From contig JAHBVS010000001.1 in NCBI GenBank assembly GCA_019637445.1, positions 1,523,586-1,587,585 on the forward strand: a DNA stretch of 64,000 nucleotides, read 5' to 3'. This DNA is from Gemmatimonadaceae bacterium (GTDB lineage: Bacteria; Gemmatimonadota; Gemmatimonadetes; Gemmatimonadales; Gemmatimonadaceae). The notes under the pieces were generated by a model, which worked only from the letters and a program-made list of their open reading frames with translations, ran no database searches and had not been told where the DNA came from. Position numbers and translations under genes: made by a program. Shown here in pieces: positions 1-64,000 of the stretch. Each line of letters starts with the position of its first letter. The stretch's first letter is position 1.

Positions 1-1
1 A

Positions 2-55
2 TCGGTCATCGCCATCGCTGCGTACCGACTGCTCGGCGCGCCAGCGGCCCGTTAA
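2..55 (+). CDS. C-terminal tail of a truncated upstream gene
   Basis: An open frame enters from the left window edge and stops at TAA. It encodes the last 17 residues of some protein, ending in LLGAPAAR. It is too short to assign a family. It sits 11 nt before the VKOR gene on the same strand, so the two could share an operon; if so, a thiol-disulfide partner would be a natural guess, but nothing visible shows this. Confidence 0.35.
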   Translation, partial: SVIAIAAYRLLGAPAAR

Positions 56-66
56 CTTACGCCGCG

Positions 67-552
67 ATGTCCAGCGACGCTCAGACCACTTCGCGCGGCC
101 TGCCCGGGCTCTCCTGGCGACAGCTCGTCGCGCTCGTCGCACTCGCCAACGCCTTCGTGGCGACGTACCTGCACCTCTGGAAGATCGGCAAGGCCGGCGC
201 ACTCGCTTGCGGCGGCGGCGGTGGCTGCGCCTTGGTGCAGTTCTCGCCGTGGAGTTGGTTCTTTGGAGTAGACGTCGCCTTGATCGGCGCGGTTGGCTAC
301 AGCGTCCTGTTCATCACCGCCGCGGTCGCCGCCAGCGCACGCTTCGCCGACACGCGCGGCGGCGCGCTCGCCCTGATGGCGATGGTGTATCCGGCACTGC
401 TCTTCACCACGCGCCTCAAGTGGGCGGAGTTCTACAAGCTCCGCACCTTCTGTCCCTGGTGCGCCATCTCCGCCGTGTCGATCACGCTGCTGTCAGTCGT
501 GGTCTGGCTCGAGTGGCGACGCGTTCGGCGCCTCGAGGCAGCCGCGACTTAG
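67..552 (+). CDS. Vitamin K epoxide reductase (VKOR) family membrane protein
   Basis: A 161-residue membrane protein with four to five hydrophobic segments. It has the VKOR cysteine layout: an early pair (ACGGGGGC, about residues 49-56), followed by an SxWSWFFG-type stretch and LIGAVGY, then a CPWC redox motif near residue 128 at the periplasmic end of a helix. Bacterial VKOR homologues reoxidise DsbA-like thioredoxins with quinone as electron acceptor, driving disulfide formation in exported proteins. No thioredoxin domain is fused and no DsbA-like gene is visible in the window. The call rests on the motif layout. The ATG start follows the preceding stop by 11 nt. Confidence 0.85.
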   Translation: MSSDAQTTSRGLPGLSWRQLVALVALANAFVATYLHLWKIGKAGALACGGGGGCALVQFSPWSWFFGVDVALIGAVGYSVLFITAAVAASARFADTRGGALALMAMVYPALLFTTRLKWAEFYKLRTFCPWCAISAVSITLLSVVVWLEWRRVRRLEAAAT

Positions 553-631
553 CGGCTTTCGGACTTCGTTCGGCGCTGTCGCGAAACTGCACCTTGCGGC
601 CCCCGGTGCTGACTTCCAGCGTTGAGGCCCA

Positions 632-1633
632 ATGGAATTCAGCAGCGCCCCAGACCCAGCGGGCAAAGCGACCGCTGTACGGCCGATGCGTACGGCGCTG
701 CTCGTGGCTGCCACGTACTTGGTGTTGGGGTCGCTGTACATCTTCGTCTCGTCAAACTTCGCGAGCGAAGCCTCGGGCACCGTAGAAGAGCTCGAGCGCA
801 TCGAGATCCTCAAGGGACTCGGCTTCATCGTGGGTTCGGCGCTGCTCATCTTCGGACTCATCCTCACCGCGCTGCGCCGTAGCCTCGCGGAGGAAACCCG
901 CGCGCGCCGGATGCAACGCGCCCTGCACAACGCCGAGCGCAGCGTGCTCGCCGGCACCTTCGCGCGCACCATCGCGCACGACATCAACAACGGCCTCTCC
1001 ATCGCCACGATGAACCTCGGCCTTCTTCGCGAATCGTTAGAGGGCGACCGCACGCGAACCGAGATGGCCGACGAGGTGTCGAAGGCGCTCAAGCGTATCA
1101 GCGAATGGAATCGCCGCTTCTTCGAGATTGGCGGGCGCGAGCTGCTGGAGAACGCGCAGGAGATCGAGCTCTGTTCCGCCATTGAGGCAGCGCTCGCACT
1201 CGCACGCCAGCATCGGCGGGCTCGGCACGCGCGCATCGACGCTGCCTTGCCTGCCGAGGCGCTCTATGTTGGTATCGACTCGATCATTCAGCGTGCCGTG
1301 CTGAACCTGGTGCTGAACGCCGCCGAGGCGGCCGGGCCCGACGCCAACGTTCACGTCACGCTCACGGCGGGCGGCGAGGGTCGCTGGATTCTCACTGTGG
1401 AAGACAATGGGCCGGGCATCTCGCCTGAGGTGCGCGCGCATATCCTGGAACCCTTCTTCACTACCAAGCCGGACGGGACGGGCCTTGGCCTAGCCTCGGT
1501 CGTGGCCTGCGCGCGTTTCCACGGCGGCACCGTGCGCGTTGACAGCTCGCCATTGGGCGGCGCACGCTTCACCGTTACGCTTGGACAGGTGGCCACAACG
1601 CACGACGCGCCCGGCGACTTGCCGGGCGCGTAG
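632..1633 (+). CDS. Membrane-bound sensor histidine kinase
   Basis: A 333-residue kinase. Two N-terminal membrane helices (about residues 23-45 and 65-87) flank a short external loop of roughly 20 residues. A coiled-coil linker leads to an H-box of the form TIAHDINNGL (about 113-122). The HATPase domain has the N box (LNLVLNAAEAAG), G1 (VEDNGPGIS), F box (EPFFTTK) and G2 (GTGLGLA). No recognisable sensor domain and no adjacent response regulator are present, so it is an orphan kinase and its signal and partner are unknown. The start is the first ATG after the VKOR gene; an in-frame ATG at about 686 just before the first helix is an alternative. Confidence 0.85.
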   Translation: MEFSSAPDPAGKATAVRPMRTALLVAATYLVLGSLYIFVSSNFASEASGTVEELERIEILKGLGFIVGSALLIFGLILTALRRSLAEETRARRMQRALHNAERSVLAGTFARTIAHDINNGLSIATMNLGLLRESLEGDRTRTEMADEVSKALKRISEWNRRFFEIGGRELLENAQEIELCSAIEAALALARQHRRARHARIDAALPAEALYVGIDSIIQRAVLNLVLNAAEAAGPDANVHVTLTAGGEGRWILTVEDNGPGISPEVRAHILEPFFTTKPDGTGLGLASVVACARFHGGTVRVDSSPLGGARFTVTLGQVATTHDAPGDLPGA

Positions 1634-1645
1634 TGGACTTCGGGA

Positions 1646-1718
<73 letters not shown>

Positions 1719-1728
1719 GTAGCCTCGA

Positions 1729-1757
1729 ATATTAGTGACCCCAAGGCCCGGTCTCAA
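1729..1757 (-). promoter_or_regulatory. Sigma70-type promoter of tRNA-Phe
   Basis: Reading leftward, a -35 hexamer TTGAGA (1757-1752) is followed by exactly 17 nt and a -10 hexamer TAATAT (1734-1729). Transcription would begin only a few bases before the mature tRNA 5' end at 1718. Spacing and hexamers match the primary sigma consensus well. Confidence 0.7.
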
Positions 1758-1907
1758 GCGGGGAGGGCGCGCGGAAGGGAGGCCTAAGTCCGCACGGGAT
1801 GGCACTTTCGGTCCACTTGGCCCGTATGGGCCTCGGGGCAACCCCGAGCCAGTCCACGCTGTCCTATCTTGGACAACCACGCGCCACCTCCCCCTGACCT
1901 CGCCCGT

Positions 1908-3611
1908 ATGATGCGCCGCCCATTCGCCACGGCCGCCGTTGCCGCGTTTGCCGCCCCGGCCGTTGCCGCCTTGGCCGTCGCCACCCTGTCTCCGCTCGCG
2001 CTCCCCTCCCAGCAACGCCCCGCCGCCCGTGCCGCCGCTGCTGCCGCCGCGCCGATGTCGCCCGCCGCGCTCCGTGATCGCCTCGAGCGCTACACCGCCG
2101 ACTCGATGCGCGGTCGGCTTACCGGAACCGCTGACCATCGCCGCGCCACGGCGTACATCGCCTCCGAGCTGCGCGCGATGGGACTTGAGCCGGCCGGCGA
2201 GAGCGGCACGTTCCTGCAACGCGTCCCGCTCATCACCACGGTGCTTGATACCGCGACATCGTCCATCACGGCCGCCGGTAGCACGCTGACTCCGTACGTG
2301 GACTACCTCCCACGCAACCAAGGCCCGCGCGGACGCCTGGTCGAGGGCGCGGAAGTCATCTACGCCGGAGTCTGGGGTGCGCCCGGGCTCCTCGGTGGCG
2401 CGGACGTTCGCGGCAAGGCAGTGATCGTCTCCACGCCGCTCGACAACTCCACGGTCATCAAGCTCCAGGCGCAGGCGCAGTTTGCCCAGGCCGCCGCCAT
2501 CATCGTCGCCAACTTCGACCTGATGGACCCATCGCTGCGCGCCGCCTTGGCCAGCGCAGCGATGGTGCTCGACGACGGCAGCGCGCCCAGTGGCCCCGAA
2601 CTGCCGGGCTACCTGCACATCACCCGCGCCACCGCCGCGCGCATCCTCGGTGTCGGTGATCTTGCCGACGCGCGCATCGGCGCGTCCGGCACGCCGATCC
2701 AGGGCCAGTATCGCTTCAAGCCGCAGCCCGTCGAGTCGTACAACGTCGTCGCCCTGCTGCGCGGCAGTGACCCGTCGCTGCGCGAAGAGATGGTCGCCAT
2801 CGGTGCCCACAGCGACCACGTCGGCGTCGGCGCGCCCGAGGACCGCGACTCCACGCGCGCCTTCCAGCTGGAACTCCGCCGCAAGCAACTCGAGACCGGC
2901 GGCCCCGCCACAGCCGAGCTAGCCGCCTCGGTGCACGTGAACATGGATTCCATCCGCGCGCTCTACCCCACGCCGCGCCTCGACTCCATCTACAACGGCG
3001 CCGACGACGACGGCTCCGGCTCGATGGGCATCCTCGAAGTCGCCCGCGCCTTCGCTGCCCAACGCGAGCGCCCCAAGCGCTCCATACTCTTCGTCTGGCA
3101 CGCCGGAGAGGAACTCGGCCTCTTTGGCGCCGAGCACTTCACGGACCACCCGACCGTCGACCGCGACAAGATCGTCGCGCAGCTCAACCTCGACATGATC
3201 GGCCGCGGCGGCCCGGGCGAGGAAGTGAACGGCGGCCCCAACTACATCCAGCTCATCGGGTCGCGCCGCCTCTCCACCCAGCTGGGCGATATGGTCGAGC
3301 GCGTCAGCCGCGAGAAGGGCTTCAACTGGGATTTCGACTACCAGTACGACGCCACCGGCCACCCCGAGCAGTTCTACTGTCGCTCGGATCACTATATGTA
3401 CGCCCGGTACGGCATCCCCATCGTGTTTATGTCCACCGGCGGTCACGCCGATTACCATCAGGTCACGGACGAGGTGCAGTACATCGATTTCGACAAGCTC
3501 GCAAAGGTGAGCCGGTATACGTTTGAACTGGCGACCGCCGTGGCCAACGCCGCGGAACGGCCGCTGGTCGACAAGCCCAAGCCCAACCCGCGCGGCAACT
3601 GCGTGCAGTAG
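1908..3611 (+). CDS. Exported M28-family zinc aminopeptidase with PA domain
   Basis: About 567 residues. An Arg-Arg start followed by a long Ala-rich hydrophobic stretch is a signal peptide, so the ATG at 1908 (or 1911) is preferred over the in-frame upstream start at 1869. A protease-associated (PA) insert covers roughly residues 110-250. The M28 metal site is visible in order: AIGAHSDH (His, Asp), NGADDDGSG (bridging Asp), HAGEELGLFG (catalytic Glu pair), NLDMIGR (Asp) and GGHADYH (final His). It should release N-terminal residues from peptides in the periplasm or outside. It precedes an exported M16 pair on the same strand, consistent with a shared peptide-degradation role. Confidence 0.9.
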   Translation: MMRRPFATAAVAAFAAPAVAALAVATLSPLALPSQQRPAARAAAAAAAPMSPAALRDRLERYTADSMRGRLTGTADHRRATAYIASELRAMGLEPAGESGTFLQRVPLITTVLDTATSSITAAGSTLTPYVDYLPRNQGPRGRLVEGAEVIYAGVWGAPGLLGGADVRGKAVIVSTPLDNSTVIKLQAQAQFAQAAAIIVANFDLMDPSLRAALASAAMVLDDGSAPSGPELPGYLHITRATAARILGVGDLADARIGASGTPIQGQYRFKPQPVESYNVVALLRGSDPSLREEMVAIGAHSDHVGVGAPEDRDSTRAFQLELRRKQLETGGPATAELAASVHVNMDSIRALYPTPRLDSIYNGADDDGSGSMGILEVARAFAAQRERPKRSILFVWHAGEELGLFGAEHFTDHPTVDRDKIVAQLNLDMIGRGGPGEEVNGGPNYIQLIGSRRLSTQLGDMVERVSREKGFNWDFDYQYDATGHPEQFYCRSDHYMYARYGIPIVFMSTGGHADYHQVTDEVQYIDFDKLAKVSRYTFELATAVANAAERPLVDKPKPNPRGNCVQ

Positions 3612-3647
3612 TCGTGGTCCCGCATCCCCGCATCCCAAGCAGTTCAA

Positions 3648-3701
3648 AGTCGTGAGTGGTAAGCCAGAACCCGACCTACTCAACTCTTACAACTCATAAC
3701 T
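3648..3701 (+). terminator. Imperfect hairpin after the M28 peptidase gene
   Basis: Arms at 3648-3663 (AGTCGTGAGTGGTAAG) and 3686-3701 (CTTACAACTCATAACT) pair at 13 Watson-Crick positions plus one G-T, with two mismatches. No clean T-tract follows, so it is a weak terminator candidate or a processing hairpin. It overlaps the heptamer repeat at 3691-3711. Confidence 0.4.
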
Positions 3702-3711
3702 CACAACTCAC
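3691..3711. repeat. Tandem heptamer repeat (AACTCAT/AACTCAC)
   Basis: Three head-to-tail heptamers read AACTCAT, AACTCAC, AACTCAC, with a diverged copy just upstream at 3682. The tract ends 11 nt before the next start codon, so it forms much of the leader of the M16 gene. It is AT-richer than the surroundings. Confidence 0.6.
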
Positions 3712-3722
3712 CACTGCCTTCA

Positions 3723-5078
3723 ATGCCCGCATCCCGCATCCTGCAATCACTGGCCTTGCTCGCGGCACTAAGCCAAGCGGCCGAGTCCCAAATCCGCGTC
3801 CCCGTCACCGTCGACACCCTCCCCAACGGCCTCACGCTGATCATCCACGAGGACCACTCCGTCCCCGTCGTGACAACCAACGTCTGGTACCACGTCGGCT
3901 CGGGTGACGAGAAGGTCGGCCGCACCGGCTTCGCGCACCTCTTCGAGCACCTGATGTTCATGGGCTCCGAAAACGCGCCCTACCCGCAGTTCGATCGCCT
4001 GCTCGAAGCGGCCGGCGCCAACAACAACGGCTCCACCAACACCGATCGCACGAACTACTACGAGTCCGGCCCCGCCTCGGCGCTGCCGCTGATGCTGTGG
4101 CTCGAGGCCGACCGCCTCGGTTGGATGCTCGAGACGATGGACGCGCCCAAGGTCGACCTGCAGCGCGACGTCGTGAAGAACGAGCGCCGCCAGAGCTACG
4201 AGAACCAGCCCTACGGCCTGGCCTTCGAGAACCTGACCAAGGCCATCTACCCGGGCGGGCATCCGTACTCGTGGAGCACCATCGGCTCGATGGCCGACCT
4301 CTCCGCCGCCTCGCTCGAGGACGTGAAGGAGTTTTTCCGCACCTACTACACGCCCAACAACGCGACCATCGTCGTGGCCGGCGCCGTGAAGGCCGACTCC
4401 GTGCGCCGCGTCGCGCGCCAGATGTTCGGCGAGATCCCGCGCGGTCCTGCCATCGAGCGCCCCAAGCCCGCCGCCTTCACGCTTCGCGACACCGTGATCG
4501 TGCTCGAGGACCGCGTGCAGTTGCCGCGTGTCTATCTCGCCTGGCACACGGTGCCCGAGTACTCGCGTGACGACGCCGCGCTCGACATCGCCGCCTACAT
4601 CCTCTCCGGCGCACGCAACTCGCGGCTCACGCAGGCCCTCGTGTACGACCGCCCGCTGGCCACCAACGCCAACGCCTTCAACTCCTCGAAGCGCCTCGAC
4701 GGCGACTTCATGGTGATGGCCACCGCGCGCCCCGGCGTGCACCTCGACACCCTGCAGGCCGTGGTGGACGCCGAGATGCGCAAGCTCGCCGCCGCACCGC
4801 CCACGGCGCGTGAGCTCGAGCAGGCCAAGAATGCCATCGAGGCCTCGTTCCTCAACTCGCTCGAGTTCGTGAGCGCCAAGGCCGACCGGCTGAACAACTA
4901 CTACTACGCCACCGGCACGCCCGACTACTTCCAGAAGGACCTCGACCGCTACCTCGCCGTGACCGCCGCCGATGTGCAGCGCGTCGTGCGCCAGTACCTC
5001 CTCACCAACCGCGTCACGCTCAGCGTCGTCCCGCAGGGCAAGACGGAGCTCGCCGCCACGCGGAGGATCGCCCAGTGA
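3723..5078 (+). CDS. Exported M16 zinc protease, catalytic subunit
   Basis: A 451-residue M16B-type peptidase. A short hydrophobic signal segment (residues 5-20) precedes the core. The inverted zinc motif HLFEH lies near residue 79, and the third ligand Glu is supplied by the downstream NERRQSYENQPYG stretch. The C-terminal M16 half is present (LSGARNSRLTQALVYDR). The stop overlaps the next gene's GTG by 3 nt and the partner lacks the zinc motif, the usual arrangement for a heterodimeric M16 enzyme. It likely digests peptides in the periplasm. Substrates are not indicated. Confidence 0.9.
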   Translation: MPASRILQSLALLAALSQAAESQIRVPVTVDTLPNGLTLIIHEDHSVPVVTTNVWYHVGSGDEKVGRTGFAHLFEHLMFMGSENAPYPQFDRLLEAAGANNNGSTNTDRTNYYESGPASALPLMLWLEADRLGWMLETMDAPKVDLQRDVVKNERRQSYENQPYGLAFENLTKAIYPGGHPYSWSTIGSMADLSAASLEDVKEFFRTYYTPNNATIVVAGAVKADSVRRVARQMFGEIPRGPAIERPKPAAFTLRDTVIVLEDRVQLPRVYLAWHTVPEYSRDDAALDIAAYILSGARNSRLTQALVYDRPLATNANAFNSSKRLDGDFMVMATARPGVHLDTLQAVVDAEMRKLAAAPPTARELEQAKNAIEASFLNSLEFVSAKADRLNNYYYATGTPDYFQKDLDRYLAVTAADVQRVVRQYLLTNRVTLSVVPQGKTELAATRRIAQ

Positions 5079-6538
5079 TTCGCGCCACCCGTATCGCGGC
5101 CGCCGCCGCCATCGTCTCCGGCCTCGCGCTCGGCGCTCAGGCCGTCGACGCACAGCAGGCCTTCGACCGCTCGAAGGCACCAGCCCTCGGGCCCGCGCCA
5201 GCGCTCGTGCTGCCCGCCGTGAAGACCGCGCGGCTCGGCAGCGGTGCCGCCGTCAAGGTCGTCGAGCAGCGTGAGCTGCCGCTCGTGCACATTACGCTGC
5301 AGCTGGCCGGTGGCGGACGGCTCGACAACGACCATCCCGGCCTCGCCTCGTTCACGGCCCTGATGATCCGCGAGGGCGCCGGCACGCGCGACGCCAACGC
5401 CCTCCAGTCCGAGATCGCCTTCCTCGGCGCCACGCTGTCCAGCAACGCCTCCTGGGACAACACCAGCATCACGCTGCGCGTGTCCAAGCGGAATCTCGAA
5501 CCGGCGCTTGACCTGATGGCGGACGTCGTGCTGCGCCCCAGCTTCAAGTCCGCCGACGTCGAGCGCCAGCGCGACCTGCGCCTCGCGGGACTGCTGCAGG
5601 CCAAGGACCAGCCCGGCGCCATCGCCAATCGCGCCTTCGAGACCGCCCTCTTCCCCAAGGGTCACCCGTATCACAATTCGCTCTCGGGTGATTCCACCAG
5701 CACCGCGGCCCTCGACTCGGCCAGCGTGCGCTCCTTCCACACCGGCGCCTACCGCGCCTCGCGCGCGACGTTCACCGTCGTTGGCGACATCTCCGAGACG
5801 GAAGCGCGCACGCTGCTCGACCGTCGCTTCGGCAGCAACGCCTGGCGGGCGATGGGCGCCGAGCGCACGCCCGCGCCTGTGATGGCGACGCCCGTCCGCA
5901 ACACCGAGCGTCGCGTCATCCTCGTCGACAAGCCGGCCGCCGCACAGTCGGTCGTCATCATCGGCACGCCGGGCATCGAGCGCACCACGCCCGACTACGC
6001 CGCCATCATGGTGATGAACACCATCCTCGGCGGCTCCTTCTCCTCGCGCCTCAACAGCAACCTGCGCGAGACCAAGGGCTACACCTACGGGGCCGGCTCC
6101 GGCTTCCAGTTCCGCCCGCTGCCCGGCGCCTGGCAGGCCAGCTCGCAGGTGCGCACCAACGTCACGGACAGCTCGCTCGTTGAGTTCTTCAAGGAGATGA
6201 ACACCCTACGCGACACACCCGTCGGTGAGGACGAGCTCGCGCGCGCCAAGGCCTACCTGGCCCTCGGCGTGCCGGGCGACTTCGAGTCCACGGCGCAGAT
6301 CGCCGGCGAGCTCACCTCGCTCGCCGCGTTCAATCTCCCGCTGAGCTACCTCGCCGAGTATGTGGCCGCGGTGGAGAAGGTCACGGCGGCGGACGTGCAG
6401 CGCGTGGCCCAGCGGCTCATCCCGGCATCCAACGCCACGATTGTCGTCGTGGGCGATCTGTCGCAGATTCGTGCAGGCATCGAGGCCCTCAACCTTGGCC
6501 CCATCACGGTGATCCCTGTTGCGGAGCTGATGAAGTAG
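5075..6538 (+). CDS. Exported M16 family protein, non-catalytic partner
   Basis: 487 residues with a signal peptide (Ala/Leu-rich, residues 5-27). The fold is clearly M16, but the region aligned with HxxEH reads GLASFTALMIREG, so the zinc ligands are gone. The substrate-binding Arg/Tyr element typical of the partner subunit is kept (LRETKGYTYGAGSGF). It should pair with the catalytic M16 protein encoded immediately upstream. The GTG start lies inside the upstream stop (GTGA) and a GGAGG ribosome binding site sits at 5062-5066. Confidence 0.88.
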   Translation: MIRATRIAAAAAIVSGLALGAQAVDAQQAFDRSKAPALGPAPALVLPAVKTARLGSGAAVKVVEQRELPLVHITLQLAGGGRLDNDHPGLASFTALMIREGAGTRDANALQSEIAFLGATLSSNASWDNTSITLRVSKRNLEPALDLMADVVLRPSFKSADVERQRDLRLAGLLQAKDQPGAIANRAFETALFPKGHPYHNSLSGDSTSTAALDSASVRSFHTGAYRASRATFTVVGDISETEARTLLDRRFGSNAWRAMGAERTPAPVMATPVRNTERRVILVDKPAAAQSVVIIGTPGIERTTPDYAAIMVMNTILGGSFSSRLNSNLRETKGYTYGAGSGFQFRPLPGAWQASSQVRTNVTDSSLVEFFKEMNTLRDTPVGEDELARAKAYLALGVPGDFESTAQIAGELTSLAAFNLPLSYLAEYVAAVEKVTAADVQRVAQRLIPASNATIVVVGDLSQIRAGIEALNLGPITVIPVAELMK

Positions 6539-7428
6539 TGAGTGACCGTGCGCGACTGCGCATCGCATTCCAGGGCGAGCTCGGCTCGTTCTCCGACGAG
6601 GCCATCCAGCAGTTGTGGGGTGGCGATGTTCAGCGTCTCCCGTACCGCGACTTCGCCGATGTGACGGCGTCGGTCGCGGCGGGGGTCGCCGACCGCGGGG
6701 TGCTCCCCATCGAGAACACGATGGCCGGCAGCATCGCCGGCAGCCACGATGCCATCTCAGCGATGCCGGGCCTGCACGTGGTCGCCGAGACGGTGGTCGC
6801 CGTGCACCACTGCCTGCTCGGCGCGCCCGACACCGAGTTCGAGAACATCACGACGGTGCTGTGTCATCCCGTAGCGCAGGCGCAGTGCCAGATCTTTTTC
6901 GCTGAGCACTCGCAGCTCGAGGTGCACCCGTCGTACGACACCGCAGGCGCGGCGATGGACGTGAGCAAGGTGGCCGACCCGGCGGTGGCGGCGGTGGCCA
7001 GTCGTCGGGCGGCGCTGCACTACGAGCTCAAGGTGCTCAAGGCGGACATCGAGGACCGGCCGGACAATCAGACGCGGTTCCTTGGGATATCGCGCACGCC
7101 GCAGACGTTGCCGGCGGGGACGCCGGCGCGGACGATGTTTGTCGTCACCACTGGCGATCAGCCCGGCGCGCTGCTGGCGTGTCTCACGCCGCTGGCGATG
7201 CACGGGGTGAGCATTCGGCGGCTGGAGTCGCGGCCGACGGGAGAACCGTGGAGCTACCGGTTCTTCATCGAGTTCGACCACCAGGTTGGGGATACGGCGG
7301 CCGAGGCGGTCGTGGCGGAGATCGGGGCGCTCGCCACTGAAGCGCGGTTGATGGGGACGTATCCGCGCTGGGGAGCTGGGCGCCGGGGGAGTATTGGGTG
7401 GAGTTCGGGGGCGGTTTCGCCGATCTAG
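6538..7428 (+). CDS. pheA: Prephenate dehydratase
   Basis: 296 residues. It converts prephenate to phenylpyruvate in phenylalanine synthesis. The N-terminal PDT domain starts IAFQGELGSFS and includes GVLPIENTMAGS and the catalytic Thr-Arg-Phe triplet in NQTRFLGI. The C-terminal ACT domain carries the phenylalanine-binding elements GALL and ESRP, indicating feedback inhibition. It is a stand-alone dehydratase without a chorismate mutase domain. The GTG start shares one base with the preceding M16 stop, so it is probably co-transcribed with the proteases. The last 25 residues look unconserved and low in complexity. Confidence 0.93.
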   Translation: MSDRARLRIAFQGELGSFSDEAIQQLWGGDVQRLPYRDFADVTASVAAGVADRGVLPIENTMAGSIAGSHDAISAMPGLHVVAETVVAVHHCLLGAPDTEFENITTVLCHPVAQAQCQIFFAEHSQLEVHPSYDTAGAAMDVSKVADPAVAAVASRRAALHYELKVLKADIEDRPDNQTRFLGISRTPQTLPAGTPARTMFVVTTGDQPGALLACLTPLAMHGVSIRRLESRPTGEPWSYRFFIEFDHQVGDTAAEAVVAEIGALATEARLMGTYPRWGAGRRGSIGWSSGAVSPI

Positions 7429-8114
7429 CGCTCGCCACCGCGCGCGCGTAGCTGAACGCCAAGCGAGAGCACCAGCTGGCTGACGGCGGTCTGCTCCACT
7501 ATCGACGGCTCCACGACAAACCCCTTCGGCCCTGTGCCGAAGCGTGGAGCGTAGTATCGATACGCGGCACCGAGGGAGAGCGTCGCCATTCTCGTGTCGA
7601 TGGCCAGGCTGGCGGTCCCGAGGCCTCCGAGCACGACCCTATTCTCGGCGAGGTAGTACGGCGGGAGCACATCGCCCTCGTTGGACGCTGCGCCGCCAGA
7701 CAGACTCAGGAGTTCCGGCCCCGCGCTGAGCCGGAGCAATAAGCGGTCGGTCGGATGGGCTCGAACAGTCCCCAAGAGCGCGAACGAAACCGTGTGCGCC
7801 TCCGTGCTGCGACCGGGACCCTCAATCTCCCTCTGATGTGAGCGGCGCTCGGCAGCGTTCAGACTTAGCAGGGCCGCCGCACCGAAGCGATCGCCAAGAT
7901 CGACATCGACCGCCAAGCCGAGCGTGTACCCCTGCTCGAACTCATTTACAAGTGACGTGGAGTCCAGGCCGGATATTGGCGGAGCAGGCACGCGCTGCAC
8001 CACGCGCCCGGATATCGGCAGCGTGATGCCACCAAACGGCGTGATCGAGATTGATTGGGCGCCAAGGTCCTGGCTCGCCAACACGGAGCACAGCAGAAGG
8101 GCTCGTAGACGCAT
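7425..8114 (-). CDS. Putative outer-membrane beta-barrel protein
   Basis: 229 residues, convergent with pheA and overlapping its stop by 4 nt. The start at 8114 (MRLRALLLC) gives a signal peptide ending near LGAQ. The mature part shows alternating hydrophobic/polar strands with Gly turns (TPFGGITLP, YTLGLAVDVDLGDRFG, AAYRYYAPRFG) and ends in a strand LVLSLGVQLRAR, the pattern of small outer-membrane barrels. No specific family is recognised. Function unknown. Confidence 0.6.
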   Translation of the reverse strand: MRLRALLLCSVLASQDLGAQSISITPFGGITLPISGRVVQRVPAPPISGLDSTSLVNEFEQGYTLGLAVDVDLGDRFGAAALLSLNAAERRSHQREIEGPGRSTEAHTVSFALLGTVRAHPTDRLLLRLSAGPELLSLSGGAASNEGDVLPPYYLAENRVVLGGLGTASLAIDTRMATLSLGAAYRYYAPRFGTGPKGFVVEPSIVEQTAVSQLVLSLGVQLRARGGER

Positions 8115-8198
8115 CGTCGGAGTCAAGGCAAGGTGAGGAACGGCGCCGAGAAGCCTACCTGTCGCCCTCGAGCCCCACAAGACGACCGTCGCGCTGCC

Positions 8199-8591
8199 CT
8201 AGGCTTTCCGATACTCCGCACTGATCACCGACTTCAACCCACCCCGCACATTGAAATCGCCGACCACCTTCAACGACCGCGGCTTCACCTTCGCGGCCAG
8301 GTCGTCCAGGATACGGTTCACTACCCGCTCATAGAAGATCCCGTCGTTCCGGAAGCTCCACAGATACAGCTTGAGCGACTTGAGCTCGATGCACTCCGCG
8401 TCCGGCACGTAGGTGATGTTGATCGTCGCGAAGTCCGGCGCGCCGCCCTTGAGCAGCGCCAACTCGGCCGCATCCGACTCCACGCCGCCCAACGGGCACA
8501 GCGACGTGAACTCCGGCGTGGTCATGAAGATCTCGTAGTCCCGATCGGGATACGGATTCGGGAAGGTCTCCAGCAGTTCCGGTTGTGGCAT
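8199..8591 (-). CDS. queF: NADPH-dependent 7-cyano-7-deazaguanine reductase (preQ1 synthase)
   Basis: 130 residues. QueF reduces preQ0 to preQ1 in queuosine tRNA modification. The active-site Cys is in FTSLCPLGG, and the NADPH-binding family motif is ELKSLKLYLWSFRN. The C-terminal core (DDLAAKVKPRSLKVVGDFNVRGG) is also conserved. Oddity: about 14 extra residues (GVESDAAELALLKG) lie between the CPLGG stretch and PDFATI, where family members usually have only a few residues. No queC, queD or queE is recognisable here; a radical-SAM-like gene without cysteines lies two genes downstream in transcription. Confidence 0.92.
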   Translation of the reverse strand: MPQPELLETFPNPYPDRDYEIFMTTPEFTSLCPLGGVESDAAELALLKGGAPDFATINITYVPDAECIELKSLKLYLWSFRNDGIFYERVVNRILDDLAAKVKPRSLKVVGDFNVRGGLKSVISAEYRKA

Positions 8592-8596
8592 CGGGA

Positions 8597-9550
8597 TTAT
8601 TCGTCGCGCAGCTTGCGCGAGTGGTCGTCGAGGACGCGGCGCTCGTCCGGCGTCAGCCGGTCGAGCCCTTCCGCGGAGATCTTGTCGAGGATCGCATCCA
8701 ACGTCGGCGGCGCGGCGGCGGCATCCTGCGACTCCTCGGGGCGCGGCGCGCGGCGCCGCGTCGGGGTGGCCTGTCGACGCGAGGACTCCGCGTTCGTGCG
8801 CGCCACGACATCGTCAATCGATTCGCGCTGCGCGCGCGAACGCGGCAGCGTCTTGGGCACGGCGCGGGGCGGCTGGTCTTCGGGCGGCTCGTCAGGCATC
8901 GCCGACACGCCTTCGCGGAATCGCTCCACGAACAGCACGCTGGTCGTGCGCGCAAACACCCAGGCCGCGGCGAGACCGCCGAGGTGCGCGACGAACGGCA
9001 GCCCGCCGCCGATCGGCTCCTCGAGTCCGCTGAGCATCACCACCGCGGCCACGAACGCGGCCAACCAGCGCACGCGCACGGTGAATCCGCCGGCCAATAC
9101 CCGCTCCTCGCCGCCCCAGCGCATCGCGTGCGCACCAAGCACGCCGAACCCAACGGCCGTCGCACCCAGCAACGTGGCATCGCCACCGACAAACAGGTGC
9201 AGGATCCATCCGCCCAACGCAGCCAGTGCCAGGAATCCCGCAAAGCGCCGCGAACCCCAGAACCGTTCCAGCCGCGGGCCGAACAGCACCGTCATATAGA
9301 CGTTGAGTGCGAGCACAAATGCCGACGGCTGCACCAGCGCGTAGGTGGCCACCGACCACCAGCGACCAGCATCCAGGTCGCCTCGACGGAACCCGAACAC
9401 CGCCTGCATCGCCTCGGGCTGCACCACCGTCCACTGCAGGAAGTGCACGCCGAGCAGCGCGCCCACGAACCACAGCGTCGCCGGCGGGATCAAGGATCCT
9501 CCGGCGTGCGGCGCGGTCGGCGCAGTCTGAATCGGCGGTGAGTCGGCCAT
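8597..9550 (-). CDS. Rhomboid-family membrane protein lacking the catalytic serine
   Basis: 317 residues. About six membrane helices occupy residues 20-215. The fold signature is rhomboid, including the conserved helix-6 histidine in FVAHLGG. The helix-4 GxSG serine motif is replaced by GATA (LLGATAVGFGVLG), so serine-protease activity is unlikely. The cytoplasmic tail carries the C-terminal helix common in bacterial rhomboids (LDAILDKISAEGLDRLTPDE, about residues 281-300). It sits 5 nt upstream of queF and 4 nt downstream of the radical-SAM-like gene. It is probably a pseudoprotease that binds membrane proteins. Confidence 0.8.
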   Translation of the reverse strand: MADSPPIQTAPTAPHAGGSLIPPATLWFVGALLGVHFLQWTVVQPEAMQAVFGFRRGDLDAGRWWSVATYALVQPSAFVLALNVYMTVLFGPRLERFWGSRRFAGFLALAALGGWILHLFVGGDATLLGATAVGFGVLGAHAMRWGGEERVLAGGFTVRVRWLAAFVAAVVMLSGLEEPIGGGLPFVAHLGGLAAAWVFARTTSVLFVERFREGVSAMPDEPPEDQPPRAVPKTLPRSRAQRESIDDVVARTNAESSRRQATPTRRRAPRPEESQDAAAAPPTLDAILDKISAEGLDRLTPDERRVLDDHSRKLRDE

Positions 9551-9554
9551 CAGC

Positions 9555-10217
9555 CTATCGTAGCCCCGTCGGCGGCGGAAGTTTCACGGCCAGGCGTGTG
9601 TCGGCGTGCACGGATACCGCCTGCTCCAGCAGCGTGGCCCAACGACGGTCCAGCGTCGGCGTGCCGTCTCCGTTGGTCGGCGGCTGGATCACGATCTGCG
9701 TATCGGCGCTCGCACTGTGCGCCTCCTGGATCAGGCGCATCAGCACGGAGTCCGTCGTGTCCTCGCGCGGCACCAACGCCAGCGCGTGCGCCACCTTGCC
9801 CTTGGCCGCCACGCGCAGCGTCTCGATCACGTGGTCGAGCACCGCTTCATTGCCCGTGAACTCGACGGTCACCTGCACGAGCGCGAGATGCCCGAGCAGC
9901 TCCGGCAGCTCCTCCGGCCGCAGGCCGTCGGTATCCAGCATCACCGGGATCTTCGGCGCGGCAGCGTCGAGTGCGGCCTTCAGGAAGGGCACGCTGCCCA
10001 GCGGGTCGCGCCCGGCGATCGCGATCGAATGGAACGTCGAGCGCCCCATCTGCCGCTGCAGCTCGCGAATCAACGCCGGCGTCATATACATCGTCGCCGT
10101 CTCGGCCTCGCCCGCGAACTTGATGAACAGCTGCCGACGCCCGGCCCAGGGGCCCAGCGCCTGCACACCGGCCGGTACCCCGGCCAACGCGGCGGCCAAC
10201 GGCATACTTCCACTCAT
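9555..10217 (-). CDS. Radical-SAM-like protein without cluster cysteines
   Basis: 220 residues with no cysteine anywhere. Segment order resembles a QueE/activase-type radical SAM barrel. RRQLFIKFAG is followed by EAETATMYMTP where a CxxxCxxC cluster motif would lie. SIAIAGRDPL occupies the place of the GGEP strand, VMLDTDGLRPEEL resembles the LETNG strand, and IVIQPPT resembles a late barrel strand. If this reading is right, it can no longer bind a 4Fe-4S cluster and would be a pseudo-enzyme. It directly abuts ddl (no gap). Homology is inferred from pattern only; 'conserved hypothetical' is the safe fallback. Confidence 0.5.
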   Translation of the reverse strand: MSGSMPLAAALAGVPAGVQALGPWAGRRQLFIKFAGEAETATMYMTPALIRELQRQMGRSTFHSIAIAGRDPLGSVPFLKAALDAAAPKIPVMLDTDGLRPEELPELLGHLALVQVTVEFTGNEAVLDHVIETLRVAAKGKVAHALALVPREDTTDSVLMRLIQEAHSASADTQIVIQPPTNGDGTPTLDRRWATLLEQAVSVHADTRLAVKLPPPTGLR

Positions 10218-11165
10218 TCAGTCTCCTCCCACCGACCGCAACGCCTCCACGGCGATGCGCTCACAGAGTTCGGGAAAGTCGATCCCGGCCGCCATCGCCG
10301 CCTGCGGCACCAGGCTCGTTCCCGTCATGCCGGGCAGCGTGTTCGCCTCAAGGCAGAACAGCCGCCCGTCCGGATGCAACCGAAAATCAATGCGCGCACA
10401 GCCTCGCAACTTGAGTGCCGCGTAGGCGGCCAGCGCCAGGCGCTGTGCCTCGTCGCGCACGACGTCGTCGATTGGCGCCGGAAACAGCTCCTCCGCCATC
10501 CCCGGCGTGTACTTGCACTCGTAGTCGTAAATCTCGTGCTTGGGGATGATTTCGCCAACCGGCAGCGCCACCCCGCCGAGCACCCCGACCGTGAGCTCGC
10601 GACCGGGCACGTAGCCCTCCAGCATCACCTCGTCGTCGTGCTTGAACGCCTCAGCGATCGCCCCCGCCAGTTTCTGGGGTGCTTTCACGATATCCAGCCC
10701 CACGGTCGAGCCCTGCTTTGAGGGCTTCACCACCACCGGATTCCCCAACGCGGCGAACGTCTCGGTCGCAAAGACCGGTTCCCGCCAGTCACGCGTGGCC
10801 AGAGCGGAGTTTGCGATAACCATCCGCCAGTCCGCCGTGAGCACCCCGGCTGCGCGGAACAGATGCTTGGACAAATCCTTGTCCATCGCCAGCGCGCTGG
10901 CGAGATGTCCACTCCCTGTGTAGCGCACGCCGGCAAGGTCAAACAGCGCCTGGATGGTGCCGTCCTCGCCGGTGCCGCCGTGCAGCGCCATCCACACCAC
11001 GTCGGCCTGTCTCGCGGCATCCAGCACCGCCAACGGATCCGGATGCGGATCCGCCGTCGTCACCGTGTGTCCGCGCGCCTTCAACGCCTCCGCGACCCGT
11101 CCACCACTCGACAGCGACACCTCACGCTCCGCCGAGCTGCCTCCCAAGAGCACGAGAATCTTCAC
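10218..11165 (-). CDS. ddl: D-alanine--D-alanine ligase
   Basis: 315 residues, an ATP-grasp enzyme joining two D-Ala for peptidoglycan precursors in the cytoplasm. The N-terminal signature is LLGGSSAEREVSLSSG, followed by the substrate region LHGGTGEDGTIQ. The ATP-grasp core includes VVVKPSKQGSTVG and MLEGYVPGRELTVGVL, and the C-terminal metal site lies in ARIDFRLHPDGRLFCLEANTLPGMT. It is complete and of normal length. It starts 1 nt after the cystathionine beta-synthase stop on the same strand. Confidence 0.96.
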   Translation of the reverse strand: MKILVLLGGSSAEREVSLSSGGRVAEALKARGHTVTTADPHPDPLAVLDAARQADVVWMALHGGTGEDGTIQALFDLAGVRYTGSGHLASALAMDKDLSKHLFRAAGVLTADWRMVIANSALATRDWREPVFATETFAALGNPVVVKPSKQGSTVGLDIVKAPQKLAGAIAEAFKHDDEVMLEGYVPGRELTVGVLGGVALPVGEIIPKHEIYDYECKYTPGMAEELFPAPIDDVVRDEAQRLALAAYAALKLRGCARIDFRLHPDGRLFCLEANTLPGMTGTSLVPQAAMAAGIDFPELCERIAVEALRSVGGD

Positions 11166-11166
11166 G

Positions 11167-12564
11167 TCAGCGCGCCATCAGGAACTGCAGGAGGTCGGAG
11201 CGCGTGAGGATGCCCTGCACCGTGCCGTGATCGCGCACCAGCACGGCGGGGTTATTCCGCCCGAGCAGCTTCACTGCAGCATCGGCCGGCGTCTGCGCAT
11301 CCACGATGGGGAACGGCGCGTCCATCACGTCACTCACCGTGCGCTCGAGCACCTTGGTGTCCTCGAGCCCGCGCACGCTCAGCACGCTCTCACTCACCGA
11401 GCCCACGCAGTTCGCGCCGTCCATCACCGGCAACTGCGACACGTCGTGCAGGCTCATCAGGCCCAACGCCTGCCTCACGCTCTGTCCCGGTGTCGCGCTC
11501 ACCAGCGCAGGGATCTGCCCGCCCTTTGCACCCAGGAGCTGGCCGAGCGTCACCTTCTCGGCGTCCAGCAGCTGGTTCTCGCGCATCCACTCGTCGTTGA
11601 ACAGCTTCGAGAGATAGCGCTCGCCGGTATCGCAGAGCACGGTGACCACCAACGCGTCGGGATCGTTCACACGTCGCGCCACGCTGAGCGCGGCGTGCGC
11701 AATCATCCCCGCGGATCCGCCGACAAAGAGCCCCTCCTCGCGCGTGAGGCGCCGCGCCATCGAGAACGCGTCGCGATCGCTCACGCTGATGTACTCGTCC
11801 ACCAGCGAAAGATCGAGCGTGCCGGGAATCTTGTCCTGGCCCACGCCCTCCACCTTGTATGGCGCGCCCTCAACCTTGTTCTTGCCGCCACTGCGCCAGG
11901 TCTCGGCGAGAATCGACCCCACAGGATCCGCGCCAACGATCTGCACCTTGGGATTCTTCTTCTTCAGGTAGCGCGCCGTGCCGGTGATGGTGCCGCCCGT
12001 GCCCGCGCCTGCCACGAAGTGCGTAATCTTGCCGGCCGTCTGCTCCCAGAGCTCAGGACCCGTGCTGGCGTAGTGCGCCTCCGGATTCGCCTGGTTGTAG
12101 AACTGGTCGGCGAGCACCGCGCCCGGCGTCTCCTTCGCGATGCGCTTGGCCATCGACGTGTAGCTGTCCGGATGGTCCGGCGGCACCGCGGTCGGCGTGA
12201 TGATCACCTCGGCGCCGAAGGCCTTGAGCAACCGAACCTTCTCCTGCGACATCTTGTCCGGCATCGTGAAGATGCACTTGTAGCCCTTGAGCGCCGCGGC
12301 AATCGCCAGTCCGATGCCGGTGTTGCCACTCGTGCCTTCGACGATCGTGCCGCCGGGCTTGAGCTTGCCCTCCTTTTCGAAGCGCTCGATCATCGGCAAC
12401 CCAATGCGGTCCTTCACGGAGCCGCCGGGATTGAAGAACTCCGCCTTGCCGTACACGGGCGTGCGGATGCCTTCCGTGACCTTGTTGAGCCGGATGAGTG
12501 GCGTCCAGGCGATCGTCTCGAGGACGTTGCCGTAGGGTTCGCGATTTCGCAGGGAGTCGGTCAT
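11167..12564 (-). CDS. Cystathionine beta-synthase (PLP domain plus CBS pair)
   Basis: 465 residues. The N-terminal fold type II PLP domain has the Schiff-base lysine in NPGGSVKDRIG and the cofactor loop GTSGNTGIG. A second glycine loop, GAGTGGTITG, lies near residue 190. Two CBS domains fill about residues 345-465. This matches cystathionine beta-synthase, which condenses serine (or O-acetylserine) with homocysteine in transsulfuration. A cysteine-synthase activity cannot be excluded. It belongs to the leftward cluster with ddl; mutS ends 9 nt upstream of it. Confidence 0.88.
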   Translation of the reverse strand: MTDSLRNREPYGNVLETIAWTPLIRLNKVTEGIRTPVYGKAEFFNPGGSVKDRIGLPMIERFEKEGKLKPGGTIVEGTSGNTGIGLAIAAALKGYKCIFTMPDKMSQEKVRLLKAFGAEVIITPTAVPPDHPDSYTSMAKRIAKETPGAVLADQFYNQANPEAHYASTGPELWEQTAGKITHFVAGAGTGGTITGTARYLKKKNPKVQIVGADPVGSILAETWRSGGKNKVEGAPYKVEGVGQDKIPGTLDLSLVDEYISVSDRDAFSMARRLTREEGLFVGGSAGMIAHAALSVARRVNDPDALVVTVLCDTGERYLSKLFNDEWMRENQLLDAEKVTLGQLLGAKGGQIPALVSATPGQSVRQALGLMSLHDVSQLPVMDGANCVGSVSESVLSVRGLEDTKVLERTVSDVMDAPFPIVDAQTPADAAVKLLGRNNPAVLVRDHGTVQGILTRSDLLQFLMAR

Positions 12565-12573
12565 CCCCCGAAT

Positions 12574-15291
12574 CTACGCACGGCCTTCCGTCGGAGCGAC
12601 GCCGGAAGACGCCGGGACTCCGGGCCGCTCGCCGCGCGCCTCGTCGGCGAGCTCGGCCAGCAACGCCAGGGCCTGCAGCGGGGTCATCGCGTTGGCATCC
12701 ACGTCGCGGAGCTTCTCCAGCACCGGGTCGGGCGCCGCAAACAGGGCCAGCTGATCCACTGCGGGCTCGGCTCCCCGTCCCCGCCCCGCTCCCACCTTGC
12801 CCGGTCCCGTCGTCGACGCGGCGGCGGCGCCGCGCCCCCCTGCCGTCAGCGCCGGCACCAACTGCTCGCTCTCCAAGACCTTGAGCAGCGTCCGCGCCCG
12901 CGCAATCACCGGCGCCGGGAGGCCCGCCAAGCGCCCGACCTCGATGCCATACGACCGGTCAGCGCCGCCCGGCTTCAAACTGTGCAGGAACAGGATCCGG
13001 TCCCCGGATTCCTGCACCGCCACGTTATAGTTGCGCACTGATACAAATTCGTCGGCCAGCTGCGTGAGCTCGTGGTAATGCGTCGCAAAGATCGTCTTGC
13101 AGCGCGTCCGCTCGTGCAGGTGTTCGCTGACCGCCCAGGCGATGCTCAGCCCGTCCCAGGTCGCCGTGCCGCGCCCGATCTCGTCGAGCAGCACAAGGCT
13201 CCGCGCCGTCGCCGAGTGCAGGATGGCGCTGGTCTCGGCCATCTCCACCATGAAGGTGGACTGCCCGCGCACGAGGTTGTCGCTGGCTCCCACGCGCGTG
13301 AACACGCGGTCCGCGATGCCCACGCGCGCACGGCTCGCCGCCACGAAGCTGCCCATCTGCGCCATCAGCACGAGCAGTCCGACTTGCCGGAGGATCGTGC
13401 TCTTGCCCGCCATGTTCGGGCCCGTGAGGATGATCATCCGCGCGTCGGGCGCCAACGACACGTCGTTCGGGATGAATTGGTCCCGCGGCATCATGCGCTC
13501 CACCACCGGATGCCGCCCGCGCACGATCTCCAGCACGGCTTCGTCATCGACCACCGGTCGCACATAGCCCTCGCGCACGGCCACTTCTGCCAACGAGGCC
13601 AACACATCCAGCTGCGCCACGCGTGCCGCGATCGCCTGCAACCGCACGATGGCTGCGCCCACCTCGCTGCGCAGCGCCTCGAACAGGCGCCGCTCCATCG
13701 CCTCGATGCGCTCGGTGGCGCCCAACACCTTCTCTTCGAACTCCTTGAGCGCCGGCGTCACGTAGCGCTCCGCGCCGGTCAACGTCTGTCGCCGCTGGTA
13801 GTCGGCCGGCACGCTGTCCTTGTGCGCGTTCGTGATTTCGATGTAGTACCCGAACACGCGGTTGTAGCCGACCTTGAGCGAGCCGATGCCCGTGCGCGTG
13901 CGCTCCTCCGCCTGCAGCGCGGCGATGGCGTCCTTGCCGCCGCTCGCAATGCTGCGGAGTTCGTCGAGTTCTGCGTCCACCCCGAGCGCGATGGTCTCGC
14001 CGTCGCCGAAGCTGAGTGGCGGACGCTCGACCAGCGCCGCGCGGATGCGCGCCGCAAGGTCGGCCGCATCGTCCCAGTCCGCGGTGAGCGCAGCAAGCAG
14101 TCCCGCGCGTGAGGTCTTCCCAACCGCGGTCGCCACCTGTGGCAACCGCGCGAGCGAGTCGCCAAGTGCACGCAGTTCACGAGGGGTGGCGCGTTGCGCC
14201 GCCGACTTCCCGGCCAGGCGTTCGACATCGCGCACGCCATCCAGCGCCTCGCGCAACGCGGCGCGCGCCGTGCCGTCGCCCACCAGCGATTCCACGGCGT
14301 CGAGGCGCGCGTCGATCGCCGCGCGGTCCGTGAGCGGTGCAAGGATCCACTGCCGCAGCAAGCGCGTGCCCATCGGCGACTGCGTGCGATCCAACACTGC
14401 GAGCAGGGTGCCCGCCGTGTCCTCGCCCCCACGCAACGACTCCACGAGTTCGAGGTTGCGCCGCGTCATCTCGTCCAACGGCATCGTGCCGCCTGGCCGT
14501 TCGACACTCGGACGCGCCAGGTGCGGCAGTCCACTCGGCTGCACTTCACGCAGGTAGCGCAACAAGGCGCCGGCCGCCCCGACAGCTGGGCTGTCAGCCG
14601 CGCCCACCCCAAAGCCTTCGAGTGACGCCACCGCGAACTGTTGTGCGAGCGCGTCCGCGGCGCGCTCGTGGTCGAACTCCCAGGCCTGGCGCGCCGTCAC
14701 CAACGCGCCGAGCGGCGCAATCAGCGCTTCGGTCGCGTCGTCGGTCGTTCCGCTGTCGCTGCCCGCGACGAGCACTTCACGCGGCGACAACCGCGCGAGC
14801 ATCGCGTCCGCGTCGCCCGCGCGCGCCGTGACGAGGCGAAACTCGCCCGTGGAAAGATCGGCCGCCGCAATGCCCACGCCTTCCGCGCGCACGACAACCG
14901 CGCAGAGAAAGTTGTTGCGGTCTCCATCAAGGAGATCATCGCTGAACGCCGCGCCCGGCGTGATGGTCTCGATCACCTCACGCTTGACGATGCCCTTGGC
15001 GAGCTTCGGGTCCTCGACCTGCTCGCAGATCGCCACGCGAAATCCCTGCGAGACGAAGCGCCGCAGGTACTCGCTGGCCGCCTTCACCGGAATCCCGGCC
15101 AGCGGCACTTCCGCCGCACCGCCGTTGTTGCGCGACGTGAGCGTGAGGCCGAGCACGCGCGCGGCGACCTCGGCATCGTCGTAGAACATTTCGTAGAAGT
15201 CGCCCATTCGGAAAAACAGGATCGCGTCCGGATGTCGCGCCTTGATCTCCCGGTACTGCGCCATCAACGGGGTCTCGCCCCCGGATTTCAT
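12574..15291 (-). CDS. mutS: DNA mismatch repair ATPase MutS
   Basis: 905 residues with the full MutS layout. The N-terminal mismatch-binding domain holds the Phe-x-Glu element in FFRMGDFYEMF. Connector, core/lever and clamp follow. The ATPase has Walker A (GPNMAGKST, near residue 625), Walker B (LLDEIGRGTATWDG) and ATHYHEL. The C-terminal tail carries an Ala/Gly-rich linker. It recognises mismatches after replication. Its start codon overlaps the upstream SPOR-gene stop (ATGA), and the SPOR gene overlaps holA, giving the order holA-SPOR-mutS. A mutL is not visible in the window. Confidence 0.97.
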   Translation of the reverse strand: MKSGGETPLMAQYREIKARHPDAILFFRMGDFYEMFYDDAEVAARVLGLTLTSRNNGGAAEVPLAGIPVKAASEYLRRFVSQGFRVAICEQVEDPKLAKGIVKREVIETITPGAAFSDDLLDGDRNNFLCAVVVRAEGVGIAAADLSTGEFRLVTARAGDADAMLARLSPREVLVAGSDSGTTDDATEALIAPLGALVTARQAWEFDHERAADALAQQFAVASLEGFGVGAADSPAVGAAGALLRYLREVQPSGLPHLARPSVERPGGTMPLDEMTRRNLELVESLRGGEDTAGTLLAVLDRTQSPMGTRLLRQWILAPLTDRAAIDARLDAVESLVGDGTARAALREALDGVRDVERLAGKSAAQRATPRELRALGDSLARLPQVATAVGKTSRAGLLAALTADWDDAADLAARIRAALVERPPLSFGDGETIALGVDAELDELRSIASGGKDAIAALQAEERTRTGIGSLKVGYNRVFGYYIEITNAHKDSVPADYQRRQTLTGAERYVTPALKEFEEKVLGATERIEAMERRLFEALRSEVGAAIVRLQAIAARVAQLDVLASLAEVAVREGYVRPVVDDEAVLEIVRGRHPVVERMMPRDQFIPNDVSLAPDARMIILTGPNMAGKSTILRQVGLLVLMAQMGSFVAASRARVGIADRVFTRVGASDNLVRGQSTFMVEMAETSAILHSATARSLVLLDEIGRGTATWDGLSIAWAVSEHLHERTRCKTIFATHYHELTQLADEFVSVRNYNVAVQESGDRILFLHSLKPGGADRSYGIEVGRLAGLPAPVIARARTLLKVLESEQLVPALTAGGRGAAAASTTGPGKVGAGRGRGAEPAVDQLALFAAPDPVLEKLRDVDANAMTPLQALALLAELADEARGERPGVPASSGVAPTEGRA

Positions 15292-16271
15292 TCGCGCGGC
15301 ACCTGCACGACGAAGGCGTCCGACCGCTCCTTGGTGCGGTAGGCGAGCATTGCCGTATCGGCGGCCGCTCGTGTCGCGTAGCGCCCGAAGCGCACGCGAT
15401 ACGGTGCGCTGGTCCCATCCACGCGCGCTTCATAGCCTCGGCCCTTGATCTCGGCGACGAAGCTGTTGGCCGTGGCGGCGTCGGGGAAGGCCGCAACCTG
15501 CACGGACCAGAAGGGGCCGCTGCCAGTTGGCGTCGACGCCGGCGTTGTCGCCGGGGGTGTGGCTGGCGCGCTGGTGGGAGCTGCGGGCGAAGGCGCGGCG
15601 GGCGCACGCGATGAAGGCGGAGTCGCCGCGGCGCCTGTGCCAGGAGCGCGAGTGGTATCCATCGCAACGGTCTGGGCACAGCCGCGAAGCAGGAAGTCGT
15701 ACTGGTTCTCGAGTTCAAGTGCGCCCGCAGCGACCAGCGGCCGTCCGGAGCGCAGCACCGCACAACCCTCGGGCCGCGCACCGCGATCAATCAGGATGCG
15801 ACCCTTCCACAGCGCAGCGTCCGCGCGCAGTGGCGAGTCCGGCGCCTGCGTCTCCAGCCGGTCGAGATAGCGCAGCGCGGCCTCTCGGTCCCCGCGCGTC
15901 GCCTCACCCTGCGCCAAGCGCAGCATTGCCTCTGCGGCACGGGGCGTGCGCTCGTGTTCCAGCATCACGCGCAGGTAGTCTCGCTGCGCGGCGTCCCAAG
16001 ACTCGGCGATCGTCGCGCGCCAAAACAGCACGTCCGCTTCGGCCTCGCTGCGTGCCGGCGTGGCGCTCAACAGGGAATCGAGAATGGCACGGCCCTGCGC
16101 CCCGCGTCCGAGATTCACCTGCTGCTGCGCGCGCAGAAACGCGTCGCGTCGCGCCGCGGCGGCGGCGGAGTCTGCGAGCGCGCCCTGCGCGGCAAGCGGT
16201 GCGGCGGCAGCCATGGCTGCACAGACCAGCAGCGCTAGGACAGCGAATGGATTGTTGCATCGAGTGTTCAC
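15288..16271 (-). CDS. Exported SPOR-domain protein with TPR-like region
   Basis: 327 residues if started at the GTG at 16271, which overlaps the holA stop (GTGA) and gives a proper signal peptide ending near LAAQG; a longer frame would run deep into holA. A helical repeat region (about 40-200) resembles TPRs. A Pro/Ala/Thr-rich linker (about 215-250) follows, then a C-terminal SPOR domain (FWSVQVAAFPDAATANSF...YRVRFGRY). SPOR domains bind glycan strands stripped of peptides at division septa, so the protein likely acts in the periplasm at the cell wall. Confidence 0.85.
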   Translation of the reverse strand: MNTRCNNPFAVLALLVCAAMAAAAPLAAQGALADSAAAAARRDAFLRAQQQVNLGRGAQGRAILDSLLSATPARSEAEADVLFWRATIAESWDAAQRDYLRVMLEHERTPRAAEAMLRLAQGEATRGDREAALRYLDRLETQAPDSPLRADAALWKGRILIDRGARPEGCAVLRSGRPLVAAGALELENQYDFLLRGCAQTVAMDTTRAPGTGAAATPPSSRAPAAPSPAAPTSAPATPPATTPASTPTGSGPFWSVQVAAFPDAATANSFVAEIKGRGYEARVDGTSAPYRVRFGRYATRAAADTAMLAYRTKERSDAFVVQVPRE

Positions 16272-17326
16272 GCGGCGCGCCTCCGGCTCGCCGCCGGCAC
16301 GATGGCCAACAGCAGTGACGTCACGATCTGCTCCTCGCTCGAAACCTTGCTGTCCTTCAGCGCTGCGTCGGCGGCGTGCAGGTGTGGCATCGCACGCGCG
16401 ACTTCCTCGAGACTCCACTTCGGCACCGCGCGCGCCCAGCACTTCACGGCCTCGCCCCAGGCGCGCCCGGTGTACACACCGCCGCCTGCTTTTAGCAATC
16501 CGAAGAACTCGCTTTCCATCCGGTGCTGCGGCAATCCTCGCGCGCGCGCGGCCACGCCCCAGCCAATCGCCAGCATCTGCGCCGTCAGCGCCATTACTGT
16601 CGTGACGCCCGACTGCTTTGGCTGCGCCAGCACTTCGCCCACCAGCGCTGCGGCACCGGTCGCGTCACGAGACGCCGCACGATCCAAGAGATCGCCGAGC
16701 GACACGCCCGGACGCACGCCGGTGATGGCTTCCACTGCCGCCGCGTCGATCGTCTCGCTTCCCGAATAGGCGGCGAGCTTCCGCAGCTCACCCGCGAGTA
16801 GGGCGAGATCACTGCCGCCGTAGGTCGCCAACCGCTCGGCCGCCTCCGCGGTGATGCTCGACTTCAAATGCGTGCGGGCCTCGTGCGCAATCCACTTGGC
16901 GAGGTCGGCGCCTTCGAGCGCCTTGAACTCCAGCGCCGCGGCATCGGCGCTCATCCAGGCGTCGACCTTACTGCCGCCTGGCACGACCAACACAAGCAGC
17001 GTCTCGGCCGCCGGCTTCTTGAGATAGGCCTTCAGGCGTTCCGTCAGCGGCTTCCGCATCGCCGCCGGATCGCGCAGCACCACCACGCGACGCTCGGCCA
17101 ACATTGGGAGCGCCTCTAGCGCGCTGGAGAGCGCAGCAACGTCGATCTCGCCGCCGCGCAACAGATCGCAGTTGAAGTCGCGCGTGGAGGGGTCCGTCGC
17201 GCGCGCCACCAACGCGCGCGTCGCCTCCTCCTTCAGGTAGTCATCCGCACCGTGGAAGACGTACACCGGGGCGAACTCCCCCAACTCCAATGCTGCCTTG
17301 AACGCCTTGTGCGTCGCCGCTGCCAT
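16268..17326 (-). CDS. holA: DNA polymerase III subunit delta
   Basis: 352 residues. N-terminal FAPVYVFHGADDYLKEE is the delta-subunit signature, followed by the AAA-like region and the helical collar domain; a GVSLGDLLDRAASRD stretch is also typical. Delta opens the sliding clamp in the clamp-loader complex. A TATATT (17340-17335) lies 8 nt before the ATG and no purine-rich ribosome binding site is seen, so a leaderless transcript is possible. The first 86 nt overlap the 3' end of the anti-sigma candidate read in another frame. Confidence 0.92.
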   Translation of the reverse strand: MAAATHKAFKAALELGEFAPVYVFHGADDYLKEEATRALVARATDPSTRDFNCDLLRGGEIDVAALSSALEALPMLAERRVVVLRDPAAMRKPLTERLKAYLKKPAAETLLVLVVPGGSKVDAWMSADAAALEFKALEGADLAKWIAHEARTHLKSSITAEAAERLATYGGSDLALLAGELRKLAAYSGSETIDAAAVEAITGVRPGVSLGDLLDRAASRDATGAAALVGEVLAQPKQSGVTTVMALTAQMLAIGWGVAARARGLPQHRMESEFFGLLKAGGGVYTGRAWGEAVKCWARAVPKWSLEEVARAMPHLHAADAALKDSKVSSEEQIVTSLLLAIVPAASRRRAA

Positions 17327-17594
17327 AGGAGGGCAATATAGCGGCGCCGGTAGGGCGCGGCTCCGCGCGCGGCTGCGCCTTCAGTCGCGACTGCAGCCGC
17401 GCACGCGCGAGCGACGAGAACCGCAGTGGCTGCGTGTGGCGGGCGAGCAAGAGCCCCAGCCGCACGGACGCGTCAAAGCGCTGGCAGCGGGGGCAGGAAT
17501 CGGCGTGGGTGCGCATCCGCTGCGCCACGGGGGCGTCGAGGGATGCGTCGAGCCAAGCGAGATGGCGGGCGCGAAAATCGGAGCAGGGCATCAT
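17241..17594 (-). CDS. Putative zinc-type anti-sigma factor (ZAS domain)
   Basis: 117 residues from the ATG at 17594 (17591 is an alternative). It contains the ZAS zinc motif H-x3-C-x2-C (HADSCPRC, about residues 30-37) after a helix DFRARHLAWLDASLD. No membrane segment is seen, so it would be a soluble anti-sigma factor. It lies downstream of an ECF sigma factor on the same strand, the usual arrangement. The C-terminal half is Arg/Gly-rich and its coding end overlaps holA by 86 nt, which is unusual and could mean the true protein is conserved only in its first 80 residues. Confidence 0.65.
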   Translation of the reverse strand: MMPCSDFRARHLAWLDASLDAPVAQRMRTHADSCPRCQRFDASVRLGLLLARHTQPLRFSSLARARLQSRLKAQPRAEPRPTGAAILPSYGSGDAQGVQGSIGVGGVRPGVRLPRCG

Positions 17595-17619
17595 GGCACG
17601 GAACGGTGGGGGACCGACC

Positions 17620-17668
17620 GAAGGACCGAAAGTACGAAACGCCCTCCGGTACCCTGGAGGACGTTTCG
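17620..17668. repeat. Hairpin with GAAGGACCGAAAGT element between sigma and anti-sigma genes
   Basis: Arms at 17635-17647 (CGAAACGCCCTCC) and 17656-17668 (GGAGGACGTTTCG) form a 13-bp stem with an 8-nt loop. The single imperfection becomes a G-U pair in the leftward transcript. It sits in the 132-nt gap between the ECF sigma and the anti-sigma candidate. The flanking GAAGGACCGAAAGT (17620-17633) resembles elements near 25.3 and 26.5 kb. It may attenuate or stabilise the transcript. Confidence 0.55.
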
Positions 17669-17726
17669 CGTTCCGGCTGCGGTGTGCCTTCGGAGGTCCC
17701 ACCCCCCTTCCGTGCTAGTGCTACTC

Positions 17727-18365
17727 CTACCGCAGGTCCGGCTCGATGATCTCGGCGAAGCTGGCCCGCGCCCGGTTCAGGCGGGACTTCACGGTGCCGA
17801 GGTTGCAGTGCGTGATGTCGGCGATCTCTTCATAGGACTTGCCCTCGAGCTCGCGAAGCACGAACACCTCGCGATGATGCTCCGGCAGCTGGGCGACCGT
17901 CTGCTCGACCAGCGAGCGGATGTGCCGCTTGCGGTACATGTCGTCGGGACGCATCGACGAGTCCTCGAACTCCAGCGGGCGCTCGTCGTCGTCCCAGCTC
18001 GACGTCAGCGTCTGGTACAGCACCAGCGGATTGCGCGAGCGGTTGCGGAGCTCGTTCTTCGCGAGGTTCGACGCGATCGTGTAGATCCAGGTCGAGAACT
18101 TCTTCGAGTGGTCGAACCGGGCGATGTGCCGGTGCACGCGGATGAAGGCCTCTTGCACGAGGTCCTCGGAGCGCTCGCGGTCGCCCACGGTTCGGTAAAT
18201 GAAGTTCAGCAGGCGGTGCTGATAGCGATCCACCAGCGCGTCGAACGCGCGGGTCTGACCAAGCAAGTATTCGGTCACCAACGCGCCATCATCGAGCGTC
18301 TTGAGGTCGGTGAGCGGGCGATACTCTACCTGGCGATCCTGGAGCTTCCTGGCTGCGCTTCCCAT
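17727..18365 (-). CDS. ECF-type RNA polymerase sigma factor
   Basis: 212 residues. Region 2 spans about 40-110 (AFDALVDRYQHRLLNFIYR, SEDLVQEAFIRVHRH, STWIYTIASNLAKNEL). Region 4 spans about 150-205 (VAQLPEHHREVFVLRE, YEEIADITHCNLGTVKSRL). There is no region 1.1 or 3, as in the ECF family. A strong GAGGAG ribosome binding site lies just before the ATG. The next gene downstream encodes a zinc-type anti-sigma candidate, so activity is likely held by that protein and released by a signal such as redox stress. The regulon is unknown. Confidence 0.93.
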   Translation of the reverse strand: MGSAARKLQDRQVEYRPLTDLKTLDDGALVTEYLLGQTRAFDALVDRYQHRLLNFIYRTVGDRERSEDLVQEAFIRVHRHIARFDHSKKFSTWIYTIASNLAKNELRNRSRNPLVLYQTLTSSWDDDERPLEFEDSSMRPDDMYRKRHIRSLVEQTVAQLPEHHREVFVLRELEGKSYEEIADITHCNLGTVKSRLNRARASFAEIIEPDLR

Positions 18366-18516
18366 AGTCTCCTCGTGATGAGAAGTCGGTCGGTGTTCCC
18401 CCGTCGATATGGAAGGCAGGGGCCGTGCCAGCCGGGAAAGGCGCCTAAGTTGTTGATTTACAACGTGTTAATCGCCACTTAATGTTGGATTCTGTCCCCC
18501 AGAAGGAACTCTCGTG

Positions 18517-19077
18517 TCACTTTTCGAGGACGCCAGAGAACCCCGCTACATATAGAAGGGCGATCATTGTCTTTGCATCGGTGATTTCGCCGTCACGAAT
18601 CATCTCCAGGGCCTTCGACATCTGGAGCGGCACCACCTCCATAAACTCGTCGGCCTCCCGCGCCGCCTCGCCATGGGTGAGCCCGGTTGCCATGAACAGG
18701 TGGATCTTCTCGTTCGTGAAGCCTGGCGTCGTCCACATGCTCGTGAGCGGAACCAGTCGCTCGCAGCGACATCCCGTCTCCTCCAGCAGCTCGCGCTCCG
18801 CGCAGCGAATCGGTTCCTCGTTCGGCTCGAGTCGTCCGGCCGGGATCTCCCAGAGATATCCGCCCGTCGCGTAGCGATACTGCCGAATCATTAGCAGCTG
18901 TGGATCCTCGCCGCGCGCATCGCTCAACACCGGCACCACGGCAGATGCGCCCGGATGATGGATCAGGACCTGTTCGCCCTCGCTTCCATCCGGAAATCGC
19001 ACGCGGTCCACGTGCGCATCGAGAAAGCGATGCTGCCACGCACGCGCGCCATCGATGCGTCCCGGCTCCTGTGTCAT
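18517..19077 (-). CDS. NUDIX hydrolase, ADP-ribose pyrophosphatase type
   Basis: 186 residues from the ATG at 19077; longer starts would overlap the upstream M16 gene. The NUDIX box is intact, running from GRLEPNEE through CAERELLEETGC and matching G-x5-E-x7-REUxEExGU. Upstream QYRYATGGYLWEIPAG is typical of ADP-ribose/sugar-nucleotide pyrophosphatases of the NudF type. It would hydrolyse ADP-ribose to AMP and ribose-5-phosphate. It follows the M16 pair by 31 nt on the same strand. Confidence 0.88.
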   Translation of the reverse strand: MTQEPGRIDGARAWQHRFLDAHVDRVRFPDGSEGEQVLIHHPGASAVVPVLSDARGEDPQLLMIRQYRYATGGYLWEIPAGRLEPNEEPIRCAERELLEETGCRCERLVPLTSMWTTPGFTNEKIHLFMATGLTHGEAAREADEFMEVVPLQMSKALEMIRDGEITDAKTMIALLYVAGFSGVLEK

Positions 19078-19108
19078 CTGTCCTCGTGGGGGCTCTGGGT
19101 GGACGGCA

Positions 19109-20488
19109 TCACGCCGTGCCGGTCTCCGTCGGATCGTCGGTAGCCATGACAACCTTTAGCGCTCCGTGCTCGATGGACTCCAGCGGTTTGGACACGGCGT
19201 CGGCGTCACCCACCGCCAGCACCAACAGTTGGCCGGGATCGATCACCGCACGCGCAGCCGCGTGCACATCCGCCGCTGTCACCGCCTGCACGCGGTCGCG
19301 ATAGGTCTCGAACCAATTGTCCGGCAGTCCGTAGACGATCGCACCGCCAATGGCGCCGGCCACCGCGGCGGTCGTCTCATAGCGAATGGGAAACACGCCG
19401 GCGAGATAGTCGGTGGCGAGACTGAGCTCGTTCGCCGTCGGTGGCGACTCGCGAATCGCGTCCAGCTCGCGCAGCACCTCCTGCACGGCCCGGTCCGTCA
19501 CGTCGCTCTGCACCGCCGTGCTCACGACGAAGGGACCGGCCGCGCGGCGCCAATCGAAGCCCGACGACGCGCCGTACGTGAACGCGTTGCGCTCGCGAAG
19601 ATTGAGATTTATGCGCGACGAGAACAGGCCGCCCAAGATCGCATTCATCACGACGATCGCTAGGTAGTCCGGGTGGCCGCGCGGCACGCCGCGATGCCCG
19701 ATGCGCAGCTCCGACTGCGGCGCGCCAGGCTTTGCCACGAGTACGCTGCGTCGACCCCTGCGCACGGCGTCCGCCGCAGCCGCCGTGGGTGCCGCTGGCG
19801 CGCCCTGCCAGTCGCCGAATCGGGACTCCGCGAGGCGCAGTGCATCCTCCGGCGTGATGTCGCCGACAAATACAAGCGTCGTCACCGCCGGCCGATAGCG
19901 CGTGGCGTGGAAACTCCGCACGCCGTCGCGATCAAGGAGCGACACGCTGCGTCGGTCACCGCCGGCAGGATGTGCGAACCGCGCAGTCGGTTCGTAGAGG
20001 AACCCAACAAAGCGCATATCCGCGAGGCCGCGCGGTTCGGCGAGCGCCTGCGCCAAATCATCTAGGCGCTCGTCGCGCCGCCGCGCCACATCCCGATCCG
20101 GGAAACTCGGTGCGCGCAGCACCTCAGCGAACCGGGCGAAGGCGCTATCGAGGTGCTGCGGCATCACCGTGATGCGCGCCACGCTGCTGTCCCAGTCCGC
20201 GGAGGCCTCGAACGCCGTGCCCAAGGACTCGAAGAGTTCCGTGAGGGCGGCGCCGTCCAGCGATCCGCTGCCTTCGTCGAGCGTGCGCGCCGTGAGCGCC
20301 GCCAGCCCCTCGGCGCCCACGGGATCCTCCACGGCGCCGGCATCCACCAGCGCCATCGCCGTCACGAGCGGCAGGCGCTGCATCGGGGCGACGACCACGC
20401 GCAGGCCGTTCCCCAACCGGTGGCGATGGACTGCCGGGAACTGGTACGGCCGCACCGCTGCGGCCTCGGGTCGCGGGGAGCCACTCAC
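19109..20488 (-). CDS. M16 family protein, non-catalytic partner (no signal peptide)
   Basis: 459 residues from a GTG at 20488 lying within the upstream stop (GTGA overlap). The M16 fold is clear, but the HxxEH position reads GAEGLAALTARTLDEG, with no zinc ligands. The Arg/Tyr substrate element is kept (LRERNAFTYGASSGF). It should heterodimerise with the catalytic M16 protein encoded just upstream. Unlike the pair at 3.7-6.5 kb, neither member has a signal peptide, so this pair is probably cytoplasmic. Confidence 0.86.
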   Translation of the reverse strand: MSGSPRPEAAAVRPYQFPAVHRHRLGNGLRVVVAPMQRLPLVTAMALVDAGAVEDPVGAEGLAALTARTLDEGSGSLDGAALTELFESLGTAFEASADWDSSVARITVMPQHLDSAFARFAEVLRAPSFPDRDVARRRDERLDDLAQALAEPRGLADMRFVGFLYEPTARFAHPAGGDRRSVSLLDRDGVRSFHATRYRPAVTTLVFVGDITPEDALRLAESRFGDWQGAPAAPTAAAADAVRRGRRSVLVAKPGAPQSELRIGHRGVPRGHPDYLAIVVMNAILGGLFSSRINLNLRERNAFTYGASSGFDWRRAAGPFVVSTAVQSDVTDRAVQEVLRELDAIRESPPTANELSLATDYLAGVFPIRYETTAAVAGAIGGAIVYGLPDNWFETYRDRVQAVTAADVHAAARAVIDPGQLLVLAVGDADAVSKPLESIEHGALKVVMATDDPTETGTA

Positions 20489-21834
20489 GCCGACCCGCCG
20501 GTTGCCTGGGTTGCCGCCGCACCGGGACCCGACCCGTCGGCCTTCGCCTGGTCGACGCTGCGCGGCACGAAGGTCAGCGTCACGCGGTTGTCCTCGCCAA
20601 GCAGCGACTGCGCGGCCTCGTGCATCGCCGCGCAACTGACGGCCTCGTAGCGCGCCAGCTCCTCGTTCACCAACTGGGCATCGCCGAAATAAGTAGCGTA
20701 CTGCGATAATTTATCGGCACGCGACCCCGCCGACTGCAAGCCGGCCACCCAGCCGCTCTTGGCCAGCGCCAGCGCACGGGCGCGTTCCGGCTCGGACACC
20801 CCCGACGCGCGCAGACGCTCGATCTCCGCCTCGAGGGCCGCGCCAATCGCCTCCGCCGACACGCCCGGCCGCGCCGTCACATCGCAGATGAGCAGGTCGC
20901 TGCCCTTTGCGAGGTCGAAGGTGTAGGCGCCAGCATCCGATGCCACCGCCTGTTCGCGAACCAAGGCCCGGGGCAGTCGCGCCGCCTCGCCCATGCCGAG
21001 CACCGCGCCCAGCAGACTGAGCGCGTACCACGCGTCGCTGCCTGCCGGCGGGACACGGAACGCCAGGAAGCTGCGCACGGCGGCCACGTCGTCCTCCACC
21101 GTCTCGCGGCGCCAGGATCCGAAACGTGCCGGTAGCGCCATCGGCGGAAGCTCAGGCCGCCCGGCACCGCGCGAGATGCCGCCGAAGTGCCGCTCGACCA
21201 TCGCCATCGCAGACGTCGCTTCGAAGTCGCCCACGATGCTCAGCACAGCATTGTCCGGCGTGTAGAACGTGCGGAAGAACGCCGCGACATCGTCGAGGCT
21301 CGCCGCTGACAGGTCGTCCATCGACCCGATCAGCGAGTGGTGAAAGGGATGCTCCGGTGGGAAGCACAGCGCAGGCAATCGCTCCCACCAGGTGCCGTAG
21401 GGCTGGTTGTCCACCGACCAGCGCCGCTCGTTCTTCACCACGTCGCGCTGCGTGTCGAGCTTCTCCTGCGTCATTGCCGGCAGCAGGCGTGCCATCCGGT
21501 CGGCCTCGAGCCAGAGGGCCAGCTCGAGCTGATGGGCGGGCACGGTCTCGTAGTAGTTCGTGCGATCCAACCACGTGCTGCCGTTGCAGGTGCCGCCCGC
21601 ACGCTGGATGAGCTCGAAGTGTTCGTTCGCCCCTACGTTCGCGCTGCCCTGGAAGAGCATATGCTCAAATAGGTGCGCGAAGCCCGTGCGCCCCACCCGC
21701 TCGTTTGCCGATCCGACGTGGTACCAGAGGTTCACGGCCACGATCGGCGTGGCGTGGTCCTCCGAGAGGATCACGCGCAGCCCGTTCGCCAGCCGATGCT
21801 CCACGATGGGGATGTGCAGCGCGCCCGCGGTCAC
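20485..21834 (-). CDS. M16 zinc protease, catalytic subunit (no signal peptide)
   Basis: 449 residues. HLFEH near residue 59 gives two zinc ligands and the catalytic Glu; the NERRWSVDNQPYGTWWE stretch downstream supplies the remaining conserved acidic region. It begins directly with the M16 strand (MTAGALHIPIVEHRLANGL), so it is not exported. It is 4 nt downstream of the YdcF-like gene and overlaps the partner M16 gene. In the position of the third ligand Glu the sequence VKNERRWS retains Glu. Confidence 0.88.
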   Translation of the reverse strand: MTAGALHIPIVEHRLANGLRVILSEDHATPIVAVNLWYHVGSANERVGRTGFAHLFEHMLFQGSANVGANEHFELIQRAGGTCNGSTWLDRTNYYETVPAHQLELALWLEADRMARLLPAMTQEKLDTQRDVVKNERRWSVDNQPYGTWWERLPALCFPPEHPFHHSLIGSMDDLSAASLDDVAAFFRTFYTPDNAVLSIVGDFEATSAMAMVERHFGGISRGAGRPELPPMALPARFGSWRRETVEDDVAAVRSFLAFRVPPAGSDAWYALSLLGAVLGMGEAARLPRALVREQAVASDAGAYTFDLAKGSDLLICDVTARPGVSAEAIGAALEAEIERLRASGVSEPERARALALAKSGWVAGLQSAGSRADKLSQYATYFGDAQLVNEELARYEAVSCAAMHEAAQSLLGEDNRVTLTFVPRSVDQAKADGSGPGAAATQATGGSA

Positions 21835-21838
21835 GCCC

Positions 21839-22456
21839 CTACCAATTCAGGATGAAGGCCAGCGGTGCCTTCACCGTCTCGCCAAAGAAGTAGCCGGGCT
21901 GCCGACCCACGCGTTGCCAGGCATCGTCGGTGCGGGTCGGCGAGGTTCGAACCTCAAGTCCGTACCGACGGGCGATGCGCCCCGCGCGCAGGACGTGGAA
22001 CGGATCCGAGACGAGAATCACCGAGCCCAGACGGCGCGCCTCGAGGAGTCGCGCCACGCGCTCCAGGCTCTGCCCGGTGGTGCGCCCCTCGTTCTCCAGC
22101 AGAATCGCCGAGTCGGGAACGCCGGCCTCGAGGGCGTACGCCCGCGCGACCATGGCTTCGGACGCCGTATCTCCCTCGGCGATCCCGCCCGTCATCACGA
22201 TGCGGGGCGCCAGGCCACGCGCATACAGCCCAACGGCGTGATCCAGGCGTGCGCGCAGGACCGGAGATGGACGTCCTCGATACTGCGCCGCGCCCAGCAC
22301 GACGATCGCATCCGACCGAGCATCGTCGCCAACCGCCTGGTCGTGTGTGGCCGCACGAAGCACAGCCACCGCCGACGCCATCCAGCCCAGACAAAGCACG
22401 CCGCCGAGCGTGAGAACCACTCGACGGCGAATCGACCAGGCAGTGCGCGGCGACAT
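21839..22456 (-). CDS. YdcF/SanA-like DUF218 membrane-anchored protein
   Basis: 205 residues. One N-terminal membrane helix (about 12-35) is followed by a DUF218 domain with SDAIVVLGAAQY, IVMTGGIAEGDTASEA, ILLENEGRTTGQS and VILVSDPFHVLRA, the conserved blocks of this family. The domain most likely faces the periplasm. Family members affect cell-envelope integrity (SanA in enterobacteria) by an unknown reaction. It is linked to the cytoplasmic M16 pair by a 4-nt gap. Confidence 0.85.
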   Translation of the reverse strand: MSPRTAWSIRRRVVLTLGGVLCLGWMASAVAVLRAATHDQAVGDDARSDAIVVLGAAQYRGRPSPVLRARLDHAVGLYARGLAPRIVMTGGIAEGDTASEAMVARAYALEAGVPDSAILLENEGRTTGQSLERVARLLEARRLGSVILVSDPFHVLRAGRIARRYGLEVRTSPTRTDDAWQRVGRQPGYFFGETVKAPLAFILNW

Positions 22457-22489
22457 CAGTGCAAACTACCCGCGGGAGCGCTCGGATGC

Positions 22490-23044
22490 TCAGTCGCCGA
22501 GGGCCAGTAGGGCCAGGGCGAACGCGTCCTGTCGGGCGTCCGATGCGTCGAGGGCCATCTCACCGGCCTTCGCTGACACGGCGAGTCCATCAAGCTGATG
22601 CAACACCATCGTGCCGAGCAGCGTCGGCGCGTGGCGCGGCGTGAGTCCCGCGCTTCGGAGGATCGTCAGCGCGACGGCGGTCGCTTGGGCGAGGCGCGCC
22701 TGGCGCCACCCACCCGCAGCCGGCTGAACGGCGGCTTCAAGCTGAAGTGCGGCCAACAACGCCCGACGCCCAGAGTGCTCCGCGCTGCGCGCAAGCGACC
22801 GCCACGACTCGAGCACGTCATCGGATGCCGCGGCGTTCTCCAGCTGCGCCACGTCCGACGCGACCAAAGCATCGCCAAGGGCGCGCAACACGCCGTCCTT
22901 GTCGCCGAAGTGATAGAGCACCAACGGCTTGCTGACTCCGGCTGCCGTCGCAATGCCCTGGAGGCTCAGCGCGCCGACGCCTTGCGACGCACCGAGGGTG
23001 ATGGCGCCCTCGAGAATCTTGGCGCGCGCATCAGCGCGTGACAT
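22490..23044 (-). CDS. TetR-family transcriptional regulator
   Basis: 184 residues. The N-terminal HTH is canonical (ARAKILEGAITLGASQGVG followed by LSLQGIATAAGVSKPLVLYHFGDKDGVL). The C-terminal ligand domain is Ala/Leu-rich and unassigned. The start overlaps the end of the beta-CASP nuclease gene by 14 nt, so the two are probably co-transcribed. Target genes are not indicated. Confidence 0.88.
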   Translation of the reverse strand: MSRADARAKILEGAITLGASQGVGALSLQGIATAAGVSKPLVLYHFGDKDGVLRALGDALVASDVAQLENAAASDDVLESWRSLARSAEHSGRRALLAALQLEAAVQPAAGGWRQARLAQATAVALTILRSAGLTPRHAPTLLGTMVLHQLDGLAVSAKAGEMALDASDARQDAFALALLALGD

Positions 23045-24425
23045 TGGATCCGGGCGTTGGACAGCTCACGGCGTACCCGAGCGCCTGCAGCCGCTCGGCA
23101 AGCGCGTCCTGCGCCTTCGGCTCGCCGTGGACCAAGAAGACGTCCTGCAGCTTGGGCGAGCTCTCGCGTGCGGCGCCAAGCCAGCCCTCGAGCTCCCCAC
23201 GGTCGGCGTGCGCGCTGTAGCCGTTGAGCACCTGCACGTCCGCGCGACGCGTCACCATCTCCCCGAAGATCTTTAGCTGCGGGGCGCGTTCCACGATGCG
23301 GCGACCGAGCGTGTGCTCGGCCTGGAAGCCGACAATGAGGATCGTCGAGCGGGGGTCCGGCGCGCTGTGGGCCAAGTGGTGCAGGATGCGTCCCGACTCA
23401 CACATCCCCGAGGCAGCAATCACGATCATCGGCCCGCTGCGCCGCATCATCGCCTTGGAATCCTCGACGTTCGGCGTGAACTGCACGAGGTCGAAGTCGA
23501 ACAACGCGTCGCCGTTGCCGTTGGTGCTCCGCACCAAGGGCTCGCTGGTGTCGAAGTCGCCGGCGTTCTCGCGAAACACCGCCGTGGCTTCCGTGGCCAA
23601 GGGGCTGTCGATGACGATCGGAATGCGCGGAATCTGCCCCGCGCGAACCAGTGCGTGGAGGTTGTAGAGGAGTTCCTGTGTGCGCCCGACGGCGAAGGCC
23701 GGGATGAGCACGCGTCCTCCGCGCGCTGCCGTCTCACTCACGATCTTTCCCAACGCCTCGCGCGCGCCAGCGACGCTGCTGTGGTCGCGGTCGCCGTAGG
23801 TCGACTCCATGATCATCCAGTCGAGCCGCTCCAGCGGCTCCGGGTCGCGGATGATGGCGAGGCCTTCGCGCCCGACGTCGCCGCTGAAGCCGAGCCGGCG
23901 GGTCGCGCCGTCCTCCTCCCACTCCAACTCCACGGACGCGGACCCGAGGATGTGCCCGGCGTCCACGTAGCGGCCGGTCACGCCCGGGATCACCTCGAAG
24001 CGGTCGTGATACCGATGCGGACGCATCTGCGTGATGGTGGTCGAGACGTCGCGCAGGTCGTAGAGCGGCTCGATGCGCTCCTTCCGGTGCCGCGCCAGGA
24101 AGTCCGCGTCCTTCTCCTGGATGTGGGCGGAGTCGGCCAGCATCACCTCGCAAAGGTCGCGCGTGGCCACGGTGCTGTGGATGGCGCCGCGATAGCCCTC
24201 CTTCACGAGAAACGGCAGTCGCCCGGCGTGGTCGATGTGCGCGTGCGAGAGCACCACGGCATCGATCCGGTCCACGGCGTACGGAAGCTTCCGGTTCTTG
24301 GCCGTCGACTCCGCTCGGCGTCCCTGGAACAGGCCGCAGTCCAGGAGAATCGTCCGGCCGTGGACGTGGAGCAGGTGCGCTGACCCCGTCACCTCACGGG
24401 CTGCCCCCACGAACTGGAGCCGCAC
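23031..24425 (-). CDS. Metallo-beta-lactamase/beta-CASP ribonuclease-like protein
   Basis: 464 residues. Metal-binding HxHxDH is present (SHAHIDHAG, near residue 61). The beta-CASP insertion and the C-terminal RMMBL-type block ([14 protein letters not shown]) follow, with [14 protein letters not shown] in between. This is the CPSF73/YSH1-like bacterial group, usually annotated as an RNA-specific metallohydrolase or exonuclease. The start is a GTG sharing one base with the stop of the small upstream gene. Confidence 0.88.
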
Positions 24426-24601
24426 TAGCGCTCCGGCTCGGCGTCTCGCGCAAAGACCAGCGTCAGGCGCTGGCCGTCCTGCGTCATCATCGTTGGCGTC
24501 CAGCCGCCGCGGCTGCGTTCATTCAGGAGGTCGGTCAATGCGTCCTCGTCCTCGCGCTGGTGGCGCGTCAGCCGCAGGATCACCGCCTGATATTCTTTCA
24601 T
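24425..24601 (-). CDS. Small DUF4177-like protein
   Basis: 58 residues. The layout [10 protein letters not shown]... [18 protein letters not shown]...[10 protein letters not shown] follows the beta-alpha-beta-beta pattern of DUF4177 proteins, in which a Gly-Trp after the helix is characteristic. Function unknown. It is translationally coupled to the beta-CASP nuclease (one shared base) and divergent from upp with a 27-nt gap, so the promoters of both genes must overlap. Confidence 0.7.
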
Positions 24602-24628
24602 CGCGCCGAAGTTACTACCTTCTCGCCT

Positions 24629-25276
24629 ATGCCGACCACCCCCGCGCTGCCCGGCCTCACCGTCGTCTCGCACCCCCTGGTGCAACACAAGCTCGCGCTG
24701 CTGCGCGACCAGGCGACGCCCACCAAGATCTTCAAGGAGCTGGTGGACGAGATTGCGATGCTGATGGCCTACGAGGCCACGGCCGATCTGCCGCTCGGCC
24801 CCGTCTCGGTGGACACGCCGCTGGAGTCGATGACCGGCTACAAGGTCGCGGGGAAGAAGCTGACGCTGGTGCCGATCCTGCGCGCTGGGCTCGGAATGGT
24901 CGAAGGCATTCTTCGCCTCGTGCCGAACGCGCGCGTCGGGCATATCGGTCTGTACCGCGACCACGACACGCTCGAGCCGGTGGACTACTACTTCAAGGTC
25001 CCGGGCGACGCCGCCGAGCGTGATTTCTTCCTGTTGGATCCGATGCTCGCCACCGGCGGCAGTGCGGCAAGCGCCGTCGCATCACTCAAGCGTGCGGGCG
25101 CGACGCGCATCAAGTTCCTCTGTCTCGTCGCCGCTCCGGAAGGCGTGAAGCGGTTGCACGCCGCGCATCCGGACGTGCCGATCTTCGCCGCCGCGCTCGA
25201 TCGCGAGCTCAACGCGAACGGTTACATCCTCCCTGGCCTCGGCGACGCCGGCGATCGGTTGTTCGGGACACGATAG
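24629..25276 (+). CDS. upp: Uracil phosphoribosyltransferase
   Basis: 215 residues. It makes UMP from uracil and PRPP (pyrimidine salvage). Diagnostic segments are [16 protein letters not shown] at the N-terminus, [13 protein letters not shown], the PRPP loop [13 protein letters not shown] and the uracil-binding C-terminal [26 protein letters not shown]. The start at 24629 is chosen over an in-frame upstream start that would overlap the divergent gene. A hairpin follows the stop by 20 nt. Confidence 0.96.
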
Positions 25277-25295
25277 CTGACGGAGTCTGAAGGCC

Positions 25296-25331
25296 GAAGG
25301 ACGAAAGTGACTTAGCTCACCTTCGTCCTTC
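25296..25331. terminator. Hairpin after upp with the GAAGGACGAAAGT repeat
   Basis: Arms at 25296-25310 (GAAGGACGAAAGTGA) and 25317-25331 (TCACCTTCGTCCTTC) form a 15-bp stem with one imperfection and a 6-nt loop. A weak T-rich stretch (CCTTTTGCTT) follows, so it probably ends upp transcription. The arm sequence recurs at 26502-26517 in the opposite orientation. Confidence 0.6.
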
Positions 25332-25446
25332 GTCCTTTCACCTTTTGCTTCGATCCACGTCCTCTTGTCTGGATTCACGAGGTTCGGTATCGTTCCGCCG
25401 GGTTCGGTCGACCCCATCACGACCGCTCACGCCTCAATCCCGCCGA

Positions 25447-26385
25447 ATGCTCATCAACCTGCTACCGGACTTCTTCGCCGCTCTGCAAAGCGTTGATCCC
25501 GTCGCAGCGTATCATCGGTACTTCGAGGCGAACCGTCCGCTGCTCGCGGCGTACTGGCACAACTACGTCATCGAACCCGTCGGCCCGCACTTCCAGGACG
25601 TCGTGCGCGAGACCGTACGCGCCGACCGCAGCGACCTTCGCGCGATGCTCGAGCGCACCGATGTCGTCGCACTCGCCAAGCAGGCCGAGGCCGCGTGCAC
25701 CGAGCTCTTTGAAATCGACTCCACCGTCGACGTCGTGCTGATGTGCGGCGTCGGCGCCGCCAACGCCGGCGAGCTGGTGGTCAATGGGCGCGCCGTCGCC
25801 TTCGTCTGCCTCGAGCACTTCACCAGCGTTGCGAACACGCAGACGCGCGGACTTGGGCTCGACCCCGAGCTGATCCCGATGTGGCTGGCGCACGAGCTCG
25901 CGCACGGCGTGCGCTATACCTCGCCGCGCAGCCGCGCCGAACTGCGCCGCACCGTCGCCGCCGGCGGCGGCTTCTACTCCTATTGGGAAACCGGACGCGT
26001 GGCCACGCTCCGCGAGCACCTCGTGAACGAGGGACTCGCCGTGCACGCCTCGCGCCTGGTCAGCCCCGGGCACGCGCCCTGGGAATACTTCGGATATCAG
26101 CGCAAGCAATACGCGCGCGTACGCGAGCTCGAATCCGTACTCGCGCGGGCGGTGGCCGACGACCTCGACCGGGCGGGTCTCGGCCTTCGCCTGCGCTGGC
26201 TCTCGGGCGGGATGAGTGACGAGGCACGCACGGTGCAGCGTCACGTCCTGCCGGAGCGCGCCGGCTACTACCTCGGCGCGCAGATGGTGGAAAGCGCAAT
26301 CAACGAACGCGGCATCGCCTGGGCACTCCGGGCCGAGGCCGAAGAACTTCTCGAATTCGCCGACGCGGCCGCTCGCACAGCTTAG
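25447..26385 (+). CDS. Predicted HExxH metalloprotease (DUF2268-like)
   Basis: 312 residues. It has a zinc-binding HELAH motif (WLAHELAHGVRY, about residues 148-159) and a downstream NEGLAVHASR block whose Glu could be the third ligand. This spacing is found in DUF2268-type predicted zinc proteases. No signal peptide or membrane helix is seen, so it is cytoplasmic. Substrate unknown. Start at 25447 is chosen because upstream in-frame residues are low in complexity and fall in the upp terminator region. A GC-rich terminator follows. Confidence 0.65.
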   Translation: MLINLLPDFFAALQSVDPVAAYHRYFEANRPLLAAYWHNYVIEPVGPHFQDVVRETVRADRSDLRAMLERTDVVALAKQAEAACTELFEIDSTVDVVLMCGVGAANAGELVVNGRAVAFVCLEHFTSVANTQTRGLGLDPELIPMWLAHELAHGVRYTSPRSRAELRRTVAAGGGFYSYWETGRVATLREHLVNEGLAVHASRLVSPGHAPWEYFGYQRKQYARVRELESVLARAVADDLDRAGLGLRLRWLSGGMSDEARTVQRHVLPERAGYYLGAQMVESAINERGIAWALRAEAEELLEFADAAARTA

Positions 26386-26412
26386 ACGAACGGGCGAACC
26401 GCTAGGTGGACA

Positions 26413-26449
26413 CGCGCGACCGGCTCCGGGGCCGGCCGCGCGTTGTCAT
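26413..26449 (+). terminator. Rho-independent terminator after the HExxH gene
   Basis: A 12-bp GC-rich stem (CGCGCGACCGGC, 26413-26424, with GCCGGCCGCGCG, 26431-26442, one mismatch) encloses a 6-nt loop and is followed by TTGTCATTT. Confidence 0.7.
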
Positions 26450-26458
26450 TTGGGACGA

Positions 26459-26525
26459 AGGACGGAGGACGAAGGAGAACGACGGTGCGCGCGATGTTCA
26501 CTTTCGTCCTTCCACCTCCGTCCTA
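26459..26525. repeat. Interrupted inverted repeat with ACTTTCGTCCTTC between convergent genes
   Basis: The left arm AGGACGGAGG plus ACGAAGGAGAAC is complementary to a right arm containing GTTCACTTTCGTCCT and CCTCCGTCCT, with a 7-nt bulge in the right arm. It overlaps the mnmE stop codon (26523-26525) and may terminate mnmE transcription. It shares the GAAGGACGAAAGTGA core with the upp hairpin, on the other strand. Confidence 0.55.
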
Positions 26526-27911
26526 CTTCCCTACACAAAACGCCCGGAACACCCGCTCCAGCACCTCGTCCACGTCGATCGCGCCAGTGAGCTCGTCGAG
26601 TGCGTGGATGGCCGCGCGCAGGTGCGTGGCGGCAACGGGCGCCGGCAGGACATCGGCAGCCCAGGCATCGCGGAAGGCCGCGACCTCCTCACGTGCGGCG
26701 GCAATTGCCGCGGCGTGTCGGGCACGCGTCACCATCGGCTGATCTTCTGGCGGTTCTGGATAGGCTTGCTGCACCGCCGCCGTGATGGCGGCACGTAGCG
26801 CGTCCAGGCCTTCGCCCGTCAGCGCGCTGACCTCTACCGCGTGCGGAGGCGTCGGCGTCGCGTCGCTGGCGAGGTCGGCCTTGGTGCGCACCACGACCAA
26901 TTGTGGCGAATGCTCGGCGCCGGCCGCGGAGTTGTTCGCGCCCGCCGAGAGTTGTTGTGCCACGGCACGCTCGGCTACCGCCAAGGCGGTGGCGTCCTCG
27001 CCGCAGACCAGGACAATCTGCGCCCGCGCCAACCAGCGCGCGCTGACCTCGAGCCCCAGCCGCTCGACCGCATCATCGCTACTGCGCAGCCCCGCGGTGT
27101 CCACGAGCCGCCAGGGGTACGGATGCGCATCCACCAGCACCTCGATGGCATCACGCGTGGTCCCGGGCACCTCGCTCACGATTGCGCGCGCATCGCCCAC
27201 GAGCACGTTGAGCAGCGACGACTTGCCGGCGTTCGGCGCGCCCGCGAGCACCACCGCCACGCCGTCGCGGCCAAGCTCGCTGGCTGGCAGGGTCGCGCCG
27301 AGAGCGTCGAGGGCGGCCAACACCTCCGCGGCCGCCGACACCGCGCGTGCGCGCGGCTGCGGGCCGTCGTCCTCCTCGGGAAAGTCGAGGTCGTAGGCAA
27401 TCAACGCCTCGACGGCGATCAACGCCTCGCGCAGCGCGAGCAGCCGGCGCGACAGCGCGCCCGAGAGCTGGCGCAGCGCGGCGCGGTGCGTGGCCCGCGA
27501 GCGTGCGTCGATCAAGTCGGCCACCGCCTCCGCCTGCAGGAGGTCGAGCTTGCCGTGACGCACGGCGCGCTCGGTGAACTCGCCGGCCAGTGCGGGCCGC
27601 GCGCCGGCGGCCATCAATGCCCCGAGCAGCGCCTGGGCCACGTAGCTGCCGCCGTGCACACCGAACTCGATGAGATTCTCGCCCGTGAACGAGTGCGGCG
27701 CCACAAAGAGCGTCACCAGCGCGTCGTCGAGCGCCGTGCTGGCGTCATCGCAGTCGTGCAGCCGGACGCGCGTCGCGCGTCGCGGCACGAGATCCCCTGA
27801 AACGCCGATGCGCGCGGCAATGCCGCGCGCATCGGGACCACTCAGCCGTATGAGGGCGACGGCGGCACGGCCCGCCGCCGTCGCCTGCGCGACGATCGTG
27901 TCGCCGCGCAT
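26523..27911 (-). CDS. mnmE: tRNA modification GTPase MnmE
   Basis: 462 residues from the ATG at 27911. The N-terminal tetrahydrofolate-binding domain begins RGDTIVAQATAAGRAAVALIR-like and includes GENLIEFGVHGG. The inserted G domain has G1 (GAPNAGKSSLLN), G2/G3 (PGTTRD, DTAGLR) and a G4 of the form VRTKAD. The C-terminus ends in FCVGK, with the catalytic Cys. With MnmG (encoded at 55.2-57.1 kb) it makes the 5-carboxymethylaminomethyl modification of wobble U34. It starts 1 nt after the yidC stop in the rpmH-rnpA-yidD-yidC-mnmE cluster. Confidence 0.96.
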   Translation of the reverse strand: MRGDTIVAQATAAGRAAVALIRLSGPDARGIAARIGVSGDLVPRRATRVRLHDCDDASTALDDALVTLFVAPHSFTGENLIEFGVHGGSYVAQALLGALMAAGARPALAGEFTERAVRHGKLDLLQAEAVADLIDARSRATHRAALRQLSGALSRRLLALREALIAVEALIAYDLDFPEEDDGPQPRARAVSAAAEVLAALDALGATLPASELGRDGVAVVLAGAPNAGKSSLLNVLVGDARAIVSEVPGTTRDAIEVLVDAHPYPWRLVDTAGLRSSDDAVERLGLEVSARWLARAQIVLVCGEDATALAVAERAVAQQLSAGANNSAAGAEHSPQLVVVRTKADLASDATPTPPHAVEVSALTGEGLDALRAAITAAVQQAYPEPPEDQPMVTRARHAAAIAAAREEVAAFRDAWAADVLPAPVAATHLRAAIHALDELTGAIDVDEVLERVFRAFCVGK

Positions 27912-27912
27912 C

Positions 27913-29637
27913 TCAGGACTTCCGCGACCGGCCTCCACCCTTCGCCGCGGCCACCGGCTGGGGCGCTGCGTTCTTCGCGCGCTCGTTGGCGATCAGCCAC
28001 TGCTGCGGCAACGCGGCCAGGTTCTGCACCGTGTAGTAGAGGTTGAGGCCCGAGGCGAAGTTGAGCAGCGCCACCGTCAGGATGACCGGCATCAGGTACG
28101 ACATCATCTTCGTCTGCGGGTTCGGCGGCACGTTGCGCATTCCGACCCACGAGAGCGCGTACATCGAGAGGCCCATTGCCAGCGGCAGGATGTAGAACGG
28201 ATCCTTGAGCGAGATGTCCGCCAGCCACAGGAAGGGCACGCCGCGGAACTCGATCGTGTTCTGGAACACGAAGAACAGCGCAAAGAGGATCGGCATCGGA
28301 ATCAGCATCGGCAGGCAACCCGAGAACGCCGAGAAGGGGCTCACGCCGGCGTCCGCGTAGACCTTCATCACGGCCTCGCGCTGCCTCTCCGGATCGCCCT
28401 TGTGCTTGTTCTGCGCTTCCTGGATCAGTGGCGCCACACGCTGCATCGCCATCTGCGAGCGCATCATGCGCGTGTTGAGTGGCCACATCATCAAGCGGAT
28501 GGCCACACCGAAGAGCACAAGGATCCAGCCGTACTCGACGTTGAGCGTACGCTTCATCCAGAGCAGGATGCGCATCACGATGGTCGCGAAGGGCTGCACG
28601 ACGCCGCTGATCCAGCCGCCATACGGGTTCGCGTTCTCGAAGTCGCGACCCATCGCCACCATCCGTTCCCACTCCTGTGGACCGGCGTAGAGCTCGTAGG
28701 CGACGCTGCCGTTCGCGAGGGGGGAGACCACCGTACCCGTCGCGCGCATCGCGATCTTGTTCACGCGCACGGCGCCGGTCACGTGCAGCTCCGCCAGCGG
28801 CGAGCCTTCCGTGGACGGTGCCAGCAGGCCGACGAGGAAATACTTGCTCTTCGCCACGACCCAGGTGTGCGGCCCGCTCCGCAACAGCCGCTCGCCCGGA
28901 TCGGGCTTGCGGAAGTCCACGCGCTCGGCGCCCGACGACTGCGGCTTGAACGCGTAGGCGAGGTGTCGGGCGTCCTCCTGCGTGTCGGCTTCCTGCGACG
29001 TGAACCCGGTCGGCAGGTCGGAGAGCAGGAACGCCGGCTGCGCCAGGCCGCTCGCCGTGACCGTCACTTGGGTGAGGTAGTTGTCCGGTGCCAGCGTGTA
29101 CGCGATGCGCAGCGTGGACGCCGCCCCCAGCGAGGCGTCGAACACCAGGCGCTCGCCGGCCTCGCTCGTCTCACGCATCGAACGGAACGCGATGCGGTCG
29201 AGGGCGATGGTGTCGCCGCCGGCGATCAGGCGGAACGCGAGCATCGGCTCAGCGCCGTGCTCCAGCTGCACCGTGCCGTTGTCCTCGCCGAGCTTGTCGA
29301 AGCGCGGCAGTTCCGCGCCAAGGAAGCGCGCGCCGAGTGTGCTGAAACGATAGGTCGCGAGGTCGTTGGCGAGCGTCAGCGTCTCCGCCACGACGGCCGG
29401 TGCGCTCGCGGCGGTGTTCGCGGCTGGTCCCATCGTTGGGGTCGCGGCGGCGGCACTGGCGGTGGCGGGCGCGGCATCGCCACCGGCAGGCGTCGGTGCC
29501 GTCGCGACCGGAAGGGTGTCTCCACCCTCGAGCGACGCGATCGCGGTGGGGGGTGGCACGGGCTGCCGGAAGATCAGCGGCGTGGCGATGACAACGGCGC
29601 CGGTCAGCAACAGGGCCAGGAAGAAACGCTTATCCAT
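27913..29637 (-). CDS. yidC: Membrane protein insertase YidC
   Basis: 574 residues from the ATG at 29637 (MDKRFF). The N-terminal membrane helix is followed by a Pro/Ala linker and a large periplasmic beta domain (about 90-340), the form found in diderm bacteria. The conserved core has five helices, including [34 protein letters not shown] and FNFASG-like [16 protein letters not shown]. The tail is basic (GGGRSRKS). It inserts proteins into the inner membrane with or without SecYEG. It overlaps yidD by 8 nt. Confidence 0.96.
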
Positions 29638-29878
29638 CTCGACTGGTGGTCGGGCGTGGGGACGGCGGGTCGGGCACGGGGTCAAAGCCCCCCGGCCGGA
29701 ACGGATGGCAGCGGGCGATGCGCTTCGCGGCGAGCCACGAACCGCGCAGCGCCCCGTGTTTCTCGAGCGCCTCGATCGCGTAGTGCGAACACGTCGGATG
29801 ATAACGACAGGCCGCGGGCAGCAGGGGCGAGAGCACCGCCTGGTACGCGCGGACGAACAGCACAAGCAGCGTCTTCAC
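29630..29878 (-). CDS. yidD: Membrane protein insertion efficiency factor YidD
   Basis: 82 residues from a GTG at 29878, overlapping the rnpA stop (GTGA). It carries the YidD signature [31 protein letters not shown] and [14 protein letters not shown]. It is thought to assist YidC-dependent insertion at the inner membrane. The frame can be extended upstream only into rnpA. Confidence 0.94.
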
Positions 29879-30222
29879 GCCGCGACCTCGGCGACGCGCG
29901 CGCCAAGTTTCTGCATCTCGCGCGCGAGCCGCGTGAAGTCGGCCGCGTAGGCCGCCGGCGCCGCGCGGAGCACGACATCGTGGGGCGGCAGCGGTTGTAG
30001 CGCGCTCGACCATTCGCGACGCGCGAGTTCGCGCAGGCGACGCTTGAGGCGGTTGCGTGCGACCGCACTCTGCTTGTGGCGCGGCACGATGATGCCGATG
30101 CGATGCGCACGAAGAAGGGAAGCGAGTACCCGAACCTCGAGCAGCGCGGTTCGGACTCGCTTCCCTTCGCGGCGGACCAGCTCGAGGTCGGCCGTGCGCG
30201 TCAGCCGCTGAGGCGACGCCAC
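29875..30222 (-). CDS. rnpA: Ribonuclease P protein component
   Basis: 115 residues, GTG start. The RNR motif is clear ([17 protein letters not shown]), preceded by [11 protein letters not shown] in place of the usual GxxVSKKxG. It binds the RNase P RNA (encoded at 34.3-34.7 kb) to process tRNA 5' ends. The start is 13 nt after the rpmH stop. Confidence 0.95.
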
Positions 30223-30235
30223 GCGGCGTGGATCC

Positions 30236-30400
30236 TCAGACGCCCGCGTACTTCGACGGGAGCTTCACCGTCAAGCGCTTGCGGCCCTTCTTGCGGCGCC
30301 GGCTGAGCACTTCACGCCCCCACTTGGTTTCCATGCGCGCGCGGAATCCGTGCGTCTTGATACGACGCTTATTGCGCGGGCGATACGTCGGCTTCCCCAT
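30236..30400 (-). CDS. rpmH: Large ribosomal subunit protein bL34
   Basis: 54 residues: starts [19 protein letters not shown] and ends LPSKYAGV, with the basic core [20 protein letters not shown]. This is the normal bL34 pattern with a short C-terminal extension. It is the first gene of the leftward rpmH-rnpA-yidD-yidC-mnmE cluster, with a GGAG ribosome binding site before the ATG. Confidence 0.98.
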
Positions 30401-30444
30401 CGTTGCTCCAAAAAGGCTGAAATCACATCGCGGACAGACCGCTA

Positions 30445-30473
30445 AACGTAGTCCGGCTCTAGGGTTACGTCAA
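30445..30473 (-). promoter_or_regulatory. Sigma70-type promoter of rpmH cluster
   Basis: Reading leftward: -35 TTGACG (30473-30468), 17-nt spacer, -10 TACGTT (30450-30445). It lies 45 nt before the rpmH start, back to back with the dnaA promoter. Confidence 0.65.
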
Positions 30474-30515
30474 CGGGCGAACCATCTGGGCAGCACTGGT
30501 TTGGAGTCACGAGCG

Positions 30516-30544
30516 TTGACTTATCCACAGGCGGGGGGTAGGTT
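30516..30544 (+). promoter_or_regulatory. dnaA promoter with DnaA box in the spacer
   Basis: -35 TTGACT (30516-30521), 17-nt spacer, -10 TAGGTT (30539-30544). A perfect DnaA box TTATCCACA occupies 30521-30529, so DnaA binding would block polymerase. This is the expected layout for dnaA autorepression. Confidence 0.7.
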
Positions 30545-30586
30545 CGCGTCCCTTCGGATTTCCACAATCGGCTCGCTCCTGCCCTG

Positions 30587-31984
30587 ATGTCTTTATCCCC
30601 CACCGATGTGTGGTCGCGCCTGCTGGATCGCGCGCGAACAGAACTGCCGGATCACATAGTTGAGACCTGGTTGTCACCCCTCACCCCGGCGGAGTTCTCC
30701 GGCGAGGCGCTGACCCTGAATGCACCCGACCAGTTTTCGGTCGAGTGGAACGAGCGCAAGCACCAGGCGCTGCTCGAGTCGCTGGCTCCGGTGGCGCTTG
30801 GGCAGCCATTGAAGATTGCGCTGCGCGTGCAGCAGGAGCGCTTGCAGCGCAGCCAGATGGACCTTTTCGTGCCAGAAAGAGGACAGGAAAGAGCCACCAT
30901 AGAGCCAGAAAAGGCGCCTGAGAACGTCACGCTCAGCTCGCTGAACGACCGCTACTCCTTCGACACCTTCGTCATCGGCAAGTCCAACGACCTCGCCGCT
31001 GCCGCCGCGATGGCCGTCGCCCAGGCCCCAGGGAAGACCTACAACCCGCTCTTCTTCTACGGACCCACTGGGCTGGGCAAGACGCACCTGATGCAGGCCA
31101 TCGCGCACGACATCCTCAAGCGCGCCCCGCAGACCCGCGTCACCTACATCACGACCGAGCAGTTCACCAACGACGTCATCACGTCCATCGGCAAGGGCGC
31201 GATGCACGACTTTCGCCGGCGCTATCGCGAGACGGATCTCTTCCTCGTCGACGACGTGCACTTCATTGGCGGCAAGAACTCCACACAGGAAGAGTTCTTC
31301 CACACCTTCAATGCGCTCTACGAGGCCGGCCGCCAGATCGTGCTGACCTCGGACCGCCCGCCCTCCGAGATCCCGAAGCTCGAGGCGCGCCTCGCGTCGC
31401 GATTCGCCTGGGGCATGGTGGCCGACATCGGCCAGCCAGATCTCGAGCACCGCATCGCCATCCTGCGTCGCAAGGCGGAACAGGATCACCTCGAGCACAC
31501 GATCCCCGATGACGTACTGCACTTCATCGCAGACCACGTGCAGTCGAACGTGCGCGAGCTCGAGGGCTCGATCATCAAGCTGCTGGCCTACGCGTCACTC
31601 AAGCACCGCGTCGTGACCGTGGACCTGGCCCGCGAAGCGCTGCGCGACAAGCTGCGCGCGCCGGACGGTCCGCCGGTGCGCCCCGAGCGCCAGAGCCGCA
31701 TGGCCCTGATTCAGCAGCGCGTCGCCTCCGAGTGGGGAGTCACGGTCGAAGGGCTGCAATCGAAAACCCGCACCAAGACCCTGACCATTCCCCGCCAGGT
31801 CGCCATGTACCTGGCCCGGGAGATCCTCGGTCTGCAGCTCGTCGAAATCGGCCAGGCCTTCGGTGGGCGAGACCACTCCACGGTCATCCACTCGCTCGAG
31901 CGCGTGGCCGAGACAATGAAGGAAAGCGCAGAGTTCAGAAATCGTGTGGACCGCGTGAGGGAAACTGTCCGGCACTCCACATAG
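30587..31984 (+). CDS. dnaA: Chromosomal replication initiator DnaA
   Basis: 465 residues with four domains. Domain I is residues 1-90 (VWSRLLDRARTEL). A short linker about 90-120 is followed by the AAA+ domain with Walker A (GPTGLGKTH, near 160), Walker B (LFLVDDVHF, near 217) and LRRKAEQDHLE. Domain IV carries the DnaA-box signature (GGRDHSTVIHS, near 425). It opens oriC, which lies directly downstream. The upstream promoter contains a DnaA box. Confidence 0.98.
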   Translation: MSLSPTDVWSRLLDRARTELPDHIVETWLSPLTPAEFSGEALTLNAPDQFSVEWNERKHQALLESLAPVALGQPLKIALRVQQERLQRSQMDLFVPERGQERATIEPEKAPENVTLSSLNDRYSFDTFVIGKSNDLAAAAAMAVAQAPGKTYNPLFFYGPTGLGKTHLMQAIAHDILKRAPQTRVTYITTEQFTNDVITSIGKGAMHDFRRRYRETDLFLVDDVHFIGGKNSTQEEFFHTFNALYEAGRQIVLTSDRPPSEIPKLEARLASRFAWGMVADIGQPDLEHRIAILRRKAEQDHLEHTIPDDVLHFIADHVQSNVRELEGSIIKLLAYASLKHRVVTVDLAREALRDKLRAPDGPPVRPERQSRMALIQQRVASEWGVTVEGLQSKTRTKTLTIPRQVAMYLAREILGLQLVEIGQAFGGRDHSTVIHSLERVAETMKESAEFRNRVDRVRETVRHST

Positions 31985-32209
31985 TCCACGGCCATCCACA
32001 CGCAGCAGCACTCCAAACAGCGATTCCCCCGCCCGTCCACGCAGCATCCGCACGCAACCCACGTGAACGACGCACGCGAAACGATGATGCGACAAGCACT
32101 TTCGCGGTTCGTCCACAATCCACACCTTTCTACTACTTCTACTAGTAAAGAAATTCAGTAGAGAGTAACAGCAGCTCCGCGCGCCCATCCACACCCGCTC
32201 CCACGCCAG
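31985..32209. other. Replication origin (oriC) in the dnaA-dnaN gap
   Basis: The 225-bp gap contains repeated DnaA-box-like cores: ATCCACA at 31994-32000, 32118-32124 and 32187-32193, and GTCCACA at 32111-32117. Two further GTCCAC copies occur at about 31984 and 32034. Next to the 32111-32124 pair lies CTACTACTTCTACTAG (32130-32145), whose other strand reads as consecutive DnaA-trios, followed by the only clearly AT-rich stretch of the region (32145-32170). Only the dnaA promoter box is a perfect TTATCCACA. The order boxes, trios, AT-rich DNA matches the basal unwinding system described in Bacillus subtilis. Confidence 0.8.
32130..32145 (-). promoter_or_regulatory. DnaA-trio array (unwinding element)
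   Basis: On the complementary strand read 3' to 5' the sequence is GAT-GAT-GAA-GAT-GAT-C, five consecutive DnaA-trios of the 3'-[G/A]A[T/A]-5' type. It begins 6 nt after the nearest DnaA-box-like core and runs into AT-rich DNA. Confidence 0.65.
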
Positions 32210-33316
32210 ATGCGTTTCACCATCACTCGCGAGAAGCTCCAGGAAGGCCTCGCTGCCGTCACACCCGCCGTCCCCAACAAGACGACGCTGCCGGTGTTGG
32301 CCAACCTTCTGGTGCAGACCACGGACAAGGGCATTCGGATCTCGGGCACCGACCTCGACATCGCGGTCAGCACCGAAGTGACCGCTGACGTCGAGAGCGC
32401 GGGCGCCATCACGATCCCTGCTCGCAAGCTTTCCGAAATCGCCCGCGAGTTGCCGCCCTCACCGGTGCGCATCTCGACCACGGGGGATCAGCGCATCACG
32501 CTCGAGTGCGGTCGCTCGAAGTTCAAGTTGCTTGGACTCCCGAAGTCCGAGTTCCCAAGCTTCCCGGCCGTGCAGTTCGACAAGGCGGTGCGCATTCCCT
32601 CTGGAGATCTCCAGAAGCTCATTGGCCACACGGCCTTCGCCGCCAGCACGGAGGAGAGCCGTCCGATCCTCAACGGCGTGCTTTGGGAACTGCGCAGCGA
32701 CCTGATGCGGATGGTCGCCACGAATGGCCACCGCCTGGCGAAGATGGAGATCCCGGTGCGGGGCGGACAGAAGGCAGATCTCATCATTCCGCCCAAGGCC
32801 CTCGAGCAGATTCGTCGCCTCTTCCCCGCCGAGGAGGAGCTGGAGGTGGCGCAGGGCGAAAACCACCTGGGATTTCGCTCGCCGTTCACGTCGGTCTACA
32901 CGCGCCTCATCGAGGGACCGTATCCCGGCTACGAGCAGGTCATCCCGAAGGACAACGACAAGTACGCCATCCTCGACCGCGCGGCGTTCACCAGCACGCT
33001 GAAGCGCATGAGCGTGGTCGCCTCCGACCAGACGCACCGCATCCGGCTGTCCTTCAATGCCGGCATGCTCAAGTTCTCGGTCTCGACCCCGGACCTCGGC
33101 GAGGCCCAGGACGAGTTGCCGATCCGCTACGACGGCGATCCGCTCGACATCGGATTCAACGCGGCCTACCTGCTCGAGATCCTGCGCTACATGCCCACCG
33201 ACGAGGTGCGCATGACCTTCCGTGCGCCGGAACGCGCGTCAACGGTCGAGCCCGAAGGCTGGTCGGAGCCAGGCAAGTATCTCTGCCTCCTGATGCCGCT
33301 GCGCCTGGTCGATTGA
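32210..33316 (+). CDS. dnaN: DNA polymerase III subunit beta (sliding clamp)
   Basis: 368 residues. N-terminal MRFTITREKLQEGL and the NKTTLPVLANLLV block start the first clamp domain. All three DnaN domains are present, ending LCLLMPLRLVD, a typical clamp terminus. The ring-shaped dimer tethers polymerase III to DNA. It follows oriC directly; recF and gyrB, common next genes, are absent. The neighbour is a convergent lipoprotein gene. Confidence 0.97.
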   Translation: MRFTITREKLQEGLAAVTPAVPNKTTLPVLANLLVQTTDKGIRISGTDLDIAVSTEVTADVESAGAITIPARKLSEIARELPPSPVRISTTGDQRITLECGRSKFKLLGLPKSEFPSFPAVQFDKAVRIPSGDLQKLIGHTAFAASTEESRPILNGVLWELRSDLMRMVATNGHRLAKMEIPVRGGQKADLIIPPKALEQIRRLFPAEEELEVAQGENHLGFRSPFTSVYTRLIEGPYPGYEQVIPKDNDKYAILDRAAFTSTLKRMSVVASDQTHRIRLSFNAGMLKFSVSTPDLGEAQDELPIRYDGDPLDIGFNAAYLLEILRYMPTDEVRMTFRAPERASTVEPEGWSEPGKYLCLLMPLRLVD

Positions 33317-33372
33317 CCTGCGAGTCTAGGCGCCTGCGCTGAGCACGCCGGGCGCCGCCGCGCCGACAGCGG

Positions 33373-34254
33373 CTACTGCGGCTCTGAAATCTCGATGGCG
33401 CTCGTCTGCAGGAGCTGCTGCTGGCGGCGCCGGCCGTCCATCCGCACGTGCAGGACCGAGCGCCCCTCCGCCGCCACGATTGCACCGCCGTCGAGCGAGA
33501 CCAGGAGGGCCATCTCGCCCTCGCCTTCACCCGTCAGGGTGATGCGTTCGCCGAACTGCAGGCCTTCGCCGCGCAGCGTCGTGCTCGTGCGGCGGCGCAG
33601 GAACAGCACAAGCGCCCCCGCGCGCTCCGCCGCGCTGTCCGCGACGAAGCGCCGCACGGTTTCAACGTTCAACGGGATGCCGTCGCGGCACATCACGTAG
33701 CGCGACGAGTCCTGCCAGGCCTGACCTGGCTCAAGCCGCAGCGGGAGGGCCATCCACGCCTCGCGGAAACCCTGCACGACGGTCGCGTGCAAGTCCGTGC
33801 AGCTCGCTCCGTCTGGCGTGCGGAAACGCGGCATTTCGCCGGGCACCTGCTCAGCAACAAATGAGAACGGCAGCGAGATCCCCTGCGGGCGCTGCCACTG
33901 CGTCAGCGGCGGCACGCGTATCTCGAACTGCGTGACCATCCCCGCCAGCCTGGCCGGCAGGGCATCCGGCACGTCACCCCAAGCCACCTCAAGTGTGCTC
34001 TCGAGCGAATCGCGCCGCGCGGTAGAGTCCAGGCGCGACACCAGCTCGGCGGAGATCCGAATGCGCTGGCTGCGACGGCGTCCCGGCTCGCGAATCTCCC
34101 ACGGTGGCGCGGACGGATCACGAACCATCGGGACCCGCGACGTCTCAGGCGGGCGCGGCGTGCCGGCGCTGCCCGCACAGGCCGCCACGAGCGTCAGCAG
34201 CACAGCGGGCAACAGCCGCGGGCAAAACGAAAGGCGTGGGGGCATAGGACGCAC
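33373..34254 (-). CDS. Hypothetical lipoprotein
   Basis: 293 residues. A signal peptide ends in a lipobox-like LVAACAG, placing the lipidated Cys near residue 26. The mature part has no recognised domain. It shows alternating beta-like segments (FEIRVPPLTQWQ, ISLPFSFVAEQVPGE, GERITLTGEGEGEMALLVSLDGG) and two later cysteines (TPDGASCTDLH, YVMCRDG) that could form a disulfide. Likely envelope-located. Two ATGs (34254, 34245) are possible starts. It is convergent with dnaN across a 56-bp gap. Confidence 0.65.
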   Translation of the reverse strand: MRPMPPRLSFCPRLLPAVLLTLVAACAGSAGTPRPPETSRVPMVRDPSAPPWEIREPGRRRSQRIRISAELVSRLDSTARRDSLESTLEVAWGDVPDALPARLAGMVTQFEIRVPPLTQWQRPQGISLPFSFVAEQVPGEMPRFRTPDGASCTDLHATVVQGFREAWMALPLRLEPGQAWQDSSRYVMCRDGIPLNVETVRRFVADSAAERAGALVLFLRRRTSTTLRGEGLQFGERITLTGEGEGEMALLVSLDGGAIVAAEGRSVLHVRMDGRRRQQQLLQTSAIEISEPQ

Positions 34255-34310
34255 GATAACGCACGACGGCAGGTGGTGGGGATTCGACCCCAGCCACCTG
34301 CCGCCGTTCC

Positions 34311-34698
34311 TGCGTGGGCCCCGCCTGTAAGCCGGGTTCTGTCGGTGCCTCGCGACACCGGACGATCATTTCTCTCGGCGCACGGTCGCCCGTGTGCTCT
34401 AGCAGCCAACCCGCGGCGTCTTCATCGCTGAGGACTGCAACTCGCCGCTTATTTGGCCTTGCTCCCGCTGGGGTTTGCCGTGCCGTCCCCGTTGCCGTGG
34501 ACGCGGTGGGCTCTTACCCCACCGTTTCACCCTTACCGGCGCCGAAGCGCCGGCGGTCTGTTTTCTGTGGCACTGTCCGTCGCGCATCGGGGTGTGCCCG
34601 GTGCGCGCCCAGGCGTTACCTGGCAGCGTGTCCAAGGAGCCCGGACTTTCCTCGGCGCATCGAAAACCTGCGACGCGATCGTCCGGCGGGACCACGCA
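34311..34698 (-). ncRNA. rnpB: RNase P RNA, type A
   Basis: On the minus strand the sequence has the invariant GAGGAAAGTCCGGGCTCC block (around 34636-34653), the P4 partner near the 3' end with ACAGAACCCGGCTTA (about 34321-34335), and closing P1 arms GCGTGGTCCCGCC (34698 side) and GGCGGGGCCCACGC (34311 side). About 388 nt, normal for bacterial type A. Together with RnpA it matures tRNA 5' ends. Ends are placed from P1 pairing and are accurate to a few bases. Confidence 0.95.
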
Positions 34699-34701
34699 TT
34701 C

Positions 34702-34707
34702 AATATA
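34702..34707 (-). promoter_or_regulatory. -10 element of rnpB
   Basis: TATATT reading leftward, placed so that transcription would begin within a few bases of the predicted P1 5' end (34698). No good -35 hexamer is seen at 16-18 nt. Confidence 0.5.
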
Positions 34708-34836
34708 GCGGTCCCCGGGAAGGTGACGACCTGCAATGGGGCGCTGTGCCGCGATGACGGGAGCGTGACCGTTAGGCGCGAAGCTGCCCGCGTTCTGCGT
34801 GCCGGGCGCGTTCCCACCCCCGTCGTCGAGGTCGCC

Positions 34837-35745
34837 ATGTCCGCTTCGCTGCCTGCCCTCCAGGCCCCCGTCGTCACCGTGCTTGACCCCGATGAGCGCG
34901 CCCGCGTGGACGCCGCCGGCGAAGGCCTCTACCACACCATCCACCGCGAGAATCTCGCCGACGCCATCGCCGACCTGAAGCACCGTCGTGTCGGTGCGGT
35001 GCTCCTGGGTGTTGTGCGCTGCGGTCATCAGGTGGATCGGCGCATCGCCTCCGTGGTGCGCGAGTTTCCGACCGTGCCTACGGTGGCCCTGCTCGGCACC
35101 CAACCGCCAAGCGCCGAGGCGCTGCTGCGGATTGGAAATGCAGGGGTCACGCGACTGGTGGACGTACGCGTGCCGGCCGGCTGGAGCCAGCTGCGCCGCA
35201 TCCTCGCGAGCGAAGCGGCCCGTGGCGCCGACCAGTCCGCGCTGGCTCGCGTGCGCACGGAACTCGCGCCGATTCCAGACGACACTTGGCAGTTCTTCGA
35301 GGCGCTGTTCGCGGCCAGCGAACGCAGCGGAACCGTGCAGGATCTTTCACTGCGCCTGCAGGTGCTGCCGAGCACGCTGATGAGCCGCTTCTTCCGCGCG
35401 CGCCTTCCCGCACCGAAGCGCTACCTCGCCTACGCGCGACTGCTGCGCGCCGCGCGGCTCTTCGAGGATTCCGGGCATTCGATCGCCGACGTGGCCAACG
35501 CGCTGGACTTCTCGTCGCCGCAGTCGTTCGGCCGTCACATCCAGACTTTCCTCGGCATCAGCGCCGGCGAGTTCCGGCGCACCCACGGCGCCGACCGAAT
35601 GTTGGAACGCTTCCTCGACGAGTTGATCCGGCCGCACCGCGAGAGCCTGCGCCGCCTACGGGCCATCGTCATCAAGCCGGGCATGCGGGCACTCCCGCCA
35701 ACGCTCGCAGGTCGCGGCCCGGCCTTTCACACGAGGCGCCCGTGA
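34837..35745 (+). CDS. AraC-family-like transcriptional regulator
   Basis: 302 residues from the ATG at 34837 with GAGG at 34827-34830; a longer open frame runs back through the RNase P RNA and is not credible. The C-terminal region (about 160-262) holds two helix-turn-helix units of AraC type, including YARLLRAARLFEDSGHSIADVANALDFSSPQSFGRHIQTFLG. The N-terminal part looks like a degenerate receiver-like alpha/beta domain (VVTVLDPDERARVDAAGEGL, AVLLGVVRCG, TVALLGTQPPS). Target genes unknown. It is convergent with pyrE. Confidence 0.75.
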   Translation: MSASLPALQAPVVTVLDPDERARVDAAGEGLYHTIHRENLADAIADLKHRRVGAVLLGVVRCGHQVDRRIASVVREFPTVPTVALLGTQPPSAEALLRIGNAGVTRLVDVRVPAGWSQLRRILASEAARGADQSALARVRTELAPIPDDTWQFFEALFAASERSGTVQDLSLRLQVLPSTLMSRFFRARLPAPKRYLAYARLLRAARLFEDSGHSIADVANALDFSSPQSFGRHIQTFLGISAGEFRRTHGADRMLERFLDELIRPHRESLRRLRAIVIKPGMRALPPTLAGRGPAFHTRRP

Positions 35746-35782
35746 GCCGCCGGCCCAAAGGCCCTCCGCGGCCCGCGCTGCA

Positions 35783-36334
35783 CTACATCCTCGCGGTGAT
35801 CTCCGCGGCGCGCACGAGGGCTTCGACCGCCACCCCCGTGGCTTCGATGGCTTCGCGTCCGCCTTCCTCGCGGTCCACCACCGCGAGGACCCCAACAACC
35901 TGGGCGCCGGCCGCGCGCACCGCCTCGACCGCCTTGAGCGCGGAGCCGCCGGTCGTGATCACGTCCTCGATGACAACGACGCGGTCGGTTGCCTCGAAGG
36001 CGCCCTCGATCAGCTTGCCCGTGCCGTGTGTTTTGGCTTCCTTCCGCACCGTGAAGGCGCGCAGGGGCGTGCCGGCCACCTGGCTCGCGTAGGCAATGGC
36101 GTAGCTCACGGGGTCGGCACCAAGGGTGAGGCCGCCGACGGAGTCGGCCCGCCAGCCGCGCGCGCCAATGGCGGCGAGTCCAAGCGGGCCGATGGACGTC
36201 AGCCCCTCGGGATGCATCGTCGTCGGACGGCAGTCGATGTAGAGGTCGGACTGGCGGCCGGAGGCCAGCGTGAAGGAGCCACGGCGCGCGCTGCGCGTCG
36301 CGAGGAGGTCGAGCAGGCGGGTGCGGAGGTCCAT
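35783..36334 (-). CDS. pyrE: Orotate phosphoribosyltransferase
   Basis: 183 residues. It forms OMP from orotate and PRPP. SGRQSDLYIDCR is the substrate-binding start, FTVRKEAKTHGTGKLIEG carries the flexible-loop lysines, and the PRPP loop is VVVIEDVITTGGSA. Length is typical of the short bacterial form. The start is 49 nt from the divergent histidine kinase start. Confidence 0.94.
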   Translation of the reverse strand: MDLRTRLLDLLATRSARRGSFTLASGRQSDLYIDCRPTTMHPEGLTSIGPLGLAAIGARGWRADSVGGLTLGADPVSYAIAYASQVAGTPLRAFTVRKEAKTHGTGKLIEGAFEATDRVVVIEDVITTGGSALKAVEAVRAAGAQVVGVLAVVDREEGGREAIEATGVAVEALVRAAEITARM

Positions 36335-36382
36335 GGCGGGAGCCTACGTGGATGGCGGTGGTGGGTCAATGAGGCGGCACGC

Positions 36383-37285
36383 ATGCTGCTGACCTGGGGC
36401 GTCGGTCTCGCGGCCGTGGTCGGTGCCGTCGCGTTCGTCGTCTACGAGCGCGCGCGTCGCCGACGCCTGCGCGAGCGGAGCTTGGAGCTCGAACACCTCT
36501 CGTTCGAGCTGGCGCGCGCGAACCGCGCCAAGTCCGAGTTCCTCGCCAACGTGTCGCACGAACTGCGCACGCCGCTGGCCGCGATCGTCGGGTTCGTGGA
36601 CCTGCTGCGCGACGGCTCGTACGGCGAGCTCGGACCGCGCATGGTCGGTCCTGTCGAGCGGATCGCGGTGTCCGCCGAGCACCTGCAGGGGTTGGTGGAC
36701 CAGATCCTCGACCTCGCGCGCCTCTCGGCGGGACGGCTCGAGCTCCAGCGTGAGCCCCTGTCGCTGCGTGCCTTCGTGATCGACGTGGTGAGCGAGGTCG
36801 AGCCGCTGATCATCGAGAAGGGCCTGGCACTCTCCATCCAGGTGCCGGCCTCGCTGCCGCGGCTGAGTACCGACCCGACGCACCTGCGCCAGATCCTCGT
36901 CAACCTGCTTGGCAACGCCATCAAGTTCACGGCGCAGGGGTCCATCGCGGTGCGCGCGGCGTTGGTTGCTGACCCCGCGCGTGCGTTCGAGGGGCGTGCC
37001 GTGCAGCAGCGGCCCATGCTCGCGGTGGGCGGGACTTGGATTGCGCTGCAGGTAGCGGACAGCGGCATCGGGATCGCCGAGAAGGATCAACAGCGGATTT
37101 TCGATGAGTTCGAGCAGGTGGATCCCGGCTCGCGGGCGGATTCGCCGCGGCGCGGGACTGGGCTCGGCCTCACCATCACGCGGCGACTCGCGCGACTGCT
37201 CGACGGCGACATCACGGTCGAGAGCACGCCGGGGCGCGGAAGCACCTTCACCTGTTGGCTACCCGTAGAGTCGACGCCGCGCTAG
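36383..37285 (+). CDS. Membrane-anchored histidine kinase
   Basis: 300 residues from the ATG at 36383, preceded by GAGGCGG at 36371-36377. One N-terminal membrane helix (about 2-20) leads to a coiled coil and a HisKA domain with FLANVSHELRTPLAA (His near 61). The HATPase domain has N box (ILVNLLGNAIKF), G1 (VADSGIGIAEKDQQRIFDEF) and G2 (GTGLGLTITRRLA). There is no periplasmic sensor domain and no response regulator nearby, so the partner is unknown. The longer open frame back into pyrE is not used. Confidence 0.9.
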   Translation: MLLTWGVGLAAVVGAVAFVVYERARRRRLRERSLELEHLSFELARANRAKSEFLANVSHELRTPLAAIVGFVDLLRDGSYGELGPRMVGPVERIAVSAEHLQGLVDQILDLARLSAGRLELQREPLSLRAFVIDVVSEVEPLIIEKGLALSIQVPASLPRLSTDPTHLRQILVNLLGNAIKFTAQGSIAVRAALVADPARAFEGRAVQQRPMLAVGGTWIALQVADSGIGIAEKDQQRIFDEFEQVDPGSRADSPRRGTGLGLTITRRLARLLDGDITVESTPGRGSTFTCWLPVESTPR

Positions 37286-37325
37286 ACGCTGCCGCGGTGG
37301 TGCAGCGGCGCCGGGCGCGCGAGGA

Positions 37326-38231
37326 CTAGCGGCCGAACAGCCCCTTCACGCGCGAGATCAATCGCGCCGACGGGCTTTCTGCTGGGAAGGGGTCCGTCAG
37401 CGACTCGGCCAGCGCGTCGGCGAAAGCCACGACGTCGGCGTAGCGGTCCTTGGGCAGCTTGGCGAGGCCCCGCATCACGACCGCCTCGACGCCCTCCGAG
37501 TACTGGAGTTCGCCCTTCGCCTTGTTGAGCGCAATCGGTGGCTGCGACAGCAGCTGCGTGAACATGTCGCGCGGACTGCGGGCCGTGTACGGCAGCGTAC
37601 CCGTCAGAAACAGGTATGACATCGTCGCCAGCGAGTACTGGTCCGCGGCGGGCGACACGATCTCGCCGGAGAGGGCCTCCGGGGCCACGTACATCAGGGT
37701 GCCGACGAAGAATCCGGCGCGCGTGAGGCGCTGGTCGGGCGTCGTGTCCGTCGACGTCGCGATGCCGAAGTCGAGCAGCTTCACCGTGCGGCTGTCGTGA
37801 TCGTACATCACGTTATCGGGCTTCAGGTCGCGATGCACGATGCCGGCGCTGTGCGCGGCAAACACTGCGCTCGCGATCTGGCGCACGACGCTGGCGACCT
37901 CGTCGGGCGGAAACGGCGCGTGCCGCTTCGCGTAGGTCTCGAGCAGCTCACCGGCCGCCCATTCGATGACCAGGAACGGCAGCCCGTTCTCCTCGCCGGT
38001 CTGTAGCGTGCGGATGACGTTCGGGTGCGTGACCCGCGTGCCGAAGTTCGCCTCGCGCGTGAAGCGGGCGATGGCCGTGCGGTCCTGGCGTAGCTTCTCG
38101 CGCAGGACCTTGAAGGCCACGGTGCCGTGCTCGGGGTGGCTGGCCCGATACACGGTAGCAGTGCCGCCCTCACCCACGCGATCCAGCAGGGTATAGCCGG
38201 CAATGGTGGTTCCCACGAGGGCGTCTCGCAT
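37326..38231 (-). CDS. Serine/threonine protein kinase
   Basis: 301 residues from the ATG at 38231. A single Hanks-type kinase domain is complete: glycine loop GEGGTATVYRA, catalytic-lysine strand VAFKVL, HRDLKPDN, DFG (LLDFGIATS) and APE-like (MYVAPEALSG). There is no membrane helix, PASTA or other sensor module, so it is soluble. The C-terminal tail is short and basic. It is convergent with the histidine kinase and divergent from the GWxTD lipoprotein gene. Confidence 0.93.
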   Translation of the reverse strand: MRDALVGTTIAGYTLLDRVGEGGTATVYRASHPEHGTVAFKVLREKLRQDRTAIARFTREANFGTRVTHPNVIRTLQTGEENGLPFLVIEWAAGELLETYAKRHAPFPPDEVASVVRQIASAVFAAHSAGIVHRDLKPDNVMYDHDSRTVKLLDFGIATSTDTTPDQRLTRAGFFVGTLMYVAPEALSGEIVSPAADQYSLATMSYLFLTGTLPYTARSPRDMFTQLLSQPPIALNKAKGELQYSEGVEAVVMRGLAKLPKDRYADVVAFADALAESLTDPFPAESPSARLISRVKGLFGR

Positions 38232-38326
38232 ATGGCGAGCGAAGCTACCGAGCGGACCAAGGGGGTGCAAGCGATTTCCGCGACCCTCTCCGTGACCCCG
38301 GTGTAGATTACGCCTCTGAACCACCT

Positions 38327-39727
38327 TTGACCCGAACCACCGCGCCCGTGTCCTGCTCGTGCCCTTCGCGCCGCCTGGTCCTGTTGGCGCTGCTCAGTCT
38401 TGTCGCCGCGGGTTGCTCCTCTCGGACCCAGGAAGCGCGCATGCCGGCGCCGGCCGGCCCGGGCCTGCAGCGCGACACGCGCAACATCTCGTTCGATCCG
38501 GCGCCCCTCTACCGGCAGATGGGGATGATTGCCCGCGGGCTTCCATTTCCCATCGTGGCGCGGGTCGGATATCTCGCGACGTCGCAGCCAGACAGCACCC
38601 ATGTGCTGCTGGCGCTTTCGTTCTCGGCCACGTCGCTGAGCTTCTCGCGTGAGGCCGACAACCGCTACCGCGCGAACTACAGCGTGAGCATCGGTTTCAG
38701 CCGCGACGGCCGGCGGGTCAAGACGGTCGAGACCACCGAGTCCGTGTTGGTTGGCTCCTACCGCGAGACGGGGCGGACGGACGAAAACCTCCTGTTTCAG
38801 GAAATCGTGGATCTCCCGCCAGGGCCGTACACGCTGAACCTGGCCATCCGGGATCTCGCGAGTCAGCGTGGCATCGAGGAGATCGTCGAGATGACGGTTC
38901 CGAGCTACGCCGCCGGCGGCCTCTCGACGCCGATCCCGATCATCCAGGTCTTGCCGCGAGTCGTACGGGACTCACTGCCGTTCATCCTGCTCCAGCCGCG
39001 CGCGACGGCCGTCTTCGGTCGCGATAGCGTGCTGCCGCTCTACGTGGAGTCGTATAACGAGGGCGATGACGCGCTCCTGCTTCTCGCGCGCAACGAGAAC
39101 GGCCGGCTGATGTGGTCGGACGCCGTGAGCATCCAGCCAATGAACGGATTCTCCGCCGGCATCATCGAGGTGCCGGTCTCGCGACTGGGCATTGGGGTTT
39201 CGCAGCTATCGCTCGTGCGCGAGGCGGGCCGCGACACCACCAGCGCCTACGTGTTCGTCGGCTTCGGCGACGAACTGCCGGTGGCCCGCTTCGACGACAT
39301 GCTGCAGTTCCTGCGCTACTTCGCCACGCAGTCCCGGCTCGACGCGATGCGTCAGGCGCCGGAAGAGGACCGCCCTGCAGCCTGGGCGCGCTTCCTGGCA
39401 GAGACGGACTCGCAGCCGAACACCACCGTCCACGAGGACCTGCGGGACTACTTCTCGCGACTGGTGCGCGCCAACGGTCGGTTCACCGAGGAAGGCCTGA
39501 CAGGCTGGATGACGGATCGCGGGAAGGTCTTCGTGGTGCTCGGGGAACCGGACCAAATCCTCGAGCCGACCTTTACTGACTACTCGCGCAACCGGCAGCA
39601 GCTGTGGGAGTATCGCAATCTTGGCCTCCAGCTTGTGTTCTACGATCAGACCGGGTCGGGCCTGTGGCGACTGACGCAGAGCAGCGAAGTCCGCTTCGAG
39701 AACGAGTTCCGGCGTCGGCTACGCTAG
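38327..39727 (+). CDS. GWxTD-domain lipoprotein
   Basis: 466 residues. The lipobox LVAAGC places the lipidated Cys near residue 30. The C-terminal GWxTD domain is clear: GWMTDRGKVFVVLGEPDQI (about 387-405), followed by QLWEYRNLGLQLVFYD. The middle portion is a beta-rich region. The domain is widespread in Acidobacteriota, Gemmatimonadota and relatives, with unknown biochemical role. The frame opens with TTG at 38327; a GTG at 38348 would also retain the full signal peptide and is equally plausible. Confidence 0.82.
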   Translation: MTRTTAPVSCSCPSRRLVLLALLSLVAAGCSSRTQEARMPAPAGPGLQRDTRNISFDPAPLYRQMGMIARGLPFPIVARVGYLATSQPDSTHVLLALSFSATSLSFSREADNRYRANYSVSIGFSRDGRRVKTVETTESVLVGSYRETGRTDENLLFQEIVDLPPGPYTLNLAIRDLASQRGIEEIVEMTVPSYAAGGLSTPIPIIQVLPRVVRDSLPFILLQPRATAVFGRDSVLPLYVESYNEGDDALLLLARNENGRLMWSDAVSIQPMNGFSAGIIEVPVSRLGIGVSQLSLVREAGRDTTSAYVFVGFGDELPVARFDDMLQFLRYFATQSRLDAMRQAPEEDRPAAWARFLAETDSQPNTTVHEDLRDYFSRLVRANGRFTEEGLTGWMTDRGKVFVVLGEPDQILEPTFTDYSRNRQQLWEYRNLGLQLVFYDQTGSGLWRLTQSSEVRFENEFRRRLR

Positions 39728-40341
39728 CCGCCGGCGCGGCTTCGCCGGAGAGCACCACGCCGCTGCGCGCCGAGCTCGCGCGCAAGGCGATCCACCTTGG
39801 CACGGCCGCGCTCCCCGTCGGATGGGCCTTCGGGTGGATCGACACCGCGACCCTCCGCATGCTGCTCTCGGCGGCGCTCGCCGTCGCAATCTGCGTCGAG
39901 CTCGCCCGATTCAGGCTGCCTCGCCTTGAAGCGGCATTCACCCGAGCAGTCGGCGGGCTCCTGCGCGGAAGGGAGCAGCGAGAGCTTACGGGGGCGACCT
40001 GGCTTGCGGCCGCCATGTGCCTCGTCGTCTGGGCCGTCCCGATGCGCAGCGCGCTCGTCGCGCTGTGGGCTGCTGCGGTCGGCGATGCCAGCGGCGCACT
40101 TGTTGGTCGCAGTGTCCAGGCCTGGCGTGGAAGGGGCGCGGGCAAGTCGCTGACGGGAACTCTCGCGGTCGGCGTGGCCACCGCCGCCGGCGCGCTGTGG
40201 CTCGCGGGGCTCACTCCCGCGATAGCCGCCGTGCTCGGAGCGGTCGCAGCAGTGGCCGAGCGACCGCGACGTCCGCTCGACGACAACCTGCGAGTCGCGC
40301 TCGCCGTGGCGCTTGCGGCGATGCTCGTGGGCGTGGGCTAG
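39664..40341 (+). CDS. Dolichol kinase/phosphatidate cytidylyltransferase-like membrane protein
   Basis: 225 residues from a GTG at 39664, overlapping the GWxTD gene by 64 nt; no start nearer its stop is convincing. Several membrane helices are present. The family pattern is ELARKAIHLGTAALP at the start, GDASGALVGRSVQ with a downstream GKSLTGTLAVG, and a late PLDDNLRVAL, as in SEC59/dolichol-kinase-like and CDP-diglyceride synthase-like proteins. It would phosphorylate or activate a lipid alcohol at the inner membrane. Exact substrate unknown. Confidence 0.65.
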   Translation: MATDAEQRSPLRERVPASATLAAGAASPESTTPLRAELARKAIHLGTAALPVGWAFGWIDTATLRMLLSAALAVAICVELARFRLPRLEAAFTRAVGGLLRGREQRELTGATWLAAAMCLVVWAVPMRSALVALWAAAVGDASGALVGRSVQAWRGRGAGKSLTGTLAVGVATAAGALWLAGLTPAIAAVLGAVAAVAERPRRPLDDNLRVALAVALAAMLVGVG

Positions 40342-40350
40342 CTTTCGGCC

Positions 40351-43311
40351 ATGAGTACGCCAGGGCGCCCACGACTCTATCTGATTGACGGCTACGCACT
40401 GATCTTCCGCGCCTTCCACGCCCTTGGTGGCGGCGCGCCGCTGCGCAATGCGCGCGGCGAGAACACCGGGATGATCAAGGGCGTCAGCGAGTTCATTCGC
40501 CGCCTCATCGAGAAGCACAAGCCCGAGTACCTCGGCTGGGTCAGTGACGCAGGTTCCTCGGGCCGAGAGGAGATGCTCGAGAGCTACAAGGCGAATCGCG
40601 TCGCGCTCCCCGACGAGGAGCAACAGGACTTCGACACCGGTGTGGAGCGCGTGCAGGAGCTGCTCGCGGCTTATCGCATCCCGACGCTTGAGCTCGAAGG
40701 CTTTGAGGCCGACGACGTCATTGCCACACTCGCACCGCAAGGGGTCGCGGCGGGACTCGAGGTCTGCGTGGTCTCCGGCGACAAGGACCTTCTGCAGATG
40801 GTGAAGCCGAGCGTGTGGGTGCTGAATCCCTGGCACGGTCCGCCAGGCCGCACGACCGAGAAATGGTACGGCGTCGAGAATGCACACGAGCGACTGGGTG
40901 TGCCGCCCGAGCGCGTGGTCGACTATCTCGCGCTCGTCGGCGACACGGCGGACAACGTGCCCGGCGTGAAGGGCATCGGCGACAAGGGCGCACTGGCCTT
41001 GATCGAGCGCTGGGGCACGGTCGAGGAGATGCTCGCGCATGTCGATGAGGTGGAGCCGACCCGCGCGCGGAACGCACTGCTCAAACACGCCGACGATGCG
41101 CGGCTCTCCAAGCAGCTCGTCACGCTGCAGGAGAACCTCGCGATTGCGCTCGATCTCGAACAACTGAAGCTCGACACGCCCGACTGGGCCACGCTGCGCG
41201 ACTTGTTCATCGAGCTGGAGTTCAATACGCAGGCGCGCGCCGCCGCGGTGCAGGCGGAGGCGCAGGGCGCGCCACCGGCCGCCGCGACCGAACCATCCGA
41301 TGCAGACGCGCATATGGTCAGCGCGCGCAAGGCGCGCGCGGCGGTACCCGGAACGCCTGAAGCCGTCGAGACCAACTACCGCGTGGCGGATTCGGTCGGG
41401 CTGGTGATGGAGATGATCGCCGAGGCGCGCGCGGCAGGGATGATCGCGGTGGACACCGAGACCGTGCTCGATGCCGGCGCGCCGCCGATCATCACGCCAC
41501 TGCGCGCCAACCTGGTCGCCATCTCCGTAGGGACGGCGCCGGGGCGCGCCTGGTACCTGCCCTTCGCGCACCGTGAACCCGGCAGTGCGCAGGGCGGCCT
41601 AGCGCTCGGTGATTCACCGGCACCGCCCAAGCCGCGCGCGTCGAGCGCGCCCGCGTCCATCGCCGCACGACTGCTCGCCGAGGGACCGCATCCGGTGGTG
41701 AACCTGCCGGCGCTGCACAGCGACGAGATGGAGCCGCTGCGCGCGTTGCTCGAGGATCCGACGGTCCGCAAGACCGCGCACAACGCGAAGTACGACCTGC
41801 TCGTGCTGCGCCGCGCGGGCATCACGCTGCGCGGCCTCGACTTCGATTCGATGCTCGCCAGCTACGTGCTCGACCCCGGCCGCCGCTCGCACGCCATCGA
41901 TGCGCTGGCCGTCGAGTTCCTCGGCGTCGCAATGACCGGATACGACGAGCTCTGCGGCAAGGGCAAGCAGGAGATCCCGTACGCCGAGGTGCCGATCACG
42001 GCGGCGCGCGACTACTCCTGCGCCGACAGCGATATCGCCCTGCGCCTGCGCGCCCTGCTTGAGCCGCGGCTCGCCCAGCAGAAGGTCGAGTCCCTGCTGC
42101 GTGAGATCGAGCTGCCGCTGGTCGCCGTGCTCGCCGAGATGGAATGGACGGGCGTCACCATCGACGTGCCGTGGTTCCACTCGCTCAAGTCGCGCTTCGA
42201 GGCGGCCCGCCTGGAGCTTGAGAAGCAGATCCACGCGGAAGCCGGCGAAGAGTTCAACATCAACAGCAATCCGCAGCTTCGCGTCATCCTGTTCGAGAAG
42301 CTCGGCCTGCCGATCAAGAAGAAGACCGCCACCGGCCCGAGCACCGATGCCAGCGTCCTGCAGGAACTCGCGGACGAGGGCCACTTGCTGCCGACGCTCC
42401 TGATGGAGTATCGCGAGCTCTCGAAGCTCGAGAACACCTATCTCGATACGCTGCCGGCGCTGGTAAACCCGCACACCGGTCGGCTGCACACCTCGTTCAA
42501 CCAGACGGTGGCGAGCACTGGCCGGCTCTCGAGCAGCGACCCGAACCTCCAGAACATCCCCATCCGCCGTGAGCTCGGAAAGGACATCCGCCGCGGATTC
42601 ATTCCGCGCGAGGGCTGGCGCTTCCTGGCCGCGGACTATTCGCAGATCGAGCTGCGTCTGCTCGCGCATCTCTCGGGCGACGATGCCTTCGTGCAGGCCT
42701 TCAAGGCCGGCGGCGACATTCACCGGCAGACGGCCAGCGTGATCTTCGGCGTCGCGCTCGAGGATGTCACGGGCGAGATGCGCGCGCGGGCGAAGACCAT
42801 CAACTTCGCCACGATTTACGGGCAGGGCGCGTTCGCGCTGTCGCGACAACTCAAGATCGAACACGCCGAGGCGAAGGCGTTTATCGAGACGTACTTCGAA
42901 CGCTTTGCCGGCGTGCGGCAATGGCTGGACGGCTCGGTCGCCGAGGCGCGCGAGCGCGGCTACGTGGAGACGCTGTTCCACCGGCGGCGCTACATCCCGG
43001 AGATTCACGACCGCAACTTCAACACGCGCGCCTTCGGCGAACGCCTGGCGCAGAACTCCCCGATCCAGGGATCCGCGGCGGACCTCATCAAGGTGGCGAT
43101 GCTGAGGGTGCAGGCGCGCTTGGAGCGGGAGAAGCTCGACTCGCGAATGCTGCTGCAGGTCCACGACGAACTGGTGTTCGAGTTCCCCTCGCCCGAAGAG
43201 GCAGCGCTGCGCACGCTTGTCGAGCAGGAAATGACTGGCGCGGTCTCGCTGCACGTGCCGCTGGTGGTCGATATCGGCAGCGGCGTGAACTGGCTCGAAG
43301 CCAAGGCCTGA
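40351..43311 (+). CDS. polA: DNA polymerase I
   Basis: 986 residues with three domains. The 5' nuclease (1-300) begins LYLIDGYALIFRAFHAL. The 3'-5' exonuclease (about 355-560) retains the D-x-E of exo I (VDTETVL), exo II (HNAKYDLL) and exo III (YSCADSDIA), so it is probably proofreading-active. The polymerase (about 600-986) has motif A (DYSQIELRLLAHLSGD), motif B (RAKTINFATIYGQGAF) and motif C (QVHDELVFE). It starts 9 nt after the lipid-kinase-like gene. It serves in Okazaki fragment maturation and repair. Confidence 0.97.
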   Translation: MSTPGRPRLYLIDGYALIFRAFHALGGGAPLRNARGENTGMIKGVSEFIRRLIEKHKPEYLGWVSDAGSSGREEMLESYKANRVALPDEEQQDFDTGVERVQELLAAYRIPTLELEGFEADDVIATLAPQGVAAGLEVCVVSGDKDLLQMVKPSVWVLNPWHGPPGRTTEKWYGVENAHERLGVPPERVVDYLALVGDTADNVPGVKGIGDKGALALIERWGTVEEMLAHVDEVEPTRARNALLKHADDARLSKQLVTLQENLAIALDLEQLKLDTPDWATLRDLFIELEFNTQARAAAVQAEAQGAPPAAATEPSDADAHMVSARKARAAVPGTPEAVETNYRVADSVGLVMEMIAEARAAGMIAVDTETVLDAGAPPIITPLRANLVAISVGTAPGRAWYLPFAHREPGSAQGGLALGDSPAPPKPRASSAPASIAARLLAEGPHPVVNLPALHSDEMEPLRALLEDPTVRKTAHNAKYDLLVLRRAGITLRGLDFDSMLASYVLDPGRRSHAIDALAVEFLGVAMTGYDELCGKGKQEIPYAEVPITAARDYSCADSDIALRLRALLEPRLAQQKVESLLREIELPLVAVLAEMEWTGVTIDVPWFHSLKSRFEAARLELEKQIHAEAGEEFNINSNPQLRVILFEKLGLPIKKKTATGPSTDASVLQELADEGHLLPTLLMEYRELSKLENTYLDTLPALVNPHTGRLHTSFNQTVASTGRLSSSDPNLQNIPIRRELGKDIRRGFIPREGWRFLAADYSQIELRLLAHLSGDDAFVQAFKAGGDIHRQTASVIFGVALEDVTGEMRARAKTINFATIYGQGAFALSRQLKIEHAEAKAFIETYFERFAGVRQWLDGSVAEARERGYVETLFHRRRYIPEIHDRNFNTRAFGERLAQNSPIQGSAADLIKVAMLRVQARLEREKLDSRMLLQVHDELVFEFPSPEEAALRTLVEQEMTGAVSLHVPLVVDIGSGVNWLEAKA

Positions 43312-43572
43312 GCACAGGAAGGCCGCGGACGCCTGTCTTGCGTTTCGCGTCAGTTTGCGGCGGTTGTCTGCTTCTGTGTCTCGGCGCGCAAGGAGGGTCG
43401 CGTTTGCATAACGCGCGGCGGGGCAACAGTTTACGGGAGATGGCACGGCGGCGGCCCAGCGATTGCTTCTTACCAATCATTGGGTTGTGCAGTCCTCTGA
43501 CAGACTGTCGCTGGAAGTGTGCGCCCCGTCACCATCCTTGCCGCATCGCCCCATCTCCCTAGAATGGAATCG
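43312..43572. other. Gene-free stretch between polA and the pilin-like gene
   Basis: About 260 bp. A weak ACAGG/CCTGT inverted repeat follows polA (43314-43341). I see no promoter, RNA gene or riboswitch that I can support in the rest. It precedes a pilin gene, so regulatory elements may exist that are not recognisable by eye. Confidence 0.4.
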
Positions 43573-43962
43573 ATGACCCGCAGCGCGCGCCGTGGATTCA
43601 CGCTGATCGAGTTGCTCATCGTGGTCGTGATCATCGGGATTTTGGCAGCCATCGCCATCCCGAAGTTCCAGAACACGAAGGGCAAGGCGAACGCCGCGGC
43701 ATTGCGCTCGGATCTCCGCAGCCTGGCCACGGCGCAGGAAGCCTATTTCTTCGAACACTCGGTCTACGCCGACGATGTCTCGAAGCTCAAGATCCAGACG
43801 TCGCCCGGTGTGGTGCTCACGATTGTCGACGCGACAGGCATGGGCTGGGCAGCGCGCGTGACGCACCCGCAGTCGTATCCACTCACCTGCGCGATGTTTG
43901 CGGGCACCGTCGGTTCCCCGCCCATCCCCGCGACCGTCGACGGCCTGGTTGCCTGCCAGTGA
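43573..43962 (+). CDS. Type IV pilin-like protein
   Basis: 129 residues from the ATG at 43573 (43564 is an alternative). It has a short basic leader (TRSARRG) and a class III prepilin cleavage site G|FTLIELL, with Glu at +5 and a hydrophobic N-terminal helix of about 22 residues (FTLIELLIVVVIIGILAAIA). Two cysteines near the C-terminus (LTCAMF and LVACQ) could close a D-loop disulfide. It is probably a minor pilin or major pilin subunit. No pilus assembly gene lies adjacent, so assembly proteins would be encoded elsewhere. Confidence 0.88.
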   Translation: MTRSARRGFTLIELLIVVVIIGILAAIAIPKFQNTKGKANAAALRSDLRSLATAQEAYFFEHSVYADDVSKLKIQTSPGVVLTIVDATGMGWAARVTHPQSYPLTCAMFAGTVGSPPIPATVDGLVACQ

Positions 43963-44303
43963 GTGATGCAGTGGATCGGCGCTTTCCGCCGATCCCGCCA
44001 CCCAAGGATGCCGCTGCGCTTCACGCCGAGTGGGAAGAGTTCGCGAAGCGCCGTGACGGCATGATCCACGCAATGGACGGCGGGCTATGGTTGCATCGCC
44101 ATGTGTGGTTCGGCCGACCGATGGCACACCTGGTCTCGACCGACCGTGAGCGCCTGCTGCGCTGGGGTGACCGCGTCGGCCTGCCACGTGAGCGACTGCA
44201 GTTCCATCCGCTCAAGGATCCGCGCAGCACGCTGCGCTACGATGCCTGGCATTGGGATTTGGCGGGCCCCTACCTTCCCGCGCCCCGCCGCCCGTCGACG
44301 TAG
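43959..44303 (+). CDS. DUF4031-like hypothetical protein
   Basis: 114 residues, GTG start overlapping the pilin stop (GTGA). The middle region, RPMAHLVSTDRERLLRWGDRVGLPRERLQFHPLKDPRSTLRYDAW, resembles DUF4031 proteins (a His-Leu-[VI] strand followed by LHxFAxRLGLPR-like helix and a final Tyr-Asp). Function unknown. It has no signal peptide, so although coupled to the pilin gene it is not itself a pilus component. Confidence 0.5.
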   Translation: MSDAVDRRFPPIPPPKDAAALHAEWEEFAKRRDGMIHAMDGGLWLHRHVWFGRPMAHLVSTDRERLLRWGDRVGLPRERLQFHPLKDPRSTLRYDAWHWDLAGPYLPAPRRPST

Positions 44304-44322
44304 GCGCGAGCCGCGCGAAGAA

Positions 44323-45225
44323 CTAGCGCGCGAGATGCTCCGGTGCGCGGCTGCGGCCGCGCATCGCGGCCAACAGCACAAGGGTCAGCACGTACGGCAG
44401 CGCCAGGAAGATCTGGTACGGCAGCCCAAGGCCCAAGGACTGCGCGAGATACTGGAGGGCGAACGCCGCACCGAAGACAGCCGCAGCGGCGGCGGTGCCC
44501 CACACCGTCCAGCGTCCAAGCACGACGATGGCAATCGCGATGAATCCGCGGCCGGCACTCATGCCTTCCGTGAAGGCCCCGACCTGCGCGAGCACGAGCG
44601 TGGCGCCGCAGAGTCCTCCGAGCACGCCGCTCGCGGCGAGCGCTGCCCATCGGACTTTCCGCACGGACACGCCGGCTGACCGCGCCGCCTCTGGCGCTTC
44701 CCCGACGGCGCGCAGCGCCAGCCCGGCGTGACTGCGTGCCATCCAGAACGCAATGGTGGGAATGAGCAGATAGAGGGCGTACGTCGGCAGTGGTTGCCGG
44801 AACAACGCCGGGCCAACGAGCGGCAGCTGCGCCAGCGGACCCAGTGGCTGTGGTGCCAGCGTCGGCAGCGAGAGCCCTTCGCCGGCAATGCTGGGCCACA
44901 TCCGATGCACCGTGCCGGTGACACCAAGCCCCAGCAAAGTGAACGCTGTTCCGGTGATGATCTGGTCGGTGCGCCAGTGCACGACGAACAGCGCGAACAG
45001 CAGTGCCATCGCGAGGCCCGCCGCGGCCGCGCCAACAAATCCAAGCGCAACTCCACCAGACGATGCTGCGACCGCTGCACCGAGGCAGCCCGCGATGATC
45101 GTGCCTTCGAGCCCGAGGTTGATGACGCCACTGCGTTCCGCCAAGAGCTCGCCAAGCGCCGCAAACGCAAGCGGCGTCGCGGTACGCACCGCGGCTTCGA
45201 GGAAGGGCGCGAGGACCGACTCCAT
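44323..45225 (-). CDS. Nucleoside ABC transporter permease (second subunit)
   Basis: 300 residues, about eight to nine membrane helices. The start MESVLAPFLEAAVRTATPLAFAALGELLAERSGVINLGLEG carries the permease signature used in BMP-type and branched-chain ABC importers. The ATG shares one base with the upstream TAA. It pairs with the preceding permease to form the membrane channel. Confidence 0.9.
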   Translation of the reverse strand: MESVLAPFLEAAVRTATPLAFAALGELLAERSGVINLGLEGTIIAGCLGAAVAASSGGVALGFVGAAAAGLAMALLFALFVVHWRTDQIITGTAFTLLGLGVTGTVHRMWPSIAGEGLSLPTLAPQPLGPLAQLPLVGPALFRQPLPTYALYLLIPTIAFWMARSHAGLALRAVGEAPEAARSAGVSVRKVRWAALAASGVLGGLCGATLVLAQVGAFTEGMSAGRGFIAIAIVVLGRWTVWGTAAAAAVFGAAFALQYLAQSLGLGLPYQIFLALPYVLTLVLLAAMRGRSRAPEHLAR

Positions 45226-46175
45226 TACGCGCCGTCCCCTTCCAAGCCTGGCATGAACTTGCCGCGCCGCCAACGATCCGCCGCCAACACCGCGAGCAGG
45301 ACGACCGCAGTCACCACCTGGACGGCGACCAACGGAATGCCCGCTTCGCGCTGCATCGCGGCGCCGCCCGCCTCGAGTGCACCGAAGAAGAGCGCGCTTG
45401 CAACCACCCAGCGGGGGTCAAGACGCGCCAACAACGCGACCGCGATGGCCGTGTAGCCGTGCCCGGGTGAAATCCCTTCGTAGAGAGCCCAGGTCACTCC
45501 TGCGACCTGCGATGCGCCGGCGAGTCCCGCGAGTGCGCCACTGACCACGAAGGCCCGCGCCGCGAGGCGCTCGGCGTCCACTCCACCGGCGCTGGCCGCG
45601 GCGCTGGGACTTGCCCCGACCGCGCGCAGACGGAATCCGACCGCCGTGCGTGCCAGGACGAACCAGAGAGCAGCGGCGGCGAGGAGGGCGAGGACAAATC
45701 CGAAATGGAGGCGCTGCCCGGGAATCAGGAAGGGAAGGCGCGCAGCCTCGGCAAACGTGAGCGACTGCGGATACACACGCGTTGGCTCCTGCAAGGGTCC
45801 GCGAACCGCCCACGACAGCACCGCGGCAGCGACGAAGTTGAGCATGATGGTGCTGATGACCTCGAGCACCCCGAACCGACGCCGCAAAAGCGCGGCGATT
45901 GCAGCCCAGAACGCCCCGCCCAGCGCGCCCGCCGCCAGCAATGAAGGCAGCACCACCAACCTGCCCGCCGTACCGAGTGAGAGTGCGACGACACTCGCCG
46001 CCAGCGCACCGATCAGCAGCTGGCCCTCAGCTCCGATGTTCAACACGCCGGCGCGGAATGCCAACGCCACCGCAAGTCCCACGAAGAGCAGCGGCGTGGC
46101 GCGCACGAAGGTCGCCGACCAGAGCGCAAAGCTGGATCCAAAGGCACCGTCCCAGAAGGCCAGCAGGGCGTCCAC
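45225..46175 (-). CDS. Nucleoside ABC transporter permease (first subunit)
   Basis: 316 residues from a GTG at 46175, 2 nt after the ATPase stop; the longer frame would overlap the ATPase gene. Multi-helix protein with TPLLFVGLAVALAFRAGVLNIGAEGQLLIG, the permease signature typical of YufP/NupP-like proteins. It pairs with the following permease. Confidence 0.9.
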   Translation of the reverse strand: MDALLAFWDGAFGSSFALWSATFVRATPLLFVGLAVALAFRAGVLNIGAEGQLLIGALAASVVALSLGTAGRLVVLPSLLAAGALGGAFWAAIAALLRRRFGVLEVISTIMLNFVAAAVLSWAVRGPLQEPTRVYPQSLTFAEAARLPFLIPGQRLHFGFVLALLAAAALWFVLARTAVGFRLRAVGASPSAAASAGGVDAERLAARAFVVSGALAGLAGASQVAGVTWALYEGISPGHGYTAIAVALLARLDPRWVVASALFFGALEAGGAAMQREAGIPLVAVQVVTAVVLLAVLAADRWRRGKFMPGLEGDGA

Positions 46176-46177
46176 GC

Positions 46178-47632
46178 CTAGCTCGCCCCCAATAGCGCGC
46201 GTGCGTACGGACGCCGGTCCGTCGGATCCGCGGGGGCTGCGACCTCTCGCACCGTTCCACCAAAGCATGCGACGACGCGCGTGGACAGCGCGAGCACTTC
46301 CTCAAGGTCAGCCGAGTGCAGGACCACGGCACTTCCTTCGGCCGCCGCGCTGCGTATCTCGGCGTGCACGCGCGCCGTTGCCCGGACATCCAGCCCGCGC
46401 GTCGGCTGTTCGGCGACGAGCGCCTGCGGCGCAAAACGACGCTCGCGCCCGACGACGAACCTCTGCTGGTTGCCTCCCGACAGCGTGGCGAGGCGGGCAG
46501 TCGGCCCTTCAGCGCGGACATCGAAGTCGTCGAGCAGCGCCTGCGTCTCGCGCCGCACTGCGGACCAATCGATTCGACCGCGTCGTTCAGCGGCTCCCGC
46601 GAGCGCGTGGTTCTCGGCCACACTCATCGTCGGAATGACGCCGTCGCGGAGTCTGTCTCCGGGAATGAATCCGACGCGTGCCGGGCGACGCACGCGGCCG
46701 GAGGACGCGGCGAGCCTGCCTGCCAGTAGCCGAAGCATCTCGGCCTGCCCGGATCCATCCACACCCAGTACGCCAAGGATTTCTCCGGCGCGAACTACCA
46801 AGTTGGTCGGAGCTAGCCTCTGGACTCCGCGCGCATCTCGGAACGAAGCGTCCTCCAGCGCAAATACCACGTCTGCGTTTCCGGGTGCAACGGATGTCAC
46901 CGCACCCGCCTCGCGACGGTAATCGCCAACGACCGCCTCCACCAACTCCGCTTCACTGAGCTGGGCACAGCTGCCGCGAAGTACGCTTCGGCCACGCCGT
47001 AGCACGGTGACGTCGTCCGCGACCCCGAGCGCCTCGCGCAACCGGTGTGTGATCAAGACGACGCTGCCCCCGCGAGCTGCGAACCGACGCATCCAGCTGT
47101 ACAGCTCCTCGCTCTCGGTCGGCGTAAGCACGGCCGTGGGTTCGTCAAGCACCAACACGCTTGGCTCTTCAGCCAAGGCGCGCACAAGCTCGGCCCGCTG
47201 CTGCGCGGAGACGGGAAGCTCGCGCACGAGAGCATCGGGGTTCACGTCGAGTCCCGTCTCCTCGGCAATGCGGAGCGCGCGCGCGCGGGCTTCGGTCCCG
47301 CTGAAACGGCCGTATCCGCCGAGCGCGACATTCTCCGCCACCGTGAAGGCGGGGACGAGGCTGAAATGCTGTTGGACCATCCCCAGCCCCGCGGCGCGGG
47401 CCTCTCGCGGCGAGGCAAATCGCTGCGTCCGACCATCCAACTCGACGACGCCGGCGTCGGCCTGCTCAAGGCCATAGGCGATGCGCATCAGCGTGGATTT
47501 CCCCGCGCCATTCTCCCCGAGCAGGGCGTGGATGCTGCCTGGCCGCACAACGATGGTTGCGCCGTCGAGGGCGATGGTCGCGCCGAAGCGCTTCTCGACC
47601 GCGCGCAGCGAGAGCGCGGTCGCGTCGCTCAC
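46178..47632 (-). CDS. ABC transporter ATPase with two nucleotide-binding domains (nucleoside uptake)
   Basis: 484 residues from a GTG at 47632 in the Nif3 stop (GTGA). The first domain has Walker A GENGAGKSTLM, signature LPVSAQQRAELVRA (degenerate) and Walker B VLVLDEPTAVLTP. The second has a non-canonical Walker A (GVDGSGQAEMLRLL), signature LSGGNQQRFVVG and Walker B LVAEQPTRGLDV. This two-domain, one-degenerate form is normal for sugar and nucleoside importers of the RbsA/NupO type. It energises the two permeases encoded downstream. Confidence 0.92.
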   Translation of the reverse strand: MSDATALSLRAVEKRFGATIALDGATIVVRPGSIHALLGENGAGKSTLMRIAYGLEQADAGVVELDGRTQRFASPREARAAGLGMVQQHFSLVPAFTVAENVALGGYGRFSGTEARARALRIAEETGLDVNPDALVRELPVSAQQRAELVRALAEEPSVLVLDEPTAVLTPTESEELYSWMRRFAARGGSVVLITHRLREALGVADDVTVLRRGRSVLRGSCAQLSEAELVEAVVGDYRREAGAVTSVAPGNADVVFALEDASFRDARGVQRLAPTNLVVRAGEILGVLGVDGSGQAEMLRLLAGRLAASSGRVRRPARVGFIPGDRLRDGVIPTMSVAENHALAGAAERRGRIDWSAVRRETQALLDDFDVRAEGPTARLATLSGGNQQRFVVGRERRFAPQALVAEQPTRGLDVRATARVHAEIRSAAAEGSAVVLHSADLEEVLALSTRVVACFGGTVREVAAPADPTDRRPYARALLGAS

Positions 47633-48426
47633 AGTCCCGTCGGTGCGTGGAGGAAGGTCCATGGCAAGCCGAATCGCTCTTCAAGCAGAGCCGCCACGGC
47701 GCGCACACCGAGCGTCTCTGTCGCGTAGTGGCCGGCGTAGATGATCACCAGGCCGCGTTCGGGCGCGTCGACCGCGCTCCAGTGCGGACCCTCGCCGACG
47801 ATCAGCGTGTCGACGCCCGTCTCATACGCCTCGCGAAGCGTCTCAACCTGCGCGCCCGAGCCAGAGCAAATCGCCCAGCGACGCGTGCGGTGGCCGGCAG
47901 GGATCGCCGAGGCGACGCAGTGGTGGCCGTGGGGGCGGGCCCACTCGGTCACCCGAGCGACCAGGCCAGTGGTGTCCTCGTCGCTCTCGCCACGCACGCC
48001 GCAGTGGATGTGCTGGTAGCGTGCGAAGGGCGCGCTGCGCACCAGCCCGAGCTCCCGCGCCAGCAGCGCGGAGTTACCAAGAGTCTCGTGCGCGTCGAGC
48101 GGCAGATGCGCCGAGTACACGGCGATGTCGTGCTCAAACAGGGCGCGCATCCGTTGCTCCGCAGGCCCCGTGACCGGGCGCAGTCCATTCCAGAACAGCC
48201 CGTGATGCACGAGCAGGAGGTTCGCGCCAGCCTCTGCGGCCATTGTGATGCTGCGCAGGGATGCGTCCACGGCTGCCGCGACCTTGCGCACGGGCCCGCA
48301 GTGTCCGACCTGCACGCCGTTCAGGGCGGGTGGGTAGTCCGGTGTGGACGCAACGCACAGCTCGGCGTCCAGGAACGCGGCGATGTCGGAAATGGTCGGC
48401 ATGGTCGGCATTGGACGGTGCTTCAC
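47629..48426 (-). CDS. Nif3-family dinuclear metal centre protein
   Basis: 265 residues, GTG start overlapping the lipoprotein stop. It has the Nif3/YbgI metal-binding layout: LLLVHHGLFWNG (two His), the SAHLPLDAH strand and a late HYATETLGVRAVA with His and Glu. It lacks the PII-like middle domain found in longer homologues. The family is annotated GTP cyclohydrolase 1 type 2 but its real reaction is unsettled. It is embedded between the substrate-binding lipoprotein and the ATPase of a nucleoside ABC importer, so it may act on an imported nucleoside derivative. Confidence 0.88.
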   Translation of the reverse strand: MKHRPMPTMPTISDIAAFLDAELCVASTPDYPPALNGVQVGHCGPVRKVAAAVDASLRSITMAAEAGANLLLVHHGLFWNGLRPVTGPAEQRMRALFEHDIAVYSAHLPLDAHETLGNSALLARELGLVRSAPFARYQHIHCGVRGESDEDTTGLVARVTEWARPHGHHCVASAIPAGHRTRRWAICSGSGAQVETLREAYETGVDTLIVGEGPHWSAVDAPERGLVIIYAGHYATETLGVRAVAALLEERFGLPWTFLHAPTGL

Positions 48427-49424
48427 GGGGCGGACGCAAGCGACGGCCCCTGCCCTGCAGCGAACGCACTGCGAAGGCTGTCGATGGCGCGGCGCGCACC
48501 CTCGGGCACGGCATCAATCGCGGAGTTCGGCACCCACTGCACCACGCCGGATGCGGTCCGGAAGCGGATGACGCGCGGCTCGAAGGTGCCGGACTTTACG
48601 TCGCGGCCCACCAGGAGGAACGCCCGCGGGATGTCGATCACGACCGATCCGAGCGTGACGCTGGGGGCGATGTCGTTCTGATTGGCGTTCGAACCGATAA
48701 TCCAGGCGCGCCCATTCTCCCGAACCGCCTGAAAGACCCCGAGTCCGGCGGCGTCGGCGTTTTGGAAGATGACGTCGGCCCGTCGCGCCAGCATGGCCAG
48801 CGCCTGTTCCTTGCCGGCGCCTGCGTCCTCCCAATTGCCGAGGTAGGCGGTCAACACGACGACGTCGGGATTCTGGGCCCGTGCACCGGCCGCAAACGCG
48901 TCGAAACTCTCTCTTACCGGCGGCAACTCGGTGCCACCGATGCTCGCAATCACGCCCGTGCGTGAGGCCGCCGCCGCGGCGACTCCCGCTAGATAGGACG
49001 GCTCGTCGAAGGCGAATGATATCGCCGCGATGTTGGGCCCGGTCCCAGAGCCCCCCGTTGTCACGAACGTTGTCGTTGGATACTCGGGGCCGACCCTTTG
49101 CGCGGCATCCTGAAATTCAAAGCCGTGTCCAAAGACCAAGTGAAAGCCGCTGGCTGCGTACTGCCGGAAGTTCTCTTCGAACTCTGCAGGAGTGCGGGTC
49201 TGCACGTGTGCGATGTCTGCCGAGAGCGAGTCGCGAATCGCGGTCAGACCTTCATAGGCGGCCGCGTTCCAGGACTGATCCGAGATGGGCCCGGGGGTTA
49301 GCAGTGCGACCCGAAAGTCTTGTGGGTCTTGGACTTTCGCGTCCTTGGAGCCGCATGCTGAGAGGGCCCACAGCGTGCTGTGGAAAAATATGACGGCTCG
49401 GGCGAAGCTGCGAGTGAGACTCAC
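48423..49424 (-). CDS. BMP-family substrate-binding lipoprotein
   Basis: 333 residues from a GTG at 49424. The signal peptide ends with LSACGS (Cys near 23). The mature protein is a BMP/PnrA-type periplasmic-binding fold: RVALLTPGPISDQSWNAAAYEGL, HLVFGHGFEFQDAA, ISFAFDEPSYLAGVAAAAAS, ADVIFQNADAAGLGVF. Such proteins bind purine or other nucleosides for ABC uptake. It is the first gene of the lipoprotein-Nif3-ATPase-permease-permease operon. Confidence 0.88.
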   Translation of the reverse strand: MSLTRSFARAVIFFHSTLWALSACGSKDAKVQDPQDFRVALLTPGPISDQSWNAAAYEGLTAIRDSLSADIAHVQTRTPAEFEENFRQYAASGFHLVFGHGFEFQDAAQRVGPEYPTTTFVTTGGSGTGPNIAAISFAFDEPSYLAGVAAAAASRTGVIASIGGTELPPVRESFDAFAAGARAQNPDVVVLTAYLGNWEDAGAGKEQALAMLARRADVIFQNADAAGLGVFQAVRENGRAWIIGSNANQNDIAPSVTLGSVVIDIPRAFLLVGRDVKSGTFEPRVIRFRTASGVVQWVPNSAIDAVPEGARRAIDSLRSAFAAGQGPSLASAP

Positions 49425-49438
49425 TTGTAAATCACTGT

Positions 49439-49467
49439 TTTCTATACTCTTACACTCAGTTTGTAAA
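49439..49467 (-). promoter_or_regulatory. Candidate promoter of the nucleoside-importer operon
   Basis: Reading leftward, -35 TTTACA (49467-49462) is followed by 17 nt and TAGAAA (49444-49439), with an overlapping TATAGA at 15 nt. The region is AT-rich relative to flanks and contains direct repeats TTGTAAA at 49425-49431 and 49461-49467. This could be an operator, and the CCACA/TGTGG inverted repeat at 49482-49496 lies just upstream. Confidence 0.4.
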
Positions 49468-49551
49468 CAGATGAGTAATCCCCACAATTTCTGTGGAAAT
49501 TTGGCGATTCCGTCTCTTCAACTGGCGAGGTACTGGAGCGATTGTGGCGCG

Positions 49552-49992
49552 TTATCGCGCCGACCGGCTTTCGCGGTGGTCCGGGCCCTCGCGACCGTCG
49601 CCGGCGCGCCCGACCAAGGCCAGCTCGGTCATTCGCACGCCGCCGTTGATGCGGGCGCCTTCCATCACCACGATCGACTTGGTGGCGATGTCTCCATTGA
49701 TCACCGCGGTGGTCTGTAACTCGAGGCGATCTGTGGCAGAGACGTTTCCATCGATCACGCCGCCAACGACGACTTCGTCGGCCGTGACGTCGCCGCGAAT
49801 GGAGCCTTCGCGCGCCAGCATCACCTGGCGGGCCTTCAGTACCGCCCCGTCGATCTGACCTTCGACCTTGAGCGCACCGGGGCAGCTGATGTCACCGGCG
49901 ATGACCGTACCGGCGGCGACGATGGTCAGCGTGGTCTCGCCGGCGGCGGTCTTGCCGCTGCGTCGCGCGTCCGAGGATTCCTTGTTGAACAT
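49552..49992 (-). CDS. Bactofilin
   Basis: 146 residues from the ATG at 49992. A right-handed beta-helix core has regular G-x-[ILV] repeats (AGTVIAGDISCPGALKVEG, VMLAREGSIRGDV, VVGGVIDGNVSATDRLEL, AVINGDIATKSI). This is the DUF583/bactofilin core, with short disordered tails. Bactofilins polymerise without nucleotide and scaffold wall enzymes or chromosome-partition complexes. It is encoded downstream of parB, separated by one gene. Confidence 0.9.
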   Translation of the reverse strand: MFNKESSDARRSGKTAAGETTLTIVAAGTVIAGDISCPGALKVEGQIDGAVLKARQVMLAREGSIRGDVTADEVVVGGVIDGNVSATDRLELQTTAVINGDIATKSIVVMEGARINGGVRMTELALVGRAGDGREGPDHRESRSAR

Positions 49993-50029
49993 GGCGGGTC
50001 GGGTGGTTGGAGAAACGATGGGAGTCGCG

Positions 50030-50485
50030 TCAGCGGCCACCGATGCCAGCGGGCGGCCGTGCCGTCGTGCCAGACGAATCGCGACCTGCGGCGGCCTGCT
50101 GTGACGTGGCTGCCCCAAGCATGCGCTGCACCTGTTCGTATCGCGCCTGCAACTGTGTCAGTGTTGCCGAGAGTGAGTCGAGTCGCAAGGCGTCGGCCTC
50201 GAGCGTCGTCACGCGCTGCTGGAGCAACGGAACGCGGGCGGCCTGGGACGCCATCCATCCCCAGGTCAGTAGCGCCACCAAGTACAGCAGCAACGCCGGT
50301 CGCGACATTGCGACACCCAGTGTGCGCACTTGCCAAGGCCTCAGTACATAGTGCCGGTGCGCCAGCCCGACCTCGCGATGCACGTGTACGTACATCGCGC
50401 CGCCGTCCGCATCGAAGATGCGACCGTGGGCGTGGCGCGCGCCGGTGGCGCGCACCTCGCGCGGCGTTGGGTTGGCGTTTCTCAC
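50030..50485 (-). CDS. Single-helix membrane protein with coiled coil
   Basis: 151 residues, GTG start overlapping the parB stop (GTGA). After a short cytoplasmic, His- and Arg-rich N-terminus comes one membrane helix (about 60-78, ALLLYLVALLTWGWMA). It is followed by a heptad-like segment VTTLEADALRLDSLSATLTQLQARYEQVQ and a low-complexity tail. This resembles the N-terminal half of wall-lytic M23 peptidases, but the peptidase domain is absent. It sits in the parA-parB-bactofilin group. Function unknown. Confidence 0.7.
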   Translation of the reverse strand: MRNANPTPREVRATGARHAHGRIFDADGGAMYVHVHREVGLAHRHYVLRPWQVRTLGVAMSRPALLLYLVALLTWGWMASQAARVPLLQQRVTTLEADALRLDSLSATLTQLQARYEQVQRMLGAATSQQAAAGRDSSGTTARPPAGIGGR

Positions 50486-51429
50486 GCCTCGGACTCCGGG
50501 CCTAGGACAAGTTCGAGCAGGCGTTCAAAATCCTCGACGCTATAGAAGGGGATTCGCAACTCACCCTTGTCTGTCTTGCCTGCCTGCACGATGCGCGCGT
50601 CAGTTCCGAGTCGCTGGCGGAGCCTTTCCTCGAGACGGCGCAGCTCAGCGCTGCGGGCATCGGCCGGTGGCGGGCTGCCGCTGCGCTTTCTCGACTTGCC
50701 ATCCTCGCGCACCCGCCGCTCGACGTCGCGCACGGACAGCCCTTCGGCAATTGTCTCGCGCGCAAGATCAGCAATGCGCGAAGGGTCACCCAGGCCAAGC
50801 AGGGCGCGCGCGTGCCCGACTGTCAGCGCCCCATCCCACACCAGTCGCCGTACCGAGGCGGGAAGCGCCAGCAGCCGGAGTGTGTTGGCGACCGTCGAGC
50901 GATCCTTGCCCACGACATCCGCGACTTCTTGCTGCGTGAGCGAGAAGTCGCGGATCAGCAGTTCGTATCCCTCGGCTTCTTCGATGGGATTCAGATCGGC
51001 GCGCTGTAGGTTCTCGACCATCGCCAGCGACAACAGCAACTTGTCGTCGACATCGCGGATGACCGCAGGGATCTCGGTCCAACCGAGCCGCTGGGCGGCG
51101 CGAAACCGCCGCTCACCCGCTATGAGCTCGTATCCGTCACCCTTTGGCGCCGGGCGCACCGTGATGGGCTGAAGCAGGCCGGACACGCGGAGAGAGGACT
51201 CGAGGTCTGCGAGCTCCTCTTCGCGAAACTCCTTGCGAGGCTGCAGTGGGTTCGGCCTGATTTGCGCGACACGTAGCGCTCGGTACGGGGACGACGATTC
51301 CGACTCCAAGCCGGCAGCGGCTGAGGAGCCAGGGCGCGATGTTGAGTCGGCGGCCGCGTTTCTGGTGGGCGCCTTGGCAATTAGCGCCTCTAGACCACGG
51401 CCCAACCTGCGTCCCTTTTCTGTGTTCAT
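50482..51429 (-). CDS. parB: Chromosome partitioning protein ParB
   Basis: 315 residues from the ATG at 51429. N-terminal GRGLEALIA, then the CTPase/ParB domain with LQPITVRPA, ELIAGERRFRAAQRLG and LSLAMVENLQRADLNPIEEAEGY. The HTH parS-binding domain (about 165-230) is followed by a C-terminal dimer domain. The binding sites parS are present at 52.36-52.42 kb. ParB loads on parS and spreads in a CTP-dependent manner. It is encoded 98 nt downstream of parA, behind a perfect hairpin. Confidence 0.97.
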   Translation of the reverse strand: MNTEKGRRLGRGLEALIAKAPTRNAAADSTSRPGSSAAAGLESESSSPYRALRVAQIRPNPLQPRKEFREEELADLESSLRVSGLLQPITVRPAPKGDGYELIAGERRFRAAQRLGWTEIPAVIRDVDDKLLLSLAMVENLQRADLNPIEEAEGYELLIRDFSLTQQEVADVVGKDRSTVANTLRLLALPASVRRLVWDGALTVGHARALLGLGDPSRIADLARETIAEGLSVRDVERRVREDGKSRKRSGSPPPADARSAELRRLEERLRQRLGTDARIVQAGKTDKGELRIPFYSVEDFERLLELVLGPESEA

Positions 51430-51505
51430 AAATTCTTCTACCACGGAATTATTGTAACTCGTTGACGGGCAACATCTTACCGCTACACAACCGACCACAA
51501 TCTCA

Positions 51506-51530
51506 TAAGTTGTTGCGGTGCAACAACTTA
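51506..51530 (-). terminator. Perfect hairpin at the parA stop codon
   Basis: TAAGTTGTTGC (51506-51516) and GCAACAACTTA (51520-51530) form an 11-bp perfect stem with a 3-nt loop. The right arm contains the parA stop codon. No T-tract follows, so it may pause, protect the 3' end or partly separate parA from parB expression. Confidence 0.5.
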
Positions 51531-52295
51531 GCGAAACTTGTCAAGAAGCTCCTTCGCGACTCCCATATACGCCTGCGCGCCAACGGACGCGACGTCGTAC
51601 AAGATGATGGGTTTCCCGAACGACGGCGCCTCAGCAAGTCTGACGTTTCTTGGGATGACAGACTCGAAGACCTTCGATCCGAAGTACTCTCTCGCGTCTG
51701 CCGCGACTTGGCGCGAGAGGTTCAGGCGTGCATCAAACATCGTGAGTAGCACGCCATCGATGCCGAGTGACGGATTCACACCCTGTTGTACGAGATGTAC
51801 GGTATTGAGAAGCTGGGACAGCCCCTCAAGCGCGTAGTATTCGCACTGAAGGGGAATCAGCAGCGCATCCGCAGCGGCCAGCATGTTGATCGTGATGAGA
51901 CCGAGCGATGGAGGGCAGTCAATCAGAATGAAGTCGTACTGATCCTTGACTGACTCGAGAGCGCGTCGCATTGCGAGCTCGCGCTCGTCCTGGTCCACGA
52001 GCTCGATCTCGGCTCCGGCAAGATCTGGAGTCGCAGGAAGCACGTCGAGGTGCTTGAACTGCACGTGGCGGTGGATTGCCGCCCCCGTGCTGCCAGCACC
52101 GAGGAGTGCGTCATAGACCGTCTCCTTGATGTCCTCGCGTGCGATGCCGATGCCGCTCGACGCGTTTCCTTGCGGATCGCCGTCCACCAGCAGCGTGCGC
52201 TGCTCTGCGGCGGCCAGCGATGCCGCCAGGTTCACGGCGGTTGTTGTCTTTCCAACGCCACCCTTCTGGTTGGCGATTGCGATGATTCTGGCCAC
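51528..52295 (-). CDS. parA: Chromosome partitioning ATPase ParA
   Basis: 255 residues from the GTG at 52295. The deviant Walker A motif KGGVGKTT is at the N-terminus (RIIAIANQKGGVGKTTTAVNLAASL), Walker B-like FILIDCPPSLG is near residue 125, and the DLSRQVAAD-like region is conserved. It has the short ParA form without an N-terminal HTH. It binds DNA non-specifically as ATP dimer and moves ParB-parS complexes. It precedes parB and has a strong inverted repeat in its leader. Confidence 0.96.
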   Translation of the reverse strand: MARIIAIANQKGGVGKTTTAVNLAASLAAAEQRTLLVDGDPQGNASSGIGIAREDIKETVYDALLGAGSTGAAIHRHVQFKHLDVLPATPDLAGAEIELVDQDERELAMRRALESVKDQYDFILIDCPPSLGLITINMLAAADALLIPLQCEYYALEGLSQLLNTVHLVQQGVNPSLGIDGVLLTMFDARLNLSRQVAADAREYFGSKVFESVIPRNVRLAEAPSFGKPIILYDVASVGAQAYMGVAKELLDKFR

Positions 52296-52312
52296 GTGCC
52301 TGGATGAGATTC

Positions 52313-52346
52313 GGGGGTGAGCCGGCGAATATACCGACTCACCCCC
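52313..52346. promoter_or_regulatory. Inverted repeat around a TATATT in the parA leader
   Basis: GGGGGTGAGCCGG (52313-52325) and CCGACTCACCCCC (52334-52346) form a 13-bp stem with one mismatch around an 8-nt loop. The loop contains TATATT (minus strand, 52333-52328), a plausible -10 for parA. This is a candidate operator for autoregulation or a leader hairpin. Confidence 0.5.
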
Positions 52347-52363
52347 TCTCATACCAGCGCGAC

Positions 52364-52379
52364 TGTTTCACGTGGAACC
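52364..52379. promoter_or_regulatory. parS site 1 (near-consensus)
   Basis: TGTTTCACGTGGAACC matches the bacterial parS consensus TGTTTCACGTGAAACA at 14 of 16 positions. It is 69 bp upstream of parA. Confidence 0.85.
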
Positions 52380-52400
52380 GCAGGCGTTGCTGGCCCTGCA

Positions 52401-52416
52401 CGTTTCACGTGAAACG
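52401..52416. promoter_or_regulatory. parS site 2
   Basis: CGTTTCACGTGAAACG is a perfect 16-bp palindrome with the central GTTTCACGTGAAAC of parS. It is 37 bp (centre to centre) from site 1. Both sites lie between parA and the SIMPL gene. Confidence 0.92.
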
Positions 52417-52424
52417 TGCGCCAC

Positions 52425-53144
52425 CTACGGTCGCGGGACGATTGCCAATCGCATCGTGACATCCACTCGCACGGTGATGAGGCCGGCGCTCACAGGCGTG
52501 GCCTCACTTCGATCCGCTCCTACCATCGCCATCGGCGCCGCCCGAAACATCGGCTGACCCTCGAACGAGGACGTCGTCAGCTCCAGTGTGCCTCCCAACT
52601 GGACCGCGGCCGCCAGAGCCATAACCTCGGCGTCCGCCCGTGCGCGCCGGACCGCCGCGGCGAGTGCCACGCGGCGCGCGGAATCCGGATTCGCGAGAAA
52701 GAAGCTTGGCCCCTCGACACGCGTCGCGCCCGCGGCAATCGCCGCATCAAACGCACTGCTGAGGCGCGCGAGGTCGCGGACCTCGACCGAAATCGAATTC
52801 CGGCCCTGATAGCCCGTGACGGTAGGGCGTCCCCCCTCCCTGGGATACTGGTACTCAGGGGACACCACCAACCCCTGTGTTCGGATCTGCTCAGCAGCAA
52901 TTCCGGCACGTCGTAGCGCAGCGAGTACATCCGTCGCGATCTTCGCGTTGTCTCCCGTGGCAAGCTGTGGCGTCCGGCCACGCGTCTCGATGCTGACGAG
53001 CAGTCGTGCCCGATCAGGCGCCACCTCAACCTCGTCCGTCGCCGTCACGACAATCTGAGGCGGCTGCACGCCTCCCGCCTGGGCCGATACCACCGGCGCC
53101 GCCGCGATGAGTCCGAGCAACAGACGGAAAAAAGCTCTCCGCAT
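52425..53144 (-). CDS. SIMPL/DUF541 domain exported protein
   Basis: 239 residues from the ATG at 53144 (MRRAFF). A signal peptide ends near VVSAQA. The SIMPL domain covers about 30-235, starting IVVTATDEVEVAPDRARLLVSIE and including TQGLVVSPEYQYP and GYQGRNSISVEVRDLARL. The family (YggE and relatives) is associated with oxidative-stress defence or signalling in the periplasm, without an established reaction. The stop is 9 nt from parS site 2. Confidence 0.88.
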   Translation of the reverse strand: MRRAFFRLLLGLIAAAPVVSAQAGGVQPPQIVVTATDEVEVAPDRARLLVSIETRGRTPQLATGDNAKIATDVLAALRRAGIAAEQIRTQGLVVSPEYQYPREGGRPTVTGYQGRNSISVEVRDLARLSSAFDAAIAAGATRVEGPSFFLANPDSARRVALAAAVRRARADAEVMALAAAVQLGGTLELTTSSFEGQPMFRAAPMAMVGADRSEATPVSAGLITVRVDVTMRLAIVPRP

Positions 53145-53221
53145 CCATTCTCCATTAAGTGTCAACTTGCAACTAAATACTGACCACCGCTGGCGACGAC
53201 GGCCGTCGGGGACACCCGCTA

Positions 53222-55231
53222 TCAGGGCGCGCCGGATGTCGAGTCTACACTAATGCGCGTCCAGACCAGCGGCGCGTCAAACGCCGGGCCCGCCCGGCGC
53301 ACCCGATACACCGGACGACCAGGAAACGCCCGCGAGGCCTCTGCCTCGCGCCCCGGCATCCAGCGAAGGTAGACGTTGCCGTCACCCGAGACGCGCCACG
53401 GCGCGTACAGCGTGTAGCCGCCAACGTCCTCGGCGATCTCCCGCTCGCAGGAGGGTGGATACCTTAGGCGAGCATCCACTCGCTCTGTGTGATCCGGCGA
53501 GCGACCACTTAGCTCGACGAAGGCCGAGTCGGCCACCAGCGGCAGCAACTGCGACTCGAGCGCCGCGCCCTGCAAGTCTTGCGACAAACCGTAATCAAGG
53601 GCCAACGACAGCCGGCAGGTATCGACGCGTCGGTACAGACGCTCCACTGAGGGCCGCGGGACACCCGCCGCCCAGAGCTGCACCACAATGCGCGCGCCCC
53701 AGCTCTCCTGCACCAGCACCAGCGCGTCACGCACGCCTGCGCGCGCTGAGGCCTCGTCGGGATCGAGCCGCATCGAGTACATATGGTTCGAGTAGGCCGG
53801 GAGACGGACGGCGACGATCGAGAGCGCGGACAACGCCAGGGTTGCGCCAAGGAACACGACCACGCCCCGCCTTGCGTGCCGGCGCTGTGCCGTTCGGCGC
53901 AGCAGCTCACGAAGCCCTCGCGAACTCCACAGGATCAAGGCCGGGTAGGCCGCGAAGAGGAACCGCGGTCCGAGATAGTATCCGTCGTGCCAGTACGCCC
54001 AGTACCCGAGCGCGAGCAGCCCAACCGAGGACAGGAGATAGCGATCCGCGGCGCGCGGCGGCGCCGCGAACCAGAGGCCGAGGACGGCGAAAAGGGTCGA
54101 GGGAAACGGCGACTCAAACAGGTAGGTGCCGAGCTGCGTGACGTAGAGCGCGAGCAGCTCAACGCCGCGCGCGGGAGTGTGTGCGTCGCCCCAAGGCGCC
54201 TCGTGGAACCCGATGGCGTGGCCAGTGCCCCAGAGGAGGTCATAGCCAAACTGCAGCGGGTGGCCCGTGGTCTGCACGTTGACCCAGAACATCAGCGCCA
54301 TCGGGAGTGCGACGCCAACGCCCGAGAGGAGCCAGCCTGCAAACTCCTGCCTGCCGGCCCGCGCGCGCCACGCCAGCCAGGCGCCTGCAGGCAGCGCGAA
54401 CGCGCCCGCATCCAGCGGCCGGATCGTGGCCGCGACACCCAGCGCCAAGCCCGTCGCCAAGCCCCACCACGGGCTCGCGCCCGGGCGCGTCGCCTGCGCC
54501 AAGGCCACCGCGGCCGCCAGGAGCCAAACCAGCGAGGTGGCGTGGTTCATGTGCGAGCCGAACATGAACGCCCCGAACGGTGCCGTCGCGAACAACACGA
54601 GACTCCAGCGGCGAAATCTCTGCGATGCATCCGGTTCGACGGCCAGGAGCAGCGCGTGGAACAGCAGCACACACAGGGCGCCGGCGACGGGACCGACGAT
54701 CCACTCGGCGCCGAGCCACACACCCGGCACCAACATCGCTGGCCCGCCAGGTGGATACTGCCCGTAGGATTTGGCCCCGACGTCGACCCAGTGGAAAATC
54801 GAGTAGAACTCGCGCGGTTCTCGGACTGGCTGGAACAGGTGTCCGGCCGCGTAATCCCGGGCCTGCAGCACGTGCACGATCTCGTCGATCAAGAGCGGTC
54901 GTCCGTCAAACACGACCAGGGCGATACCGGCGTAGAGAACCAGTGCAGCCCCGGCCAGGATTGCCGCGAACCGCCAGTCGCGCGCGTTGTCTCCAGACGG
55001 CGCGACCCCGGACAGCTCCGGCGGACTGGCCTCTGCAACCGGAGCCCCGGCCTCTCGACGGGCGGACAGATACCACCCGAGGGCGCCCAAGCCGGCACAA
55101 AGGCCAAAGCCAGATCCCCAGTCCAACCACCGGGCGAAGAACTCCGGGTCACGCTCGCCGCCGGGAATCCACTCGGCCAGCGGCAGCACGCCGAGCAGGA
55201 CAAAGAGCGCCGCGACTAGTCTCGAGACCAC
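53222..55231 (-). CDS. GT-C type membrane glycosyltransferase-like protein
   Basis: 669 residues with about eleven to twelve membrane helices. The first external loop contains LLIDEIVHVLQARDYAAG, with the acidic Asp-Glu pair that marks GT-C catalytic loops, and KSYGQYPPGGPAM follows, a block common in these proteins. The C-terminal 200 residues are a soluble domain. It probably transfers sugar from a polyprenyl phosphate on the outer face of the inner membrane; substrate unknown. It overlaps the mnmG stop by 16 nt. Confidence 0.72.
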   Translation of the reverse strand: MVSRLVAALFVLLGVLPLAEWIPGGERDPEFFARWLDWGSGFGLCAGLGALGWYLSARREAGAPVAEASPPELSGVAPSGDNARDWRFAAILAGAALVLYAGIALVVFDGRPLLIDEIVHVLQARDYAAGHLFQPVREPREFYSIFHWVDVGAKSYGQYPPGGPAMLVPGVWLGAEWIVGPVAGALCVLLFHALLLAVEPDASQRFRRWSLVLFATAPFGAFMFGSHMNHATSLVWLLAAAVALAQATRPGASPWWGLATGLALGVAATIRPLDAGAFALPAGAWLAWRARAGRQEFAGWLLSGVGVALPMALMFWVNVQTTGHPLQFGYDLLWGTGHAIGFHEAPWGDAHTPARGVELLALYVTQLGTYLFESPFPSTLFAVLGLWFAAPPRAADRYLLSSVGLLALGYWAYWHDGYYLGPRFLFAAYPALILWSSRGLRELLRRTAQRRHARRGVVVFLGATLALSALSIVAVRLPAYSNHMYSMRLDPDEASARAGVRDALVLVQESWGARIVVQLWAAGVPRPSVERLYRRVDTCRLSLALDYGLSQDLQGAALESQLLPLVADSAFVELSGRSPDHTERVDARLRYPPSCEREIAEDVGGYTLYAPWRVSGDGNVYLRWMPGREAEASRAFPGRPVYRVRRAGPAFDAPLVWTRISVDSTSGAP

Positions 55232-57123
55232 TGGCCCAGCTCGAACACGAGATTCTGGAGGTCGGCCGGGCTCACGCCAGGGATGCTGGCCGCCTCGGCG
55301 AGCGTTGCGGGCCGGCGCAGCGCGAGCTTCTGCCGCGCCTCGACGCTGACGGAGCGCAGCCGCTCGTACGGCGCGTCCGCGGGAAGCCGGTGCGCGCCCA
55401 TCCGCTGCAGGCGTTCGGCGGCCACGCGCTCGCGCCGGAAGTAGCCCGCGTACTTGATCTCGAGGTCGGCGCTGAGCACGGCTTCGGGGCTAAGGCTGCC
55501 GCCCACGCCCGCAGCAGCGAATAAGTCGCGCATCGAGACTTTTTGCCGTCGGGCCACCTCGATGATCGGCACAGCGTGCGCGAGGGCCCGCTCCCCCGCG
55601 ACCAGCAGCGCGTCGGCGGCCTGGTCGGGGGTGATGCTGGTAGACTCCGCGAGCGCGCGCGCCCGTGCCTCGTCTCCAAGGCGTCGCTCGATGACTCGAC
55701 GCTCGGGCCCATCGAACAGGTCCAGGTCGAGGGCGGTCGGTGCGAGCCGCTGGACGGCATTGTCCTGCCGCACCGTGAGCCGGAACTCGGAACGCGACGT
55801 GAACAGCCGATATGGCTCGTCGACTCCCCGCGTCACCAGATCATCCACGAGCACGCCGATGTAGGACGTCTCGCGACCGAACACCACAGGGTCCGCGTCT
55901 AGCGCGTAGGCGCCGGCGTTCAGTCCGGCGACGACCCCTTGCCCGCCCGCCTCCTCGTAGCCGGTGGTTCCATTGATCTGGCCCGCGAGGAACAGGCCCG
56001 GCACCGTGCGAACCGCGAGGCGGCGATCCAACTGCGTGGGTGGGACGAAGTCGTACTCAATGGCGTAGCCCGCCCGGGTCATCTCGACCGCCTCGAGGCC
56101 AGGCACTCGCCGCAGCATCGCCAACTGGGCGTCGACCGGCAGCGACGTCGAGAGCCCGTTCACATAGAGCTCCGGGGTGTCGAGTCCCTCGGGCTCCAGG
56201 AACACTTGGTGCCGCTCGGCGTCCGGGAAGCGCACGATCTTGTCTTCGATGCTGGGGCAGTAGCGAGGCCCGCGTGTGCCGATGGCACCGCCATACATCG
56301 CGGAGTCCTCGAGGCGCTCACGCACCACGGCCTTGGCGGCCTCCTCCGCGTAGGTAATCCAACAGGGAAGCTGCGCCGGATGGCGTGTGTGCGACCCGTC
56401 GCGCCGCGGGCGGTCCCAGCGTGCCGACCAGGAGAAGTCGAACAGCTCGACTTCACTGTCCTGCCGTTCGAGCTGCGCGTAGTCCACGCTGCGACCGTCG
56501 ATGCGTGGGGGAGTCCCCGTCTTGAAGCGTGCGGTCTCGACGCCCAGCTCCGCGAACTGCTCCGCCAGTACCGTGGTTGCCGCCTCGCCCGCGCGGCCGC
56601 CGCTGACGGCGTGGGTCGTCCCGATATGGATGCGCCCGCGCAAAAAGGTGCCGGTGGTGATCACAACCGCGCGCGCGGAGATGCGCGTACCCTCGGTAGT
56701 CTCGACACCCGCCATCTCGCCGCCTGCGCCAAGAAGCAGTCGCGCCGCGCTCCCCTGCACGAGGCGGAGCCGCGGCACCTGCTCCAGCAACCGTCGCATT
56801 GCGCGGCGATACAGGCCGCGGTCGGCCTGCGATCGCGGTGCCCACACGGCCGGCCCCTTTCCGCGGTTCAGCATCCGGAACTGAATGGTGGCCAGGTCGG
56901 TGGCCTGCGCCATCACGCCGCCGAGCGCATCGATCTCGCGGATGACCGTGCCCTTGGCAATGCCGCCCATGGCCGGATTGCAGCTCAGCTGACCGATGGT
57001 CTCGAGCGACGTGGTCAGGAGCACGACGCGTGCCCCGCGGCGCGCCGCGGCCGTGGCCGCCTCGCATCCCGCGTGGCCACCGCCGATGACGATGACGTCT
57101 GTGTCGTGCGCCTGCGAAGGCAT
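55216..57123 (-). CDS. mnmG: tRNA uridine-5-carboxymethylaminomethyl synthesis enzyme MnmG
   Basis: 635 residues. N-terminal FAD site VIGGGHAGCEAATAAARRGARV and the GIAKG-like loop PAMGGIAKGTVIREIDALGG are diagnostic. NADH-binding middle domain and helical C-terminal domain follow (RPATLAEAASIPGVSPADLQNLV). It works with MnmE on tRNA wobble uridine. Unlike many genomes it is not followed by rsmG; a GT-C gene and a SIMPL gene lie between it and parA. Confidence 0.96.
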   Translation of the reverse strand: MPSQAHDTDVIVIGGGHAGCEAATAAARRGARVVLLTTSLETIGQLSCNPAMGGIAKGTVIREIDALGGVMAQATDLATIQFRMLNRGKGPAVWAPRSQADRGLYRRAMRRLLEQVPRLRLVQGSAARLLLGAGGEMAGVETTEGTRISARAVVITTGTFLRGRIHIGTTHAVSGGRAGEAATTVLAEQFAELGVETARFKTGTPPRIDGRSVDYAQLERQDSEVELFDFSWSARWDRPRRDGSHTRHPAQLPCWITYAEEAAKAVVRERLEDSAMYGGAIGTRGPRYCPSIEDKIVRFPDAERHQVFLEPEGLDTPELYVNGLSTSLPVDAQLAMLRRVPGLEAVEMTRAGYAIEYDFVPPTQLDRRLAVRTVPGLFLAGQINGTTGYEEAGGQGVVAGLNAGAYALDADPVVFGRETSYIGVLVDDLVTRGVDEPYRLFTSRSEFRLTVRQDNAVQRLAPTALDLDLFDGPERRVIERRLGDEARARALAESTSITPDQAADALLVAGERALAHAVPIIEVARRQKVSMRDLFAAAGVGGSLSPEAVLSADLEIKYAGYFRRERVAAERLQRMGAHRLPADAPYERLRSVSVEARQKLALRRPATLAEAASIPGVSPADLQNLVFELGQWSRD

Positions 57124-57163
57124 CCGCCTAATCTACTGGGACGCCAATCACCGGAGTCCCTGG

Positions 57164-57454
57164 ATGCCGCTCGCCCTCGTTGCCGACGCCCCGACGCTGT
57201 TCATCCGCAAGGAGGCGTTCGAACGCGCCCAGCTCACGCGCGCGGCGATCGACCAATGGTTGAACCTCACCGACGAGGAGTTTCGCGTGGAGGGTGTGCT
57301 ACTGGCGATCGGTCCGATCTACGACGCGGACGCACTTCAGGCCCTCGTCAACGCGCTGGAAGACAAGGGCCTGGAGTACTTCGATGACTTCTTCGAGCTG
57401 CCCGGCAACTGGCCCGCGTGGCTGCATCTCCACGCGATGGGTGCGCGCGGCTAG
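57164..57454 (+). CDS. Small hypothetical protein
   Basis: 96 residues from the ATG at 57164, with GGAG at 57153-57156. It is acidic (LNLTDEEFRVEGVLLAI, LEDKGLEYFDDFFELPG), predicted mostly alpha/beta, with no cysteine and no membrane segment. No family recognised. It is divergent from mnmG (40-nt gap), so promoter elements are shared in a very short space. Confidence 0.65.
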   Translation: MPLALVADAPTLFIRKEAFERAQLTRAAIDQWLNLTDEEFRVEGVLLAIGPIYDADALQALVNALEDKGLEYFDDFFELPGNWPAWLHLHAMGARG

Positions 57455-57466
57455 TTCGCGTCCGCG

Positions 57467-58312
57467 CTAGTTCAGGTACTTCCGGAACCAACCGATCGTC
57501 TCGGGCCAGGCCTTCCGCGCAGCATCCGCGTTCGCCGCCTGCTCCTGCGCTCGAAGGAAGCCGTGCCCGGCGCCGGCGTACACGTGCTGGGCGAATGTGC
57601 CGCCCGTCGCGCGCAGCGTGGAATCAGCACGCGCAATCGTGGCATTCACGCGCTGGTCGTTCTCGCCATAAAGCCCGAGCACGGGTACGCGCACCTTGGC
57701 AAGGTCCGCAGCGTCCGGTGAGGAGCCGTAATACACGACGGCGGCCTTGAGTCCCGGCGCATCGAAGACCGCGTGATTGAACGAAGCGCTGCCGCCCCAG
57801 CAGTAGCCGACCACGCCGTAGGCCTTCTTCGCCGCGGGAAGACTCATCCCGTAGGCCGCCACTGCCGCCACCATCGCGTTCATCTTTTCAGGCGTGACGT
57901 TGCGGATCATCGTGCGCGCCTGGTCCCATGGCAGCGAGTCCGTGGTGGCGCCGCCTCGTTCCGCCGACAGCAGGTCCGGCGCGACAGCGATGTAGCCATC
58001 GGCGGCGAGCTGGTCGGCGACGCCACGCACCCAGCCCGAGAGGCCGAATATCTCGTGAATCACCACGACGACCGGTGCGTTGTCCCGACGCTCGGGATAG
58101 ACCACCCACGTGGCGATGGAATCTGCGGCTCCGGCGGAGGTGGGAACCATCGCCCACTCCGCGTGCCGCGGGCTGCTCTGCAGGCGCTCGGCCACGGTGG
58201 CGGCGCCAGCGGGGACGCCGCTGCCTTGCTGGCCGGCGGTCGCGCTCTGCACGACGCAAGCAGTGGTAGCGATCAACAGCGGGAACAGGACGGTGGCGGT
58301 GTCACGGCGCAT
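57467..58312 (-). CDS. Dienelactone-hydrolase family lipoprotein or exported hydrolase
   Basis: 281 residues. The signal sequence ends LIATTACVV, a possible lipobox with Cys near residue 19. The alpha/beta-hydrolase core follows: VVVVIHEIFGLSGWVRGVAD, nucleophile Cys in GYCWGGSAS, and the Asp region LGLYGENDQRV with His in GAGHGFLR. A Cys nucleophile is normal for dienelactone hydrolases. The substrate is unlikely to be dienelactone; family members hydrolyse varied esters. It acts in the envelope. A GC-rich hairpin separates it from the upstream desaturase gene. Confidence 0.85.
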   Translation of the reverse strand: MRRDTATVLFPLLIATTACVVQSATAGQQGSGVPAGAATVAERLQSSPRHAEWAMVPTSAGAADSIATWVVYPERRDNAPVVVVIHEIFGLSGWVRGVADQLAADGYIAVAPDLLSAERGGATTDSLPWDQARTMIRNVTPEKMNAMVAAVAAYGMSLPAAKKAYGVVGYCWGGSASFNHAVFDAPGLKAAVVYYGSSPDAADLAKVRVPVLGLYGENDQRVNATIARADSTLRATGGTFAQHVYAGAGHGFLRAQEQAANADAARKAWPETIGWFRKYLN

Positions 58313-58343
58313 CGCAGCAGCTCCTGGGAGTCGGGAACGAAAG

Positions 58344-58371
58344 ACGGGGGACGGCCGCGGCCGCCCCCCGT
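58344..58371 (-). terminator. GC-rich hairpin after the desaturase gene
   Basis: ACGGGGGACGGC (58344-58355) and GCCGCCCCCCGT (58360-58371) form a 12-bp stem with one imperfection and a 4-nt loop. On the minus strand it is followed by CTTTCGTT. It is probably a weak terminator for the desaturase gene and lies 31 nt before the hydrolase start. Confidence 0.5.
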
Positions 58372-58402
58372 AGAACGCACTGCGCCCCGTTGGTGTTCGC
58401 GC

Positions 58403-59593
58403 CTACGCGGGCGAGGCCTGCAGCTCTGGGAAGAGCTCGATGCTCATGCGTTCGGCCAGCATCTGGCGAACGCGGGCGACAATCTCATCCGTCGACGGCG
58501 AGTCGGCATACACGCGAAGTACCTGTGTTCGAATTTCCGCGGCGCTCGGCAAATGCGGGAGCTGTGGCAGATGCTCCTGCAGTTCGTGCCAGGCTTCCTC
58601 GGCGCGCGCCTGCTTCGCGGCAAGACGCGCCCGCAACTCGCGCACCTTCGGGTGCGCGTCAAACGCCTCGCGTGCGTGTGCGACCGCAGAGGCGGCCTCG
58701 GCGCGCTTGGCCGCATACTGCTCGGCGAGCTGTCGGGAGACACGCTCCAGGACGGCCGCGCCGACGCGGCGCTCGTTGCGCACGACCTCCGCCGGTGGCT
58801 CGCCGAGATCCCACACGACACCGCACCACGACAGCGCCTTCAGCACGTAGTAGGTCGGGTCGATCTCGTACCAACGGAACCCCTGACGGGTCGACCGCTG
58901 ATACGCGTGATGGTTGTTGTGCCAGCCCTCGCCCAGCGTGATGACCGCGAGCCACCAGTTGTTGCGCGAGGTGTCGCCGGTGACGTAGCGCTGCGAGCCG
59001 TGCACGTGCGCCAGCGAGTTGATGAAGAAGGTGCCGTGGTACAACACGACGGTGCTGAGGAAGAACCCGATGAACAGACCCGGCCAGCCGTCGATCAGAA
59101 AGCAGCCAATCGCCAGCACGATGGCGGGCAGGAGCTGGTGCTTGTCGAGGAAGCGCAGCTCGGGATACTTCACGAGGTCCGGCACGTCCTCGACGCGCGT
59201 GCTGTCGTGCTTGGCGTCGAAGATCCAGCCGAGGTGCGAGTACCAGAAGCCGCGGTGCAGCGGCGAATGCACATCCTCTTCCTGATCCGAGTGGCGGTGG
59301 TGGTGCCGATGCAATGCGGCCCACCAGAGGACGGACTTCTGCGCCGAACTCTGGGCGAGGAAGGCAAACAGGAACTGGCCGAGCCGCGACGTCTTGAAGG
59401 AGCGGTGCGAGAAGTAGCGGTGGTAGCCGGCCGTGACACCGAACATCCGCACCACATAAAGCGTGATCGCCATGATCACGGACGTCATCGTGACGCCGCT
59501 CCAGAATGCCGCCAACGGGGCAAGGTGGACGAACACGAAGGCGATCGTGTTCGGATAGATGATGTCGTCGTGGTACTCGGCGGTCTGGCTCAC
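58403..59593 (-). CDS. Acyl-CoA-type fatty acid desaturase with C-terminal extension
   Basis: 396 residues, membrane-embedded. Three His boxes are intact: HRYFSHRSF (about 58-66), LHRHHHRHSD (about 95-104) and HNNHHAYQ (about 237-244). This is the stearoyl-CoA-desaturase-like group, introducing cis double bonds to adjust membrane fluidity. After residue 260 it has about 130 residues of Ala/Glu/Arg-rich, coiled-coil-like sequence (AKRAEAASAVAHAREAF, AAKQARAEEAWHELQEHL) beyond the usual end. Confidence 0.9.
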   Translation of the reverse strand: MSQTAEYHDDIIYPNTIAFVFVHLAPLAAFWSGVTMTSVIMAITLYVVRMFGVTAGYHRYFSHRSFKTSRLGQFLFAFLAQSSAQKSVLWWAALHRHHHRHSDQEEDVHSPLHRGFWYSHLGWIFDAKHDSTRVEDVPDLVKYPELRFLDKHQLLPAIVLAIGCFLIDGWPGLFIGFFLSTVVLYHGTFFINSLAHVHGSQRYVTGDTSRNNWWLAVITLGEGWHNNHHAYQRSTRQGFRWYEIDPTYYVLKALSWCGVVWDLGEPPAEVVRNERRVGAAVLERVSRQLAEQYAAKRAEAASAVAHAREAFDAHPKVRELRARLAAKQARAEEAWHELQEHLPQLPHLPSAAEIRTQVLRVYADSPSTDEIVARVRQMLAERMSIELFPELQASPA

Positions 59594-59664
59594 GGGGCAG
59601 TCAGCTGAAAAGCGATGGGGAGCGAACGTCTAGACAATCTAAGACGGTTTGGGCCAAATCCGTG

Positions 59665-60645
59665 TCACGCGAAAGCGGACAACCATGACGTCACGTGGGA
59701 TTCCATGAAATAGGTAGGGCCGAACGGGCTGCCGCCGACCCAGCCCACGTGTCCGCCTGCGCCGGTGAAGCTCGGGTGCAGGGCGGGGTTCGCGGCCGCT
59801 ACCGTGCGGACCCGGTCGAGCACCTGCCGTGGCAGAAAGGGGTCGTTCTCTGCCGAGAAGAGAAGCGTGGGAACGCGAACCCGGTCCAGGAACGGCAAGG
59901 AACTGCTCCTGGCGTAGTAATCGTCCGCGCCGGCAAACCCGTGCACCGGGGCCGTAAACGCATCGTCGAATTCCCAGAAGCTTCGTGCCGCCAGCATCCG
60001 CGGACCCACTACAGGAAGGGTCGGATGCCGCTGGAGGGCCTTGAGCGCCTTCGCCTGCAGTTGGCGCACGAAATGGCGCACGTAGACCCGGGAGAATCCA
60101 TGATTCAGGTGCGCCGAACCCTCCGCGAGATCAAACGGCGTCGAGACCGCGGCCGCCGCCCGCAACTCGGGTGGGACGCCAGTCCCCTGCTCGCCCAGCC
60201 ACTTGAGCAAGACGTTCGCGCCGAGCGACACCCCCACCACGACGATAGGCCGCCCGGGCTGCTCCGCCGCCAGCCGTCGCAGAAAGAGGTCGGTATCGGT
60301 GGTCTCTCCCGAGTGATACATCCGGGGGGCCGCCGGCACGCGGCCGTCGCAGGTGCGGAAGATGAGCATCGCTGCGCCCCAGCCTCGCTGCCTCGCCTCG
60401 TGCATGAGGGCCTGCGCATAGGTGGACCGAACCGTGCCCTCGAGCCCGTGCAGGATCGCCAGTATCGGGGCTTCAGCGCGCGCTGCGTCCACGCGGGCGA
60501 CACTGACCGAATCGCCGTCGGGTGTGTCCCAGCGCTCGATGCGCTCGCCGGCCGGCGGGACGCGCCGGAGCAGCTTGCCGTAGATGGTGGGCAGGTGGGG
60601 GCCGGGCAGCCACCACGCGGGCCGGAAGTCGGATTGGTGCGTCAC
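59665..60645 (-). CDS. YheT-type alpha/beta hydrolase
   Basis: 326 residues from a GTG at 60645; the frame is open to 60726 but that would leave only 2 nt to the divergent gene. N-terminal WWLPGPHLPTIYG is the YheT/ABHD1-3 family signature. The nucleophile elbow is GVSLGANVLLKW, and the acid Asp (LFSAENDPFLP) and His (GAGGHVGWVGG) complete the triad. It is probably an intracellular or membrane-associated esterase or acyltransferase. Substrate unknown. Confidence 0.83.
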   Translation of the reverse strand: MTHQSDFRPAWWLPGPHLPTIYGKLLRRVPPAGERIERWDTPDGDSVSVARVDAARAEAPILAILHGLEGTVRSTYAQALMHEARQRGWGAAMLIFRTCDGRVPAAPRMYHSGETTDTDLFLRRLAAEQPGRPIVVVGVSLGANVLLKWLGEQGTGVPPELRAAAAVSTPFDLAEGSAHLNHGFSRVYVRHFVRQLQAKALKALQRHPTLPVVGPRMLAARSFWEFDDAFTAPVHGFAGADDYYARSSSLPFLDRVRVPTLLFSAENDPFLPRQVLDRVRTVAAANPALHPSFTGAGGHVGWVGGSPFGPTYFMESHVTSWLSAFA

Positions 60646-60728
60646 TCGTGACTCGGTAGATTCCACGCGTCGGCGCGCGTGCGGAGCCACACGGCATCCG
60701 CACGCGAGCAATATCGGGGGGTGCACGG

Positions 60729-61088
60729 GTGGAAGTGCAGGTCTTCGGGACCCAAAAGAGCCAGGACACGCGGCGGGCGCTTCGATTCTGGAGCGAGCGG
60801 CGGGTGCGGGTGCACTTCGTGAACCTCCAGGAGCGCGCCGCCAGCAAGGGCGAGCTGCAGCGCTTCGTGCAGAAGTTCGGCCTCACGCCGTTGATCGACA
60901 AAGCCTCCCGGCGCTACCAGGACCTCGGTTTGTCGGTTGCCCGGCTTTCGGATGAGCGATGGCTGCAGACGTTGGTCGATGAGCCCCTGCTGCTCGCGCA
61001 GCCCCTCACGAGGTGGGGGGCCAAGCTGACCGTCGGCGTGCGCGAGGATGAGTGGCGCGGCTGGGTCGAGGCGGCGCGAAGCGGATGA
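60729..61088 (+). CDS. ArsC/Spx-family-like protein without cysteine
   Basis: 119 residues, GTG start. Its fold signature FGTQKSQDTRRALRFWSERRVRVHFVNL is ArsC/Spx-like, but the position of the redox Cys is Ser/Gln and the protein contains no cysteine at all, so arsenate reductase activity is excluded by the usual mechanism. C-terminal LLLAQPLTRWGAKLTVG fits the family's last strand. It is translationally coupled (ATGA) to the TerC gene. Confidence 0.8.
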   Translation: MEVQVFGTQKSQDTRRALRFWSERRVRVHFVNLQERAASKGELQRFVQKFGLTPLIDKASRRYQDLGLSVARLSDERWLQTLVDEPLLLAQPLTRWGAKLTVGVREDEWRGWVEAARSG

Positions 61089-62080
61089 TCCTGATCTGGA
61101 TGGGCTTCCTGGCGTTTGTCGGCGTCATACTGGCGCTGGACCTTGGTGTGTTCAACAAGACGCCGCATGCCCCGTCACTGAAGGAAGCACTGCTGTTCAC
61201 GCTGGGCACGGTGATCCTGGCCCTCGGCTTTGCGTCGTTCATCTACGGCGCATACAACGGGCATTGGCTCGGACTGGGTGCGGGCGTGGACGCCGTGGAC
61301 CAGCAAGTGAACGACGGTCGCCTCGCCGCAGTGAAGTTCCTCACGGGCTACGTCGTCGAGCTGTCGCTGTCGATGGACAACGTGTTCGTGATCGCGTTGA
61401 TCTTCCAGCACCTGCGTGTGCCGGACATCTATCAGCACCGCGTCCTGTTCTGGGGGATCCTCGGCGCGCTCGGCATGCGCGGCGCGATGATCGGCGTCGG
61501 GGCGCAGCTCGTGGCTCGCTATCACTGGATCCTCTACTTCTTCGGCGCCTTCCTGGTCGTCACGGCGGTTCGGATGCTGTGGCGCAAGGAAGAGGAGGAG
61601 GAGGCGGAAGTCGAGAGCGCGGTGGTGCGGTTCCTACGCCGACACTTCCCGGTGACGGATCGTTTTCACGAGCACGCGTTCCTCGTCGAGCTCAATGGGC
61701 GCAAGTTCCTCACGCCGCTTGCCGTGACGCTGGTGCTGGTCGAGACAACGGACCTCATCTTCGCGGTGGATTCGATTCCGGCGATCTTCGCGATCACGGC
61801 GGATCCGTTCCTGGTGTTCACCTCGAACGTGTTCGCCATTCTTTGCCTGCGGTCCCTCTACTTCGGATTGGCCGGACTCATCCAGAAGTTCCGCTACCTG
61901 AACATCTCGTTGGCCCTGGTGCTGGGCTTGGTTGGCGTGAAGATGCTCGGCATGAAGTGGATCAAGGGCTGGCTGGGGGACGACACCAACTTCTGGCTCC
62001 TCGCCCTGATCTTTGGAATCCTCTTGGGCGGCGGGCTCGCCAGCTGGCTGGCGGATCGTCGCGCCGCGGCCCGCGCCTAG
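61085..62080 (+). CDS. TerC-family membrane protein
   Basis: 331 residues from the ATG at 61085 inside the preceding stop. It has about nine membrane helices. Conserved acidic positions are within ILALDLGVF, ELSLSMDNVFVI and TDLIFAVDSIPAIFAIT. A cytoplasmic loop has an acidic run (KEEEEEAEVE). The family is linked to tellurite resistance and metal (manganese) efflux or metalation of exported enzymes. A 13-mer repeat follows the stop. Confidence 0.92.
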   Translation: MILIWMGFLAFVGVILALDLGVFNKTPHAPSLKEALLFTLGTVILALGFASFIYGAYNGHWLGLGAGVDAVDQQVNDGRLAAVKFLTGYVVELSLSMDNVFVIALIFQHLRVPDIYQHRVLFWGILGALGMRGAMIGVGAQLVARYHWILYFFGAFLVVTAVRMLWRKEEEEEAEVESAVVRFLRRHFPVTDRFHEHAFLVELNGRKFLTPLAVTLVLVETTDLIFAVDSIPAIFAITADPFLVFTSNVFAILCLRSLYFGLAGLIQKFRYLNISLALVLGLVGVKMLGMKWIKGWLGDDTNFWLLALIFGILLGGGLASWLADRRAAARA

Positions 62081-62091
62081 TGCTTGCGCCC

Positions 62092-62126
62092 AACGCTCGC
62101 GTCTAACGCTCGCGTCAAACGCTCGC
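62092..62126. repeat. 13-bp tandem repeat (AACGCTCGCGTCT/A), about 2.7 copies
   Basis: Units at 62092-62104 (AACGCTCGCGTCT), 62105-62117 (AACGCTCGCGTCA) and a partial unit 62118-62126 (AACGCTCGC). It sits in the 57-bp gap between convergent terC and tag genes. Confidence 0.7.
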
Positions 62127-62137
62127 TCGGCGGCGCC

Positions 62138-62782
62138 TCAGCCTTGGGGGCGCGGCATTGCCGCCACGATGCCCCGCCTGTGGCAACCCTCGAGATGGTC
62201 GTTGACCAAGCCCATCGCCTGGAAGAAGGCGTAGACCGTCGTCGGCCCGACAAAACGCCATCCGCGCGCCTTCAGCGCCTTCGACAGCGCGGCGGACTCC
62301 GCACTCGTGCTCACGATATCCTGCTTGCGGCGCGGTGCGGGCGCCGATTGAGGCGCAAACCCCCAGACGAAATCGCGCAGCGAGCCTTCGCGCTCGCAGA
62401 GCTCGAGATACGCGCGCGCGTTCTGGATGGTCGCTTCGATCTTGCCGCGGTGGCGCACGATGCCGGCGTCGGCCAAGAGTCGCGCGACATCGCGCGCGCC
62501 GAAGCGTGCCACGCGCGCGGGATCGAAGCCGGCGAAGGCGGCGCGGAAGTTGTCCCGCTTGCGGAGGATGGTCAGCCAACTGAGTCCGGCCTGGAATCCC
62601 TCCAGCGCCAGCTTCTCGAAGAGCCGGTGCTCATCCACCACCGGCACGCCCCATTCCTGGTCGTGGTAGCGCACGTAGTCCTCGAGGTCGCCGCACCACC
62701 AGCAGCGCACGATGCCGTCCGCCGCGCGCTGTAGTCCGTCCGCAAGCGGCGCCTGTCGGCGCGCGTCGGCGCGAGCGCTCAC
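62138..62782 (-). CDS. tag: DNA-3-methyladenine glycosylase I
   Basis: 214 residues, GTG start overlapping the upstream stop (GTGA). N-terminal RCWWCGDLEDYVRYHDQEWGVPV, the catalytic region LALEGFQAGLSWLTILRKRDNF, and the C-terminal NDHLEGCHR with zinc-binding His and Cys, which pair with the N-terminal Cys/His. It excises 3-methyladenine from alkylated DNA. The zinc snap residues are present. Confidence 0.93.
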   Translation of the reverse strand: MSARADARRQAPLADGLQRAADGIVRCWWCGDLEDYVRYHDQEWGVPVVDEHRLFEKLALEGFQAGLSWLTILRKRDNFRAAFAGFDPARVARFGARDVARLLADAGIVRHRGKIEATIQNARAYLELCEREGSLRDFVWGFAPQSAPAPRRKQDIVSTSAESAALSKALKARGWRFVGPTTVYAFFQAMGLVNDHLEGCHRRGIVAAMPRPQG

Positions 62783-63300
62783 GTGTAGCCGCGTAGCGAG
62801 AGGAACTTGGCCACTTCCTCGGCGTCCTCAACGACCTCGAGCCAGCCCGGCCGAAGTGCGAGGCGAACCGCGATCGATCCTCCCTCGGCGACAATCGCGA
62901 CGGCGTCGGTAAAGTCGCACTTGGCCACGGCGGTGTCCGGCAGCTCGATGCCCGGGATGGTGCTGTACTGGATGGTGTGCGTCGGGCCGAGATCCGGACG
63001 CGGCTCCAGCCAGGTGACGCCGCGAAACACGGCCACCTCGTTGCCGTGTGACGAGAACGCGGAGTCGCGGGCGGGGAGCGTGGCTTGCTCCGGCAGGAAA
63101 TCGGCCACGAGGCAGGAGACCTCAAAGCCCTCTTCGATCTCGGCGCGGTCCACGTGCGCGCGCACCGTGCCGCCCTCGCGCAGGCGCACGCGGAACTCGC
63201 CTTCGGCCATCTCCCAGCCGGCCCAGCCGCGCCGAAGCCGCCGCAGCGCCTCCAAGGAGTCGGTGTCGGCGATGAACGAGTAGGTCCGCAGCGCGCTCAC
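62779..63300 (-). CDS. Hypothetical protein
   Basis: 173 residues, GTG start. It reads as a soluble alpha/beta protein: YSFIADTDSLEALRRLRRGWAGWEMAEGEFRVRL, then FEVSCLVADFLPE and a beta-rich C-terminal part (AVAIVAEGGSIAVRLALRPGWLEVVED). No motif, signal or family recognised. It is translationally coupled to tag. Confidence 0.6.
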   Translation of the reverse strand: MSALRTYSFIADTDSLEALRRLRRGWAGWEMAEGEFRVRLREGGTVRAHVDRAEIEEGFEVSCLVADFLPEQATLPARDSAFSSHGNEVAVFRGVTWLEPRPDLGPTHTIQYSTIPGIELPDTAVAKCDFTDAVAIVAEGGSIAVRLALRPGWLEVVEDAEEVAKFLSLRGYT

Positions 63301-63331
63301 GCCGGAAATCTAGCGGACCGCCGCCGGCCGC

Positions 63332-64000
63332 CTAGAAGAAGAGCCGCAGCACGGTGATGACGACAGCAATACCGACCACGTCCAGCGCGAGGCCGGCGCG
63401 CGCCATCTCCTTGACCGTCAGTTCGCCAGAGCCGAAGACGATCGCATTCGGCGGGGTGGCCATCGGCAGCGCGAAGCCCACCGAGGCGCTGAGTCCGATG
63501 ACGAGCATCATCAGCATTGGCGGTTGGTCCAGCGCCGCGGCAAGCGAGACGGCGATGGGCATTCCCATCGAGGCCGTGGCGGCATTGCTCGCCAGCTCAG
63601 AGATGATGACCGTCACGACCGCCACGCCAACGAGCACGGCGGGCAGCGGCAGGCCATTCAGGCCACCCATCCACTCGCCGATCCGCGCCGCGAGTCCGCT
63701 GGATTCCATCGCTGCCGCGAGGGAGAGTCCACCGCCGAACAGCAGCAGCACGTCCCAGGGGATCTCGCGGGCCTCACGCCAGGTGATCAGTGGACGTCGG
63801 CCACGCGCGGAGTCCGCCGGCAGCAGGAACAAGAGGATGCCCCCCATCACGGCGATGCTGGCGTCGGTCAGCGCCGGTACCACGCTGGTCAGGCCGAAGA
63901 CGGTGAGGTTGCCGATGACCTTTGGCTCCCGAAAGAGCCAGCCGAGCGCAACCAACGAGAAGACGAGGAGCACACGCCGTTCGCCCTGCGTGATCTTGCC
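63332..64000 (-). CDS. DASS/SLC13-type sodium-coupled transporter, N-terminus beyond the window
   Basis: The frame runs out of the right edge (the codons at 63974-64000 read GKITQGERR), so only the last 223 residues are seen. It has about six membrane helices and ends in helix LDVVGIAVVITVLRLFF. Signature stretches are DVLLLFGGGLSLAAAMESSGLA, the SNT-like loop ELASNAATASMGMPI and SVGFALPMATPPNAIVFGSG, the second substrate-binding SNT loop replaced by PPNA as in many members. It probably carries dicarboxylates with Na+. Confidence 0.85.
   Translation of the reverse strand, partial: GKITQGERRVLLVFSLVALGWLFREPKVIGNLTVFGLTSVVPALTDASIAVMGGILLFLLPADSARGRRPLITWREAREIPWDVLLLFGGGLSLAAAMESSGLAARIGEWMGGLNGLPLPAVLVGVAVVTVIISELASNAATASMGMPIAVSLAAALDQPPMLMMLVIGLSASVGFALPMATPPNAIVFGSGELTVKEMARAGLALDVVGIAVVITVLRLFF

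Follow-up and report, generated by a model that had tools for sequence, protein, structure and literature searches.

A QueE-like protein without a radical SAM cluster site in the Gemmatimonadaceae

The cluster is the defining feature of radical SAM enzymes. In Escherichia coli QueE, it is held by C31, C35, and C38, magnesium is bound by T40, and the substrate is bound by Q13, E15, and R27 (PMC11142719). The same protein has a role in cell division that is independent of catalysis, and the region E45-E51 is needed for this role at the division site; this is a single bifunctional enzyme that carries its cluster, however, rather than a cluster-less paralogue (PMC11142719). The radical SAM fold is also used for ligand binding by the heme chaperones HemW and Campylobacter CgdH2, and Cj0363c, taken to be CgdH2, is reported to keep a CX3CX2CXC motif (PMC10320005). 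Searches of open-access literature found no cysteine-less radical SAM family of the kind described below, and no QueE-derived family with a deleted cluster loop.

Here, we describe a protein, referred to as X, that is encoded in a 64,000-nucleotide stretch of a Gemmatimonadaceae genome (the window). X resembles the GRRQ-type QueE of Desulfuromonadales and archaea in that homology spans the full length of the protein, the QxxGxxxGRRQxFxR lid is present, and the strands and helices follow the same order. HS(I/V) at strand 2 and the first glycine of the GGEP motif are also shared. In contrast to these enzymes, X has no CxxxCxxC loop, and its segment between strands 1 and 2 is shorter by about 14 residues or more.

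The gene, its neighbors, and its distribution

The gene for X (9555..10217, minus strand) opens with an ATG and encodes 220 residues (...RRQLFIKFAGEAETATMY...). None of them is a cysteine, as a sequence-only reading of the window had stated. It lies in a row of genes on the same strand with intergenic gaps of 0-5 bases, running from cbs (11167..12564; cystathionine beta-synthase or cysteine-synthase-like, named from sequence) and ddl (10218..11165; D-Ala-D-Ala ligase, named from sequence) through X to a gene for a rhomboid-family protein with DUF6576 (8597..9550; Pfam) and queF (8199..8591; preQ1 synthase, TIGR03139 of NCBIfam). X starts immediately 3′ of the ddl stop codon, and its ribosome-binding site GGGAGGAG (10223..10230, minus strand) lies within the 3′ end of ddl, upstream of the ATG; the end of X is 4 bases upstream of the rhomboid start. 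The gene row and family matches agree with the earlier observation that X abuts ddl and is grouped with queF and a serine-less rhomboid. The rhomboid indeed reads GATAVG instead of GASxxxG, such that its catalytic serine is replaced. This serine is kept in most X carriers where the motif could be read, and its replacement is confined to a few close relatives of this genome; a link between X and the loss of the serine was thus rejected. The loss is a separate, later event in those few relatives.

One search found X in 21 of 61 genomes, with all carriers belonging to the same genus or taxonomic family, and a profile search found it in 60 genomes of a single family among 395 of the phylum. The sole profile match outside this family (G304) is a shikimate-kinase-like frame, and was set aside as noise. 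Counted in the 60 is a genome (G306; locus L213, G306:C106) that holds a 75-residue remnant of X, in which the first and last parts are joined in frame and the middle is deleted. Conservation is reported below for 62 full-length orthologues from one taxonomic family. Wherever the contig extends far enough around a carrier locus, X is found between ddl and either the rhomboid gene or queF. The non-carrier loci that could be read have the order ddl, rhomboid, queF, or simply ddl, queF, and a cysteine-bearing QueE occupies the position of X in none of them.

Within the genus, the 5 genomes without X measure 1.8-2.3 Mb and the 12 with X measure 2.3-4.2 Mb. X can thus be dispensed with, and small genomes tend to lack it. 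Among the small genomes without X (G001, G004, G009, G013, and G014), two have no match for ddl and one has no match for QueE, and these genomes possibly represent a reductive lineage. Were X the decaying pseudogene of a former QueE, the loss of all radical SAM motifs, the large internal deletion of the G306 remnant, and the absence of X from the smallest genomes of the genus would be accounted for. Against this, dN/dS ranges from 0.03 to 0.25 over 15 pairs of X genes, 20 residues are invariant in the 62 full-length proteins, and the frame is open in all of them; decay can therefore be given almost no credence. X is a real gene under purifying selection.

Descent from QueE and the predicted fold

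Existing family models respond to X weakly. Among the first 21 members, Pfam Radical_SAM (PF04055) matches nine, at best with an E of 1.6e-5 (25.6 bits against a gathering cut-off of 29.5), the NCBIfam QueE model TIGR04508 matches one (E 0.071), and the NrdG2 model weakly matches five (best E 0.0043). Since none of these 21 passes the Pfam Radical_SAM or NCBIfam QueE cut-off, annotation by cysteine motifs or by current family models misses descendants of this kind.

Cysteine-bearing relatives were fetched from named genomes with a degenerate DNA pattern for RRQxFxRxxGC(N/D)xxC, which yielded 72 stretches encoding such proteins in archaea, Desulfuromonadales, and a few other bacteria. These relatives can be regarded as QueE because one directly follows a QueD-like gene and eight are near QueC. 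A profile-profile comparison between X and this group (hhalign) gave a probability of 99.6 and a P of 1.7e-24 over 191-199 columns. The motif used for fetching sits in the N-terminal part, and the comparison was therefore repeated between residues 46-220 of X and the part of QueE that follows the cluster. This gave a P of 2e-15, compared to 0.6 for a reversed-profile control, and X against a rhomboid profile gave 0.2. Furthermore, an HMM of the cysteine-bearing family recovers all 62 X proteins with an E of 4.3e-12 or better. It is nearly certain that X descends from a QueE-type protein and has lost its cluster.

In a tree, X forms a single clade with support of 100/100 on a long branch, and the tree is midpoint-rooted, a root that does not fix where X branches within QueE. 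An exact pattern for the GRRQ-type cysteine-bearing QueE matched none of the 395 genomes of the phylum, and thus no cysteine-bearing ancestor was found inside it. The sequence-only reading had proposed to look for orthologues with an intact CxxxCxxC; none of the 62 X proteins has a cysteine at this site.

Two AlphaFold models of X, both built from X-only alignments, reached a pLDDT of 85 (21 sequences) and 91.8 (32 sequences, with a different lead sequence). The top Foldseek match for both models is Bacillus subtilis QueE (E 1.8e-6 and 2.3e-6), and a structural aligner likewise ranks QueE best (Z 18.2 and 18.1). Next comes the pyruvate formate-lyase activating enzyme (Z 17.0 and 16.6), which along with the NrdG2 activases has the same barrel as X and scores slightly below QueE. 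The gap in Z between QueE and the activase is little over 1, and the assignment to QueE hence leans on sequence more than on fold. These activases are not known to have a QueE lid. X is predicted to adopt a partial TIM-barrel fold, and the structures most similar to it are radical SAM chains.

A general TIM-barrel likeness, with X unrelated to radical SAM proteins, was also considered. The window protein, searched as a single sequence in Pfam, NCBIfam, and PDB, matches no family above threshold (its DARPin matches are noise), and KDO8P synthases appear in the Foldseek lists of X. These synthases reach a TM of only about 0.4, however, while radical SAM chains head both the Foldseek and Z lists, and the X and QueE profiles align in register at the P values of 1.7e-24 and 2e-15 given above, which makes an unrelated origin very improbable. 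The initial comparison of the segment order with QueE- and activase-type enzymes is therefore borne out by profiles, Pfam Radical_SAM matches, and fold, and neither a structure other than a partial TIM barrel nor a profile match to another family, the two outcomes named as counting against it, was encountered.

The genome that encodes X also encodes a QueE of another type (L031, 1369-1995; TIGR04508, 349.5 bits). This enzyme is of the Cx14CxxC type, and unlike X it has three cluster cysteines and all SAM motifs, lies side by side with queC, and sits on a separate branch of the tree. X shares its N-terminal Q..G...GR...F.RF.G signature and, by homology, its family fold. The X profile aligns confidently with this type at the N-terminal motif only (E 5e-4), and the type has a Cx14C segment inserted and is shorter in its C-terminal half. 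The genome further encodes Tgt and two QueD-like proteins, as well as QueF in the row of X. With separate and intact QueE, QueC, QueD-like genes, QueF, and Tgt in place, X is an extra protein and not a replacement. One of the two PTPS/QueD-like genes (L215 and L216; C1:2170171 and C1:767359) may not be a queuosine gene. Among the 21 carriers of X, QueE was found in 19; the remaining two genomes are 71% and 77% complete.

The former cluster site and the pocket of X

The combined alignment of X and QueE indicates which parts of the pocket appear to persist. Residues 19-33 of X (10119..10163, minus strand) carry the substrate-side signature of QueE, Q19..G22...G26-R27-R28-Q29-x-F31-x-R/K33. The substrate-binding Q13 of E. 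coli QueE corresponds to Q19 (60 of 62), and R27 to R33 or K33 (62 of 62). E15 is lost, with Q or L in its place in most members. The CxxxCxxC loop is replaced by EAETATMY at residues 37-44 (10086..10109, minus strand), which confirms the EAETATM first read at the cluster position. The CNLxCxY of QueE is missing, as its first two cysteines are deleted with the loop; the last cluster cysteine aligns with A38 and the following aspartate with E39. A38-E39-T40-A41 is invariant in all 62 proteins. T40 aligns with the magnesium-binding threonine of QueE (T40 of E. coli QueE) in 62 of 62, but it lies beside the deletion, and the alignment around A38-T40, which spans this deletion, is the least certain part.

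All 62 proteins are free of cysteine between residues 26 and 65. Elsewhere, 51 of the 62 carry 1-3 cysteines, and only 11 have none at all. The description of X as having lost every cysteine is thus accurate for the window protein and ten others, but not for the family, whose trait is the loss of the cluster loop and not a total loss of cysteine.

The remaining motifs are changed as well. The SAM-binding GGEP is replaced by GRDP at residues 69-72 (10002..10013, minus strand); in this GRD(P) motif, D71 is found in 62 of 62 proteins and R70 in 59, and G-R-D-(P) as a whole in 59. At the end of strand 3, the ETNG of QueE reads D-x-DG-x-RP, with DGLRP in the window protein (residues 97-101; 9915..9929, minus strand), DGxRP in the family, and D97 invariant in all 62. 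The glutamine of the QueE LQP motif is mostly a histidine (H178), though it is still glutamine in the window protein, and the C-terminal QxHK is gone. Positions that are at least 95% identical make up 35% of the barrel-mouth loops and 47% of residues 9-27, which form the N-terminal lid, but only 7% of the bottom loops and helices. Top loops 4-6 are variable.

With the loop deleted, the last cysteine changed to alanine, and GGEP changed to GRD(P), X would be unable to hold a [4Fe-4S] cluster or to cleave SAM radically. On these chemical grounds, X is expected to have no radical SAM chemistry, and it is unlikely to produce carboxydeazaguanine from CPH4 by this route.

X could work through protein contacts: it might form a heterodimer with the true QueE or regulate it, or it might be a division or envelope factor. 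There is precedent in the septation role of E. coli QueE, which is separable from catalysis (PMC11142719), and X directly follows ddl in every carrier. However, the conserved residues of X line the pocket and not the helices or the bottom face, and non-carriers retain ddl and QueE without X; a role of this kind is improbable.

The interpretation toward which we lean is that X, a cluster-less paralogue of QueE, binds a small ligand in the old pocket without radical chemistry. X would retain its partial TIM-barrel fold and the lid at its N terminus, and on the substrate side the residues aligned with Q13, R27, and the magnesium-binding threonine. The mouth of the barrel carries a new set of invariant or near-invariant residues (E39, D71, D97, R100, and H178). 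The pocket may still accommodate a small ligand, plausibly a pterin or a deazapurine of the preQ0 pathway, which X would carry, sense, or buffer beside QueF, the nearest user. In binding a ligand and handing it on, X would make a use of the radical SAM fold similar to that of HemW and CgdH2, though in a different subfamily. Pterins and deazapurines are the first candidates because Q19, R33, and T40 are kept, but this choice of ligand class is tentative. The loss of E15, the LQP glutamine (mostly H178), and QxHK means that the old ligand may no longer bind, and the proximity of queF argues only weakly for a deazapurine role, since the order ddl, rhomboid, queF also occurs without X in non-carriers.

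The conserved mouth could instead serve catalysis, with X a new, non-radical enzyme built on the QueE scaffold whose active site consists of E39, T40, R70, D71, D97, R100, and H178. Such an enzyme would perhaps be magnesium-dependent and act on a pterin, a nucleobase, or another small molecule. Strands 1-3 carry many conserved charged residues at their C-terminal ends, which TIM-barrel active sites occupy, and the magnesium-binding threonine is apparently kept. However, no known catalytic motif is matched, top loops 4-6 vary, and the gene context fixes no partner pathway, so that this is a possible but rather unlikely function. In a broader form of this proposal, likewise rather unlikely, a clade descended from QueE would have lost the cluster loop by deletion and would have assembled a new, non-radical active site from AETA, GRD, and DGxRP where the old pocket lay. 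The sequence-only reading had taken X for a non-enzymatic derivative that had acquired a new role in binding; the loss of radical SAM chemistry would follow from the missing cluster, whereas "non-enzymatic" is less secure, as X may have a new non-radical activity.

A family that has long been conserved without the cluster loop, with the barrel kept and new residues fixed at its mouth, makes it possible to test directly what the radical SAM scaffold is able to do without radicals. It may also bring to light a step in deazapurine metabolism at which a ligand is handled. Should X prove to have a non-radical active site, it would constitute a new enzyme class that evolved from the radical SAM scaffold while a working QueE remained in the same cell.
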